From: Ferroacidibacillus organovorans
Lineage (GTDB): Bacteria > Bacillota > Bacilli > Alicyclobacillales > SLC66
Length of the DNA: 51,304 bases
Direction: 5' to 3'
Assembly (NCBI RefSeq): GCF_001642725.1
Contig: NZ_LSUQ01000017.1
Span: 1-51,304 of the forward strand
Shown here: piece after piece, positions 1 through 51,304 of the stretch
Layout: every line of letters starts with the position of its first letter
Position numbering within the stretch: the stretch's first letter is position 1
Notes under the pieces: generated by a model
What the model saw: the letters and a program-made list of their open reading frames with translations, nothing else
Databases searched by the model: none
What the model was told of the DNA's origin: nothing
Translations under genes and position numbers: made by a program

Positions 1-90
1 GTGATAGCCTGTGGAGAGGACGTAAGACCTGCTCATACAGAGGCGACCTCGACGAAGCAGGAATTCAACGTCAAAGCTACCTATGCGTAG
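1..90 (+). CDS. tnpB: TnpB-family RNA-guided nuclease/transposase accessory protein, 3' end only
   Basis: Frame 1 is open from the window edge to the stop at 88-90 and reads ACGEDVRPAHTEATSTKQE near the end. This is the typical C-terminal tail of IS200/IS605-family TnpB proteins (zinc-ribbon end, then the ACG-D-VRP and KQE motifs). The 5' part lies outside the window, so it cannot be said whether the full gene is intact. TnpB proteins are RNA-guided DNA endonucleases whose guide RNA overlaps the 3' end of the gene and the right end of the element, which here would be bases from about 1 to 143. The gene points towards purA. Confidence 0.72.
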   Translation: MIACGEDVRPAHTEATSTKQEFNVKATYA

Positions 91-143
91 ATTTGAGTAA
101 GTTTGAAAGAACGGCATAGCAGCGTACTGCTTAGGATTCTCAA
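1..143 (+). mobile_element. Right end of an IS200/IS605-type element (tnpB tail plus terminal hairpin)
   Basis: After the tnpB stop there is a short hairpin, AGCAG-cgta-CTGCT at 118-131, followed by TCAA at 140-143. Subterminal hairpins and a short right cleavage tetranucleotide are the hallmarks of the single-strand-transposing IS200/IS605 group; TCAA is the right cleavage site in IS608. The exact boundary is inferred. The left end is outside the window. Confidence 0.5.
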
Positions 144-153
144 GGTATTTTCG

Positions 154-182
154 TTGACTAATGATGATTGCGTTGCTACACT
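154..182 (+). promoter_or_regulatory. Sigma-A-type promoter for purA
   Basis: TTGACT at 154-159 and TACACT at 177-182 are separated by exactly 17 bases, about 50 bases before the purA start. It lies just outside the presumed right end of the IS element, so purA has its own promoter. Confidence 0.7.
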
Positions 183-234
183 CTTGTGGGGATTTTATCG
201 TTGAATAAAATTCCCGTTAAGGGAGAGATGATGC

Positions 235-1518
235 ATGTCCACAGTGGTTGTGGTTGGAACACAGTGGGGCGATGAAGGCAAAGGCAAGATCACAGACTAT
301 CTCGCGGAGAAGGCGGATGTCGTTGCGCGCTATCAAGGCGGAAACAACGCGGGGCATCGAATTCGGCTCGGCGATCAAAAATTTGATCTACACCTTTTAC
401 CATCTGGAATTCTCTATCAAGATAAAGTATGTGTAATTGGCAATGGCATGGTCGTCGATCCACGTGCATTAATTGAAGAAATGGATTATCTTAAACAATT
501 GGATGTCACGCTGGGTACGCTTGTGATCAGTGATCGTGCGCACCTTGTGATGCCATATCATATTCGTCTGGATGAACTCGAAGAAGAGCGCAAAGGCGCA
601 AGTAAAATTGGTACGACGCGAAAAGGTATTGGACCTGCCTATATGGATAAGGCAGCGCGGATTGGTATTCGCGTTGTGGATCTACTTGATCGAGAAGTTT
701 TCCGCGCAATGGTCGAGCGAAATCTTCTGGAGAAAAACCGCTTGTTTGAACGCTATTATGAGGCGGATGGATTCACTGTAGAAGAGATCATGGATGCCTA
801 TTTACCCTTGGCAGAATTGATTCGACCTTTTGTGACGGATACATCTGTGGTATTAGAAGCGGCGATTCTAAAAGGGCAAGATGTTTTATTCGAGGGAGCT
901 CAGGCGACGATGCTCGATCTCGACCACGGAACGTATCCGTACGTTACAGCGTCGAATCCTGTGGCGGGTGGCGTGTGTATCGGTTCTGGGGTTGGGCCGA
1001 CAGAGATTGACCAAGTGATCGGCGTGGTTAAAGCGTATACGACGCGTGTTGGGGAAGGTCCGTTTGTCAGTGAGCTTACCGACGCGCTTGGTGATCACAT
1101 TCGCGAAGTGGGTCACGAGTATGGTGTGACCACAGGGCGGCCGCGTCGCGTTGGCTGGTTTGACAGTGTAGTGACACGACACGCGCGTCGCGTCAGTGGT
1201 CTTGACAGCATCGCGGTAACGAAACTTGACATCCTATCGGGCCTTGATGAGCTGCGCATTTGTATCGCGTATGACTGGAATGGTCAACGACTCGACGCAG
1301 TCCCCGCGAGCATCAAGCAGTTGAGTGAGTGCAAACCGATCTATGAGTCACTGCCGGGGTGGCAATCTGACATTTCAACTGTGCGCAGTTTTGATGAGCT
1401 TCCGAAGGAGGCGCAGTCGTATCTTAATCGGTTGTCAGAGCTGACAGGTGCTCCGATTTCTCTCTTCGGTACGGGAGCGGATCGCGACCAAATTGTGCAA
1501 ATGAGGACTGTTTTTTAA
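235..1518 (+). CDS. purA: Adenylosuccinate synthetase
   Basis: Catalyses the GTP-dependent joining of aspartate to IMP to give adenylosuccinate, the first committed step from IMP to AMP, in the cytoplasm. The 427-residue protein has the normal length for the family. It starts with the glycine-rich GTP loop WGDEGKGK (residues 11-18), carries GNNAGH, and has the late [10 protein letters not shown] and KLDIL motifs. An AAGGGAGAG ribosome binding site at 219-227 sits 7 bases before the ATG. The gene has its own promoter and is followed by the tRNA cluster promoter, so it looks monocistronic. Confidence 0.97.
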
Positions 1519-1554
1519 CTTGCCGAATGTCGATCACGGTCATCGGATTTTTAC

Positions 1555-1583
1555 TTGCATTGATCGATCAATCATGGTATATT
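1555..1583 (+). promoter_or_regulatory. Promoter of the tRNA-Lys/Glu/Val operon
   Basis: TTGCAT (1555-1560), a 17-base spacer, and TATATT (1578-1583), 17 bases before the mature 5' end of tRNA-Lys. Confidence 0.65.
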
Positions 1584-1600
1584 GATGACCGTTGATTCTT

Positions 1601-1673
1601 GAGCCATTAGCTCAGTTGGTAGAGCACCTGACTTTTAATCAGGGTGTCGCTGGTTCGAGTCCAGCATGGCTCA
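1601..1673 (+). tRNA. tRNA-Lys (anticodon TTT)
   Basis: Full cloverleaf: acceptor GAGCCAT pairs with ATGGCTC, D-arm TAGCTCAGTTGGTAGAGC, anticodon stem-loop CCTGA-CTTTTAA-TCAGG with anticodon TTT, and T-loop GTTCGAGTC. The 3' CCA is not encoded and must be added after transcription. Confidence 0.97.
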
Positions 1674-1678
1674 TCGTT

Positions 1679-1753
1679 GGCCCCATGGTCAAGCGGTTAA
1701 GACACCGCCCTTTCACGGCGGGAACAGGGGTTCGAATCCCCTTGGGGTCACCA
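1679..1753 (+). tRNA. tRNA-Glu (anticodon TTC)
   Basis: Acceptor GGCCCCA pairs with TGGGGTC (one G-T pair), the anticodon stem-loop is CCGCC-CTTTCAC-GGCGG with anticodon TTC, and the T-arm contains GTTCGAATC. The CCA end is encoded (1751-1753). It lies five bases after tRNA-Lys. Confidence 0.97.
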
Positions 1754-1768
1754 TTTTATTACTCGTAT

Positions 1769-1844
1769 GGGCGATTAGCTCAGCTGGGAGAGCACCTGCC
1801 TTACAAGCAGGGGGTCGGCGGTTCGAGCCCGTCATCGCCCACCA
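1769..1844 (+). tRNA. tRNA-Val (anticodon TAC)
   Basis: Acceptor GGGCGAT pairs with ATCGCCC, the anticodon stem-loop is CCTGC-CTTACAA-GCAGG with anticodon TAC, the T-arm contains GTTCGAGCC, and CCA is encoded at 1842-1844. Confidence 0.97.
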
Positions 1845-1868
1845 TAAAAATGCCTTGATAAATCAAGG

Positions 1869-1914
1869 AAAATCGGACTGTACCCCCACAGGGTATGCAG
1901 TTCGATTTTGTTTT
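1869..1914 (+). terminator. Rho-independent terminator of the tRNA operon
   Basis: A long imperfect hairpin. The left arm (AAAATCG ... ACTG ... TACCC, 1869-1885) pairs with the right arm (GGGTA ... CAGT ... CGATTTT, 1891-1909). It is followed by a T-rich run. Confidence 0.7.
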
Positions 1915-2420
1915 ATGTCCTAGTTTTGTCCTAGTTTCTTTTCCTCTATCGTACGAATTGATTTTTTTGTAAGCACAAAGGGCGAGTGAAGAATCTCGTG
2001 CCCTTGCTCAGCACCGGTCGGTTGGTGCGCATGGATGAATGAACAAAATTTTTAAATGTCAATGTATTGATCAATTTTCGTTCGCATCTTCGAGCGATCA
2101 ACCCAAGAAAACGGACAGCGAGTCTTACACCTGGGAAATGAGCGTCAAATTAATACGAGTTATCAAGCCACTGTTTATAGCTACGTGCCAATACGATCAT
2201 CAATTCTTTAGCATGATGCTATCCTACCGCTTGTGTTGCTAAGGCAGATGCCGACGTATTGCATGCGGCACACGCAGCAAAATTACAGGAATACAATGGT
2301 GAAGTGGTCCGTGTTCGTCAGCTTTCTGTGGAGGGCATCATGGACTCCTAAATCGCTATGCAGTGCCAAGTAACCAAGCGATGTACGCATGGTTTAAGCA
2401 ATATGGGGTGTAATGCTGCC
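1915..2420. other. Gene-poor 500-base gap
   Basis: No open frame here looks like a conserved gene. Frames such as 2039-2242 lack a ribosome binding site and have no recognisable motif. A short open stretch ending at 2351 may be a gene remnant (listed separately). No clear transcription terminator is seen for the minus-strand hydrolase gene that ends at 2421. Confidence 0.5.
2217..2351 (+). pseudogene. Possible C-terminal gene remnant, not identified
   Basis: An open frame without a start codon runs from 2217 to a stop at 2349-2351. It encodes about 44 residues with a protein-like composition (contains HAAHAAKLQEYNGEV and ends EGIMDS). The upstream sequence in this frame is closed by a stop at 2214-2216. 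It could be the tail of a decayed gene or simply chance; the product is not recognised. Confidence 0.2.
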
Positions 2421-3305
2421 CTATGGATTGAGATTGATTGGCGTGTCATCGTATTCCAGTGTAGGCGATACGTCAATCAGGCTCATCGGGATCGTGAAGC
2501 GGCCGTTATGCATAGGAGTCAAGTCGGCCATGGATACAAAGTGCTCTACCGTTTCATCGACATACAAAAGGACATTTTCCCGAAAAAGTTTGATGCGTTC
2601 AGCATCGGTGAGCGGGACCGCCGGTGTCGTTTGTGAGTTATAATCCGTTGCCGGCAGGACGATCGGTAACTGGTCCGGTTTCTTTGTCAATTGCATTGGA
2701 TTGCAGAAGATCGTCTCTGTAAAGACGCCGGCCGTCCGCAGGCGTTCAATGACACGTCGTGCGGCGCGTTCCGCTCCCCGGCCGAAATTGCCCGGGAAGA
2801 TTCCGATGTCAGCCTGCAAATCATTGTAGTCAGATCCTCCGAATAGCAGCACGTAAAGATCTGAACAGACGGAGAACACACAGGTCTTTGTCTCATCGCC
2901 TTGAATCAAAGTAACGCGGCGTATAGAGTCGTACGGTGTCACATTGATTTTAGGAAAGCGCGTAGAATACTGCACCATTTCAAATGACTGCGGCGTGGTC
3001 TTTGCTGCAGGCACATGCAACTCGCCTTGTGGGGTAATGAGTGTGAGCGCGTTGTAACGATGGTTCGGTTTGCTGCGTGGCAACAGGGAAGTAGCGAGGT
3101 TCAGTGTTGTGACGATCGTCACGCGCTTTTCTTGCGCTTTTTTTATGAGTGCGTCGAGAGTGCGTTCTGACTCATCGGCTGTATAGGCCGCATACTCCGG
3201 AAAGATCAGGATCTCGCCGACTTGGGCGCGATCACAAGTGTGGAGAATTTCCTCGCGAACCGCCGCCTCTGAACCGATCTGATACGTTTTTACACGCCAA
3301 TTCAA
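2421..3305 (-). CDS. Carbon-nitrogen hydrolase (nitrilase superfamily)
   Basis: A probable cytoplasmic amidase or nitrilase. The three catalytic residues of the superfamily are visible in order: Glu in FPEYAAYT, Lys in PAAKTTPQS and Cys in FSVCSDLY. The substrate cannot be read from the sequence. The start is taken as TTG at 3305 because an AAGGAGG lies about ten bases upstream; the open frame extends to 3356 but with no ribosome binding site there. The gene follows the acyl-CoA synthetase on the same strand after about 55 bases, so the two are probably co-transcribed. Together they could release a carboxylic acid from an amide or nitrile and activate it. Confidence 0.75.
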   Translation of the reverse strand: MNWRVKTYQIGSEAAVREEILHTCDRAQVGEILIFPEYAAYTADESERTLDALIKKAQEKRVTIVTTLNLATSLLPRSKPNHRYNALTLITPQGELHVPAAKTTPQSFEMVQYSTRFPKINVTPYDSIRRVTLIQGDETKTCVFSVCSDLYVLLFGGSDYNDLQADIGIFPGNFGRGAERAARRVIERLRTAGVFTETIFCNPMQLTKKPDQLPIVLPATDYNSQTTPAVPLTDAERIKLFRENVLLYVDETVEHFVSMADLTPMHNGRFTIPMSLIDVSPTLEYDDTPINLNP

Positions 3306-3359
3306 GTTGTTATTGCCTCCTTCATGCACCCCGTCCATGGGTTCCATTCGTGACAAGCT

Positions 3360-5321
3360 TTACGAGTCATGCACTTCCGAGATGAGCATGGTGAGTGCGT
3401 CACTGTCTTCGAGTCCAGTGATATCGCCCTGAATCACGCTGCCCTCAAGCACCTCGCGCAGCATTCTGCGTATGATTTTTCCGGATCGTGTCTTTGGCAT
3501 CACACTGACAAAATGAATGCGTTCCGGTTTGGCAAATGAGCCGATATCTTCGATAACTTTCTGCTGTAATGCTCTGGCCAGCACATCATTCGGTTGAAAC
3601 AATTTGTCGATCGTGACAAACGCAACAGGAACGGTCCCCTTTATCGCGTCCGGTTGAGTCACTACGGCAGCTTCGACAACGGATTCGTGTTGAATGAGGG
3701 AACTCTCCATCTCCATGGTACTGATGCGATGTCCGGCGACGTTGATGACATCATCCACCCTCCCCAACACCCAGTAATGCCCATCGCTGTCGCGTACGGC
3801 GCTGTCGCCGGTGAAATAGGCGCCGGGTATTTGCTCAAAGTAGTTCTGCAAATAGCGGATGCGGTTGCCAAACACATCGCGCGCCAGTGTGGGAAACGGG
3901 GTTCGGATGATCAGAAAACCAGGCGTTCCGTCCTTCACGGGACGGCCTTCATGATCCACGATGTCAAGACGGTGACCAAAAAATGGAACACCGCATGATC
4001 CGGGTTTCATCGCTGTCGCGCCGGGCAGCGAGGCCAGTGGCGTACCGCCGGTCTCTGTTTGTCCCCAGGTATTGTTGATGACGGCGTGCCCCCCACCGAC
4101 AACCCGGTACACCCAATTCCAGGCTTCCGGATTAAGTGGTTCGCCGACGGAGGCAATCAGGCGAATGGAAGAGAGATCATACGTTTGTGCCAAGGCTTCT
4201 CCATATTTCATAAGCATGCGGAAAGCCGTCGGAGCAGAGAATAATTTATTGATCTGGTAGCGCTCCACGATTTCGTATAAGCGGCCCTGATGCGGATGGT
4301 CGATGGCCCCTTCGTAGATGACATTCGTAACGCCGAGCGCCAATCCGCCCACGAGGACAAAGATATGGGCTGTCAGCCAACCAATGTCGGCGGTGTTCCA
4401 ATACACGTCCTCGTCGCGCAGGTCGAGTTGGTATTTGGAGTAAGCGTAGGTCCCAAGCAGAAATCCGCCGCCGGCATGAACGATCCCTTTTGGCTTGCCG
4501 CTGGTTCCGCTTGTGAAAATCAGCAATCCGGGGTCGTTGCAGTCTAGCGGCACAGCGTCATTGGTTGCTGGGGCCGTTCGCATCAGTTCTGTATAGTCAT
4601 AATCCCTGCCCTGCATCATGGGCGTGGCCAAGTCGGCAATTCGATTGAATACGATGACGTGCCTGACGGCGTGTTCACCCTGAAGAGCGGCATCCACAGT
4701 TTCCTTCAGAGTCAGCACTTTCCCTCTGCGATAACTGCCATTTGAGCAAATGACAGCTTTTGCGTTTGAAGTGACGATGCGCTCCCGGAGGGCTTCGGGT
4801 GAAAATCCCGCGAACACCGTATTATAAATAATTCCCATGCGGAAGCACGCGAGCAGGACAATATACGTTTCCGGGAGGTTTTGCATGTAGACACTGACGA
4901 CGTCGCCCTTTGCAAGACCGAAGTTGCGGAGAACATTCGCAAACTTTTGCACATTGCGGTGCAGTTGCAGGTAAGTCAGTGACCGCGTTTCACCGTTCTC
5001 CCCCTCAAAGAAAAAGGCCACTTTGTTGCGGCGCAGCGGATTGTTTGCGTGACGATCCACACAGTTCAGGCATACGTTGATCTGGCTTCCGGGAAAGAAA
5101 CGAAAATCGGGCATGCCTCCTTCTATAACCGTTTGTTCACGATGAACCCAATCCAGTTCGTCAGCGATTTTATTCCAGAATGCCGTAGGATCCTCGATGG
5201 ATGTGCGGTACTCATTGCTGTACATGTCAGTGCTTGTCATGTAGGACCGTTCGACATAAGATGGGGGCGGAGGAAATGTTTTGCTTTTCTGAATAAAATC
5301 GATGCCATTTGGCGCATCCAT
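3360..5321 (-). CDS. Acyl-CoA synthetase of the acetyl/propionyl-CoA synthetase family
   Basis: Forms acyl-CoA from a carboxylic acid, ATP and CoA through an acyl-adenylate. The 653-residue length fits the Acs family. Motifs in order: FTSGTSGKPKGIVH (ATP binding), NTWGQTETGG, YFTGDSAVRDSDG, GRVDDVINVAGHRIS, and KTRSGKIIRR with the catalytic, acetylatable lysine near the C-terminus. Acetate-specific enzymes have a second Trp in WWQTE; here that position is Gly420 (after Trp419), which usually means a larger acyl pocket. The preferred substrate is therefore probably longer than acetate (propionate or above). AAAGGAGG precedes the ATG. It is first in a probable operon with the nitrilase-like gene. 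Confidence 0.88.
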   Translation of the reverse strand: MDAPNGIDFIQKSKTFPPPPSYVERSYMTSTDMYSNEYRTSIEDPTAFWNKIADELDWVHREQTVIEGGMPDFRFFPGSQINVCLNCVDRHANNPLRRNKVAFFFEGENGETRSLTYLQLHRNVQKFANVLRNFGLAKGDVVSVYMQNLPETYIVLLACFRMGIIYNTVFAGFSPEALRERIVTSNAKAVICSNGSYRRGKVLTLKETVDAALQGEHAVRHVIVFNRIADLATPMMQGRDYDYTELMRTAPATNDAVPLDCNDPGLLIFTSGTSGKPKGIVHAGGGFLLGTYAYSKYQLDLRDEDVYWNTADIGWLTAHIFVLVGGLALGVTNVIYEGAIDHPHQGRLYEIVERYQINKLFSAPTAFRMLMKYGEALAQTYDLSSIRLIASVGEPLNPEAWNWVYRVVGGGHAVINNTWGQTETGGTPLASLPGATAMKPGSCGVPFFGHRLDIVDHEGRPVKDGTPGFLIIRTPFPTLARDVFGNRIRYLQNYFEQIPGAYFTGDSAVRDSDGHYWVLGRVDDVINVAGHRISTMEMESSLIQHESVVEAAVVTQPDAIKGTVPVAFVTIDKLFQPNDVLARALQQKVIEDIGSFAKPERIHFVSVMPKTRSGKIIRRMLREVLEGSVIQGDITGLEDSDALTMLISEVHDS

Positions 5322-5365
5322 CGTTCTTCCTCCTTTGTTTCTTTCAATATGTATGCGTTTTCTCC

Positions 5366-5394
5366 ATAGTACGCCAGGACTTGCGCAAGAACAA
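5366..5394 (-). promoter_or_regulatory. Probable promoter of the acyl-CoA synthetase/hydrolase operon
   Basis: Read on the minus strand: TTGTTC (5394-5389), a 17-base spacer and TACTAT (5371-5366), about 45 bases before the start codon. A perfect 10-base palindrome CTTGCGCAAG (5380-5389) lies between the two hexamers and could be an operator. Confidence 0.45.
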
Positions 5395-5446
5395 TAGAGT
5401 TTGATTGAGTCGGGGTCGACTCGAATGGAAAGGGATAAATATTCCC

Positions 5447-6667
5447 TTACGTTGAAGATTCATCGTTTGCAGAGGCGGCATTCAGCGATTTTACCCGATA
5501 GGTTCCCCACACGGAGAATCCGGTTGCGACAAGTACGCATCCAAACGCGCAGACCCCGTTCCATCTCCACGCGGTCCAGACGAAACTGCCGATGGCAGAA
5601 CTGATGGAGCCGCCGAGAAAATAGGCCACCATGTATACCATGTTCAATCGGTTTCTTGCTTCTGGTAAAAGGTTGAAGATGCGGCTCTGATTTAGAATGT
5701 GCCCGGCTTGCGTGCCGAGATCGAGCAACACGATGCCGAGGATGAGTCCGACAAGGTGATATCCGAAAATCCAAAAGCAGAGAAATGAGAGAAGCACGGT
5801 GGTGAGTGCAAAGCCGGATAAGATCTGTGCGGGCATTCGATCCGCTAAACGTCCTGCGAAGCGAGCGGCGACGGCACCGACCACGCCGACTAATCCAAAG
5901 AGTCCGGCAATCTGGCTTCCATAGTGGTAGGGCGCTTGTTCAATAAAAAAGGTGAGTGTTGTCCAAAAAAGACTGAATCCACCGAATAGAGTTGCGCCGA
6001 GTAGTGAAGTCTCTCGCAAGGTGGGTTGTTCTCGAATCAATCGACCGACTGACACAAACAATTCGCGATAGGTGACCGTTTGCTCTGGGAAGGTTTGCGG
6101 GAGCAACAATCGCAAGAGAACGCTGAGGATTACCATCATCAGTGCAGCGATCCAGTACATGGTGCGCCAGCCAAAGTCGCCGCCAATCCATCCGGATGCC
6201 GTGCGCGCGAGCAAGATGCCGATGAGAAGACCGCTCATGACGCTGCCAATGACTTTGCCGCGTTCGTGTGGTGCGGCGAGTTGAGCGGCGAGGGGGATAA
6301 GCAGTTGAGGTGCAATCGATGTAACGCCGACAGCAAGACTGGCTGCATCCATCCATGCCATATTTTGCGCTGTCGCTATGCCGACAAGGAAGAGTGCCAC
6401 TACGATGAGCAAGATCAGAATTAGACGTCTGCGCTCTTTCATATCCCCGAGTGGCACAAAAAAGAAGAGTCCAATTGCATATCCGATTTGGGTGCACATG
6501 GACAGGATACCGCCCTGCTGCGCTGTTGCGTGAAACGTGTGAACGATTTGCGCCAACAGGGGTTGATTGTAATACAGATTGGCGACCGTAACGCCGCTGA
6601 CGAGAGCGAGAACAAAGACGACTCGCTTGGTGAGCGGAGAATGGGAGTGCTGAGGCTGTAGAAGCAT
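5447..6667 (-). CDS. Major facilitator superfamily transporter
   Basis: An integral membrane permease with about 12 hydrophobic segments. The N-terminal half carries NLYYNQPLLAQ in the first loop, then the signature loop GDMKERRR between segments 2 and 3, as in drug/sugar-proton antiporters of the YgaY/YfcJ type. The substrate is unknown. An AAGGGA lies eight bases before the ATG at 6667; the ATG at 6676 would abut it and is less likely. It lies 12 bases after marC on the same strand, so the two form an operon. Confidence 0.85.
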   Translation of the reverse strand: MLLQPQHSHSPLTKRVVFVLALVSGVTVANLYYNQPLLAQIVHTFHATAQQGGILSMCTQIGYAIGLFFFVPLGDMKERRRLILILLIVVALFLVGIATAQNMAWMDAASLAVGVTSIAPQLLIPLAAQLAAPHERGKVIGSVMSGLLIGILLARTASGWIGGDFGWRTMYWIAALMMVILSVLLRLLLPQTFPEQTVTYRELFVSVGRLIREQPTLRETSLLGATLFGGFSLFWTTLTFFIEQAPYHYGSQIAGLFGLVGVVGAVAARFAGRLADRMPAQILSGFALTTVLLSFLCFWIFGYHLVGLILGIVLLDLGTQAGHILNQSRIFNLLPEARNRLNMVYMVAYFLGGSISSAIGSFVWTAWRWNGVCAFGCVLVATGFSVWGTYRVKSLNAASANDESST

Positions 6668-6679
6668 CGTATCCATCCC

Positions 6680-7300
6680 TTAACCCCATCCAGGAAACAC
6701 GGAGTGGAGACCGGTCAACGCCATTTGGACTGCGATAATGGAGAGAATAAAGCCCATGAGTCGAGTGATTGCGTTGAGCGCGGTGTGACTGATCCGCCCT
6801 GTGATCCAGGAGGCGTAGTAGAATAAGGCGAAGCATGTGAGCAAAACGATGATGACAGCGATAAAGACGGCCGTTGTATGCATGACCAGTTGCGGGCCGA
6901 CGCTAAGCGCCATCACCGTTGTGATTGTGCCAGGGCCTGCCATAATCGGCAGGGCAAGCGGCGTCAAGGTAATATCGTGTTTTGGACTGGACTCGTCTGC
7001 GCGGGGAGACTGAACGTACGATGGCGTTGCGTTGAGCAAACGGTAGGCGATCCCAAAAAGCAGAATGCCTCCGGCGATTTGAAAGGCTTGAATCGTGATG
7101 CCAAAAAACGAGAGAACATCATGACCGATCAGCAAAAAGATGATGAGGATCAAAAAGGCGTTGATGACAGCCCGTTTGGCGATGCGCCGCCGTTCAGCGG
7201 AAGAGGCGTTAGATGTGAGTGCCAAGTAGGTGGGGAGAATCCCCAGCGGATTCATTACCGCAATGAGCGATACGATCGCATGAATTAAGTAGGAGGGCAT
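6680..7300 (-). CDS. MarC family integral membrane protein
   Basis: A 206-residue protein with six hydrophobic segments and the MarC/UPF0056 signatures: the N-terminal AVMNPLGILPTYLALT and the central PLALPIMAGPGTITTVM. The two NP and GPG half-motifs reflect an internal duplication. The function of the family is not settled; despite the name, a role in multiple antibiotic resistance was not upheld. It is first in a two-gene operon with the downstream MFS transporter and is divergent from the niaR-like gene. Confidence 0.88.
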   Translation of the reverse strand: MPSYLIHAIVSLIAVMNPLGILPTYLALTSNASSAERRRIAKRAVINAFLILIIFLLIGHDVLSFFGITIQAFQIAGGILLFGIAYRLLNATPSYVQSPRADESSPKHDITLTPLALPIMAGPGTITTVMALSVGPQLVMHTTAVFIAVIIVLLTCFALFYYASWITGRISHTALNAITRLMGFILSIIAVQMALTGLHSVFPGWG

Positions 7301-7404
7301 GGGAAACTTTCATTCCTTTTCTGTTGTGTTCGTCTCATGCGGAACATGTATAGTATAGGGCATCAGGCAAATGAGTAAAATCGTGCGAAATAGGCGGTGA
7401 ACCG

Positions 7405-7932
7405 ATGGATGGCCAGGAGCGTGCGCGTCGTCAGGAGATGCTTATCGATTTTTTGCGGCAAGCAGAGGGCCCTCTTTCTGGTACACAGTTGGCGCGTCGT
7501 CTCGGCGTGACACGCCAAGTGGTCGTACATGATATCGCGCTTATGCGCGCCGCGGGTGTAACGATTTTATCGACGCCCCAAGGATATATTTATCAACAAC
7601 GCGACTCGATGCGTTCCCAGACGGTGCTCGGGGTAAATCACACCCCAGAGCAAACAGCCCTGGAACTCTATACAATGGTTGATTTTGGGCTCTACGTGAT
7701 GGACGTACAAGTTGAACATCCGCTGTACGGGATGTTATCCGGTGCGCTGCGACTAGCGTCGCGCCGAGATGTCGAGCTATTCCTTGAGCAAGTGCAGCGG
7801 CTGGACGCGCCGCTGCTTTCTTCTATAACGGGTGGATCGCACTATCACACGATCGCCTATCGCGAGACGCGCCATGTTGAAGAGGCGATCGCGAAACTGC
7901 GTGCGGTTGGGATCCACGTCGATGACGCGTGA
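7405..7932 (+). CDS. niaR: NiaR-type transcriptional repressor (HTH plus 3H domain)
   Basis: A 175-residue regulator. The N-terminal winged helix (GTQLARRLGVTRQVVVHDIALMR, about residues 24-46) is followed by a ligand domain with three conserved histidines (NHT, EHPLYG, and the H-x-H of GGSHYHTI). This architecture matches NiaR (YrxA), the niacin-responsive repressor of NAD biosynthesis and niacin uptake genes. No NAD biosynthetic gene is adjacent; it is divergent from marC and convergent with purT. GGCGGTG precedes the ATG. Confidence 0.82.
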   Translation: MDGQERARRQEMLIDFLRQAEGPLSGTQLARRLGVTRQVVVHDIALMRAAGVTILSTPQGYIYQQRDSMRSQTVLGVNHTPEQTALELYTMVDFGLYVMDVQVEHPLYGMLSGALRLASRRDVELFLEQVQRLDAPLLSSITGGSHYHTIAYRETRHVEEAIAKLRAVGIHVDDA

Positions 7933-7946
7933 TGCCAAGAAAACGG

Positions 7947-9125
7947 TTATTCGGCCACGGTGCGCAGGCAGGATGCAGCCGCCTTAGCCGTTTGTCGCGC
8001 CTTTGTCACATCAGGATCGCTACTGAGCACGACTGCAATGCGTCGCCCTTTGGTGATGGTTGGTTTACCAAAAAGTCGCACTTGGGTTTGCGGATAGGCA
8101 AGTACGTCGGCAACCCCTTCAATTCGATACGAAGGCGCGTCCGCGTCCGCTTTCAGCACATGGGAAGCGCCGGGCGAGAGCAATTGAATCTCGGGGATGG
8201 GGAATCCGAGAATGGCGCGGACGTGCAGCGCGAACTCAGACAAGTTTTGCGTGATCATCGTCACCATGCCCGTATCGTGAGGTCGCGGCGAAACTTCGCT
8301 GAAATAGACCTCGTCCGGTGTGAGAAAGAGTTCGACGCCAAAGACGCCGTAACCGCCAAGGCGATCCGTGACGCGTTTTGCAATCTCTTGCGCTTTTTCA
8401 AGGTGTTGCGGATTCATCGCGTGAGGTTGCCAGGATTCAATATAGTCGCCATCTTGTTGACGGTGGCCAATGGGCGGGCAAAAAAGCGTACCCGATGCGG
8501 TGCGGACAGCGAGCAGTGTGATTTCTGATTCGAATGGAATAAACGATTCGACGATCACTTCTGCACTCTTGACGCGCCCGGCGGTCATCGCGTAATTCCA
8601 TACCTGCTCCATCTCTTTCTCGGATCGACAGATGCTTTGTCCTTTTCCAGAAGAACTCATAATCGGTTTGACAACACAAGGGAATCCAATCTCGTAAGCG
8701 GCTTCTTTAAATGCAGCGAGACTCGTCGCGAACGCATAGCGCGCGGTAGGAATGCCAAGTTCCTCTGCGACAAGGGTGCGGATTCCTTTGCGATCCATGG
8801 TGAGCTTCGCCGCCGTGGCTGTGGGAATAACGCGAAACCCTTCCCGTTCAAGCGCGACAAGGGTGTCTGTCGAGATGGCTTCAATTTCAGGGACGATCAA
8901 ATCGGGCTTTTCAGAGAGAATGAGCGTTCGCAATGCGTCTGCATCCGTCATGTCCACGACGTGATGGTGATGCGCAACCTGCATGGCGGGCGCATTCGGG
9001 TAACGGTCGACCGCGATGGTTTCAACGCCGTAGCGCTGCGCTTCAAGGATGACTTCTTTCCCGAGTTCACCAGAGCCAAGCAACATCACGCGTGTGGCGT
9101 TTGGTGAAAAGGGTGGGCTGAACAT
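7947..9125 (-). CDS. purT: Formate-dependent phosphoribosylglycinamide formyltransferase (GAR transformylase 2)
   Basis: Converts GAR to formyl-GAR using formate and ATP, a folate-independent version of the third step of purine synthesis. The 392-residue protein has the ATP-grasp layout: N-terminal [11 protein letters not shown], central ATP-binding [15 protein letters not shown], and the metal-binding [16 protein letters not shown]. The start codon follows AGGAGG directly after the expression platform of a ZTP riboswitch, which fits the role of ZMP/ZTP as a signal of folate shortage. The gene is monocistronic and convergent with niaR (14-base gap). Confidence 0.96.
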
Positions 9126-9131
9126 AAAAAA

Positions 9132-9162
9132 ACCTCCTGTGGGGTTCGAGGTGTCACACCTC
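9132..9162 (-). terminator. Riboswitch expression platform: alternative hairpins over the purT ribosome binding site
   Basis: On the minus strand the segment ACCTC (9152-9148) can pair either with upstream GAGGT(GT) (9162-9156 region) or with downstream GAGGT (9136-9132). The downstream pairing includes the AGGAGG ribosome binding site and is followed by seven T's, so it can act as a terminator and also hide the ribosome binding site. The two pairings exclude each other, as expected for a switch. Confidence 0.6.
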
Positions 9163-9167
9163 TGAAG

Positions 9168-9256
9168 TTGTGCCCAGGCGGTCGGCGTTATCGACGTTAC
9201 ACTCCATCGTGGTTACTCCACGTTACGTTCCGCCAGTCATGCAACGTCCCGCCTAG
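9168..9256 (-). ncRNA. ZTP (pfl) riboswitch
   Basis: On the minus strand the leader contains GACTGGCG (around 9238-9231) and, about 50 bases later, CCGACCGCCTGGGCA (around 9185-9171). These are the two conserved halves of the pfl RNA, which form the pseudoknotted pocket that binds ZMP/ZTP. A TATACT at 9260-9255 is a likely -10 box just upstream. The aptamer sits directly before purT, a typical target class. Confidence 0.85.
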
Positions 9257-9374
9257 TATACATGAAGAAATAAGATTTTTCTCATCAAAATATGGGGAAA
9301 CCTTCATCTCTCTCACCTCATGGGTTAAAGAACCTTGGCTACAATGAAATCATTCCGAAGGGGAGGGATTACAC

Positions 9375-9743
9375 ATGAAAAGATTCATCCTTGGTGGTGT
9401 TGCACTCGCGACGGCGGGTATGCTTTTGTCACAAGTATCCGCGTTTGCTGCAACGCAGAGCACGACGACTCCACCTGTCGCTCAAGTGACGAACCTGACA
9501 CTTCCAGCGTCCGTGTCGGCAGGCCCTGAGGCAAAGGACGGCGTTGACAATGGCCCGAATGTTCAAGGCCAAGTGGGGGGTCAACGCAATGACGGTGGGA
9601 TTGACAAACCCGGTGCTGAAAAGCATGGTGTCGAAAAAGGCATCGACCATGGTTTGAATCAAGGTCCGAACGTGCAGGATCAAGTGGGCAGTCAAACGAA
9701 GGATGGCGGCGTAGATGCGCATCCGGCGGGGCAAGGTAACTAA
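9375..9743 (+). CDS. Small secreted protein with two internal repeats
   Basis: A 122-residue protein of unknown function. A classical Sec signal peptide (MKRF, hydrophobic stretch, then VSAFAA cleavage region near residue 26) is followed by a Gly/Asn/Gln/Asp-rich mature part. Two copies of a unit are visible: DNGPNVQGQVGGQRNDGGID and NQGPNVQDQVGSQTKDGGVD, separated by a charged linker. There are no cysteines and no membrane anchor. GGGGAGGG precedes the ATG. It stands directly before a two-component system and ends before a strong hairpin. Confidence 0.7.
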   Translation: MKRFILGGVALATAGMLLSQVSAFAATQSTTTPPVAQVTNLTLPASVSAGPEAKDGVDNGPNVQGQVGGQRNDGGIDKPGAEKHGVEKGIDHGLNQGPNVQDQVGSQTKDGGVDAHPAGQGN

Positions 9744-9809
9744 CGCGTTCCTGCGCTCTGTCTGCCTACGGGTGGCTGAGTATACGCGTTGAACGGACCT
9801 GGAGTGATC

Positions 9810-9856
9810 GGCCAGCGAGAATGGACAAGTTCCATCATCGCTGGCCGTCTTCCTTT
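9810..9856 (+). terminator. Hairpin terminator after the secreted-protein gene
   Basis: GGCCAGCGA (9810-9818) pairs with TCGCTGGCC (9838-9846). The inner bases continue the stem (ATGGA with TCCAT). It is followed by a pyrimidine-rich TCTTCCTTT. The U-tract is imperfect. Confidence 0.6.
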
Positions 9857-9882
9857 GCTATACTTGTATTGGGGTGAATAAA

Positions 9883-10563
9883 ATGAGCAAAGAGCGAGTA
9901 CTGCTCATCGAAGACGATGAAGAGATTGCCGGATTTGTCGAGTTAGAGCTGACGCATGAGGGATATCAGGTTACGGTGGCCAATGATGGTCGCGATGGGT
10001 TGCGCAAGGCGCTTGACGCGACGTGGGATCTACTGCTTTTGGATGTCATGCTCCCTGGAATGTCGGGTCTTGAAGTATGTCGCAGAATTCGTCTGGAGAG
10101 CACCGTACCGATCATCATGTTGACGGCCAAAGGCGGTATCTCTGACCGTGTGGCGGGGATCGACTATGGCGCGGACGACTATCTCATCAAACCGTTTGCG
10201 ATTGAAGAGCTGATGGCTAGAATGCGAGGGTTATTGAGGCGGGCGCACTACGCGCAGGATTCGCTTACCGTACTCTCCATTGGCGATTTGACGCTTCATC
10301 AGGAGACGCGGGATGTGAAGCGGGGCGACGTCGAAATCCGTCTGACGCCGCGCGAGTTTGACTTGCTGCGTCACCTGATTGAGAACAAAGGGCATGTGCT
10401 ATCGCGGGAAAATTTGCTGCATGCCGTGTGGGGCTATGATTTTTCCGGAGAAACGAATGTGGTTGACGTCTATGTTCGCTATTTGCGCGCAAAGGTCGAT
10501 GAAGGATTCTCCACGCCCCTGATTCACACGGTGCGCGGCGTCGGATATGTGATGAAAGAATGA
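9883..10563 (+). CDS. OmpR/PhoB-family response regulator
   Basis: A cytoplasmic transcription factor activated by phosphorylation. The receiver domain (residues 1 to about 115) has the acidic pocket IEDDEE, the phosphoacceptor Asp54 in LLLLDVMLPG, the TAK switch region and KPF. The C-terminal winged helix carries LTPREFDLLRHL and TVRGVGYVMKE. Start ATG 9883 is preferred over GTG 9874 because GGGGTG lies six bases upstream of the ATG. The stop overlaps the start of the histidine kinase gene, so the two are translationally coupled. The regulon is unknown. Confidence 0.93.
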   Translation: MSKERVLLIEDDEEIAGFVELELTHEGYQVTVANDGRDGLRKALDATWDLLLLDVMLPGMSGLEVCRRIRLESTVPIIMLTAKGGISDRVAGIDYGADDYLIKPFAIEELMARMRGLLRRAHYAQDSLTVLSIGDLTLHQETRDVKRGDVEIRLTPREFDLLRHLIENKGHVLSRENLLHAVWGYDFSGETNVVDVYVRYLRAKVDEGFSTPLIHTVRGVGYVMKE

Positions 10564-11945
10564 GAACGCGCTTATCCATCAAATGGCGCGTCTCTCTGAT
10601 CTCAATCGGAACGATCGCGGGTATCACCGTTCTCTTTACACTGTTTATCTATTTTTCACTCTCTAAATGGATGATGGAACAACAGGATCACGCGGCACTG
10701 ACAAGCACTCAACATATCGCGCTCGCCTATCCTGGAAACATTGAGCAAGGCAGTAATAATTCCAATGATAAATCGCAATCTTGGCTTTCGCAGTTTGCCT
10801 CCAAAAACCAGACGTTCTATATCATCGGATTAAACGGGAAAACGGTCGCAACGCTCGGAAATGCATTCGGCGTGCTTCCGCACTCAATCGGGCTGACACA
10901 CGCACAAAAAGGAACACTCACGCATGTCGTCGAGCGCGGACATTCGTTTGTGCGAATCATCTTGCCCAGTCGCTCAGAGTCAGGCGATACTGTCGCCTGG
11001 GTGATTTCGTATGCGTCGACCGATGTTGTGCAGGCGTACATTACGGCACTGGTGCGTGTGTTAATCTTCGGATCGCTTCTTGCGCTGATTTTGGCTGGAC
11101 TGAGTGGTTATGTGATGAGTTTCGTTGCGCTGCGCCCAATTACCGACATCATCCGGCGGATGCATCATATGGATGCGTTTTCGATCAAAGGACGATTGCC
11201 CCACGATTCTGGTCGCGATGAGATTGCGGAATTAGCAAAGACGTTTAACGAAATGCTCGATCGAATTCGCAAGACGATCGAGAAGCAGAATGAGTTTATC
11301 GCAGACGCCTCCCATGAGTTTCGATCGCCGCTCACCGTCATTGAAGGGTATACGAATCTGCTCGATCGCTGGGGAAAGGATGATCCAGCCGTGACGGAAC
11401 GCTCCATTGGCGCGATCAAAAAAGAGGCTGCACGTTTGCGAAGATTGACGAATGGACTTCTGCAACTCGCATCACTTGCCAATGTGCAACTCGAAAGTAC
11501 ACCGTGTGACGCCAAACGTGTCGTGGAAGAGGTCGTCCTTCAATTTAGCGAGGTTTTTCAGCGAAACATTGCATTTGAATGTTCCGATGTATCGGTGATG
11601 ACAGAAATGCAATCCGAGCATCTCCATCAAGTGACTGCGATTCTTTTACAAAATGCGGTCAAGCACACCACAGAAGGCCAGGGAATTTCAGTGCGGGCGG
11701 TACGTCAGAAGAGCGGACTTCTTTTGGCTGTCGAGGATAAGGGCGAGGGGATTGACCCGGAGCATCTTCCCCACGTTTTTGATCGATTTTACCGCTCAGA
11801 CCGAGCGCGCAGTCGATCAACCGAAGGATTTGGGCTGGGACTTGCGATAGCCAAAGAGATCGTCGGTCTTTATCAAGGAACGATTCAAGTCGTGAGCGAA
11901 AGAGGGAAGGGAACGGTTTTTTCGGTAACAATTCCGGCTCGATAG
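10560..11945 (+). CDS. Sensor histidine kinase
   Basis: Membrane partner of the preceding response regulator. Layout: transmembrane segment about residues 12-34, an extracytoplasmic domain of about 125 residues, a second transmembrane segment about 163-190, a HAMP linker, a HisKA domain with His252 in DASHEFRSPLT, and an ATPase domain with N-box LLQNAVKHT, G1 DKGEGI, F-box FDRFYR and G2 GFGLGLAIAK. This is the ArlS/CssS-like class. The signal is unknown. Confidence 0.93.
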   Translation: MRTRLSIKWRVSLISIGTIAGITVLFTLFIYFSLSKWMMEQQDHAALTSTQHIALAYPGNIEQGSNNSNDKSQSWLSQFASKNQTFYIIGLNGKTVATLGNAFGVLPHSIGLTHAQKGTLTHVVERGHSFVRIILPSRSESGDTVAWVISYASTDVVQAYITALVRVLIFGSLLALILAGLSGYVMSFVALRPITDIIRRMHHMDAFSIKGRLPHDSGRDEIAELAKTFNEMLDRIRKTIEKQNEFIADASHEFRSPLTVIEGYTNLLDRWGKDDPAVTERSIGAIKKEAARLRRLTNGLLQLASLANVQLESTPCDAKRVVEEVVLQFSEVFQRNIAFECSDVSVMTEMQSEHLHQVTAILLQNAVKHTTEGQGISVRAVRQKSGLLLAVEDKGEGIDPEHLPHVFDRFYRSDRARSRSTEGFGLGLAIAKEIVGLYQGTIQVVSERGKGTVFSVTIPAR

Positions 11946-11969
11946 GGCAGATTGCGACCGCCAAGAAAT

Positions 11970-12013
11970 ATTCTCATCAAATTCTAATCTGTTTCTATCT
12001 ATATTCTAATATT
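11970..12013. repeat. Four tandem 11-bp repeats (TTCTAAT-like), possible response-regulator binding array
   Basis: Four consecutive 11-base units each begin (A/T)TTCT: ATTCTCATCAA, ATTCTAATCTG, TTTCTATCTAT and ATTCTAATATT. OmpR/PhoB-family regulators bind direct repeats with 11-base spacing, so this array between the kinase gene and asnB may be a binding site. The unit TTCTCATCAAA also occurs at 9279-9289 upstream of the small secreted-protein gene on the other side of the two-component system. Confidence 0.45.
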
Positions 12014-12121
12014 TTCGTCCCGCCGTTTTAATCATGAGCCAGTACACTGATGCTGCACAGGGTACGCCGTGTGCTTGATGACGTGGCTAGGCAAATGGGA
12101 TTACGCAAGGGGCAATGTTGG

Positions 12122-14137
12122 ATGTGCGGAATTGCTGCAATCGTACCAAAGATACACCCATTTCCACAGCAGGAAGAGATTTTGGTGGAAATGCTTGATA
12201 GCATGGTTCATCGCGGGCCGGATGGTCACGGGGTGATGCGAAAAGGACACCTCGCGTTGGGTATGGTTCGACTTGCGATCGTTGATCTTGAGCATGGCAT
12301 GCAACCGCTTTTTAATGAAGATCAGACACTTACCTTGGTTTGTAATGGAGAAATCTACAATGCGGATGACCTGCGGACATCCTTGATCAAATCCGGGCAT
12401 ACGTTTCAAACGTTTTCAGACACTGAAGTGATTTTACATTTATACGAAGAAAAAGGGAAAGAATGCCTTGCCGATCTTGAAGGCATTTTTGCATTTGCAC
12501 TATGGGATGAAAAAGAGCAAGAACTTTTTATTGCGCGGGATCGACTCGGCGTAAAACCACTCTACTATATGGATCAGGGGGCGTATTGGGCGATCGCGTC
12601 AGAAATGCGCGCGCTCCTTCCTTTGATCGATGAGGCGGTTCACCTTGATCGCGATGCGGTGACTGCGTATCATGCGTACCGCTTTACACCGCGCGAGCAG
12701 ACGATGGTCAAAGGGATTTATCGGCTACTCCCAGGTCACTATGCAGTCGCCTCGAAAGCGGGGATGGTGCACCATGCGTATTGGACCCCTGTGTTTGCGA
12801 CGCCAATCGTGAAGCGCAACCATGCGGATCAGGCCGTACACCTGCGCTCTCTGCTTTTTCACGCTGTAAAGAGTCAACATGCGGAGGAAGTCAAATCTGC
12901 CGTGCTTTTAAGCGGAGGGTTAGATTCGACAGCGATCCTCGCGATGCGACGCGAATTTCTGGGAAACCGCGAGGATTGTGCCATTACGGTTGCGTTTGAG
13001 CGACCGAAACGACACGCGGAGCGTGAAGAGTACACGGAAATGAGCGAGGCAGAACGTGTCGCGCTCCGTTTCGGTGCGCAACATCTCTCGCAAATCGTCA
13101 GTGCGGAAGAAGCGCTAGAAGCGTTTCCTCGTATTATCCAAGATCTTGATGAACCGATCGCTGATCCGACAGCCATTCCACTCTGGTTTGCGGCAAAGCT
13201 TGCGAACCGTCACGAAACGAAGGTTTTATACAGCGGTGAAGGCATGGATGAGTTGTTTGCGGGATATTCCATCTATGGTCACGAGAAGGTGTTGCGCCGT
13301 ATGCGCATGATCCCATCGCCCTTGCGGCGGGCGCTGCGAAACATACTTTTGCGGGCAGACTTGCCGGGTGCAGGTGTCCTGGAGCGGTCGCTAAGTGATG
13401 TGGAGACGTGGTATCAAGGCGTTGGCGGTGTGTTTACGCGCGCAGAGCGCATCGCGCTTCTGGGTGGAGACGAGAGCCGACGAGGTAAGTGTCCTTCTGC
13501 ATTTTACGGAGAATCGCTTGATAAAGCGAAACATAGTGCAAGTAGCGACCTGCAGCGCATGATGCTTCTTGATCTTGTGACGTGGCTGCCCGACAATACG
13601 CTTGCCAAATCGGATAAGATCACCATGGCACACTCTGTGGAGATGCGCGTGCCCTTTTTGAATCAAGAAGTGGTGGAGTATGCCCTCGCGTGTCCGGATC
13701 ACCTGAAGTGGAAACGGGAAGGGAAAGAGATTGTGCGCAGAGCGCTCGAAGGTGTTATACCGGAGGAGGTTCTTAGGCGCAAAAAGGTCGGATTTAACGT
13801 ACCCGTATCGGCGTGGATCTTTGGCGAGTGGAATTCCTATGCAAAAGCGATGCTTTTATCGGATGACGCCGTGACCCGAACGCTATACGAACATCGCGCG
13901 GCGCACCTTTTTGATGCAAAACCCAGTCAACAAGAGCGCGCTGGAAGGCTATTGTTTGCTATGCTGACCTTGGAGCTTTGGCTTAGGTACATGCCGATGC
14001 GAGCGGAAAAAAGGGGATTGTTTCATGAACGGGAAGTCGCGCATTATCCCACTGAAAGAAGGATTCCACGTGTGGACGCGGCAAGTGGGGGAAAGTCCGA
14101 TCAAGCTGTTGCTGCTTCACGGCGGGCCTGGGTTTAA
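12122..14137 (+). CDS. asnB: Glutamine-hydrolysing asparagine synthetase
   Basis: Makes asparagine from aspartate, glutamine and ATP. The true start must be ATG 12122, because the class II amidotransferase needs Cys directly after Met (MCGIAAIV); AAGGGG lies nine bases upstream. The glutaminase domain has HRGPDG and CNGEIYN. The synthetase domain has the ATP loop LLSGGLDSTAI and YSGEGMDELFAGY. At 671 residues it is about 40-60 longer than typical. The extra C-terminal tail (after LFAMLTLELWLR) overlaps the first 113 bases of the next gene and looks like read-through beyond an ancestral stop. A second, different asparagine synthetase lies at 20562-22409. Confidence 0.92.
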   Translation: MCGIAAIVPKIHPFPQQEEILVEMLDSMVHRGPDGHGVMRKGHLALGMVRLAIVDLEHGMQPLFNEDQTLTLVCNGEIYNADDLRTSLIKSGHTFQTFSDTEVILHLYEEKGKECLADLEGIFAFALWDEKEQELFIARDRLGVKPLYYMDQGAYWAIASEMRALLPLIDEAVHLDRDAVTAYHAYRFTPREQTMVKGIYRLLPGHYAVASKAGMVHHAYWTPVFATPIVKRNHADQAVHLRSLLFHAVKSQHAEEVKSAVLLSGGLDSTAILAMRREFLGNREDCAITVAFERPKRHAEREEYTEMSEAERVALRFGAQHLSQIVSAEEALEAFPRIIQDLDEPIADPTAIPLWFAAKLANRHETKVLYSGEGMDELFAGYSIYGHEKVLRRMRMIPSPLRRALRNILLRADLPGAGVLERSLSDVETWYQGVGGVFTRAERIALLGGDESRRGKCPSAFYGESLDKAKHSASSDLQRMMLLDLVTWLPDNTLAKSDKITMAHSVEMRVPFLNQEVVEYALACPDHLKWKREGKEIVRRALEGVIPEEVLRRKKVGFNVPVSAWIFGEWNSYAKAMLLSDDAVTRTLYEHRAAHLFDAKPSQQERAGRLLFAMLTLELWLRYMPMRAEKRGLFHEREVAHYPTERRIPRVDAASGGKSDQAVAASRRAWV

Positions 14138-14921
14138 CCACGAATACTTAGAGTGTTTTGCGGACTTTTTACCGCCGGAAGGCGTAGAACTGTACTTCTA
14201 TGATCAATTGGGTTCCTATTTCTCAGATCAACCGGATGATTCCTCACTGTGGATTGACACGCGATTTCGAGAAGAGGTCGAACAGGTTCGCTCTTTTCTC
14301 GGCTTAGAATCATTTTATCTCTGCGGCCAATCGTGGGGTGGGTATCTCGCGATTGAGTATGCGCTCAAATACCCATCGCATCTCAAAGGCCTTGTCATCT
14401 CGAACATGACGGCGAGCATTCCCGCCTATGTCGCGTCGATTCAAGCGCTGCGCAATCAATTGCCGGAACCCATCGTTTCCCGCATGCTTGAATTTGAAGA
14501 ACGCGGCGATTTTGAAGCAGAAGCGTATCAAGAGCTTGTCATGGAACATCTCTACAAGAAGCACATTTGTCGTCTGGATCCGTGGCCGGAAGCGGTGCGG
14601 CGCGGGTTTGCCCATGCGAATATGCAGGTCTACAACACAATGCAGGGACCAAACGAGTTTCTCGTCACCGGAAACTTCAAGGATTGGGACCGTTTTGCAG
14701 ACCTAAAGGACATCCATACACCGACGCTTCTTCTCTCTGGTCGTCATGACACGATGGCGCCGTCTGACATTGAAGAGATGGGACGGCGCATCCCCGCGTC
14801 GCGCGTCGCCATTTGCGAAGCGGGGAGTCACCTCTCGATGTGGGATGATCAGGAAACGTACTTTGCGCATTTGCTCCAGTTCATCCGCGACGTTGAGGCG
14901 GATCGATTCAACCGCGATTGA
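14025..14921 (+). CDS. pip: Proline iminopeptidase-like alpha/beta hydrolase (peptidase S33)
   Basis: Probably removes N-terminal proline from peptides. The 298-residue protein has the oxyanion motif LLLHGGPGFNHEY, the nucleophile elbow CGQSWGGYLA, the acid in LSGRHD and the late histidine in EAGSHLSMWDD. Length and motifs fit the short, tricorn-factor/PIP type. An AAAAGGGG precedes the ATG inside the end of asnB, which it overlaps by 113 bases in another frame. Other S33 aminopeptidase specificities cannot be excluded. Confidence 0.85.
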   Translation: MNGKSRIIPLKEGFHVWTRQVGESPIKLLLLHGGPGFNHEYLECFADFLPPEGVELYFYDQLGSYFSDQPDDSSLWIDTRFREEVEQVRSFLGLESFYLCGQSWGGYLAIEYALKYPSHLKGLVISNMTASIPAYVASIQALRNQLPEPIVSRMLEFEERGDFEAEAYQELVMEHLYKKHICRLDPWPEAVRRGFAHANMQVYNTMQGPNEFLVTGNFKDWDRFADLKDIHTPTLLLSGRHDTMAPSDIEEMGRRIPASRVAICEAGSHLSMWDDQETYFAHLLQFIRDVEADRFNRD

Positions 14922-16821
14922 CCCACGCTTGGCCGCCGTTTGTCGTGACAAAAAGCCCGTCGTAGGTGCTAAACGCGTAACCAAAGCGCGGTGTGAGGAA
15001 TTGCATCGCGCTCCACGTGATCCACTGATTGTGCGGGAACATGTACCGCTTCCACGTCTTTCCTCCATCGCTTGTCGACTGGTATCCTGTTTGCGCACTC
15101 AACATAAACGAACCGCTGTCAGGCGTCGGTCCGAGCGCGAGAAAATTCGCGTTTTGCGCGCGCGCGGCGACGGGAATCGCCGTTTTCGCGAGTCCTGCGG
15201 CGTCTGCCATGAGCGAAATCGGGTCGGTGGATGCTGCCAGGAGCCATGTCAGGCCGCCGTTTCGCGTCAACCACGCGTGATGGCCAAGCGCCCCCACAAT
15301 GTATCCGAATCTTCCCTGCATATCGATGCTCGATGCGCGACCGGATCCTCCTTTTAACGCAAAGGGGACGAATACCTTTCCGCCGTCTTGCGTCTTGTAG
15401 AGGTGCTGGTCTGAACCAATGATGTAACCGACGTTTGGCGATGGAAAGGCGACAATCTGAGCAGAGGATGGACCGCTATAGGGAAGTGGATTGTGCACGG
15501 GAAGCCGTCCGATAATGCTCCACGTCGCACCGCTATCGCGTGTCATCAGGACGTCGTTTGCAGCACCAGGGATTCCCACACCGTAGCCGAGTTTTGGTGT
15601 GACCATCTGCGCGCTAAGCACGGGGGATGGTTTTGGCGAGGGGTAGATGGCTTGCCAATGCAATCCGCCGTCGCGCGTACGCAGTACGGTTCCGCTTTGT
15701 TCCCCCTGAAGGAGGAGATATCCGATCTGTTGACTCGGGAACGCAGAGACGTTGCCGAAGCCCATGCCATTCGCTGCGGGAATGGGGGTTGACTTTGACC
15801 ACGTTTTTCCGCCATTCATCGTCTCGGTGACAGAGGTTGTCCCATAGCCGCACGCCGCACAACCTCCCACGAAGTACGCGCGGGTGGCGCTGATCGGAAA
15901 GATCTGTCCGCCGTGGCTCCCAGGCCCTTGCGGGATAGGTGTGGCACGGTGTGTCACCGGAATGCCGGGCGCGGGTCCGGCTCCGGCCGTTGACAATGCG
16001 AGAACGGGCTTGAATTGCTGGCCTACGAGGCGAAACACGGTGTAGGAGGACTGTGACATGCCGGCGCCGCCGTCTACCATGACCCACGCGCCGTTTTTAA
16101 CCAATTTTATCTGTGCGCCTTGGATCATCCCGGGGCCGGAGATGCGGTTGACGAGTTGAAACGAGCGTCCGCCGTTGTGTGTGACATAGAATGCACCTTC
16201 GCCGTACCCTGCCTGGTTGGATGATGTGATCTTAGGTTGTGTGAAGATGTATCCAAAACCATTTGCATCAATCGAAACAGCGAGCGCGGGTTCCGGCGTC
16301 TTGAGGGGGATCCACGTCTTCCCGCCATTGCTCGTGCGAAAGAGTGTTCCGCCTAGGTCTGGCTGCTGACGCGAGGGGGAGATCGCGTATCCGAGTGAGA
16401 GCGTGTCAAAGGTTACGCTGTTTGCGAGATTAAAAGGGAGAGGACGTGTCGTAAAAGAGTTGCCGCCGTTCGTTGAGATGGCGAGTTGTGCGCCAGATTG
16501 AGACTGTGAAACAGCGATGAGTGTATGCGAATTAAGCGGCGTGAGATCCGTCAAATTCAGCCCGTGCAACGGAATCACGCGGAAATGGTTGCCGCCATCC
16601 GTCGTGGCGTAAAGTTCACCCTGCGCGGCGAGCCAACCTGTCGACGGTGTTGCAAACGCGAGGTCTTGCAGTGGGTTAACCGCGGATTGGTGGATGGATA
16701 CAGGAATCACGTGCAGAATCGGGCGCATCGCAGCGAATGTGCAAGGCGTGAGCGCGGCTCCTGCGAGAAAAAACGATGCGATACCCGTTCGCGCGATCCA
16801 TTTGGGTGAGAAAGTTTTCAT
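14908..16821 (-). CDS. Exported BNR/YCF48-type beta-propeller repeat protein
   Basis: A 637-residue secreted protein with an N-terminal signal peptide (positive end, hydrophobic IASFFLAGAALTP). At least ten blade motifs of the form T-x-(D/N)-G-G-x-x-(W/F) follow, for example TTDGGNHF, TSNGGKTW, RTRDGGLHW, KTQDGGKVF, STSDGGKTW and TTNGGQAW. This is the Asp-box pattern of sortilin/YCF48-like propellers, which mostly bind proteins or glycans. There is a Gly/Ala/Pro-rich middle and a CxxC (CAACGYG). Start ATG 16821 follows AAGGAG; a GTG at 16839 is also in frame. It is convergent with pip and overlaps it by 14 bases. No enzyme activity can be assigned. Confidence 0.8.
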   Translation of the reverse strand: MKTFSPKWIARTGIASFFLAGAALTPCTFAAMRPILHVIPVSIHQSAVNPLQDLAFATPSTGWLAAQGELYATTDGGNHFRVIPLHGLNLTDLTPLNSHTLIAVSQSQSGAQLAISTNGGNSFTTRPLPFNLANSVTFDTLSLGYAISPSRQQPDLGGTLFRTSNGGKTWIPLKTPEPALAVSIDANGFGYIFTQPKITSSNQAGYGEGAFYVTHNGGRSFQLVNRISGPGMIQGAQIKLVKNGAWVMVDGGAGMSQSSYTVFRLVGQQFKPVLALSTAGAGPAPGIPVTHRATPIPQGPGSHGGQIFPISATRAYFVGGCAACGYGTTSVTETMNGGKTWSKSTPIPAANGMGFGNVSAFPSQQIGYLLLQGEQSGTVLRTRDGGLHWQAIYPSPKPSPVLSAQMVTPKLGYGVGIPGAANDVLMTRDSGATWSIIGRLPVHNPLPYSGPSSAQIVAFPSPNVGYIIGSDQHLYKTQDGGKVFVPFALKGGSGRASSIDMQGRFGYIVGALGHHAWLTRNGGLTWLLAASTDPISLMADAAGLAKTAIPVAARAQNANFLALGPTPDSGSFMLSAQTGYQSTSDGGKTWKRYMFPHNQWITWSAMQFLTPRFGYAFSTYDGLFVTTNGGQAWVNRG

Positions 16822-16931
16822 AGCAAGGTACTCCTTCACAGTTCGTTACAAGACAGACGAAAAAAGGAGGGTTGGGGTTTCAAACTTCTTTGCGGTAAAC
16901 TATTCCATAGAAAAAGGATGGGGGAATTCAC

Positions 16932-17639
16932 GTGAGTATTCATCTTGCGGCAGCCAAAGAGGATATCGCAGATGTCGTTTTGCTACCTGGGGATCCACTG
17001 CGCGCCAAGTTTATCGCAGAAAACTTCCTTGAAAATGCGGTCTGTTACAACGAAGTGCGTGGGATGTACGGGTTTACAGGTACCTATCAAGGGAAGCGCG
17101 TTTCTGTGCAGGGGACGGGGATGGGAGTTCCGTCGATCTCCATCTATGTTCATGAATTGCTTGAATCGTATGGTGTGAAAACGCTCATTCGCGTTGGAAC
17201 GTGTGGAGCGCTTCGCAAGGATGTGAGATTGCGGGATGTCATTTTGGCGATGTCAGCATCAACCGATTCTGCCACAAATCGCATCCGCTTTCCAGAGGTG
17301 CAGTTTGCTCCGACGGCAGATTTTTCACTTATCATGAATGCGTATCTCGCGGCAAAGGAAGGCGTCATTGATGTGCGCGTCGGCCCTATTTTTACGACAG
17401 ATACGTTCTATAGTGAGGCGCAGAGCGTCGTTGATCACGTGGCAAGCTACGGCGCCCTCGCGGTGGAAATGGAGACATCTGCGCTCTATACGCTGGCAGC
17501 CAAGTTTGGCGCGCGTGCACTCTCTGTTTTGACGGTGAGCGATCACTTGGTCACAGGGGAGACGACGACGGCACAAGAGCGTCAGGAAACGTTTCGTGAC
17601 ATGATGCAAATTGCACTTGACGCGGCGATTCGTGAGTAG
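16932..17639 (+). CDS. deoD: Purine nucleoside phosphorylase, DeoD type
   Basis: Splits purine (deoxy)nucleosides with phosphate to free base and (deoxy)ribose-1-phosphate; cytoplasmic and typically hexameric. The 235-residue protein shows the phosphate-binding LPGDPLRAK near residue 20, [19 protein letters not shown] and the late [12 protein letters not shown] and SDH motifs. GTG start after AGGATGGGGG. Monocistronic; followed by an inverted repeat. Confidence 0.95.
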
Positions 17640-17660
17640 CTGATGTGTAGAATGATTGTA

Positions 17661-17724
17661 CAGAGCGTCCACTACGGCGAATGAGTCAAGGTCAAAAACC
17701 TTGCATGCCACAATGGACGCTCTG
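17661..17724. repeat. Nested inverted repeats after deoD
   Basis: An 11-base perfect outer repeat, CAGAGCGTCCA (17661-17671) with TGGACGCTCTG (17714-17724), encloses an inner hairpin CAAGGT-caaaa-ACCTTG (17687-17703). No T-run follows, so it is not a simple terminator. It lies between deoD and a convergent small gene. Confidence 0.6.
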
Positions 17725-17743
17725 AGTATGGTTGTAAGGCGAA

Positions 17744-18058
17744 TTACCAACCAAACGGGGCAACGGCTGGATAGATTCCAGTGATCCCCCCATAAGGCAT
17801 GAAAATTCCTCCGGGGACAGGCGATGGAAAGAAGGCAAGCGAGACGTCAGATTGATCAGCATGCACATTCAATAGCTGTGCGGACAGCTGTTCCTCATCC
17901 GTGCCGGAACTGTGCGCGGCGTCTACGCGTGTGACATGGGAGAGGATCATGCCCCGTTCAAGGACATGGGTGACGAGCCCGTGATGGACACCGTAGACGG
18001 AGTGGCACTGAATCCACTTTTGGTGATGCATGCGGACGGTTTCCGCTGTGTAGACCAT
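17744..18058 (-). CDS. Conserved-looking small hypothetical protein
   Basis: A 104-residue protein, not recognised. It opens MVYTAETVRMHHQKWIQ, is rich in His and Val/Tyr, and ends in a Pro/Gly-rich hydrophobic tail (FFPSPVPGGIFMPYGG ... PFGW). A clean GGAGGA ribosome binding site lies seven bases before ATG 18058, which argues that it is real. The tail resembles spore-surface or coat proteins in composition, but that is a guess. It overlaps the 5' extension of an open frame on the plus strand, so the plus-strand gene must start further downstream. Confidence 0.55.
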   Translation of the reverse strand: MVYTAETVRMHHQKWIQCHSVYGVHHGLVTHVLERGMILSHVTRVDAAHSSGTDEEQLSAQLLNVHADQSDVSLAFFPSPVPGGIFMPYGGITGIYPAVAPFGW

Positions 18059-18325
18059 GAACAATTCCTCCATATCGCGTCATTTACCCTGTTACGATAT
18101 GGTGAGAGGGGCGTTTGTTCCTGTGTGTTTGCCCTGATCAAGAGAATCGTTTGCCCTTTTTTTGCAGACCTTACCGTTATGGCCGCAGTTTCTAGAAAGC
18201 GAACACGAGGGAATTTTACGCAGTCAAAATCGATTCATGATTCATCACGAATTGTACATTTCCTTTCCAAAAAAGGCGTCGTTTATCATAAAGCCTTTTG
18301 CTACAATGCGGATGACATAAAGCGT

Positions 18326-19726
18326 ATGCGGCCGGGTAAAGGGGATTTTGTTCTGAACAAAGTAGCATTCAGTACCGTTGTGAGCGTTCTCGGCAGCCTA
18401 TCGATGGCAGGTTTTCTCTATTTTACTCGAACTCACGCGATGGGCGCGCCTGTCGTCATGATCAATCACGTTGTGGTGAATCCGAACGTCCCTGTACAAC
18501 GCGCGACACTGCGGAAATTTCCATTTCCGTTTCAAGCGATGCTCGCGATTGCATCTGATGCGGATCACGTGACACTGCGCAAGTTTAATGTTGTTCACGA
18601 ATTCTTGAACACGAAGGAGGACACGATGCTCGGGCTTGGTCTTGGTCTTGATGTGAGCGACAGTTTTTTTGCGTACAACGGCTCGGACAGCCCCGACATC
18701 GTCGATATCAACCACACGCCATTGCGCGATGAGATGACCTTTTTCCGCGGTGTATCACGCCAGCTTTACATGGGCAAGATCCTGCTTCGCTATATGCGCG
18801 CAGGATGGATCGACTCATTTCACTCCATGGGCGATTATTCGCGCGTCGATTCAACGCAGACGCTATTTAAACGAAGTCAGGCGGAATACGCGATCGCCTA
18901 TCTCTTGAAGCAGGGGATCCATCTCACCGTTACGATTGATCACGGTAATCAGAGCAACGTAGCCAATTTTGGCGCGTACGGATACAAGGACAATCCATTT
19001 TTCGACTACCAACAAGGAGCAAACCCGTATTCACCTTATTACGTGGCAGATTTGTTGCGGGAAATCGGCGTTCGCTTTGTGTGGCCTGACATCTACAATG
19101 GAAATTTCAGCATGAAGAGCATGCTATTCCCGATTCATCTTCAAGACGGTCACACGATGTGGGGATTTTGGCGCTACACAGGTCGACTCGTTCAAGGCGT
19201 GATTCGCGGTAAACTTTATAATTTGCGGTGGGAGAATGAGTGGAATCCGCATGACCTCTACAGGCAATTGTCGTTGCGTCATCTGAGTGAGTTGATTCGC
19301 ACGCACGGCTATGCGATTGTCGCACAGCACTTGGAAGGCAATGCGGATGCCTTTGTCTTGCCGACAAGTGCGATTGAGGCGCTAACGCGACTCGCACACT
19401 TTCAGGATCGCGGTAGCATCTTGGTGGCGCGCACCAGTCGATTGCTTATGTACAACCTCGTGACACAATACTTGCAGTTTCACACGACGTACGCAAAAGG
19501 CGTCACGACGATTGACATCACTCGTATAAACGATCCTGTGGATGGAGCTTGGATTCCCACGCTTGATCAATTACACGGTGTAACCTTCGACGTGCGTGAT
19601 CCCAATCAGGTCGTTTTGCGCGTAAACGGCAAACTTGTGCCTGAAAGTTGGATCAAACGCTCGCCACACACGATCGGTGTGGTGTGGTTTGCGCCTGATT
19701 ACACCAATTATGCGATTGGGAGTTAA
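18326..19726 (+). CDS. Membrane-anchored or secreted protein, polysaccharide-deacetylase-like (tentative)
   Basis: About 466 residues: a short cytoplasmic end, one hydrophobic segment (FSTVVSVLGSLSMAGFLYF) and a large extracytoplasmic domain. That domain has an ASDADH motif just after its start and a later TIDHGNQSN. An Asp-x-Asp followed by a distant His is reminiscent of polysaccharide deacetylase/glycosidase metal sites, but the match is weak. A TACAAT at 18302-18307 could be the -10 box. Start uncertain: ATG 18326 lacks a good ribosome binding site, while AAAGGGG at 18338-18344 is followed by only a CTG in frame. The open frame extends upstream to 17912, but that part overlaps another gene. 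Confidence 0.55.
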   Translation: MRPGKGDFVLNKVAFSTVVSVLGSLSMAGFLYFTRTHAMGAPVVMINHVVVNPNVPVQRATLRKFPFPFQAMLAIASDADHVTLRKFNVVHEFLNTKEDTMLGLGLGLDVSDSFFAYNGSDSPDIVDINHTPLRDEMTFFRGVSRQLYMGKILLRYMRAGWIDSFHSMGDYSRVDSTQTLFKRSQAEYAIAYLLKQGIHLTVTIDHGNQSNVANFGAYGYKDNPFFDYQQGANPYSPYYVADLLREIGVRFVWPDIYNGNFSMKSMLFPIHLQDGHTMWGFWRYTGRLVQGVIRGKLYNLRWENEWNPHDLYRQLSLRHLSELIRTHGYAIVAQHLEGNADAFVLPTSAIEALTRLAHFQDRGSILVARTSRLLMYNLVTQYLQFHTTYAKGVTTIDITRINDPVDGAWIPTLDQLHGVTFDVRDPNQVVLRVNGKLVPESWIKRSPHTIGVVWFAPDYTNYAIGS

Positions 19727-19777
19727 GGATTAAAAAAGAAATTTTCATGGGAGTTTGCGGAAGATCGCACATAGTCG

Positions 19778-19806
19778 TTGACAGGCTGTTCCCCACCCAT
19801 CATAAT
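19778..19806 (+). promoter_or_regulatory. Promoter of the guanylate-kinase-like gene
   Basis: TTGACA (19778-19783), a 17-base spacer, CATAAT (19801-19806), about 47 bases before the start codon. Confidence 0.65.
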
Positions 19807-19852
19807 GTTAGAAATCGCTGGTTGAGACGGGTAAGTTTCAGGGGGTGTGGGC

Positions 19853-20503
19853 GTGGTACCCGAACACTTTATCGAATTCGACCCTGTTCACCGGCAGGAT
19901 CGCCGAGGTCGCTTCTTTATTTTGTCAGGTCCTTCTGGTGTTGGCAAAAACACGTTGCTGGCAAAGGTGCTAACTGACCTGCCGTGGATGTACTATGTGC
20001 CTTCTGCGACGACGCGCGCAATGCGGCCTGGGGAGTATCAATTTCACCCTTATGTGTTTTTAAGCACAGAAGAGTTCGAAGGTTTGATCGAGAAGGGTCA
20101 GTTTCTTGAGTGGAAGCGAATCCACAATGCAAGCTATTATGGAACGCATCGCCCTACGATTGAACATGCCATCGAGCAGGGATATGATTTGATCACAGAT
20201 ATGGATGTGCTGGGGTGCGCTGACGCAGTGGCTGCCTTTCCAGAAGATACGTATACCATTTTTATTACACCGCCCAATTTGAATGTATTATCTGATCGCT
20301 TGCTGTCGCGCGACGCGGATGTAGCGGCAGTTTCGCAACGGCTAAAACGTGTAGAACTTGAGATGGGCCATATGAACAAGTATGACTATGTGCTTGTGAA
20401 TGATGATTTGGAGGTCAGCGCGCAACAACTCAAGGAATTGTTGCGCGCGAGTCTCGTTTCGGTGAAACGGGCGGGATCGGTCGCCAAAACCATGCCTTCA
20501 TAA
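19853..20503 (+). CDS. Guanylate kinase-like protein (divergent paralogue)
   Basis: Belongs to the GMK fold family: P-loop SGPSGVGKNTL, the SATTR nucleotide-recognition motif, FLEWKRI and YYGT. Several positions differ from housekeeping guanylate kinase: GKGT is GKNT, the GE-x-x-G-x-D-Y motif is GEYQFHPY, and the E-(I/V)-D-V-Q-G motif is TDMDVLG. GMP phosphorylation is therefore uncertain, and another substrate or a regulatory role is possible. GTG 19853 is chosen over GTG 19847 because it lies seven bases after AGGGGG. It stands alone with its own promoter, unlike the usual gmk-rpoZ context. Confidence 0.75.
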   Translation: MVPEHFIEFDPVHRQDRRGRFFILSGPSGVGKNTLLAKVLTDLPWMYYVPSATTRAMRPGEYQFHPYVFLSTEEFEGLIEKGQFLEWKRIHNASYYGTHRPTIEHAIEQGYDLITDMDVLGCADAVAAFPEDTYTIFITPPNLNVLSDRLLSRDADVAAVSQRLKRVELEMGHMNKYDYVLVNDDLEVSAQQLKELLRASLVSVKRAGSVAKTMPS

Positions 20504-20561
20504 GCGTGCCCTGCGAGAGCGTGCGGAGCGCAGTGTACCTTCCATTTTTGAACACGCTCAG

Positions 20562-22409
20562 TTAGATGAGCGTCACGCGGTGGGTTGTCATCCACGCGTT
20601 GATTTGAATGATGTAGTCAAACAGTTGCGGAATCGCCATGATCTGCCCGAACCAAGGTTCGTGCTCCAGGTGACCGCGACTTTTTTCTATGGTCTGCCGC
20701 ACTGCGGCGACGTCGATCAAAGCAAGAACGGGCGATGAAGCGTCCGAGAGGATCGCTTCGACACGCGCGCGCGTGCCTTCGAGATACGCTGGGTGAGCGG
20801 TGGATGGATAGGGACTCTTTTTTCGATAGACGACATCATATGGAAGTATTCCCTCAGCCGCCTTGCGAAGAATTGCCTTGGGCGTTCCATTAAGGCTTTT
20901 TAGAAACCATGGAATGTTCCAGACATACTCAATCAGGCGATGGTCGCAAAACGGGACGCGCACCTCGAGACCCGCGGCCATACTCATGCGATCCTTGCGT
21001 TCGAGAAGGGTGGGTAAGAAGCGGGTCAAGTTCAAATAGCTGATCTCCCGAATGCGCGCCTCTTGCTTATCTTCGCCATAGAGTCGAGGCACCTCTTTGA
21101 GCGCGTCTGAATAGCGCTCGGCGACGTACGCGGTCGGATCGAGCTTTCCGGCGAGCGCTGGATGAAAATAGCGTATGCGATCACCCAGTCGGCGTGACCA
21201 CGGGAAGGTATTGTCGCTCAGCACCTCAGGGCGGTGAAACCATGGATAGCCTCCGAACACCTCATCAGCCGCTTCGCCGGAAAGTGCAACGGTTGCGTTT
21301 TTTTTGATTGCCTCACAGAAGAGAAACAGTGAGGTGTCAATGTCAGCCATCCCCGGCAGATCGCGCGCGGCGAGTGGTCGCAAAAGGTGTTTGAGCAAAT
21401 CGTCTGTATCTAACACAATATCGTGGTGCACCGTCTGGAGATGTTCTGCGACACGAGTCACCCACGGGGCGTCGCGCCCGGTCTGAAATGCATTTGCTTC
21501 AAAGTGCTCATCCATGCCGATGAAGTCGACAGAGTACGTGTGAAGCGTATCCTTTCCGTTCTGTTTGAGCGCGCGCGCGGCAAATGCACTGACGATGCTT
21601 GAGTCGAGGCCGCCTGAGAGCAGGGTGGCCAGCGGGACGTCTGACACCAACTGACGCGAAACGGCGTCTTCGAGCAGATCGCGAACATGCTCTGCCGTGG
21701 TCCTAAAATCGTGTTCGTGCGGCTTACTCTCAAGTCGCCAATACGTGTGCTCAGACGTGCGCTCGCGGGTGTGCAAGACAAAGGTGCCTGGGCGCACCTC
21801 GTGGATGTGTTTGAAAACGGCGAGTCCCGGCGTTCGCGCGGGGCCGATAAAGCAGAGTTCAGCTAATCCAGTTGCATCTACTTCAGGCGGGATGGCAGGG
21901 TGCGCGAGAATGGCCTTGATCTCGGAGCCGAACGCGAAGACGCCGTCACGGTTCGCAAAATAGAGTGGCTTGACGCCCATGCGATCGCGGGCGAGAAACA
22001 GGGTTTGCTCAGCCTCGTTCCAGATGCCGATGGCGAAGATGCCGTTCATCTTTTCGACGCAGGCGGGGCCCCACTCCATATACGCGAGCAAAACGAGTTC
22101 TGTATCTGAACGCGTTTGCAGGGTGTGTCCGCGCAAAAGCAACTCGCTTCGCAATTCATCCATGTTATAGAGTTCACCATTGTACGTGATACAATAATCC
22201 GAGTGAAAAAGGGAGCGAACCATGGGCTGAACGCCGCCTTCCGGATCGATGACGATCAGGCGGCGATGGGCAAATGCAGCGTGTTCGGAGAGATAGGTGC
22301 CGCTCGCGTCAGGACCGCGACAGACAAGGGTTTCACCCATCGCTTCGACAATCGCTTGCTGTTGTTCACGATGACCCGAAAAATCGATATATCCAGCGAT
22401 ACCACACAT
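20562..22409 (-). CDS. asnO: Asparagine synthetase (glutamine-hydrolysing), AsnO-like
   Basis: 615 residues, the size of B. subtilis AsnO. The Cys2 nucleophile follows the start (MCGIAGYIDF). The glutaminase domain has CRGPDASG and YNGELYN. The synthetase domain has TLLSGGLDSSIV and ALSGEAADEVFGGYPW, then RKDRMSMAAGLEVRVPF. It is clearly different from the asnB at 12122, so this is a second paralogue and not a recent duplicate. In B. subtilis asnO is a sporulation-linked copy, but whether that holds here is inference. GGAGGGG precedes the ATG; divergent from tadA. Confidence 0.9.
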   Translation of the reverse strand: MCGIAGYIDFSGHREQQQAIVEAMGETLVCRGPDASGTYLSEHAAFAHRRLIVIDPEGGVQPMVRSLFHSDYCITYNGELYNMDELRSELLLRGHTLQTRSDTELVLLAYMEWGPACVEKMNGIFAIGIWNEAEQTLFLARDRMGVKPLYFANRDGVFAFGSEIKAILAHPAIPPEVDATGLAELCFIGPARTPGLAVFKHIHEVRPGTFVLHTRERTSEHTYWRLESKPHEHDFRTTAEHVRDLLEDAVSRQLVSDVPLATLLSGGLDSSIVSAFAARALKQNGKDTLHTYSVDFIGMDEHFEANAFQTGRDAPWVTRVAEHLQTVHHDIVLDTDDLLKHLLRPLAARDLPGMADIDTSLFLFCEAIKKNATVALSGEAADEVFGGYPWFHRPEVLSDNTFPWSRRLGDRIRYFHPALAGKLDPTAYVAERYSDALKEVPRLYGEDKQEARIREISYLNLTRFLPTLLERKDRMSMAAGLEVRVPFCDHRLIEYVWNIPWFLKSLNGTPKAILRKAAEGILPYDVVYRKKSPYPSTAHPAYLEGTRARVEAILSDASSPVLALIDVAAVRQTIEKSRGHLEHEPWFGQIMAIPQLFDYIIQINAWMTTHRVTLI

Positions 22410-22505
22410 ACGCGTTGACCCCTCCGTCGACCGAGATAGACTCTAGGCTATGCGTCGCGTTGTCGCTTGGTGATGAATGCGGGAAGCGAGAGAAGAGGAA
22501 TTTTT

Positions 22506-23006
22506 GTGAGGGATGAAGAGGTATCGCGAACGTTTGCAGAGAATGAGCGACGCGAGAGCTGGATGCGCACCGCCCTTTTATGTGCGGCAAAAGCCGCGAT
22601 GTGGGGAGAAGTACCGATCGGGGCAATCGTCGTCAGTGCGAGCGGGGAGGTTCTCGGAGAAGGGTTCAATCTGCGGGAACACCTGCGTGACCCGACGGCT
22701 CACGCAGAATTGATCGCGCTGCGTGCGGCGACGCATCGGATCGGAGACTGGCGGCTGTATGGGTGCACACTCTATGTCACCGTCGAGCCGTGCATGATGT
22801 GCGCAGGGGCAATCGTTCAGAGCCGGATTGAACGTGTGGTGTTTGGCGCGGACAGTCCCAAAAGCGGTATGCTTGGAAGCTTGTCTGATGTCTATCGCAT
22901 CCAGGGCATGAATCATTATCCACAGGTTATCGCTGGCGTTTTGGCAGAGGAGTGTGGTACAATCGTGGAGCAGTTCTTTTCGCGTCGCCGAAATACGGAG
23001 GCGTGA
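22506..23006 (+). CDS. tadA: tRNA-specific adenosine deaminase
   Basis: Deaminates A34 of tRNA-Arg(ACG) to inosine; an essential zinc enzyme in most bacteria. The zinc/catalytic motif HAE (His66, Glu68) and PCMMC (Cys96, Cys99) are intact. The GTG start at 22506 is preferred because GAGG lies about nine bases upstream; an in-frame TTG at 22467 lacks support. It precedes tRNA-Ser, the SRP RNA and dnaX, the same order as in B. subtilis. Confidence 0.94.
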   Translation: MRDEEVSRTFAENERRESWMRTALLCAAKAAMWGEVPIGAIVVSASGEVLGEGFNLREHLRDPTAHAELIALRAATHRIGDWRLYGCTLYVTVEPCMMCAGAIVQSRIERVVFGADSPKSGMLGSLSDVYRIQGMNHYPQVIAGVLAEECGTIVEQFFSRRRNTEA

Positions 23007-23018
23007 TGGAACCCTTGC

Positions 23019-23108
23019 GGAGAGATGTCCGAGTGGTCGAAGGAGCTCGCCTCGAAAGCGAGTAGTCCTTTACGGGGCTCGTGGGTTCGAATCCCACTCT
23101 CTCCGCCA
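23019..23108 (+). tRNA. tRNA-Ser (anticodon CGA)
   Basis: Acceptor GGAGAGA pairs with TCTCTCC, the anticodon arm is CTCGC-CTCGAAA-GCGAG with anticodon CGA, there is a long variable arm as in class II tRNAs, T-arm GTTCGAATC, and an encoded CCA (23106-23108). Confidence 0.97.
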
Positions 23109-23128
23109 TTTTTATGTGGGCGGAGTAT

Positions 23129-23268
23129 GGCGTGAGTCTCAGCGCCCATCTCCTTGGGCCCTGCGCAGCGAACGCCTCCGAAAGGTGTCAGGTCCTGACG
23201 GAAGCAGCACTAAGGAGTGCCGTTCGGGTGCCGCAGTTTGCCTGGGAGGTGGCGCTGAGAGTCACGCC
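23129..23268 (+). ncRNA. ffs: Signal recognition particle RNA (4.5S/scRNA type)
   Basis: Contains the conserved SRP domain IV core GTCAGGTCCTGACGGAAGCA in the apical region. The whole molecule is a long hairpin: the 5' strand GGCGTGAGTCTCAGCGCC (from 23129) pairs with the 3' strand GGCGCTGAGAGTCACGCC (to 23268). At about 140 bases it is intermediate between E. coli 4.5S and the 271-base B. subtilis scRNA, with no clear Alu domain. The position directly before dnaX is the same as in B. subtilis. Confidence 0.93.
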
Positions 23269-23294
23269 ATTTTGGGATGAGGACGGGGTGTTTA

Positions 23295-25103
23295 ATGTAT
23301 CTCGCACTATACCGGACATGGCGGCCTCAACGCTTTGATGAAGTGGTAGGTCAGCAGGCTGTCGTTCGGACACTAAAAAATGCGTTGCGCGCGAATCGCT
23401 TGGCGCATGCCTACCTGTTTGCGGGTCCGCGTGGCACGGGCAAAACGAGTCTCGCTAAAATTCTTGCAAAAGCGGTCAACTGTGAGCAGCCTGCGGATGG
23501 CGAACCCTGTAATGCATGCGCAGCGTGTGTCGGCATCACTCAAGGGTCGATTGTCGATGTGGTGGAGATGGATGCGGCGTCCAATCGCGGCGTGGATGAG
23601 ATTCGCTCGGTGCTTGAGCAGGTGCGCTATGCGCCGACGGCTGTTCGCTATAAGGTGTACATTATCGATGAAGTGCACATGCTTACGACCGAAGCGTTTA
23701 ACGCGCTTCTAAAGACACTCGAAGAACCGCCATCCGAGTGTCTCTTTCTGTTGGCGACGACGGATGTGATCAAGGTTCCGGCAACCATTGCATCTCGATG
23801 CCAGCGTTTTGACCTCTCGCGCGTCGCGAGTGATTTGGTGGTCGCCCGCCTTCGCCAGGTCGTCAAAAGTCTCGATCAGGACGTAGAGGATGCGGCGCTT
23901 TGGATGATCGCGCGCGTGACAGACGGCGGGATGCGCGACGCGCTGAGCCTGCTTGATCAACTGCTGTCCTATGAAGAGGGGCGCGTGGATGTCGAGTCAG
24001 TCACGCAGCTTATCGGTGGCATCCACAGCGAGCGTGTGGGGCGTCTCGTGGGGGCGCTATTGCGGAACGAACCTGCGCTCCTTTTGGCGGAACTCACTGA
24101 ACTTTTTGGGCTCGGCGTCGATGCGGCACATCTCCTTGGGGAACTCGTTTCCTATCTTCGGGACGGTATCCATTTGGCGCTTCGCGTGGAAGGCGCAGAT
24201 GCAAGCGATCGCGTTCACTATGATCCGACGTTCCCGGTGGTGGTGCAACAAACGGATGGCGCCACTCTCTTGCGCATGCTTGAAACACTCGCGCTCGCGC
24301 AATCGGAGATTCGCCACCAGGCGCAAGCGAGCGTGTACTTCGAAGTGGTTTTGCTCTCCCTTTTATCCGAAAAGGCGACGGTAAGATCTAGCGCGGCGAT
24401 TACGGCGGGTGAGGCGCGCGGTGCACGGCCAGAGGAGCAAAACGAAGTGACGCGCCTTAAAGAGGAGATTCGCGCACTTCACGCGCGCGTCGCTGCACTG
24501 GAGCAGTCGCCCCCGCGGCGCGCTGCGCCTCCTACCGCGAGTGTGGCACCGAGTTTGCGTGCGGCACCCCCTGTGCCTTCGTCTGTTTTGGCGGAACGAA
24601 CGCAGGGCGTACCGCCTTCTGAACGTCTCCCTGTTGAGCGGCGCGAGGATGTGGCGGATGCGTCAGTCTTATCGCGCTCGCCCTCTGTAGAAGAAGCGTT
24701 GAACGGTGTCGACGGTGAGAGTGATCCCACGCTTCTTAAACGGATTCAGGCGGATTGGAATCAGATTCTCGACGCTGTGCGTGAGGTTCGCGTGCAGACG
24801 CGTGCGTGGCTTGCGGACGGTCGTCCGGAGGACATGATCGGGAACACGATTTATGGACGCTACGCACATGCGCTTCATGCCAGTCACGTGATGAAGCAGG
24901 TCAATCTTGAACTGATTGAAGAAGTGCTCGCCAAACGCTATCAGCGGAAACTTCGCTTTGTGGCAATTAGTGAGGATGAATGGCGGCAGCGTTCGCCGAA
25001 AGCGGAGGTGGTGGATGTTACGCCACCGCAAAAGCGAGAAGCGTGGGTTGAAAAAGTGGTAGAATGGTTCGGAGAAGATGCGGTCACCGTTGTCGATGAG
25101 TAA
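23295..25103 (+). CDS. dnaX: DNA polymerase III subunits gamma/tau
   Basis: Clamp-loader ATPase. The N-terminal AAA+ domain has Walker A GPRGTGKTS (residues 44-52), the zinc cysteines Cys63, 72, 75 and 78, Walker B IIDEVHML, and sensor 1 LLATTD. A Pro/Ala/Arg-rich linker (about residues 390-470) leads into the tau-specific C-terminal domain. At 602 residues this is the full tau form. ATG 23295 is the start, with the family opening MYLALYRTWRPQ. It begins a conserved operon with yaaK and recR. Confidence 0.96.
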   Translation: MYLALYRTWRPQRFDEVVGQQAVVRTLKNALRANRLAHAYLFAGPRGTGKTSLAKILAKAVNCEQPADGEPCNACAACVGITQGSIVDVVEMDAASNRGVDEIRSVLEQVRYAPTAVRYKVYIIDEVHMLTTEAFNALLKTLEEPPSECLFLLATTDVIKVPATIASRCQRFDLSRVASDLVVARLRQVVKSLDQDVEDAALWMIARVTDGGMRDALSLLDQLLSYEEGRVDVESVTQLIGGIHSERVGRLVGALLRNEPALLLAELTELFGLGVDAAHLLGELVSYLRDGIHLALRVEGADASDRVHYDPTFPVVVQQTDGATLLRMLETLALAQSEIRHQAQASVYFEVVLLSLLSEKATVRSSAAITAGEARGARPEEQNEVTRLKEEIRALHARVAALEQSPPRRAAPPTASVAPSLRAAPPVPSSVLAERTQGVPPSERLPVERREDVADASVLSRSPSVEEALNGVDGESDPTLLKRIQADWNQILDAVREVRVQTRAWLADGRPEDMIGNTIYGRYAHALHASHVMKQVNLELIEEVLAKRYQRKLRFVAISEDEWRQRSPKAEVVDVTPPQKREAWVEKVVEWFGEDAVTVVDE

Positions 25104-25160
25104 AATGCTGCGGCGCGCGGTTGCCGCGCTTGATTCGGAGAATGAGAAGGAGAGCGTACG

Positions 25161-25472
25161 ATGAAAAATATGAATCAATTGATGAAACAGGCGAAAAAAT
25201 TGCAGGAAGATATGGCGCGTGCGCAAGAAGAGTTGGGTACGCAGATTGTGACAGGTTCAGCCAGCGGTGACGCAGTGCAAGTGGATATGAATGGGCACAA
25301 AAAGGTGAGCGCTGTGCGTATTAAACCAGAAGTGGTGAACCCTGAGGATGTGGAACTGCTTGAGGATCTCCTATTGACGGCGCTTCAGGATGCGGAGCGA
25401 AAAGCGGATGCGCTGGCTGAGTCGCATGTCGGCAAATACACCAAAGGGCTGAATCTTCCAGGGTTATTCTAA
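25161..25472 (+). CDS. ebfC: Nucleoid-associated protein, YbaB/EbfC family
   Basis: A 103-residue DNA-binding dimer (YaaK in B. subtilis). An N-terminal helix with MKQAKKLQEDMARAQEEL is followed by the conserved VQVDMNGHKKV strand and the C-terminal GLNLPGLF. GAAGGAGAG precedes the ATG. It is always found between dnaX and recR. Confidence 0.93.
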   Translation: MKNMNQLMKQAKKLQEDMARAQEELGTQIVTGSASGDAVQVDMNGHKKVSAVRIKPEVVNPEDVELLEDLLLTALQDAERKADALAESHVGKYTKGLNLPGLF

Positions 25473-25473
25473 G

Positions 25474-26079
25474 GTGTACAGTTTCCCGCCCGCTCTTGCC
25501 AATCTGATCGAGCAATTGAGCTCTCTTCCGGGCATTGGTCCGAAATCTGCGCAGCGTCTCGCCTTTCATCTCGTCGCGGAGTCTCAAGAGCGAATTGAAC
25601 AGCTTGTGGAAACGATGGTGCAGGCGAAAGAAAAGCTACATACGTGTCGCGAATGTTTTGCGCTCTGTGACGGTGAGCGCTGTGATGTCTGCGCGGATGC
25701 AGAGCGCGATCAGGGGACCCTGTGCGTTGTGCAGGATACGCGCGATGTGTTTGCGCTTGAGCGAATGAATGCGTATCGCGGACTCTATCACGTCTTGGGT
25801 GGGGCGATCTCGCCGCTTGACGGCGTTGGACCCGATCAACTGCATCTCCGTCCGCTGCTTGAGCGCTTAAAGCATGCAGCGATTCACGAGGTGATCCTTG
25901 CGACGAGCACCACGATGGAGGGTGAAGCGACGGCTCACTATCTGGCAAAACTTATGCGCGGCGTGGAGGATTTGCGGGTGACGCGTATCGCGCACGGCAT
26001 ACCGATTGGCGGCGATCTTGAATACGCGGATGATTTGACGCTTGCGCGCGCGCTTGAGTATCGCCACGAAATGGCTTGA
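25474..26079 (+). CDS. recR: Recombination protein RecR
   Basis: Acts with RecF/RecO in gap repair. The N-terminal helix-hairpin-helix LSSLPGIGPKSAQRLAFHL is followed by a C4 zinc finger (Cys58, 61, 70, 73) and a Toprim domain with the characteristic ATSTTMEGEATAHYL, then RIAHGIPIGGDLEYAD. 201 residues, normal length. GTG start one base after the ebfC stop, with only a weak ribosome binding site, so it is probably translationally coupled. A strong terminator follows. Confidence 0.95.
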   Translation: MYSFPPALANLIEQLSSLPGIGPKSAQRLAFHLVAESQERIEQLVETMVQAKEKLHTCRECFALCDGERCDVCADAERDQGTLCVVQDTRDVFALERMNAYRGLYHVLGGAISPLDGVGPDQLHLRPLLERLKHAAIHEVILATSTTMEGEATAHYLAKLMRGVEDLRVTRIAHGIPIGGDLEYADDLTLARALEYRHEMA

Positions 26080-26108
26080 TGGGAATCGATTTTCGCTTCT
26101 TTTTAACG

Positions 26109-26141
26109 GTATGACGCAAGTTTGCGTCATACTTTTTTTTT
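26109..26141 (+). terminator. Rho-independent terminator after recR
   Basis: Perfect stem GTATGACGCAA (26109-26119) with TTGCGTCATAC (26122-26132), a two-base gap, and nine T's. Confidence 0.92.
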
Positions 26142-26210
26142 GTCTGACTATACTCTACTAACCCGATTGCTAGGGGATTGCTGACACGCAAATCGAGAGG
26201 GGTAGTCAGA

Positions 26211-26543
26211 GTGGCGAGTGAGTCAAGAGAAATGGTCAATCCCCATCAGGAACTTTTGGAAGAGATCGCTTTTGCAAAGGAGCAATTGCAGATTGCAAGA
26301 GAACACTTTGACTATGCGGACGGACAGGATGCGGTTGACGACGCAATCTATCTCTTATCTGCGGCAGAGATGAGGTACGAAGGTCTTTTGCGCATCGCGA
26401 AGCATCGCGGATTGATGGTTGACGCGAAAGGCCGTGCTTTGGTGACGTTACAGCGTCCATTGGAGAGGGAGCGTATCGCGCAAAAACTGAATCCTGACGT
26501 GATAAGCATGGATGAGGCGAGGTACAGAGAATCAGGTCTTTAA
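26211..26543 (+). CDS. yaaL: YaaL family protein (DUF2508)
   Basis: A small cytoplasmic protein of unknown function, 110 residues from the GTG at 26211, which has GAGGGG eight bases upstream. It matches YaaL by position (recR-yaaL-bofA) and by the helical region with a conserved YLLSAAEMRYEGLLRIAKHRG. The C-terminal 35 residues are longer than in B. subtilis. Confidence 0.75.
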   Translation: MASESREMVNPHQELLEEIAFAKEQLQIAREHFDYADGQDAVDDAIYLLSAAEMRYEGLLRIAKHRGLMVDAKGRALVTLQRPLERERIAQKLNPDVISMDEARYRESGL

Positions 26544-26573
26544 AAATCTGCGGGGAATGAGGGGGGGCATCGC

Positions 26574-26840
26574 ATGCCTGCGTATCAAATCTGGTTGATC
26601 CTCGCCGGAGGGGTTGTTCTCTTGCTGCTTTTGCGCAGTATGTATCGCGATCCGTCGCGCTATGTGGTTGGGCTTCTAAAGAACGTGATTCTCGGCGGCG
26701 CGGTCTACGTTCTGATCAATAATACACTGCGCACACACGGGTTTCACATTCCGCTGAATTGGGGGACGGTTGCCGTCACTGGAATTCTTGGCGTTCCTGG
26801 AATCGCGGCGCTCACGGTAATCGACCATTGGCTTCTTTAA
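26574..26840 (+). CDS. bofA: Pro-sigma-K processing inhibitor BofA
   Basis: An 88-residue integral membrane protein of the forespore outer membrane. It holds the SpoIVFB protease inactive until the forespore signals, thereby timing SigK activation. It has two hydrophobic segments (LILAGGVVLLLLL and the C-terminal VAVTGILGVPGIAAL), the conserved internal NN (LINNTL) and the GVPG motif. GAGGGGGG precedes the ATG. Its presence shows that the SigK checkpoint exists in this organism. The last four bases overlap the convergent flippase gene. Confidence 0.9.
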   Translation: MPAYQIWLILAGGVVLLLLLRSMYRDPSRYVVGLLKNVILGGAVYVLINNTLRTHGFHIPLNWGTVAVTGILGVPGIAALTVIDHWLL

Positions 26841-28468
26841 GCGCGCAGGAAGCGGCTTATCAGTCTCCCGACAAGCGGTAAATGGACGAGTTCATCGAGC
26901 GTCGATGCTTTGAAAAAGAATGCGGATAAGAGATAAATGGGTATCCCGAGCGCGAGCCCGAGGAGCAGGATCGCGAGTGCAAGCAAACGCGAGTGATCGA
27001 GTGTGAGCGCGTGTGCAACCGATTGGCCGACGCGCTCAATGCCATAGAGCCACGCCCCGAAAACGAGTGTTGCGAGAAAGGGTCTGACACTCAGTTTGAC
27101 ATAGGAGATACGCAGCCCTGAGATGCGGCGAATCAACGCCATGTTGAGCCAGGAGGACAGTGCGTATTCGGCGATACTTGCATACGCTGCGCCTGCAATG
27201 CCATAGATCGGAATGAGTGTGAGGTTTAAAGCAAGTTTTAGGACTGCGCCTGCCGCCATATGGACGACAGGGCGATAGAACGCATTGTATCCTTGGAGGA
27301 TATACGTTGAGACCAATTCAAGTCCAGAGAGAACAACAATGATGGAGGTTGCCTTCATCATTGTGACGCCATCTGTCCCGCGAAACAATGCGATGTCAAT
27401 CGGGCGCGCCATCGTAAAAAGTACGGCAAACGCGGGAAGCGCGATGAGTGTCGACATATGCAGCGCTTGGTGCAGGCGCGTGCGCGTCAGCGCAGGATTG
27501 CGTAGTGTGACGCTCTCCGAGATGGCGGGAAGCGCGGATGTGCCGATGGCTGTTGCGAACGAGAGGGGCAACTGGATTAAACGGAGCGCTTCGCCAGAGT
27601 AAACACCGTACTGTGAAAACGCGCTTACAAGCGTGGCGCCGCTTGTAACGAGTACGCGTGGAACGGTCCATCCGTCGATGGTTTGCGAGATCGGCAAGAC
27701 GAGTGTTCCAAGTGTGATTGGGAGCGACATCGCAAAGAGATTGCGCAAGATGGGCCGCGCGCGCAGCGCCGATTTTTTGAGGTGGGGCAAGCGGCGAAGG
27801 GTTTCTCTGCGCATTTTTTTTACGGATTGCAAAAGCAACATAAAGGCTGTAATCGCGCCGGCGGTGGCGCCAAACGTGGCGATCGCCGCAGTCACGGTAG
27901 GACCTGCCCCCATCTTTACCGCGATGATCAGCGCTAAAAGGACGACGACGACGCGCGTGATTTGCTCGACGACCTGCGATGCGCCGGACTGTTTTAATCG
28001 AAAGTTTCCTTGGAGATAGCCGCGCTGCGCACTCATGAGGGGAAGCAGCAAAAGTGCTGGCGCGAGTGCGCGGATCGCGGGAATGGCAGCGATGCGCATG
28101 GCGTCTCCGGGGACCGATAGTCCGACGAGGTAGGGGCCTGCAAACCACATAATGAGAAACGCGGGGATGCCAAGGAGCATCAAGAAGCGACCTACGATAC
28201 TGAACATGTGGCTGGCTTCGCGAAGCTTTCCTTGTGCGACAAAGTCACTGATCGATTTTGAGAGGGCGAGTGGGAAACCGGCTGTTGACAGGGTGATCAT
28301 GACGGTATAAAGAGGATAGACGAGTTGATATAATCCGAGTGCGTAATTGCCGATCAGGTTTTGCATTGGCACGATGAGCGCAATCCCAAGGATTCGGGAG
28401 ATGAAAACAGCACTTACCATAGATGACGCTCCGCGGCGAAATTTTGTTTCATCCGAATCGGGCCTCAT
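26837..28468 (-). CDS. MurJ/SpoVB-like polysaccharide flippase (MVIN/MATE superfamily)
   Basis: 543 residues with about 14 hydrophobic segments, typical of the SpoVB/YabM/YtgP group that moves lipid-linked precursors across the membrane. The N-terminal signature (FISRILGIALIVPMQNLIG, then GLYQLVYPLYT) is present, followed by GYLQGNF. In spore formers paralogues serve cortex or cell-wall synthesis; which one this is cannot be told from the sequence. AGGAGG precedes the ATG. It is convergent with bofA. Confidence 0.86.
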   Translation of the reverse strand: MRPDSDETKFRRGASSMVSAVFISRILGIALIVPMQNLIGNYALGLYQLVYPLYTVMITLSTAGFPLALSKSISDFVAQGKLREASHMFSIVGRFLMLLGIPAFLIMWFAGPYLVGLSVPGDAMRIAAIPAIRALAPALLLLPLMSAQRGYLQGNFRLKQSGASQVVEQITRVVVVLLALIIAVKMGAGPTVTAAIATFGATAGAITAFMLLLQSVKKMRRETLRRLPHLKKSALRARPILRNLFAMSLPITLGTLVLPISQTIDGWTVPRVLVTSGATLVSAFSQYGVYSGEALRLIQLPLSFATAIGTSALPAISESVTLRNPALTRTRLHQALHMSTLIALPAFAVLFTMARPIDIALFRGTDGVTMMKATSIIVVLSGLELVSTYILQGYNAFYRPVVHMAAGAVLKLALNLTLIPIYGIAGAAYASIAEYALSSWLNMALIRRISGLRISYVKLSVRPFLATLVFGAWLYGIERVGQSVAHALTLDHSRLLALAILLLGLALGIPIYLLSAFFFKASTLDELVHLPLVGRLISRFLRA

Positions 28469-28593
28469 CCATATTCCTCCTAAAACGCATCATCATCGCC
28501 CCAGTATACCACAGCCCGTACTTTATCCCTTGTGGCACTTCTTCTCTTCGTTTCATAGGGTATAGGCGTTAGCCACCCGTACCCCGTACCCTC

Positions 28594-28623
28594 GTATAAA
28601 TGGGTCGCTAGAGAGGTATACTG
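28594..28623 (+). promoter_or_regulatory. Possible forespore (SigF/SigG-type) promoter of csfB
   Basis: GTATA (28594-28598), a 16-base spacer, then GGTATACTG (28615-28623), resembling the SigF/SigG pattern G-(C/T)-ATA ... GGnnAnAnT with one mismatch. The embedded TATACT could also serve SigA. In B. subtilis csfB is read by SigF and SigG. Confidence 0.4.
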
Positions 28624-28653
28624 TTTGATAGACCTCAGACGAGGAGTCGGCGC

Positions 28654-28857
28654 ATGATGGAAGAAGAGCAATGTTGTTTGATTTGCGAAGCGCGCGTCCG
28701 CGAAGGGATCGTTCTGCTCGGACACACGATCTGTGCGGATTGTGAACAGGAAATGATTCACACCGAAGTAGACGACGAGCTGTACGCTTATTTTGTTGAA
28801 AAACTGCGCACATTGTGGTTTGAATTGACGATGCGCCCGGAGACGGGAACGCCGTAA
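28654..28857 (+). CDS. csfB: Anti-sigma factor Gin (CsfB)
   Basis: A 67-residue zinc protein with two CxxC knuckles (Cys8/Cys11 and Cys27/Cys30) and the family pattern CLIC ... GI-L ... ICADCE ... Y-YFVEKL. In B. subtilis Gin binds and inhibits SigG in the early forespore and SigE in the forespore, enforcing compartment timing. The position before yaaO and tmk matches B. subtilis. AGGAG lies eight bases before ATG 28654. Confidence 0.87.
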   Translation: MMEEEQCCLICEARVREGIVLLGHTICADCEQEMIHTEVDDELYAYFVEKLRTLWFELTMRPETGTP

Positions 28858-28890
28858 TACGGTTGCCAGTCTCTACGCTTAAACGAGGTG

Positions 28891-28916
28891 ATCCTGCACA
28901 CTGTGGCAGGATTTTT
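28891..28916 (+). terminator. Terminator after csfB
   Basis: ATCCTGC (28891-28897) pairs with GCAGGAT (28906-28912), followed by TTTT. Confidence 0.75.
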
Positions 28917-28948
28917 CCTTGTCTAAGGCGAATGATAAGGGTATGAAC

Positions 28949-30313
28949 ATGTACGGAAACAAGGATCAAATGCGCATGCCGATTGTGGAAGCGCTACTAC
29001 AACACATGAGAATGGAGCGTACGAGCGCGCACGTTCCTGGTCATAAAACAGGCAAAGGGTTGGATCCGCTGATGGATGCGCTGGTGGGTCAAGCCTACAT
29101 GCTTGATTTCACAGAGCTTCCGGATTTGGACGATTTGCATCGCCCCGACGGAGTGATTGCTGAGGCGCAGCGTTTGGCGGCGTTCGCTTTTGGTGCAGAT
29201 GACACTTATTTTCTTGTCGGGGGCAGCACAGCGGGAAACTTGGCTGCACTTTTATCCGTCTTAGAGGTGGATGATGTTGCGCTCATCGCGCGACACGCCC
29301 ATCAATCTGTGTGGAATGGTCTCACCCTCGCGCGCGCGCAGGGTGTGATGATCGAGCAGGAACGGGACGATGTGACGACATGGAGCGACGTGGAGCGAGC
29401 GCTCGCAGAGTATCCTGACGCAAGGTTGGTCGTTCTCACGAGTCCGAATTATGACGGCGTGACGTCTGACGTCGAGGCGATTGCAACGCTTGCGCACGCC
29501 CGCGGCTGTCTGTTGATGGTGGATGAGGCGCACGGCGCGCATTTTGGCTTTTCCTCTGCTGTGCCGCGCTCGGCGCTTTCGCAGGGGGCTGATCTTGTCG
29601 TTCAAAGCACGCATAAGATGCTTACATCCCTTACGCAAACTGGGATGCTCCATTTGAAAGGAACGCGTATCTCTCGGCACCGCGTGCAGGCGATGCTGCG
29701 TGTCGTGCAATCCTCGTCGCCATCGTACCTGCTGCTGGCGTCGCTTGATGCGGCGCGCAAATGGGTGATGGCGGGGGGAGACGTGCAGATCGGTCGAATG
29801 GCAGGCGTGTTGGAGGAGGCAAAGTCGCTGCTGAATGCAGAGCGCGAGACGATTGTGCAAGGGGCGGCAGAGCGCGAGCGCGATCCCTTTAAGTGGCAGG
29901 TGAGCGCAGAATCGTTTCACTGCACAAGTCTTGAATTGCGGCAAGCGCTGGAGCGCGAGTTCGGGATTTACCCGGAGAAGCATGATGCGTTCTATGTCTT
30001 GTTGGCGTGGTCTCCAGCGAGTGCGCGGCGTGACGTGGAGCGCGTGGTAAAGGCGCTTTTGGCGTTGCGTACTCGCGTGTATGCAGATACGCCGCTGCCA
30101 ACGGCGGTGTGTCGCGTTTATGAGGCGGTGGGCAGTGTACTTTACGATGCCATCGTGCCGTATCCACCCGGAATTCCGCTCCTTTTTGCGGGAGATTGTC
30201 TCACGGAGGAAAAGGCGCGCGCGATCGAGCAACTGTGGCGGGCGGGTGTTGCGATGGATGGCATCCACGCAATGGACGGCCGGGTTTTGTCTCTTCAGGA
30301 GGTGCGCGCGTGA
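28949..30313 (+). CDS. yaaO: Orn/Lys/Arg decarboxylase-family PLP enzyme (YaaO-like)
   Basis: A fold-type I pyridoxal-phosphate decarboxylase of about 454 residues, the short form found in Bacillota. Motifs: HVPGHKTGKGLDP near the N-terminus, FLVGGSTAGNLAAL, MVDEAHGAHFGF, and the PLP lysine in STHKMLTSLTQTGMLH. The amino acid used cannot be decided from sequence. Start ATG 28949 is placed seven bases after AAGGG; ATG 28943 is too close to it and TTG 28919 has no ribosome binding site. The stop overlaps the tmk start. Confidence 0.87.
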   Translation: MYGNKDQMRMPIVEALLQHMRMERTSAHVPGHKTGKGLDPLMDALVGQAYMLDFTELPDLDDLHRPDGVIAEAQRLAAFAFGADDTYFLVGGSTAGNLAALLSVLEVDDVALIARHAHQSVWNGLTLARAQGVMIEQERDDVTTWSDVERALAEYPDARLVVLTSPNYDGVTSDVEAIATLAHARGCLLMVDEAHGAHFGFSSAVPRSALSQGADLVVQSTHKMLTSLTQTGMLHLKGTRISRHRVQAMLRVVQSSSPSYLLLASLDAARKWVMAGGDVQIGRMAGVLEEAKSLLNAERETIVQGAAERERDPFKWQVSAESFHCTSLELRQALEREFGIYPEKHDAFYVLLAWSPASARRDVERVVKALLALRTRVYADTPLPTAVCRVYEAVGSVLYDAIVPYPPGIPLLFAGDCLTEEKARAIEQLWRAGVAMDGIHAMDGRVLSLQEVRA

Positions 30314-30951
30314 GTGGGCGAGGGTGGTTTATCACGTTTGAAGGCATTGACGGTGCCGGAAAATCAACGCAGGTCGACCGAATGTGTGAAAGGCTGCGCG
30401 AAAGTAGCGTGCGTGTGACCCGCACACGCGAGCCGGGGGGTACGCCGATTGGTGACCGCATTCGGGGGCTGTTGCTGGATCCTGCGAGTTCGATGCACCT
30501 TGTGACGGAAGCCTATCTCTATGCTGCATCACGCGCGGAGCACGTGCGCTCTGTGATTCGACCCGGTTTGGCGGACGGTGCGCTCGTGATTAGCGACCGT
30601 TTTGTCGAAGCGAGTATGGCGTATCAGGCAGAAGGCGAATTGACAGTCGGGCGCATTGCGAAGCTCAATGAGATCGCGTTGGATGGGCTAGAGCCAGACC
30701 TGACGATTCTCATTGACCTGCCGGTGGTGCGCGCTCGTGAACGGTTGATGCGCACAGGAAATGCCGCAGATCGACTTGAGCGGCGTGATGATCTTTACTT
30801 TGAACGAGTTCGTGGTCGGCTATTGCAGATTGCTGCAGCTCATCCAAACCGCGTATTCGTCTTTGACGGTGAGATGGATCCTGCTGAATTGCATGAAGCG
30901 ATCTGGCGACAAGTGAAAACGCGCGTCGGAATCATCCGGGAGGAGAGATGA
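30310..30951 (+). CDS. tmk: Thymidylate kinase
   Basis: Phosphorylates dTMP to dTDP. 213 residues with P-loop FEGIDGAGKSTQ, the DR(Y/F) region SDRFVEASMAYQ and the lid RLMRTG. GTG start at 30310 follows CAGGAGG and overlaps the yaaO stop, so the genes are coupled. A longer frame to 30196 is only the overlap region. Confidence 0.96.
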   Translation: MSGRGWFITFEGIDGAGKSTQVDRMCERLRESSVRVTRTREPGGTPIGDRIRGLLLDPASSMHLVTEAYLYAASRAEHVRSVIRPGLADGALVISDRFVEASMAYQAEGELTVGRIAKLNEIALDGLEPDLTILIDLPVVRARERLMRTGNAADRLERRDDLYFERVRGRLLQIAAAHPNRVFVFDGEMDPAELHEAIWRQVKTRVGIIREER

Positions 30952-30954
30952 AGG

Positions 30955-31284
30955 ATGCAACTGATCTACGCCATTGTTCAAGATAAAGATGTGCAACGGT
31001 TGAACGATCAACTCGTGAAGGCGGGTGTTCGAGCGACGAAGTTAGCATCGACTGGCGGATTTTTACGGGCAGGGAACACCACGTTTTTAATCGGGGTAGA
31101 AAACGATCAAGTTGACCGTGTTCTGGAACTGATTCGGCAGAGTTGCCGCGCGCGCGAACAATTGGTGACACCGCTCTCGCCACTCGGCAATCAAGTAGAG
31201 TCTTACGTTTCCTATCCTGTATCGGTGCAGGTGGGTGGCGCAACCGTGTTCGTGGTGCCGGTCGATCGCTTCGAGCAGTTTTAG
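30955..31284 (+). CDS. darA: Cyclic-di-AMP receptor (PII-like)
   Basis: A 109-residue trimeric signal-transduction protein (YaaQ/DarA/PstA). Hallmarks are MQLIYAIVQDKD, KLASTGGFLRAGNTTFLIGVE and the C-terminal GGATVFVVPVDRFEQF. It binds c-di-AMP; downstream partners are unknown. It lies three bases after tmk in the same operon. Confidence 0.93.
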   Translation: MQLIYAIVQDKDVQRLNDQLVKAGVRATKLASTGGFLRAGNTTFLIGVENDQVDRVLELIRQSCRAREQLVTPLSPLGNQVESYVSYPVSVQVGGATVFVVPVDRFEQF

Positions 31285-31300
31285 ACGGGTGGGGTATTCC

Positions 31301-31753
31301 ATGAAGATTGAGACTCGATCGGGGCGTCCCCTGCGCATGCCGCCAGCGCGCCCCGGGGATGCGGTGGGGCGGGTGACAGCGCGCGAGGATCCCTTCATGA
31401 TGAAACTTGCGCAGGAAGAGGAGCGAAGGGCGCGTGAAGCGTGGGAGCGTCTTTTGGCGGATGTAGAATCTCGCGGACGCGCCTTCGTGGATCACCCGTC
31501 TGTCGCCACATGCGCCGCCTATCGAGACGCGATGCGTGCGCTCATGCGCCACGGGGTTTCAAGCGCTCTTCGCCTGCGGACACAAGTCATTCACGATTTG
31601 CGCGGTCGCCAGCAGGTTCACGCGGTGGTTGAACAGATCGACCAAGCGCTTGTAGAATTGATGGAACAGGCGATTGGACAAAACCTTACGCGTCTTGAGA
31701 TTTTGACGCGCTTGGGCGAGTTGCGCGGTTTGGTGATCAGTCTTGCGCTTTAG
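31301..31753 (+). CDS. yaaR: YaaR family protein (DUF327)
   Basis: A 150-residue, mostly helical cytoplasmic protein of unknown function. It matches YaaR by position (between yaaQ/darA and holB) and by features such as YRDAMRALMRHGV and RLEILTRLGELRGLVI. GGGTGGGG precedes the ATG at 31301; an upstream extension to 31235 overlaps darA and is not used. Confidence 0.8.
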   Translation: MKIETRSGRPLRMPPARPGDAVGRVTAREDPFMMKLAQEEERRAREAWERLLADVESRGRAFVDHPSVATCAAYRDAMRALMRHGVSSALRLRTQVIHDLRGRQQVHAVVEQIDQALVELMEQAIGQNLTRLEILTRLGELRGLVISLAL

Positions 31754-31813
31754 ACGTGGGCACCTTTCCGTCGATTGCCAGAGAGAACAGCGCGTTGTGA
31801 AGGGAATTTTCAG

Positions 31814-32704
31814 ATGGATCAGGATACTTTTTTACAATCCCTACAGACTGCGCGCGCGCAAGGGAAGTTGAACCACGCCTATCTTCTAACACAAAATTCA
31901 CAGCGTGAATTGCGGGAGACGGCGCAAAAGGCGATCGCAGCACTTACGTGTGAGCGTGGTGCGATCGAGGGATGCGGCGAGTGCCCGGCGTGCATGAAGC
32001 GTATTTCGGATAATCTTCCACATGTGACATGGCTTGAACCTGATGGAAGTTCGCTTAAAATTGCCCAAATGAGGGCTGCTATGCACCGGGATCACACAAA
32101 ACTGCCTACCGGCACGCTTGCGCTTATTTTTTTTGAACAAGCGCAGCGAATGACGGTGGAAGCGGCTAATTCAATTTTAAAATGGATCGAGGAACCTCAC
32201 GCGCAGCGTGTTTTTTTTCTGCTTACAACCTCTCCATTTGCGCTCTTGCCGACCATTCGCTCGCGCTGCACACTGATTCGCCTCAACGATGCAAGGGCGA
32301 ATCAAGAAGAACCGTCTGATGAACGATTTGCGGAGCTTGAAGCGGCAGTGCTAGAATTGGTTGAACTGTGCAAAACCAAACCGCATCGTGCATGGCATTT
32401 TGCAAATGATCGCGTGGCAAAACTCCAGGTGAAGCCGGAGGAAATGCCCGTTTTTTTTGATCGAGTGATTATTTCTTTTCGCGATTTATCGCGCGACCAA
32501 GCGCGGTTGGATCAAGCGGCATTGGCACCTGTTGGTGCGGCCACTCGATCGGTCGATGGAATCGATGCTTACCAACTCGCGCGTGCCTACGCGCAGTGTG
32601 CCTTGCTTTTTTCCCATGCGCGCAAGCGTTTGTCCCATCATGTTAATGGAATTTCACTTTTAGAAGTGACGCTCATGGATGTAGCCAAGGTTCTTCACGG
32701 ATAG
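31814..32704 (+). CDS. holB: DNA polymerase III subunit delta'
   Basis: Clamp-loader subunit, a paralogue of DnaX without a working Walker A: the P-loop position reads LLTQNSQRE. Zinc cysteines are in [16 protein letters not shown]; sensor 1 region [19 protein letters not shown] is intact. 296 residues. GAAGGGA precedes ATG 31814. In B. subtilis ricT (yaaT) follows; here yabA follows directly. Confidence 0.9.
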
Positions 32705-32738
32705 TGAAGATTGCGGTCTATGTCAAAAGGAGGTTCCT

Positions 32739-33050
32739 GTGGATCAACAACGCATCGCCATGAGGGTTCAACTCTTGCAAGAGCGTATCGAACAATTGCA
32801 GAGTGAGCTTCAGGAACTTTTACTTGTCGTACATGATTTGGCAACTGAGAATCAACGTCTTTCGCTGGAGAACGCCCACCTTCATGAACGAGCAAGAAAA
32901 TACATTGACAAGCAGCCGACAGTTGAGGGCGAGGCCATGCATTACTTGCGTCAACTCTATGAAGAGGGTTTTCACATCTGCAATGTGAATTATGGTTCAT
33001 TGCGAAAGGGCGACTGTCTTTTCTGCTTACAGGGTTTAGAACGCGTGTGA
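32739..33050 (+). CDS. yabA: Replication initiation control protein YabA
   Basis: A 103-residue regulator that binds DnaA and DnaN and limits replication initiation. The N-terminal half is a leucine-zipper-like coiled coil ([17 protein letters not shown] ...). The C-terminal zinc module has HICNVNYG and GDCLFCL. GTG start after AAAAGGAGG. Confidence 0.9.
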
Positions 33051-33087
33051 CCCATTTAGAATGCGCGAAGATCAGTGAGGATCTGAC

Positions 33088-33954
33088 ATGGAGAACAGAA
33101 TGACGGGAACACTTTACGTGGTTCCAACCCCGATTGGCAATTTGGAAGATATGACTCTGCGTGGTCTGCGTGTGCTGCGCGAGGTCGATTTCATTGCGGC
33201 AGAGGATACAAGGCATACCCGCAAGTTGCTCTCGCACTATGAAATTGTGCCCAGGGAACTTTTTCCCTATCATCAACACAATGTGTTAGGCTCCTCCGAG
33301 CAGATTGTAGCCCGGTTGCGGGAGGGAAAGTCGGGGGCGCTTGTCTCTGATGCGGGCATGCCTGGCATTTCCGATCCGGGAGCTGAGATGATCGGTGCAT
33401 TGCTTCGCGAGTCGCTGCCATATATCGTGTTGCCTGGCGCCAGCGCGAGCTTGACAGCGCTTGTCGGTTCCGGTCTTGACACGAGAATGTTTCAGTTTTT
33501 CGGGTTTTTTCCGCGAGAGCGAAAGGGGCAGGAATCGCTCGTTGAACGCTTGCGAAACGAGGGTGCAACAACGATTTTTTATGAGTCGCCACATCGTATT
33601 CGCGCGACACTTCAGGTTTTATACGAAGGCGTGGGCAATCGTCGGTTTGTCCTTGCGCGCGAACTCACAAAGCTTCACGAGCGATATGTACGAGGCATGC
33701 TTTGCGATGCGCCAGAGCTTTTGTCTGAAGATGATGAGCGTGGTGAAATCGTACTGATTCTCGAAGGTCACTCACAACAGAGTGAGGATCGTGAAGAGAG
33801 CTTGACGAACGAGCAAATCAAACTTCGTGTAGGGCGCCTCGCGGCAGCGGGCATTCCCGCAAAAGAGGCGATGCGAGTGGTTGCGAAGGAAGCGGGGCTA
33901 TCGCGGCGAGAGGTCTATCAGGTGTTGCTTGACCACGCGGATGACGAATTTTGA
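33088..33954 (+). CDS. rsmI: 16S rRNA (cytidine(1402)-2'-O)-methyltransferase
   Basis: An SAM-dependent tetrapyrrole-methylase-fold enzyme acting in the ribosomal P-site region. 288 residues. Motifs: VPTPIGNLEDMTLRGLRVL, AAEDTRHTRKLL, VSDAGMPGISDPGAE, FYESPHR and LARELTKLHE. In B. subtilis it is preceded by yabB (trmN6) and yazA; these are absent here and it follows yabA directly. Confidence 0.95.
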   Translation: MENRMTGTLYVVPTPIGNLEDMTLRGLRVLREVDFIAAEDTRHTRKLLSHYEIVPRELFPYHQHNVLGSSEQIVARLREGKSGALVSDAGMPGISDPGAEMIGALLRESLPYIVLPGASASLTALVGSGLDTRMFQFFGFFPRERKGQESLVERLRNEGATTIFYESPHRIRATLQVLYEGVGNRRFVLARELTKLHERYVRGMLCDAPELLSEDDERGEIVLILEGHSQQSEDREESLTNEQIKLRVGRLAAAGIPAKEAMRVVAKEAGLSRREVYQVLLDHADDEF

Positions 33955-33987
33955 ACGTATTCTTGTAATCGTGTATAAAGAGCATGA

Positions 33988-34061
33988 CCTTTGTAACCGC
34001 GCCGCTTGGCAGGGTGCCGTTGACAAAAACTGCACTCGCGGCGCTTGGTACGGTACAAAGG
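33988..34061. repeat. Long inverted repeat between rsmI and abrB
   Basis: The left arm CCTTTGTAaCCGCGCCGC (33988-34005) pairs with two right blocks GCGGCGC (34038-34044) and CGGTACAAAGG (34051-34061). It sits between two convergent genes and could act as a bidirectional terminator, although neither side has a good T-run. Confidence 0.55.
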
Positions 34062-34068
34062 ATAAAGA

Positions 34069-34311
34069 TTATGCCTTTTGCATTTCGGCGATGCATGAAG
34101 GGCAGATGTTTTTGCCGCGAAAGTGGACAATGTTGTCAGCTTGACCGCAAAAAATACACGCCGGTTCATACTTTTTCAAAACAATGCGATCGCCGTCGAC
34201 ATAGATTTCAAGCGCGTCTTTTTCGGCGATTCCGAGCGTTCTTCGCAACTCGATCGGAATGACAACACGACCTAATTCATCGACTTTCCTGACGATGCCA
34301 GTGGATTTCAT
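34069..34311 (-). CDS. abrB: AbrB-family transition-state regulator with a C-terminal zinc-knuckle-like tail
   Basis: 80 residues. The N-terminal swapped-hairpin DNA-binding domain (residues 1-48) is nearly identical to B. subtilis AbrB: MKSTGIVRKVDELGRVVIPI and ELRRTLGIAEKDALEIYVDG. The C-terminal half differs completely. Instead of the AbrB multimerisation region it has two CxxC pairs (Cys52/55 and Cys70/73), suggesting a small zinc-binding module. In B. subtilis AbrB represses post-exponential and sporulation genes. Start ATG 34311 is preceded by GGAGGAGG; the open frame to 34356 is not needed. Confidence 0.9.
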   Translation of the reverse strand: MKSTGIVRKVDELGRVVIPIELRRTLGIAEKDALEIYVDGDRIVLKKYEPACIFCGQADNIVHFRGKNICPSCIAEMQKA

Positions 34312-34654
34312 CACGTGAAATCCTCCTCCCCCGAATCGTCTAACCCCATAAAACATAACGGCGTTTCACAGAAATTGCCGCTCCACACGCAAACCGCTTG
34401 GATTCGTTGTAGAGAGTCGGCCATCTTCTATAAAACGCAGGTTATTTCTATCTATGAATGTAGCTTTTGCAACGTCGCGCCAACAATTTTGCAAAAGGCT
34501 CACTAACTAGTAAAACTCTACCATACCGAAGCGAATCTGCGCAAGATCACGATTTGTGTAAAAATGGATAAATTAGACACAAAAGTTTGCACGCAGATCC
34601 TTTGTCACGCATAGATTGCCCTGATTGCGTCGAATCAAGCAGGGGGTCATGATC
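34312..34654. promoter_or_regulatory. Divergent abrB/sigK regulatory region
   Basis: 343 bases without a gene. It holds an inverted repeat CTTTTGCAA (34464-34472) / TTGCAAAAG (34489-34497), a possible operator. CATAGATT at 34610-34617 resembles a SigE -10 box and would place a start about 40 bases before sigK, but no convincing -35 partner is seen. AGGGGG at 34641-34646 is the sigK ribosome binding site. Confidence 0.45.
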
Positions 34655-35011
34655 TTGTCATTGATTGCAACATGGCTTGGCTTCGCGTGTGTCGATTCTT
34701 GCACCGCTCTCGTTTCGTATGTGAAGAACCAAGCATTCCCACATCCGCTCGGTGAAGCGGAGGAGCGGGAATGCCTATTGCGTATTGGGCGGGGTGAAGA
34801 GGACGCATACCATAAATTGGTGGAACATAATTTGCGTCTGGTTGCATTTATCGCAAAGAAATTTCGCGATTCCGGAGTTGATGAGGATGATATGATCTCG
34901 CTCGGGACCATTGGATTGATCAAAGCGGTGAAAAGTTTTCGGCCGGATGCGGGTACGAAATTCGCAACGTACGCAGCGCGATGCATTGAAAATGAAAGTT
35001 TGATGTGTTAA
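34655..35011 (+). CDS. sigK: RNA polymerase sigma-K factor, N-terminal part (interrupted gene; equivalent of spoIVCB)
   Basis: Encodes the pro-sequence, regions 1.2/2.1 and most of region 2 of Sig[16 protein letters not shown], then [25 protein letters not shown] and [11 protein letters not shown]. The reading then departs from SigK (SLMC) and stops. TTG 34655 is preferred as the start: it is eight bases after AGGGGG and gives a 21-residue leader before YVKN, the same length as B. subtilis pro-SigK. ATG 34649 is only two bases from the ribosome binding site. The C-terminal half is found 6.2 kb downstream. The break falls in the same CIENE codons as in B. subtilis. Confidence 0.95.
34991..35005 (+). 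other. Left recombination site of the sigK-intervening element
   Basis: AATGAAAGTTTGATG at the break in sigK. Aligned with 41245-41259 it shares TGA (34993-34995) and TGATG (35001-35005). AATGA is the short repeat reported at the B. subtilis site. Crossing over in the first TGA gives the normal codons Glu-Ile-Leu-Met; crossing in the second would give Glu-Ser-Leu-Met. Confidence 0.75.
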
Positions 35012-35067
35012 GGTGTGCGGAAATCGATGGAAATGACGAATGATGATCTTCGCTCTCGAATTTAATT

Positions 35068-35100
35068 GATATATGTTACGAATTGATTACGTGATATATC
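35068..35100. repeat. Inverted repeat near the left end of the element
   Basis: GATATAT (35068-35074) and ATATATC (35094-35100) flank an AT-rich centre containing TTACGAATTGATTACGT. It lies between the sigK break and the lacI promoter and may be an operator or a recombination accessory site. Confidence 0.4.
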
Positions 35101-35124
35101 TAGGGATATCTGTATAGAAACTTC

Positions 35125-35154
35125 ATTGACAAAGGTTATGAAACTCTCGTATGC
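35125..35154 (+). promoter_or_regulatory. Promoter of the lacI-ABC transporter operon
   Basis: TTGACA (35125-35130), an 18-base spacer, TATGCT (35149-35154). The consensus -35 indicates SigA-driven vegetative expression of the cargo. Confidence 0.7.
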
Positions 35155-35159
35155 TCCGT

Positions 35160-35179
35160 TTATGAAAAGGATTTCATAA
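35160..35179. promoter_or_regulatory. LacI-family operator overlapping the transcription start
   Basis: The perfect-arm palindrome TTATGAAA-AGGA-TTTCATAA lies immediately downstream of the -10 box. A further half site TTATGAAA occurs at 35135-35142 inside the spacer. The position fits autorepression of the operon by its LacI-type product. Confidence 0.65.
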
Positions 35180-35230
35180 ATTTTCATTTTTGGTATTCGG
35201 GGGTGATTCGTCGCGAAAATTACGATTCGA

Positions 35231-36244
35231 ATGGTCGCAGAGCATGCGGGTGTTTCCATTCCAACCGTGTCACGTGTACTGAATTCACCCGATCGCGTTC
35301 GCGAAGAAACCAAGCAAAAGGTTCTTGACGTGGTTCGCACACTTGGATTCTATCCGAATGAAAATGCCCGACGATTGAGAACGCACGAGGTTCAGGCGAT
35401 TGGCGTAATTGTTCCTCATATCCGTGATTTCTTTTTTAGCGAGATCTACAAAGGCATGTCGGAAGCGGCAGAAGCGGCAGGAGTACAGATCTTTCTCCAC
35501 GACGCGTTGCAGCGGCAGGAGCGGTTGTATGAAGGATTTCCACTTTTAAAAAGCAAAGGTTGTAGTGGTGTCATTCTTGTTAGCGCTTACGTGTCGCGCG
35601 ATTTTGAAACCTGGATGAGCAGAGCGGGAATTCCTGTGGTTCTTGCGCTTACCGAGAGTGAAACGGGAGCAATACCTGCGTTTAAGGTGGATGATGTTCA
35701 AGCGTCCTTTGACGCAGTGGCACACCTGATCACGAGGGGACATCGCAGGATCGGAATCATCTCGGGGCCGGATGAAGATCCGACAGCGGGGCGCAACCGG
35801 TTGCAAGGATACCAATCTGCACTGCGGCACTACAACATACCACTTGACCCGGCGTTGATCGCATACGGCGCATTCCGCTTTGAACACGGTTATGAGGGAA
35901 TGAGCCAGCTCCTTTTGAGGCAAGGAGACGAACCGCTCACCGCAGTGTACGCAGTGAGCGACGAGATGGCCGTGGGCGCCGCGCGCTGTCTTTATGATCG
36001 AGGGATACGCGTGCCAGAGGATGTCTCGGTTGTCGGCTTTGACAACATAAGGCTGGCGAGTCTCGTGACGCCAACCCTCACAACGGTAGCTCAGCCGTTT
36101 GAAGAGATAGGGTCTGAGGCAGTTGTGACACTGCTTGACATGATTCATCAAAACATCACAGAGCAACAAAAAGGAACGCGCTATCTGCCTCATCGAATTG
36201 TGACGCGCGAGTCAACGCGCTTTTATGCCTACGATTCATCGTAG
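35231..36244 (+). CDS. LacI-family transcriptional regulator
   Basis: A sugar-responsive repressor: N-terminal helix-turn-helix VAEHAGVSIPTVSRVLN, then a periplasmic-binding-like ligand domain with IGVIVPHIRDFFFSEIYKGM, HRRIGIISGPDEDPTAGRNRLQGY and VSVVGFDNIRLASLVTPTLTT. It is the first gene of the operon and probably binds the palindrome at 35160-35179. Odd feature: the conserved residues before VAEHAG (KITIRM) are encoded upstream of ATG 35231, but no ATG/GTG/TTG exists where expected; the codon after GGGGGTGA is GTC (35210-35212). Either GTC or ATT is used, or a start has mutated, or the protein begins at 35231 with a shortened first helix. Confidence 0.87.
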   Translation: MVAEHAGVSIPTVSRVLNSPDRVREETKQKVLDVVRTLGFYPNENARRLRTHEVQAIGVIVPHIRDFFFSEIYKGMSEAAEAAGVQIFLHDALQRQERLYEGFPLLKSKGCSGVILVSAYVSRDFETWMSRAGIPVVLALTESETGAIPAFKVDDVQASFDAVAHLITRGHRRIGIISGPDEDPTAGRNRLQGYQSALRHYNIPLDPALIAYGAFRFEHGYEGMSQLLLRQGDEPLTAVYAVSDEMAVGAARCLYDRGIRVPEDVSVVGFDNIRLASLVTPTLTTVAQPFEEIGSEAVVTLLDMIHQNITEQQKGTRYLPHRIVTRESTRFYAYDSS

Positions 36245-36296
36245 GCAGCGGTGTGCGCACTGCAGAGACAAACCATAAAAGGGGGAACTTCGTTTT

Positions 36297-37595
36297 ATGA
36301 AAAAATCCATTAAGGCAGGCTTCGCAGTTTTGACCGCGAGCGCATTGTCGCTCTCAGGAATGGCGGTACAATCTTCATTTGCGGCTGTCAAACACGCTGC
36401 AGCACCTGTCACCATTGTTTGGTATGCAGGGACGATTTCTGGAAATGGACTACGCGCCGACGTGGTCAGCCACTTTGAAAAGCTCTATCCAAACATCAAA
36501 GTCAAAGTGGTCGCGGAGCCGACCAACACGGACACCACACGCGCGCAGCTTATCGCGCAGATCTCAGGCGGCGCGACACAGCCGGACGTCTATCTCGGCG
36601 ACGTGATCTGGCCAGGCCAGTTCGGTTCCATGCACCTTGCGCTTCCGCTGAACAAATACCTGCCGAAGTCATTCTTCAACCAATTCGCGCCAGGACTGGT
36701 TGCGGGCGCCTCCTACAAAGGCAATGTATACGGCTCGCCGTGGTTCCAGGACAGCGGCTTCCTGTACTATCGGAAAGACCTGCTCGCAAAATACCATCTG
36801 CCTGTTCCGAAAACATGGGAGAAGCTTCAACAAGAGGCAAGGTTCCTCTTGAATAAAAAAGCGGTCAAGTACGGATTTGTTTGGCAGGGTTCTTCCTATG
36901 AAGGGTTGACCTGTGACTGGATGGAATACCTGACGGATGCGGGCGGTCAAGTGTTCAACGCAAAAGGACAGCCGGTAATGGATTCACCCGCAGCCCTGCA
37001 CGCGCTCAATTTCATGCGTGGTCTGATCACGTCGGGCGTATCGCCAAAGGCAGTTACGACCTTTACAGAACCAAACACGATGAACCTGTTCAATGCGGGG
37101 CAAGCGGCGTTCCTTCGCAACTGGGATTACGCGTACACCAACTCGCAAACGAAAGGCCAGTCCAGCGTCATTGGCAAAGTGGGCGTGGCTCCGCTGCCGA
37201 CGTTTGCAGGACACGGCACAGCAGGCTACGCGACGATTGGTGGATGGGATAACTATATCAACCCGCACACCAAGCATCTCGCACAAGACTTGTTGTTCGT
37301 GAAATACCTGGCGAGTGTGCCAGGGGAGACGATTCTCGCGACAAAGGCTTCAGAGATCCCGACAAACAACGCCGTTCAGCACAACCCGGCAGTTCGCAGA
37401 CTCAACCCCGTGCTCTCGATCGTTGCAGAACAGCACCTGATCGCACGTCCGAGCCAGTCGCCTTCGTACGCAAAAGTGTCGCAAGCGATCTACACGAACA
37501 TCAATGCAGCGCTGTCCGGTCAAACGAGTACGGCGAACGCGTTGAAGCAGGCGAACAGCCAACTGGCATCCGCACAAAGTTCTTCGTCGCTGTAA
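36297..37595 (+). CDS. Sugar ABC transporter substrate-binding protein
   Basis: A 432-residue extracytoplasmic binding protein of family 1 (maltose/trehalose/oligosaccharide type): TIVWYAGTISGNG, a VVAEP strand, PDVYLGDVIWPGQF, YGSPWFQDSGFLYYRKDLL and late GWDNYINPHTKH. It has a signal peptide ending near SSFAAVKHA but no lipobox cysteine, unusual for a Gram-positive binding protein. It starts 52 bases after the lacI-type gene, with AAGGGGGA upstream. The C-terminal Ser/Ala/Gln-rich tail may be flexible. The exact sugar is unknown. Confidence 0.9.
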   Translation: MKKSIKAGFAVLTASALSLSGMAVQSSFAAVKHAAAPVTIVWYAGTISGNGLRADVVSHFEKLYPNIKVKVVAEPTNTDTTRAQLIAQISGGATQPDVYLGDVIWPGQFGSMHLALPLNKYLPKSFFNQFAPGLVAGASYKGNVYGSPWFQDSGFLYYRKDLLAKYHLPVPKTWEKLQQEARFLLNKKAVKYGFVWQGSSYEGLTCDWMEYLTDAGGQVFNAKGQPVMDSPAALHALNFMRGLITSGVSPKAVTTFTEPNTMNLFNAGQAAFLRNWDYAYTNSQTKGQSSVIGKVGVAPLPTFAGHGTAGYATIGGWDNYINPHTKHLAQDLLFVKYLASVPGETILATKASEIPTNNAVQHNPAVRRLNPVLSIVAEQHLIARPSQSPSYAKVSQAIYTNINAALSGQTSTANALKQANSQLASAQSSSSL

Positions 37596-37706
37596 GATTG
37601 GCGCTTGTGAGCGTCGGAGGCGTGTCGAAGGGTTGACCTCGCGGCGTGCTGAAAGACCGTGTTTGTGCACTCGACAAAATCGCACACAGTGTAGAGTAAA
37701 TGAAGC

Positions 37707-37735
37707 GAGGGGCAGAGGTTTTCGCTCTGCCCCTC
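37707..37735 (+). terminator. Intercistronic hairpin between binding-protein and permease genes
   Basis: Perfect stem GAGGGGCAGAG (37707-37717) with CTCTGCCCCTC (37725-37735) and a seven-base loop, with no T-run. Such hairpins usually protect the upstream message, so that more binding protein than permease is made. Confidence 0.65.
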
Positions 37736-37779
37736 AAGCGTTTCGAGCAGAGCGGGAAAGTAGGTAAGGAGGCGTTTGT

Positions 37780-38682
37780 GTGCGGGTAAGTCGACTTGAA
37801 CGTAAGTATGCGCTCGCGGGTTACGCCATGTTGGCGCCAGCGCTCTTAGTGATCGCACTTGTGACGATTTTTCCCATCGGGTATTCGGTGTGGATGAGCC
37901 TTAACAACATCTCTTCGACGTATTCAGGGTTCCAGTTTTCCTTTGCGGGTCTAAGCAACTATATCACTGTGTTCCACGCGCCAATCTTCTGGCAATCCCT
38001 CCTATTTACGGTTATGTACGCGGCGGTTACGGTCGTTGTTGAGATGGTGCTCGGCCTTTTGGTCGCACTCGCGCTCAACCAACCGATTCGCGGGCGCGGC
38101 GTGGCGATCGCCGTCATGTTGGTGCCGTGGACGCTGATTACCGTTATCTCCGCACAGATGTGGGGCTATATCTACAATGGGATCTACGGTGTCTTAAATG
38201 CTGTACTCATGAGCCTTCATATCATCAATACGCAAGTGTTGTGGCTCGGCGCGCCAACGTCTGCCACGATTTCGATCATGATCGCAGATATCTGGAAGAC
38301 GACGCCGTTTGTCACGATGATCCTATTGGCAGGACTTCAGTTGATTCCGAGTGATCTCTACGAGTCTGCGAAGATTGACGGTGCAACAGGGTGGCGCAGT
38401 TTTTGGAATGTCACGTTCCCGCTACTTCGGCCAAGTCTTGGGCTCGCGGCACTTTTTCGCATCCTTCAAGCGTTCGGACTGTTCGATTTGCCGTTTGTTT
38501 TGACCAATGGCGGCCCGGGAACGAGTACAGAACCGATCGCAATGCTCGCCTATAAGGCGATCTTTAATGACGGGAATTTCGGAACAGGGACAGCCGTCGC
38601 GGTGTCCACGGTTGGAATCGTCATTCTGCTCGCGTTGCTTTCCTTAAAGGCGCTGCGCACACAGGTAGGTGAAATCGATTGA
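37780..38682 (+). CDS. Sugar ABC transporter permease (MalF type)
   Basis: A 300-residue inner-membrane permease with six predicted segments. The EAA loop that contacts the ATPase reads LYESAKIDGATGWRSFWNVTFP, with a following PLLRP. A second signature is NGGPGTSTEPIAMLAY. GTG start after TAAGGAGG. The end overlaps the next permease. No ATPase gene lies in the element, so a shared MsmX-type ATPase elsewhere is presumably used. Confidence 0.92.
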   Translation: MRVSRLERKYALAGYAMLAPALLVIALVTIFPIGYSVWMSLNNISSTYSGFQFSFAGLSNYITVFHAPIFWQSLLFTVMYAAVTVVVEMVLGLLVALALNQPIRGRGVAIAVMLVPWTLITVISAQMWGYIYNGIYGVLNAVLMSLHIINTQVLWLGAPTSATISIMIADIWKTTPFVTMILLAGLQLIPSDLYESAKIDGATGWRSFWNVTFPLLRPSLGLAALFRILQAFGLFDLPFVLTNGGPGTSTEPIAMLAYKAIFNDGNFGTGTAVAVSTVGIVILLALLSLKALRTQVGEID

Positions 38683-39515
38683 GTAAATATTCCCAGCGAT
38701 TGCGCAAGTCAATCGGTTACGTTGTATTGGTCGCCATGCTTTTGATCATCATCGCGCCATTCTTTTGGATGGTGGATACCTCCTTTAAAACGAATCTGGA
38801 TATCGGAAATTTCCCGCCGAGCTTTCTGCCACATCCATTTACGTTCAGTCACTACACGAGGGCGTTTTCGAAATACGGCTTTGGTGTATATTTCAGAAAT
38901 AGCGTCGTCGTTTCCATCGTTGCCACATTCATTGTACTGGTCATCGCCTCTCTCGCCAGCTACGCGATTGCGCGACTGCCGATTCGCGGCAAGGCGCCAC
39001 TCATGGTGTTCTTGTTGGCGATCTCCACGTTTCCTGAAGTCGCTGTCATCTCACCACTTTTCCTCATCATGCAGAGAATTGGATGGCTAAACAGCTATCA
39101 ATCGCTGATTGTCCCCTACGTTGCATTTAACCTGCCTTTTGCAATATGGGTCATGCGCACGTATTTCGCCGGTATTCCCAAAGAACTAGACGAGGCGGCA
39201 CGCGTGGACGGAGCAGGTATCATGACGACCGTCTTTCGCGTGATTCTTCCCGTCGCAACACCAGGGCTCTTTACAGGTGGCGTCTTCACCTTCGTCGCCT
39301 GCTGGACAGAATTTCTGTTTGCGCTCGTCTTTAACAGCAGTCAGCAGTTTCGCACGATTCCTGTGGGTATCGCACTCTTTTCTGGACAATTCACCATCCC
39401 GTACGGCACTATCTTTGCTGGGTCTACCGTTGCGGTTCTTCCGATCGTGATTCTCGTTTTGATCTTCCAGAAATGGGTGGTGGCAGGACTTACGGCGGGC
39501 GCAGTCAAAGGATGA
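38679..39515 (+). CDS. Sugar ABC transporter permease (MalG type)
   Basis: A 278-residue permease with six segments. It begins with a TTG codon overlapping the stop of the previous gene, so translation is coupled. Signatures: an N-terminal TM segment followed by FWMVDTSFKT, the EAA loop PKELDEAARVDGAG with VILPVATPG, and the C-terminal KWVVAGLTAGAVKG. It completes the importer with the previous two genes and stops 36 bases before the convergent recombinase gene. Confidence 0.93.
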   Translation: MSKYSQRLRKSIGYVVLVAMLLIIIAPFFWMVDTSFKTNLDIGNFPPSFLPHPFTFSHYTRAFSKYGFGVYFRNSVVVSIVATFIVLVIASLASYAIARLPIRGKAPLMVFLLAISTFPEVAVISPLFLIMQRIGWLNSYQSLIVPYVAFNLPFAIWVMRTYFAGIPKELDEAARVDGAGIMTTVFRVILPVATPGLFTGGVFTFVACWTEFLFALVFNSSQQFRTIPVGIALFSGQFTIPYGTIFAGSTVAVLPIVILVLIFQKWVVAGLTAGAVKG

Positions 39516-39521
39516 GAGACA

Positions 39522-39545
39522 GACCGTCGCGCACGGCAAACGGTC
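39522..39545. terminator. Weak hairpin between the convergent permease and recombinase genes
   Basis: GACCGT (39522-39527) pairs with ACGGTC (39540-39545). There is no T-run on either side, so terminator activity is doubtful. Confidence 0.3.
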
Positions 39546-39550
39546 GTCAC

Positions 39551-41062
39551 TCACCAGGTATTTATCTCAAGCGCGCGGTTCACGGGATCAATGTAGATCT
39601 CCCGAGCGACCGCGCGAATGACCGCCTGTCGCACATCCTCTGGCACTTCACGCTGCGGTAGTGCCAGAAACTGCTCGATCCGTAGTGTGCCTTGAGATGG
39701 CACAGTATCCGCATTCCACTCGCTTCCCGCGTCGTGAGCTGACCGCTCCTCTTCAAGCGCCGCCAATTGTGCACGCAAGACGCACTTGCGTTCGCTCAGC
39801 TTTTTGGCGTGTGCGAGCCATTCACTTTCTTCACAGTCAGGATCCTCAAGAAAATGAATCAATCGCGCGTATGCGGCTTCTACCCGCCCCAATTCCGCGC
39901 AGAGTGTCTCGCGTAAAAGCGTGCACGCGTCTTCCTCGTTTTTCACGCGGTCTTCACGGATAGCGTAACTCCATTCCACAGGTTCCAACCACGCTTTTAT
40001 CGCCCACCACACCGCGTCATCGATGCGATCACAGCGCAAGGATAGGACACACCCAGATGTCTTTGCACCTTGTGTGTGTTTGCGATCGGTGTACGTGTAT
40101 ACGTGTTTTCCCCACTGCGTCGCACGGCATCCGGTCAGCGTATTTCCGCACAGCGCACAGCGCAACAGCCCGCTCAATAGATAACGGTGACGCGTCTGCG
40201 CCGTTCTACGACGTTTGGAGACGGATAGTTTGGATTGAGCGAGTTCAAAAATCTCTCGCGAAACAATGGCGGGAACATCAATTTTGATCCACTCTTCGAA
40301 CGGGCGTGTCTGTACGGTAAAGGGGGCATTTGGAGTTCGCGTGCGCCTGCCTTCTGCCTTCCAGCGATTTTGGTAGAATTCCCCGATATAGGTTTGGTTC
40401 ATCAAGATCTGGCGTACGACCTGGCGATGAAACAGCGGCGCGCCGCGCTTCGTCGGAATCCCGCGCTCATTTAAAAACCGCGCGATACCGTTGATCCCCT
40501 GCACTTCTCGGGTGGGCGATGTAAACAGAGAAAAAATGAGGCGTACGATGGCAGCCTCCCGTTCATCGACGAAAAACGCCGCGGTTGCGCGATCATAGCG
40601 ATACCCGTAGATGGAAAAATCGCGCAGCACACGACCCTGTTTCGCTTTTTCACGCCTCCCGCGCGCCATGCGTTCATTGATTTTCGCCTTTTCAAACTGA
40701 CTGATCGCGCCGCGCATCTGATAGAAGAGCTGTCCTTCCGGCGTATTCTGATATTCACCGCTTACAAAGCGCAGTGTCGCGCGCTTTTCCCACTCGTCGG
40801 AGAGCACCAATTGGTTCATCAATTTACGCGAGAGGCGATCAGGGTCTAGGCAGATCACCTCGTTGATCTCACCGTCGAGAATGGCCCGGCGCAGCGCAAA
40901 GAGCGCTGGTCGATCGAGGGTTTCTCCGGAGACGCCTTCATCTACATATTCGCGCACGGGTGAATTACCTGCGATCGCTCGACAACTCCTCAGTTGGTCG
41001 TTCAGGCTGAAGCCGTTTTTCGCTTGATCCTCGGTCGAGACGCGCGCGTAGATCGCAATCAA
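39551..41062 (-). CDS. spoIVCA: Large serine site-specific recombinase, SpoIVCA-like (skin excisionase)
   Basis: 503 residues. The resolvase domain starts MIAIYARVSTEDQ with the nucleophile Ser9. It is followed by the stretch highly characteristic of SpoIVCA: LDPDRLSRKLMNQL, GEYQNTPEGQLFYQMRGAI and SQFEKAKINERM. Then come a recombinase domain (HRQVVRQILMNQTYIGE), a zinc ribbon (LLRCALCGNTLTG) and a C-terminal coiled coil. TTG start about eight bases after AAAGGAG. In B. subtilis the homologue is made in the mother cell under SigE/SpoIIID and excises skin to rebuild sigK. Here the gene lies next to the C-terminal half of sigK. Confidence 0.95.
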   Translation of the reverse strand: MIAIYARVSTEDQAKNGFSLNDQLRSCRAIAGNSPVREYVDEGVSGETLDRPALFALRRAILDGEINEVICLDPDRLSRKLMNQLVLSDEWEKRATLRFVSGEYQNTPEGQLFYQMRGAISQFEKAKINERMARGRREKAKQGRVLRDFSIYGYRYDRATAAFFVDEREAAIVRLIFSLFTSPTREVQGINGIARFLNERGIPTKRGAPLFHRQVVRQILMNQTYIGEFYQNRWKAEGRRTRTPNAPFTVQTRPFEEWIKIDVPAIVSREIFELAQSKLSVSKRRRTAQTRHRYLLSGLLRCALCGNTLTGCRATQWGKHVYTYTDRKHTQGAKTSGCVLSLRCDRIDDAVWWAIKAWLEPVEWSYAIREDRVKNEEDACTLLRETLCAELGRVEAAYARLIHFLEDPDCEESEWLAHAKKLSERKCVLRAQLAALEEERSAHDAGSEWNADTVPSQGTLRIEQFLALPQREVPEDVRQAVIRAVAREIYIDPVNRALEINTW

Positions 41063-41244
41063 GATCGGTTCGCTCCTTTTCTTCCATATATGATGTGATG
41101 ATGCGGTACGCGTTTTCCCGCGCGCGGTCGGCGTGCGGGCCGTCGTGAAGTCGTAGTTTCATTCCTCTCACCCGTAAAACGTACGCCGATTCTGGGCTGT
41201 CCTAGACCTTGTGGAGATTTTTCCCGCAGTACCTAGGAAGTGAA

Positions 41245-41259
41245 CGTGAGATTCTGATG
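41245..41259 (+). other. Right recombination site of the sigK-intervening element
   Basis: CGTGAGATTCTGATG, aligned in frame with the left site at 34991-35005. TGA (41247-41249) and TGATG (41255-41259) are shared; the flanks differ, as in serine-recombinase attachment sites with a very short identical core. Confidence 0.75.
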
Positions 41260-41667
41260 CATCTACGCACGAGGAAAAAATCAAGCCGCGATGTGTCGAT
41301 GGATGAATCGATTGGAACGGATAAAGAGGGGAATGACCTGACACTGCGCGATGTGCTTGGGTCTGATCCGGATGAGCTTGAGCGATACGTGGGTGAGCGC
41401 ATCGAACAGGAACGCTTGCGAAGTTATTTGCATGTGCTTGACACGCGCGAGCAAAAGGTGATCTGTCTGCGTTACGGGCTGCTCGACGGTGTGGAGTGGA
41501 CGCAGAACCAAATCGCAGAACACCTGAATATCTCCCGTTCCTATGTTTCCCGCATTGAGGCGCGAGCTCTTACCAAACTCCAGCACGCGCTTCATCCGCG
41601 TCCAAAGTCTGCCCCGCGCAGTCACCTGCGCGTGATGCGTTCGTCACATCCTGGTCAATCGCGGTAG
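41250..41667 (+). CDS. sigK: RNA polymerase sigma-K factor, C-terminal part (interrupted gene; equivalent of spoIIIC)
   Basis: Encodes the rest of region 2 and regions 3-4 of SigK: EILMHLRTRKKSSRDVSMDES, IGTDKEGNDLTLRDVLGSD, then the region 4 helix-turn-helix QNQIAEHLNISRSYVSRIEARAL. The frame is open upstream to 41209 but that part is element DNA, not SigK. No start codon or ribosome binding site of its own is evident, as expected if it is read only after rearrangement. Joined at TGA to 34655-34995 the product has 252 residues, compared with 241 in B. subtilis. Confidence 0.95.
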
Positions 41668-41699
41668 TTTTCGCGCGGACACAGGGAGGGCGTGCCCAT

Positions 41700-41728
41700 T
41701 TGACAGTCTCTGGCATGACTGATACCCT
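41700..41728 (+). promoter_or_regulatory. Promoter of metS
   Basis: TTGACA (41700-41705), a 17-base spacer and TACCCT (41723-41728), giving a leader of about 115 bases before metS. Confidence 0.6.
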
Positions 41729-41778
41729 ACGATCATCGAAGCGTTAGCGGATGAACCATGGGATACGTTCGTGAAAAC

Positions 41779-41812
41779 CCCGTCTCCAAGCATTTGGGGA
41801 CGGGCACTTTTG
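41779..41812 (+). terminator. Leader hairpin before metS (terminator or attenuator)
   Basis: CCCGTC (41779-41784) pairs with GACGGG (41799-41804), and CCAA (41786-41789) with TTGG (41794-41797), around a four-base loop. CACTTTT follows. It lies downstream of the promoter at 41700, so it could attenuate metS; no T-box or S-box core sequence was recognised. Confidence 0.45.
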
Positions 41813-41852
41813 CATGAGGGATCCCGTGCGCCGCGCTAAAGGGAGAGTCATC

Positions 41853-43877
41853 ATGGGCAAACCGACATTCTATATCACAACGCCAATTTATTACCCGAAT
41901 GACAAATTGCATGTCGGTCACGCGTACTCGACGACCGTTGTGGACACGATGGCGAGGTACAAGCGGTTACGTGGCTACGATGTTCGCTTTTTGACAGGTA
42001 CCGATGAGCACGGACAAAAGCTTCTGCGCCGCGCAGAGACGGTAGGCCAAGCGCCGCAAGCGTTTATTGACGGAATTGTCGCGGGGATCAAGGCGCTCTG
42101 GGAGCGACTGGACATCTCTTATGACGACTTCTTGCGCACGACAGATGAGCGTCACAAAATGCGCGTGCAGCGCATCTTTTCAAAGCTCCTGGAAAAAGGG
42201 GATATCTACCTCGGTGAGTATGAGGGGTGGTACTGTACCTCGTGCGAATCGTATTGGACAGAGCGGCAATTGAGTGACGGGAAGTGTCCAGACTGTGCAG
42301 GGCCTGTGGAACGGTTTCGGGAACAGAGCTACTTTTTTCGGATGCATCAGTACGCGGATCGTTTGATCGCCTATTACGAGGAGCATCCGGAGTTTATCTA
42401 TCCGGAGTCGCGCAAACAAGAAATGTTGAGCAACTTTTTATTGCCGGGACTCGAAGATCTCTGCATTTCAAGGACGGCAATGCCGTGGGGGATCCCTGTT
42501 CCAAACGATCCGGAGCGGGTTATTTATGTGTGGCTCGACGCGCTGACCAACTACATCACAGCGCTCGGGTATCCATTTATAGAGGATGAGCGAGACGAGC
42601 TGTTCTCGCGCTACTGGCCAGCGGACGCGCACGTGATGGCCAAAGAGATCGTGCGCTTTCACGCGATCTACTGGCCGATTATGTTGATGGCGCTCGATTT
42701 GCCGCTGCCAAAGCGCATCGTTGGACACGGTTGGCTGTTGATGAAGGATGGGAAGATGTCAAAGTCGAAAGGCAATGTGATTGACCCGAATGCCCTGATT
42801 GACCGCTATGGCTCAGACGCGCTCCGCTATTTCCTGTTGCGCGAGTTTTCATTCGGTCAGGATGGCGTCTTTACGCTTGAAGCGATCGTCGAGCGCATGA
42901 ACTATGATCTGGCGAATGACTTTGGCAATCTGGTGCATCGCACGCTCTCGATGGTCGAGCGGTTCTGCGATGGGAGAGTTCCTGTTCCCGGTGCGTTGAC
43001 GGAACTGGAGCGCGAAATCAGCGATTTGATGAAGACGTGCAAACGACAGGCGGAAGCGGCGCTCGATGCGTTTGACTATTCGGGGGCGCTTGCACAGATC
43101 TGGATGATCATTCGCCGCGGCAATCAATATGTGGATGAGACGGCGCCGTGGGCGCTTAACAAGCGTGGGGAGACGGAGCGCCTCAACACGGTCATGTACT
43201 TTGCGTGTGAAATGATTCGTACGGTTGCCATCCTGGTTGCGCCGTTTATGCCGAAAACGCCTGCCGCCGTGTTTGCGAAACTTGGCCTGCCGAGTGACAC
43301 TGCGATGAACTGGGATGACGCGGCGGTGTACGGCGTGTTGCAATCAGGGATTGCGATCGCCAAAGGTGATCCGCTCTTTCCGCGGCTCGACGTCGCAGAG
43401 GAAATGACGGCGCTTCAGGCGGTTATGGGAAAATCGACTGAAGGTGGGAATTCCGTGGAACAAACAAAAGACGCAATGTCAAACGAGGCAGCGCAAAAAG
43501 AGCCTGCGCAAAAGGACATCACAGCACATGAGACACAGCCGGAAGGCATCGCGCGACTCATCGATATTGACGACTTCGCAAAAGTGGAATTGCGTGTCGC
43601 GGGTGTCGTCGCGGCGGAGCGCGTGCCAAAGGCGGACAAGTTGCTACGTCTCGAACTTGATCTCGGATCGGAAAAACGGCAGGTCGTGTCCGGGATTGCG
43701 AAGTACTATGAGCCGAGCGACCTGATCGGTCAGAAGGTGATTGTCGTCGCCAATTTGAAACCTGTCAAACTGCGCGGTGTGGAGTCGCACGGCATGATTC
43801 TCGCCGCGTCACACGGCGATCAACTGGTATTGGCGACCGTATCCGGAGACATTCCGCTTGGCGCCATCGTGAAATGA
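41853..43877 (+). CDS. metS: Methionine-tRNA ligase
   Basis: 674 residues, class I synthetase. HVGH (residues 20-23) and KMSKS (301-305) form the ATP site. One zinc knuckle (CTSCESYW ... GKCPDC) is present. The C-terminal tRNA-binding domain follows a linker rich in Lys/Gln/Glu and reads FAKVELRVAGVVAAERV and ANLKPVKLRGVESHGMIL. ATG 41853 has AAAGGGAGAG upstream. It starts the conserved metS-tatD-rnmV-ksgA run. Confidence 0.97.
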   Translation: MGKPTFYITTPIYYPNDKLHVGHAYSTTVVDTMARYKRLRGYDVRFLTGTDEHGQKLLRRAETVGQAPQAFIDGIVAGIKALWERLDISYDDFLRTTDERHKMRVQRIFSKLLEKGDIYLGEYEGWYCTSCESYWTERQLSDGKCPDCAGPVERFREQSYFFRMHQYADRLIAYYEEHPEFIYPESRKQEMLSNFLLPGLEDLCISRTAMPWGIPVPNDPERVIYVWLDALTNYITALGYPFIEDERDELFSRYWPADAHVMAKEIVRFHAIYWPIMLMALDLPLPKRIVGHGWLLMKDGKMSKSKGNVIDPNALIDRYGSDALRYFLLREFSFGQDGVFTLEAIVERMNYDLANDFGNLVHRTLSMVERFCDGRVPVPGALTELEREISDLMKTCKRQAEAALDAFDYSGALAQIWMIIRRGNQYVDETAPWALNKRGETERLNTVMYFACEMIRTVAILVAPFMPKTPAAVFAKLGLPSDTAMNWDDAAVYGVLQSGIAIAKGDPLFPRLDVAEEMTALQAVMGKSTEGGNSVEQTKDAMSNEAAQKEPAQKDITAHETQPEGIARLIDIDDFAKVELRVAGVVAAERVPKADKLLRLELDLGSEKRQVVSGIAKYYEPSDLIGQKVIVVANLKPVKLRGVESHGMILAASHGDQLVLATVSGDIPLGAIVK

Positions 43878-43887
43878 GGACACGCTG

Positions 43888-44661
43888 ATGTTGGTCGACT
43901 CGCATTGTCACTTGAATGATCTTGACCTCTATCCATTGGCGGATACCCTTTTAGAAGAGGCGCAGGCATCTGGCGTTTGCACGGTGCTTGTTCCGGGGTA
44001 CGATCGCGCGTCGTCGCTGCGTGCCATCGCACTCGCGGAACGTTTCACAGACGTGTACGCGGCAGTTGGCTTTCATCCGCAGGACGCAGAGCAGGTGACG
44101 GAGCGCGACTATGACGATCTCGCGATGTGGTGCCGCCATGAGAAAGTGGTTGCCATTGGGGAGATCGGGCTTGACTATCACTACGACCATGTGCCGCGCG
44201 ACGTGCAGCAACAAGTGTTTTCACAGCAAATTGCGCTGGCAAAACGGATGAATAAACCGGTGATCATTCACGATCGCGAGGCGCATCACGATGTGTTGGA
44301 GACCTTGCGCGCGACCGACGCGGCGGCGATTGGCGGCGTTTTACACTGCTTCTCTGGAAGTGTCGAGATGATGCGTGAGGCGATCGACTTGAACTTTTAT
44401 ATTGGACTCGGCGGACCTGTCACGTTCAAAAATGCGAAAAAACCGGTGGAAGTCGCCTGCGCTGTTCCGGCGGAGCGACTACTGGTAGAGACAGACGCCC
44501 CGTGGCTGGCACCGGTGCCCCATCGCGGAAAGACGAATAAGCCGTCCTATGTTCGGTTGATTGCGGAACACATTGCAAACCTGCGCAGTATCACGCTTGA
44601 AGAACTCGGGACACAGACGACGGCGAATGCGCGTGCACTTTTTGGTCTGGGGACGCGCTGA
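43888..44661 (+). CDS. tatD: TatD-family metal-dependent deoxyribonuclease
   Basis: 257 residues (YabD in B. subtilis). Metal-ligand motifs of the TIM-barrel hydrolase: VDSHCHL at the start, IGEIGLDYHY, VIIHDREAHHD, LHCFSGS and ETDAPWLAP. The stop lies one base before the rnmV start. yabE, which follows in B. subtilis, is missing here. Confidence 0.94.
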   Translation: MLVDSHCHLNDLDLYPLADTLLEEAQASGVCTVLVPGYDRASSLRAIALAERFTDVYAAVGFHPQDAEQVTERDYDDLAMWCRHEKVVAIGEIGLDYHYDHVPRDVQQQVFSQQIALAKRMNKPVIIHDREAHHDVLETLRATDAAAIGGVLHCFSGSVEMMREAIDLNFYIGLGGPVTFKNAKKPVEVACAVPAERLLVETDAPWLAPVPHRGKTNKPSYVRLIAEHIANLRSITLEELGTQTTANARALFGLGTR

Positions 44662-44662
44662 G

Positions 44663-45235
44663 ATGGAGAAGATTCGTGAAGTCATCGTTGTCGAAGGGTT
44701 GCACGATCGCGACCGCGTTCAGAAGGCGGTCGACGCAGACGTGATCGTGACGGGCGGTTCGCACATAAAACGTCAAGTGTTTGACGATCTCGCGCGCGTT
44801 GCAAAAACGCGAGGCATCATTATTCTCACCGATCCAGATCACGCTGGAGAGCGCATTCGCCGGGAACTCGCTATGCGTTTTCCGCATGCAAAGCACGCGT
44901 ATCTCCCTCGGCGGGAGGCGATCAACAAGGATGATGTCGGCGTCGAGAATGCAACGCGTGAAGCGATTCACATCGCGCTTGCTTTGGTGCGCACACCGAT
45001 GGAGCAGAGCAACCCGGAAATTCTGTGGGAAGACCTTGTTCGCGCTGGATTGGTCGGAAAGCAGAATTCCGCTGCGCAGCGTGAACGCATGGGCGAGGCG
45101 CTGCGAATTGGATATGCCAATGCAAAGACGTTTTTTAAGCGCTGTCAAGCGCTCGGCGTCACGCGTGAGGAGTGGGAGCGCGCCCGTGCCCGCATCGCGG
45201 AATCGAATGCTGCAAAAGAGGAGTTTACGCGATGA
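44663..45235 (+). CDS. rnmV: Ribonuclease M5
   Basis: Matures 5S rRNA. 190 residues; the N-terminal Toprim domain has VIVVEGLHDRDRV, VTGGSHI and ILTDPDHAGERIRREL. ATG 44663 overlaps the tatD end region; the longer frame from 44561 is only overlap. The stop overlaps the ksgA start by four bases. Confidence 0.94.
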   Translation: MEKIREVIVVEGLHDRDRVQKAVDADVIVTGGSHIKRQVFDDLARVAKTRGIIILTDPDHAGERIRRELAMRFPHAKHAYLPRREAINKDDVGVENATREAIHIALALVRTPMEQSNPEILWEDLVRAGLVGKQNSAAQRERMGEALRIGYANAKTFFKRCQALGVTREEWERARARIAESNAAKEEFTR

Positions 45236-46164
45236 AGCATCCCTTGCATGATCCGCGCTCCGTGAGGAAACTTATCAAAGAGCACCAATTCTTCGTAAAA
45301 AAGGGATACGGGCAGAACTTTCTCACGGATGACACGGTGCTTGATCAGATTGTCGATGCGGCGTGCGAGCGTCTGGCGGGCAGCGAGCGTCCGCACGTTG
45401 CGCTGGAAATTGGCCCAGGGCTTGGCACGCTCACGGAGGCGCTTGCAGAGAGCGGATTTTCCCAAGTCGTATGCATCGAAAAGGATGCTCAACTGATTCC
45501 TATCTTGGCGGAGACGCTCACAGACCACCCGCACGTCACAGTGCTTCAGGCGGATGCGCTGGAGGTTGATTTTGCGCAGTTGCCTTTTGCGCCTGGACAT
45601 GCGCTGCGCGTGGTTGCCAATCTCCCGTATTACGTGACAACGCCGATTCTCATGCGCATCCTTGAATCGGATCTTCCCTACGATCGTGCGGTGTTTATGG
45701 TGCAACGTGAAGTGGCAGAGCGTATGGTGGCTTCGCCCGGCGGAAAGGAGTATGGCGCTTTATCCGTCGCTGTGCAATACTATTGCCAAAGCGCGCTGCT
45801 TTGCATTGTGCCGCCTGAAGCGTTTTTCCCACCGCCGACCGTTGAGTCAGCTGTGATTGTCTTGGATCGCAAGAAAGAGCACGTCGTTTCAGACGTGCAT
45901 CGCCCGATGTTCTTTCGCGTGGTGCGCGCCGCGTTTGCGGTGCGTCGAAAAACACTCGCCAACGCCTTAGCCACCCATTTTGGGGATAAGGCATTTGTTC
46001 GCAAATGTTTGGAGGACGCGTCGATCGACCCCGTTCGGCGCGGTGAAACCTTATCGCTTGAAGAGTTTGCTCGTTTGGCTGTCGCATGTTCTGCACGTTC
46101 AGTTCACGCGGGTGGTGACAAGAGTGAAATTCATGAGTCTTTCAAAGGGCGCGATGTCGATTGA
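45232..46164 (+). CDS. ksgA: 16S rRNA dimethyladenosine transferase (RsmA/KsgA)
   Basis: Dimethylates two adjacent adenosines near the 3' end of 16S rRNA. 310 residues with KKGYGQNFLTDD, the SAM motif LEIGPGLGTLTEAL, the catalytic NLPYY and the C-terminal VRAAFAVRRKTLANAL. AAAGAGGAG lies eight bases before ATG 45232. Confidence 0.96.
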   Translation: MKHPLHDPRSVRKLIKEHQFFVKKGYGQNFLTDDTVLDQIVDAACERLAGSERPHVALEIGPGLGTLTEALAESGFSQVVCIEKDAQLIPILAETLTDHPHVTVLQADALEVDFAQLPFAPGHALRVVANLPYYVTTPILMRILESDLPYDRAVFMVQREVAERMVASPGGKEYGALSVAVQYYCQSALLCIVPPEAFFPPPTVESAVIVLDRKKEHVVSDVHRPMFFRVVRAAFAVRRKTLANALATHFGDKAFVRKCLEDASIDPVRRGETLSLEEFARLAVACSARSVHAGGDKSEIHESFKGRDVD

Positions 46165-46603
46165 AACGGTCGCCCGCGATTTACGCGATTTTTTAGAAGA
46201 AGATCGAACCGCGACATATCGGTTGATTGTTGGATCGGATTCACAGCCGCACGGCGCGCACCGCGACACTCTGTTTGTGACAGCGATTGTCATTCACAGG
46301 GTCGGGCGGGGCGCGCGTTTTTATTTCTGCAAAAGAGGGTATAAAAAACCGCTCGCCTTTCGGCAGCGAATCTTTTCTGAGGCGGCCATGGCACTTGAGG
46401 TCGTACAGGCGCTTGAAGCTCAGCTTGAGACGCTTGGGACGAGCATGCCGATTGAGATTCACTTGGATGTCGGAGAAGACGGTGAAACCAAGGCGCTGAT
46501 CAAGGATCTGGTTGGTTGGGTAACACAAAGTGGATATGAAGCGAAGATCAAACCCAATTCATTTGGCGCATCGAAGGTGGCAGACCGCTTTACCAAATCG
46601 TAG
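46154..46603 (+). CDS. YkuK-like ribonuclease H-fold protein (DUF458)
   Basis: About 149 residues. A YRLIVGSDSQPHG motif near residue 30 and a VTAIVIHRVGRGARFYFCKRG strand resemble the RNase H-like YkuK family, with possible metal-binding Asp residues (GSDSQ, HLDVGEDGET). The enzymatic role is unproved. ATG 46154 is taken because AAAGGG lies just upstream; ATG 46133 is also possible. It overlaps the end of ksgA and takes the place between ksgA and yabG, where B. subtilis has none. Confidence 0.75.
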   Translation: MSIETVARDLRDFLEEDRTATYRLIVGSDSQPHGAHRDTLFVTAIVIHRVGRGARFYFCKRGYKKPLAFRQRIFSEAAMALEVVQALEAQLETLGTSMPIEIHLDVGEDGETKALIKDLVGWVTQSGYEAKIKPNSFGASKVADRFTKS

Positions 46604-46728
46604 TCGTCGATGAGGACGTGATTTTCTGCACGTGGGCGCTACCGCAGGCATAGGATGCCTATGCGTTTGTGACAAATGACCACGCCCTCTTGGCGTGGTA
46701 CGTCGCGCAGGCGCGGGGGGCGAGCGTC

Positions 46729-47595
46729 GTGTGGAAAGTCGGCGATTTGGTGGTTCGGCCATCGTATGGCAGAGATGTTTGCTTTGTCATTACGCGGGTT
46801 GATCTTGAGGCGGGCACTGTCGAGCTTAAGGGCTTGGACGTGCGCCTGGTCGCGGATGCTCCGTTTTCAGATCTGATGTTGATTACCGAAGATGATTTTA
46901 CAGACTATCGTCGCGCACAGGCAAAAATAGAACAGGATACCATTCGGCTTGTCCAATTGCGACGTCAGGCGGATCGCGATAAAAACAATTATCGCTCAGA
47001 GCGAAGCAGGCATCCGTATGATTTTTTTGAGCGTCCCGGCCGTGTGCTGCACCTCGATGGGGATGGAACGTATTTAGAGAAATGCATTCAGACCTATCGT
47101 CGTCTCGGTGTCCGTGCGGTCGGGAAGAATCTTGACGAGTCAACCATTGCAGAACGCATCCCTGATCTGCTTGAACAATACGCGCCTGATATTCTGGTCA
47201 TCACGGGACACGACAGCGTCATGCGAAAGCAGCGCGGTGAGTCGGAGGTCATGCACGTAGGGAATTATCGCAACTCGGAGCATTTTGTGCGGGCGGTGCG
47301 GGCCGCGCGAAAGTATGAGCGCAGCCTTGACGAGCTTGTCATCTTTGCTGGGGCGTGTCAGTCTCACTATGAGGCGCTGCTTGACGCGGGGGCAAACTTC
47401 GCGAGTTCTCCCGATCGCATCATGATTCACGCGCTGGATCCCGTGTTTGTGGCTGAGAAGGTGGCGTTTACGCCGATTGGTGAAACAATTGACATCTATG
47501 CGGTTGTACAGTCTACCATTACGGGGACGGAAGGGCTTGGGGGTCTTGAGTCGAGGGGGAAATATCGGATGGGATTGCCGCGATCACGGTATTGA
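46729..47595 (+). CDS. yabG: Sporulation-specific protease YabG
   Basis: About 288 residues, matching B. subtilis YabG: an N-terminal KVGDLVVRPSYGRDV, central GRVLHLDGDGTYLEKC, ILVITGHDSV, VIFAGACQSHYEALL with the candidate catalytic Cys/His, and ASSPDRIMIHALDPV, ending ETIDIYAVV ... GLGGLESRGKYRMGLP. YabG trims spore coat proteins and is SigK-dependent in B. subtilis. GTG 46729 is chosen as the start because GGGGGG lies about eight bases upstream and this gives the family N-terminus; the frame is open to 46669. Confidence 0.92.
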   Translation: MWKVGDLVVRPSYGRDVCFVITRVDLEAGTVELKGLDVRLVADAPFSDLMLITEDDFTDYRRAQAKIEQDTIRLVQLRRQADRDKNNYRSERSRHPYDFFERPGRVLHLDGDGTYLEKCIQTYRRLGVRAVGKNLDESTIAERIPDLLEQYAPDILVITGHDSVMRKQRGESEVMHVGNYRNSEHFVRAVRAARKYERSLDELVIFAGACQSHYEALLDAGANFASSPDRIMIHALDPVFVAEKVAFTPIGETIDIYAVVQSTITGTEGLGGLESRGKYRMGLPRSRY

Positions 47596-47609
47596 GTGAT
47601 TGCGGCGTG

Positions 47610-47639
47610 TTGACAAACAAAAAGATAGCTTGCTATAAT
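47610..47639 (+). promoter_or_regulatory. Promoter 1 of veg
   Basis: TTGACA (47610-47615), an 18-base spacer and TATAAT (47634-47639). Both hexamers match the SigA consensus exactly. Confidence 0.85.
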
Positions 47640-47651
47640 ATTCGACCTAAT

Positions 47652-47680
47652 TTGACTTCCTCTTTGTGCTGTGTTACACT
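47652..47680 (+). promoter_or_regulatory. Promoter 2 of veg
   Basis: TTGACT (47652-47657), a 17-base spacer and TACACT (47675-47680). It is in tandem with promoter 1 and close to the ribosome binding site. Confidence 0.6.
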
Positions 47681-47706
47681 GACAGTACTGAAAAGAGGTG
47701 GAGTTT

Positions 47707-47985
47707 GTGGCTGCTAAAAATGCCTTAAATGACATCAAGCGTAACTTGGAAGGCCTCGTCGGTGAAAAAATCCTTTTGCGTGCAAATGGTGGTCGCAGAA
47801 AGACCGTTGAACGAACGGGCGTCCTCGAAGAAACGTACCCCTCTGTTTTTGTTGTCCGTCTGGATGAAGCGGAAAATTCTTTTAAACGTGTGTCGTATAG
47901 CTATGCAGATATTCTCACTGAAACGGTTGAACTCATGGTGTGCAAGGATGACTTGCATGTCAAAGTCGGTGCAGACACGGAATAG
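47707..47985 (+). CDS. veg: Veg protein
   Basis: About 92 residues, a conserved Bacillota protein linked in B. subtilis to biofilm gene expression. It opens [21 protein letters not shown] and has [30 protein letters not shown] 47707 follows AAAGAGGTGG; the GTG at 47698 sits inside that ribosome binding site. Two strong promoters drive it and a terminator follows, consistent with the high expression known for veg. Confidence 0.93.
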
Positions 47986-48018
47986 GTGAAAGGATCAACC
48001 TTTTTACAATGTGAACAA

Positions 48019-48051
48019 ACGGATCGCATCTCATGCGGTTCGTTTTTTTTT
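48019..48051 (+). terminator. Terminator of veg
   Basis: ACGGATCGCAT (48019-48029) pairs with ATGCGGTTCGT (48033-48043, with G-T pairs), followed by a run of T's to 48051. Confidence 0.85.
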
Positions 48052-48106
48052 GTGCAAAATAGGGAACAAGTATCAATAGGACGCGATTCTCAAAGGGGGT
48101 ACGACC

Positions 48107-48289
48107 ATGGGACGAAGACGAGGCGTGATGTCAGAGCAGTTCAAGTATGAGCTCGCTAAGGATCTTGGCTTTTACCCCACGCTAGAACGTGAGGGTTGGG
48201 GTGGGATTACGACGCGCGACGCAGGGAATATGGTAAAACGGGCCATTGAGATTGCTGAGGCGTCGCTCACGGCGCGTGAGAGGACCTAG
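48107..48289 (+). CDS. sspF: Small acid-soluble spore protein, alpha/beta type (SspF)
   Basis: 60 residues with [20 protein letters not shown] and [20 protein letters not shown], nearly identical to B. subtilis SspF over these blocks. SspF belongs to the spore DNA-binding SASP group made in the forespore. AAAGGGGG precedes the ATG. The position after veg is conserved. The following terminator makes it a single-gene unit. Confidence 0.95.
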
Positions 48290-48317
48290 TCTGACTTGTT
48301 TTTGAGAGTATGCTCCT

Positions 48318-48352
48318 ACAGGGTGGTTGGTTTCTGCCACCCTGTTTTGTTT
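48318..48352 (+). terminator. Terminator of sspF
   Basis: ACAGGGTGG (48318-48326) pairs with CCACCCTGT (48337-48345), followed by TTTTGTTTC. Confidence 0.85.
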
Positions 48353-48490
48353 CATTTGTCGCGCGGGTTTGTATAACCTGAAAAGAATCGGAAAGTCTAG
48401 AAGTGCCAGTTCAAAAGTCAGGAATGGGATTCATGTTTTTTAATCATCGCGATTTGTGCGCGGGTCAGTGTCGTGACCAGGGGGATAACC

Positions 48491-49315
48491 ATGACGAAAC
48501 AAAAAGGACCGCTTGTAATTGTCGGCGGTGCCGAAGATAAAAAAAATGAAATGATCATTCTTCGCGAGTTTGTAAGGTTGTCAGGAGGGACGCACAGCAA
48601 GATTGTCGTGATGACTGTTGCGACGAAGCTTCCCATAGAAGTCGGTGCAGAGTATGTCGACGTGTTTGAACAGATTGGCGTTGCTGATGTACGGACGTTC
48701 GACGTCTCTTCGCGTGAGGACGCCAATCGCGCGAGTGCCTGTAAAGCGATCGAAGAGGCGACAGGCGTCTTTTTCACAGGTGGTGACCAATTGCGGATCA
48801 CCACCCTTTTAGGTGGAACGAATATGGACGCGGCGCTCCAGACGGGTCTTGAACAAGGGCTTGTGCTCGCAGGGACAAGCGCCGGTGCCTCGATGATGAG
48901 CAGCACGATGATTGTAGAGGGAATCGCTGAGACCAATCCGCGCATGGGCATTGTGAACATGGCGCCAGGTATGGAATTTCTGGACGGTGTCGTCATCGAC
49001 CAACATTTTGCGCAGCGTGGACGCCTTGGCAGGTTGCTTTCGGCCGTCGCGCAGTATCCACACCACCTCGGGCTTGGCATCGATGAGGATACGGCAATCA
49101 TCGTCAAAGAGACAACGTTTGAGGTGATCGGACGCGGCGCGGTATCCGTCGTTGACGCCGGAGCGCTCCTGTATTCCAACCTGCAAGATTTGCGACACAA
49201 CGACGCGTTGGCGCTGGGTGGCGTAAAACTTCATGTGCTTCCCGCAGGCTATCGGTTTTCGCTGCGCGAGCGCACGCTTTTGACGGGACAAGATTCGAGG
49301 AGTGGAAACGCGTGA
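48491..49315 (+). CDS. cphB: Cyanophycinase
   Basis: Breaks cyanophycin (Asp-Arg polymer) into beta-Asp-Arg dipeptides. A 274-residue serine hydrolase of peptidase family S51: N-terminal LVIVGGAEDKKNE, GVFFTGGDQLRI, the nucleophile serine in AGTSAGASMMS, VVIDQHFAQRGRLGRL and LGIDEDTAI. ATG 48491 follows CAGGGGG; an earlier in-frame start at 48473 lacks one. The stop overlaps the cphA start, so the two are a coupled operon for storage-polymer turnover. Confidence 0.93.
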   Translation: MTKQKGPLVIVGGAEDKKNEMIILREFVRLSGGTHSKIVVMTVATKLPIEVGAEYVDVFEQIGVADVRTFDVSSREDANRASACKAIEEATGVFFTGGDQLRITTLLGGTNMDAALQTGLEQGLVLAGTSAGASMMSSTMIVEGIAETNPRMGIVNMAPGMEFLDGVVIDQHFAQRGRLGRLLSAVAQYPHHLGLGIDEDTAIIVKETTFEVIGRGAVSVVDAGALLYSNLQDLRHNDALALGGVKLHVLPAGYRFSLRERTLLTGQDSRSGNA

Positions 49316-51304
49316 AGGTCATCCATTATCGTTATCTCGACGGTCCAAATGTGTATCTCCATCGACCCGTTCTGGTCATGCGTGTCGATCTTGAAGACTT
49401 TACGGAGCGTGAGAGCTATGAGTACCGCGGATTTGTCGAGCGCATCCTGGCCGCGTTGCCAGGACTCTACGATCACCATTGCGCAGCGGGGAGACCTGGC
49501 GGATTTGTCGAACGGTTATACGGTGGCACCTATTTTGGGCACATTATCGAGCATGTCGCGATCGAGATGCTCACACGACTCGGATATACCTCCAATTTTG
49601 GAAAGACGCGAAACGCCCTGTTTCCAGGAATCTATGACATCATCATTGAGTGCAAGAACGAGACGGTCGTGCGCAGTGTGTTACAGGTTGCGATGGAATT
49701 CGTCGAAGCTTGCGCAAAACAGTATGCTTACCCACTCGAGGAGCAGATGATTCAGTTGCGCAAGCTCGTCGCGCGAAGTGAGCTTGGTCCAAGCACCGCT
49801 GCGATTGCACAGGCTGCGGCGCGACGACAGATACCTGTGCGGCGTGTGGGCGCAGGGAGCCTTTTGCAACTCGGATATGGAAAATTCAGGCGTTACGTGC
49901 AGGCGACGATGACACAGATGACCTCGGCGATCGGCGTTGACATCGCGAGTGACAAAGCGCTCACCAAACAAATTCTCGACGAGTGCGGAATTCGCACGCC
50001 ACTTGGCGTAGTGACCGAAAAGGTCGAAGAAGCGCTTCAATTTCTGCAGACGCATAACGTGCCGATAGCGCTAAAACCGCTTCACGGCAACCAGGGGCGC
50101 GGGGTCACCGTAGACATCCGACATCCGCGCGAAGTAGAGGCGGCGTTCGCCTTCGCGCAGTCGATCTCTCGCGCAGTCGTGGTGGAAGAGTATGTGCGGG
50201 GGCGGCAGTATCGGCTGCTGGTCGTCGATCAACGCCTTGTTGCGGCGGCTGAACGTGTCCCAGCGCATGTTGTGGGCGATGGGGTTCACGCTATTCAAGA
50301 ATTGATCGAGCGTGTCAATCTTCACCCCGAGCGCGGAGAGGATCACGAAAAGCCACTCACGCGCATTGTCGTTGATCAGGCGGTCTTGCGCCAACTGGAG
50401 AGACAAAAGCGTACGCTGCGCGACATTCCACGCTACGGAGAGCGTGTGTGGCTGCGTGACAGCGCCAATCTAAGCACAGGTGGGATCGCGATTGATGTGA
50501 GTTGCGACGTTAACCCATTTTTTGAGCGACTGGCGCTTCGCGCGGCGCGCGCGGTCTCGCTCGACGTCTGCGGCATTGATCTCATCGCTGAAGATATCGC
50601 ACAAAGAGGTGATCCACAGAGCTATGCGGTAATTGAAGTGAATGCGGCGCCTGGAATTCGCATGCACCACCATCCGAGTATGGGCGAGTCGCGTGATGTC
50701 GCGGCGGCGCTCGTTGATCACATCTACCCGCGCGGCATGCCAAGCCGTATCCCGATCGTGAGTGTGACGGGTACAAATGGCAAGACTACGACAACGCGCC
50801 TGATACGCCACATTCTACGCGAAACGGGGCTCACGGTGGGGATGACAAGTACGGAGGGGGTGTATGTTGACGAGGAGTGCGTCCTCGCGGGCGATACGAC
50901 GGGCCCGCAGAGCGCTCGGATTGTCTTGTCAGACCCGCGCGTGGAGGCGGCGGTGCTTGAGACCGCGCGTGGAGGCATTCAGCGTGCAGGGCTCGGGTAT
51001 GACGTGGCGGATGTAGGGATCATCACATCACTTGCGGATGATCACATCGGGCAAGATGGCATCACGTCCGTTGCGGATATCATCAAAATCAAATCGCTGA
51101 TTGTCGAGTGTCTCGCGACGACAGGACTCGCAGTGCTAAACGCTGACGTTCCTGCACTTGTCGAGCTCGCGGAGGCGCTGCGCCACCCTGTCGCGTTTGT
51201 CAGCCGATACGCAGACAATCCTGTCATCACACGCCACCTCGCGCGCGGCGGCATGGCTTTCTTTCAACGCGACGGGTGGCTCGTCGAGGCAGCGGGATCG
51301 CTTG
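49312..51304 (+). CDS. cphA: Cyanophycin synthetase (3' end outside the window)
   Basis: Polymerises aspartate and arginine into cyanophycin without ribosomes. GTG start inside the cphB stop; open to the window edge (664 residues seen of roughly 870-880 expected). An N-terminal domain with GTYFGHIIEHVAIEM precedes the ATP-grasp domain, which adds arginine or aspartate (KPLHGNQGRGVTVD, VVEEYVRGRQYRLLVV, VIEVNAAPGIRMH). The Mur-ligase-like domain begins VSVTGTNGKTTTTRLI with GDTTGPQSAR and ETARGGI after it. Confidence 0.93.
   Translation, partial: MKVIHYRYLDGPNVYLHRPVLVMRVDLEDFTERESYEYRGFVERILAALPGLYDHHCAAGRPGGFVERLYGGTYFGHIIEHVAIEMLTRLGYTSNFGKTRNALFPGIYDIIIECKNETVVRSVLQVAMEFVEACAKQYAYPLEEQMIQLRKLVARSELGPSTAAIAQAAARRQIPVRRVGAGSLLQLGYGKFRRYVQATMTQMTSAIGVDIASDKALTKQILDECGIRTPLGVVTEKVEEALQFLQTHNVPIALKPLHGNQGRGVTVDIRHPREVEAAFAFAQSISRAVVVEEYVRGRQYRLLVVDQRLVAAAERVPAHVVGDGVHAIQELIERVNLHPERGEDHEKPLTRIVVDQAVLRQLERQKRTLRDIPRYGERVWLRDSANLSTGGIAIDVSCDVNPFFERLALRAARAVSLDVCGIDLIAEDIAQRGDPQSYAVIEVNAAPGIRMHHHPSMGESRDVAAALVDHIYPRGMPSRIPIVSVTGTNGKTTTTRLIRHILRETGLTVGMTSTEGVYVDEECVLAGDTTGPQSARIVLSDPRVEAAVLETARGGIQRAGLGYDVADVGIITSLADDHIGQDGITSVADIIKIKSLIVECLATTGLAVLNADVPALVELAEALRHPVAFVSRYADNPVITRHLARGGMAFFQRDGWLVEAAGSL

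Follow-up and report, generated by a model that had tools for sequence, protein, structure and literature searches.

A cyanophycin gene pair with a predicted forespore-type promoter in a conserved spore-gene neighbourhood of Ferroacidibacillus organovorans

The window, that is, the whole stretch of 51,304 bp of Ferroacidibacillus organovorans DNA analysed here, is one entire contig (C17, 51304 bp) of an assembly of 98 contigs. Between 46.7 and 51.3 kb it carried yabG, veg, sspF, a terminator-like hairpin, a predicted promoter, cphB and cphA in this order, the last gene running into the contig end (Table 1). The reading frame of cphB opens with an ATG and closes with a stop at 49313-49315, giving a protein of 274 aa; cphA starts from a GTG, its frame stays open through the last base, and the two genes overlap, as a preliminary description of this DNA had stated, the shared bases being GTGA. 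For veg, an in-frame GTG at 47707 may be the true start. Two overlapping predictions covered the hairpin, against 0.3 expected in shuffled sequences. As the hairpin lies between sspF and cphB, cphBA probably forms a transcription unit of its own in the window's genome, and read-through from sspF as its main source in the window's genus was rejected on the same account. The earlier placing of the operon directly after veg-sspF thus stood for the cphBA pair and for the yabG, veg and small acid-soluble spore protein (SASP) genes upstream, but the hairpin sets cphB apart from sspF.

Table 1. Features at the cyanophycin locus, with positions in the window
Feature	Position	Strand	Evidence and remarks
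yabG (spore-coat protease family)	46669..47595	+	Pfam PF05582, 362 bits; conserved upstream neighbour
veg	47698..47985	+	NF046033, 144 bits (cut-off 135); conserved upstream neighbour
sspF, alpha/beta-type small acid-soluble spore protein gene	48107..48289	+	Pfam PF00269, 32 bits (cut-off 22)
Intrinsic-terminator-like hairpin in the sspF/cphB gap	48318..48345	+	10-pair stem, T-rich tail
Predicted forespore-type (sigmaF/sigmaG) promoter of cphBA	48371..48399	+	GTATA-14-GGAAAGTCTA
cphB, cyanophycinase (peptidase S51)	48491..49315	+	TIGR02069; PDB 7uqv
cphA, cyanophycin synthetase CphA1, 5' part	49312..51304	+	TIGR02068; PDB 7lg5; ends at contig end

Since the window is a whole contig, cphA was cut by the assembly, and the break beyond the window that had been considered earlier came down to the end of a contig. 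The missing C-terminal part found no match elsewhere in the window's assembly, in which another contig (C24) picks up inside prs. In a congener (genome G001, locus L037) cphA is whole and encodes 881 aa, 91% identical to the window's CphA; a pseudogene was ruled out, the frame being open to the contig end and intact in the congener. There, cphA is followed by genes which we take, by recognition, to be ispE, purR, yabJ/ridA, spoVG, glmU, prs, ctc and pth.

The identity of both genes, as named in the preliminary description, is practically certain. CphB scored 311 bits with TIGR02069 (cut-off 126.6), and the 663-aa CphA fragment scored 929.2 bits with TIGR02068 (cut-off 850) with about a quarter of the gene missing, while falling just below the cut-off of a second model, NF010623 (851.7 against 877). 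Among solved structures, the closest were the cyanophycinase 7uqv for CphB (E 1.6e-76) and the cyanophycin synthase 7lg5 for CphA (E 4.8e-182). When CphB was aligned to 7uqv and 3en0, the serine nucleophile motif GTSAGAS was found at 128 and DQHF at 170, both motifs with catalytic roles. In CphA, aligned to 7lg5, the M domain has its P-loop GTNGKTT at 487 and the Asp-His pair DDHIG at 576, and the N domain has the Cx19HxxEH site at residues 57-81, which, with a spacing of 18-20 allowed, was present in 40/40 CphA proteins of the order and in 40/40 of the phylum. This site is described as primer-making and as missing from CphA2 (PMC9262961, partial text). A CphA2 identity was rejected, the N-domain motif being present and the M-domain motifs intact.

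The G-domain P-loop differed from that of cyanobacterial CphA1 by having Gln261 (GNQGRG) in place of His267. Gln occupied this position in all 40 proteins of the order and in the outlier L036; among 40 proteins taken from other families of Bacillota, 35 had Gln and 5 had His (28 of the rows behind these counts were scored by eye). In the cyanobacterial enzyme His267 is said to stabilise the acylphosphate (PMC9427784, partial text), and its change to Ala to inactivate the G domain (PMC9262961, partial text). As the residue was defined on cyanobacterial enzymes and is kept in 5/40 proteins of the phylum, we regard it as typical of cyanobacteria and not as a defining feature of CphA1; the change to Gln is lineage-wide and lies within a catalytic loop. 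Compared with the cyanobacterial pair (PDB 3en0, 7lg5), the window thus shares both enzymes, the three-domain CphA1 and the primer-making N domain, but has Gln instead of His267 and, in place of a photosynthetic cell, a spore-gene neighbourhood and a forespore-type promoter.

Of 58 relatives within the order, 57 gave a long CphA match; the one that did not is a genome 73% complete (G009). Two genomes of the same class gave weak, Mur-ligase-like matches only. Gene context was compared in 40 of the 58 relatives (G009 was among the 18 left out): cphB precedes cphA in 40/40 loci, veg lies upstream in 39/40 and yabG in 38/40, and a same-strand SASP gene stands between veg and cphB in 37/40. Such conservation among relatives excludes chance for the observed arrangement. 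In one genus (locus L042, G003:C51), the SASP match upstream of cphB, at 211-387, is on the opposite strand, yet the cphB promoter site is retained; in another member of the order (L064, G035:C1), cphA is split in two frames near oriented position 7660, by a frameshift or a sequencing error. In a CphA tree that had no cyanobacterial rows, the order formed one clade (19 rows) with support of 100 and each of its two families one clade, and recent repeated transfer within the order was rejected on this ground.

The preliminary description was right that cyanophycin is best known from cyanobacteria, yet cphA proved to be common in Bacillota, with CphA above the cut-off in 119 of 398 sampled genomes, including only 1/15 other genomes of the window's class. 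From these 119 genomes one locus each was taken for 40 families (at least three such families, f67, f109 and f141, were left out). Here ispE directly follows cphA in 36/40, cphB precedes cphA on the same strand in 38/40, and veg lies within 8 kb upstream in 15/40; the cph pair therefore holds the veg-ispE interval far outside the window's order, and the cphB-cphA-ispE slot offers a marker for dating the module. In Bacillus subtilis, the corresponding place presumably reads veg-sspF-ispE, without cph genes. A survey lists 179 Firmicutes genomes with cphA, every one with a cyanophycinase (PMC10206079, partial text).

The predicted promoter was found between the sspF terminator and cphB by aligning the relatives. 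The pattern GTATAN{13,15}GGAAANTCTA matched the 3.03-Mb genome once, at this very site, and its reversed control gave 0 matches. A matrix was built from 19 seed sites of 16 genera chosen by eye, and only held-out genera and other families served as tests. With the genus held out, the window site scored 23.8, while its shuffles reached 13.4 at most, and 34 of 42 upstream regions (40 order loci, the window and L036) scored at p<0.05 and 32 at p<0.01 in dinucleotide shuffles; by group median, 16/20 groups scored. Four fell short by this measure: g2, g4, g15 and the outlier L036. The sspF-cphB gap of g2 and g4 spans only 75-103 bp, and a site stands before sspF in 5/5 of their loci (p<=0.01), which looks like a single sspF-cphB-cphA unit; in L041, a g4 locus, an in-gap site scored too. 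In g15 the best sites of 2/3 loci end in GCATGATA, nearer to the sigmaG form of spoVT. Upstream of sspF, 14/38 regions scored in single-base shuffles, the window's own being a miss (p=0.93).

A loose form of the motif gave 9 matches genome-wide against 17 for its reversed control and picked out no regulon, so that it is meaningful only through position and conservation. A regular expression made after the first sites had been seen, and hence not a test, gave 12 hits in the loci (10 before cphB, 2 before sspF) and missed the window site, and a Gibbs search on untrimmed upstream regions converged on the sspF coding sequence. A sigma70-type promoter was rejected: 0 sites were found in 48280-48500, and the bases after the GNATA box differ among genera. 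CATA is the core of the SigE/SigK -10 box, and it was absent from 48353-48490, where SigE/SigK boxes had been suggested; the forespore-type site lies there instead. Boxes of the SigE/SigK kind are quoted in PMC3789822 (partial text).

The unchanged order-only matrix was then applied upstream of cphB in 38 other families, where 21 or 23 regions scored at p<0.05 in two runs, as p-values near 0.05 shift between runs (21/38 or 23/38); 15-17/38 did not score. Control regions from the same loci, together with iadA of the order, totalled 28/218 at this threshold: ispE 0/36, purR 3/23, spoVG 5/29, glmU 5/34, prs 4/32, pth 5/24, yabG 1/6, veg 1/14 and iadA 4/20, the last on par with the other controls. 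Since controls passed at about 13% rather than the nominal 5%, the shuffles are lenient. Position was informative as well, the best cphB sites falling at -60 to -90 in 23/38 regions against 5.1 expected (p=1.4e-11), compared with p of 0.02-0.4 for seven control genes tested in the same manner.

As yardsticks within the order, spoVT and spoIIR were scored with the matrix. Among the spoVT loci 17/29 scored, 14 of these with GNATA-15-..ACATAATA, and among those of spoIIR 5/29, with GTTTA or GTATA-15-GG.CA.A.TG. Because both spoVT and spoIIR score, the matrix alone does not separate sigmaG from sigmaF. The cphB sites have the GG of spoIIR and the final TA of spoVT. In Clostridioides difficile, sigmaF sites are told by a G that precedes the -10 box and sigmaG sites by an A that follows it, and spoVT, having both marks, may answer to both factors (PMC3789822, partial text); overlap of the two regulons is also stressed elsewhere (PMC7438776, partial text). 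Given these mixed traits and overlapping regulons, we label the cphB sites forespore-type, for sigmaF or for both factors. The window site and its relatives combine a GNATA -35 box with a -10 box that has G upstream or A downstream, and forespore-type control of cphBA is, on these sequence features, very probable. The window's genome has two SpoIIR-like genes (G000:C18:32369-32881 and G000:C28:22323-22709), as has the congener G001, the second being just below the family cut-off.

A spoIVA match was present in 115 of the 119 cphA-bearing genomes, and the four without it are 61-90% complete. Among the 398 genomes, 336 have spoIVA, 221 have spoIVA only and 58 have neither gene (Fisher p=1.8e-6, with kinship ignored). 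The 221 genomes with spoIVA and without cphA indicate that the module is dispensable for sporulation. IadA, which would complete the breakdown, was searched for in 61 genomes and exceeded the cut-off in 49; it did not do so in the window's genome, the congener G001 and eight other members of the order (one of which, G021, has pieces) or in the same-class genomes G059 and G060, and the IaaA family (PF01112) was found in 0/61. The search for a beta-Asp-Arg hydrolase in the window's genus covered IadA and IaaA, and the window's genome (G000) and G001 keep CphA and CphB without either. In a survey, 10.1% of the Firmicutes with cphA1 had IadA/IaaA (PMC10206079, partial text), so that the window's order is much richer in IadA.

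From these comparisons we infer the acting sigma factor, the synthesis of the polymer, its compartment and its role. CphA1 joins Asp and Arg into cyanophycin, and CphB cleaves the polymer to beta-Asp-Arg. In the window's lineage, forespore transcription of the cphB-cphA pair would start at a promoter for sigmaF or for both sigmaF and sigmaG, polymer would accumulate inside the future spore, with CphB likewise supplied there, and germination or outgrowth would draw on the polymer as a reserve of Arg and Asp for nitrogen, carbon and energy. Since one unit encodes both the synthetase and the degrading enzyme, some other mechanism has to keep the two activities apart in time. This point weighs against the reading, as do the Gln at the His267 position, the regions without a scoring site, the leniency of the shuffles, the spoIVA-bearing genomes that lack cphA and a failed extraction of cyanophycin from Clostridium ljungdahlii (PMC13241827, partial text). 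Taken as a whole, the reading of a canonical CphA1/CphB pair that is expressed in the forespore and provides an Arg/Asp reserve appears reasonably likely. Of its parts, transcription of cphBA in the forespore is probably ancestral in spore-forming Bacillota, synthesis of the polymer in the forespore is slightly more likely than not, and the use of the polymer as a germination reserve may be proposed with slightly less than even confidence. The link to sporulation or germination drawn in the preliminary description was strengthened by the forespore-type promoter, the slot and the co-occurrence with spoIVA, while the mother-cell control by SigE/SigK that it had envisaged was left unsupported.

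Cyanophycin could instead serve growing or starved cells as a general store of nitrogen, the way it does in cyanobacteria, with a spore-gene slot that is inherited and meaningless. Granules in growing cells of Clostridium ljungdahlii, tied to arginine catabolism (PMC13241827, partial text), agree with this, and cyanophycin has been drawn as a storage polymer in the lithotrophic growth of that organism (PMC5640608, partial text). The forespore promoter would then contribute no more than a small burst late on, next to a vegetative promoter that has escaped notice, which we regard as unlikely, and the general reserve itself is likewise rather unlikely here, as the gap upstream of cphB has no sigma70-type site, its recurrent conserved element is of forespore type and cphA is nearly confined to spoIVA-bearing genomes. 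A reserve of the mother cell under SigE/SigK, feeding the sporangium, would fit the neighbour yabG, which is under sigmaK in C. difficile (PMC3789822, partial text); given the lack of CATA in the interval noted above and a conserved GNATA...GG..A...TA element that belongs to the other compartment, it is highly improbable.

The zwitterionic polymer might also have a structural or protective part in core packing or spore assembly and not be food. Here the C. perfringens cphA mutant of Liu et al. (2016) is of interest, which reportedly forms fewer and smaller spores with normal heat resistance, and the window's genus has CphA and CphB without IadA or IaaA, so that complete degradation to amino acids may be less important in that genus. 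Against such a role, the gene of the degrading enzyme precedes cphA throughout the order loci and in nearly all phylum loci, and most of the relatives searched have IadA above the cut-off, which makes a structural or protective role improbable.

A link of cyanophycin to sporulation is already in print for C. perfringens and for segmented filamentous bacteria. The former resembles the window as an endospore former with cyanophycin genes implicated in spore assembly; we know of no forespore promoter or gene slot reported for its cphA/cphB. The spore study concerned is cited in PMC5532821. In segmented filamentous bacteria, cphAB and ispE stand before the ger operon and a use in germination was proposed (PMC9482736, partial text). 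They share cphAB adjoining ispE with the window's lineage, but have the ger operon beside ispE, where the window's congener has purR-spoVG-glmU; beyond that report, the present comparison follows the slot through 36 of 40 families and links it with a promoter. Bacillus horikoshii 20a is likewise an endospore-forming bacillus with cyanophycin genes, yet has three tandem CphA2-like genes without the Arg-addition residues, 2.76 Mb from its cyanophycinase gene (PMC5532821), in contrast to the single CphA1 gene overlapping cphB in the window. In C. ljungdahlii, granules were seen and cphB was among the induced sporulation genes, and extraction of cyanophycin failed (PMC13241827, partial text). Our literature search gave no paper on Alicyclobacillus and cyanophycin, and the combination of cyanophycin and forespore brought up a single paper, on dipicolinic acid production; no report of forespore control of cph genes or of the phylum-wide slot was found at title and abstract level, where subscription journals were thinly covered. 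The enzymes and the outline of the sporulation link are thus known, and what is new here is the compartment-specific hypothesis with its phylum-wide comparative support.

Cyanophycin genes occur widely among spore formers, and a conserved promoter of forespore type suggests in which compartment and when they act. Should the polymer be stored in the forespore, spores of many Bacillota would hold Arg and Asp in reserve, which would affect germination on poor media. We tentatively suggest that cyanophycin was a forespore product already in the ancestry of Bacillota: an early spore former would have had cphB-cphA between veg and ispE behind a forespore promoter, and, as part of the same tentative claim, the pair would later have been lost from many lineages, among them that of the common laboratory model. 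Such losses would leave textbook spores without a polymeric amino-acid reserve that many others carry.

Some further features of the window were recorded. A large serine recombinase is encoded at 39551-41062 (-) beside the metG region and is possibly a mobile-element remnant; its best models were the cassette recombinases CcrB/CcrC and XisF, all below their cut-offs. Two genes for glutamine-hydrolysing asparagine synthases, at 12050-14137 (+) and 20562-22409 (-), lie at most 10 kb apart, and both exceed the TIGR01536 cut-off. A SpoVB-like flippase gene at 26837-28468 (-), with 210 for TIGR02900 against a cut-off of 372, is possibly a paralogue.
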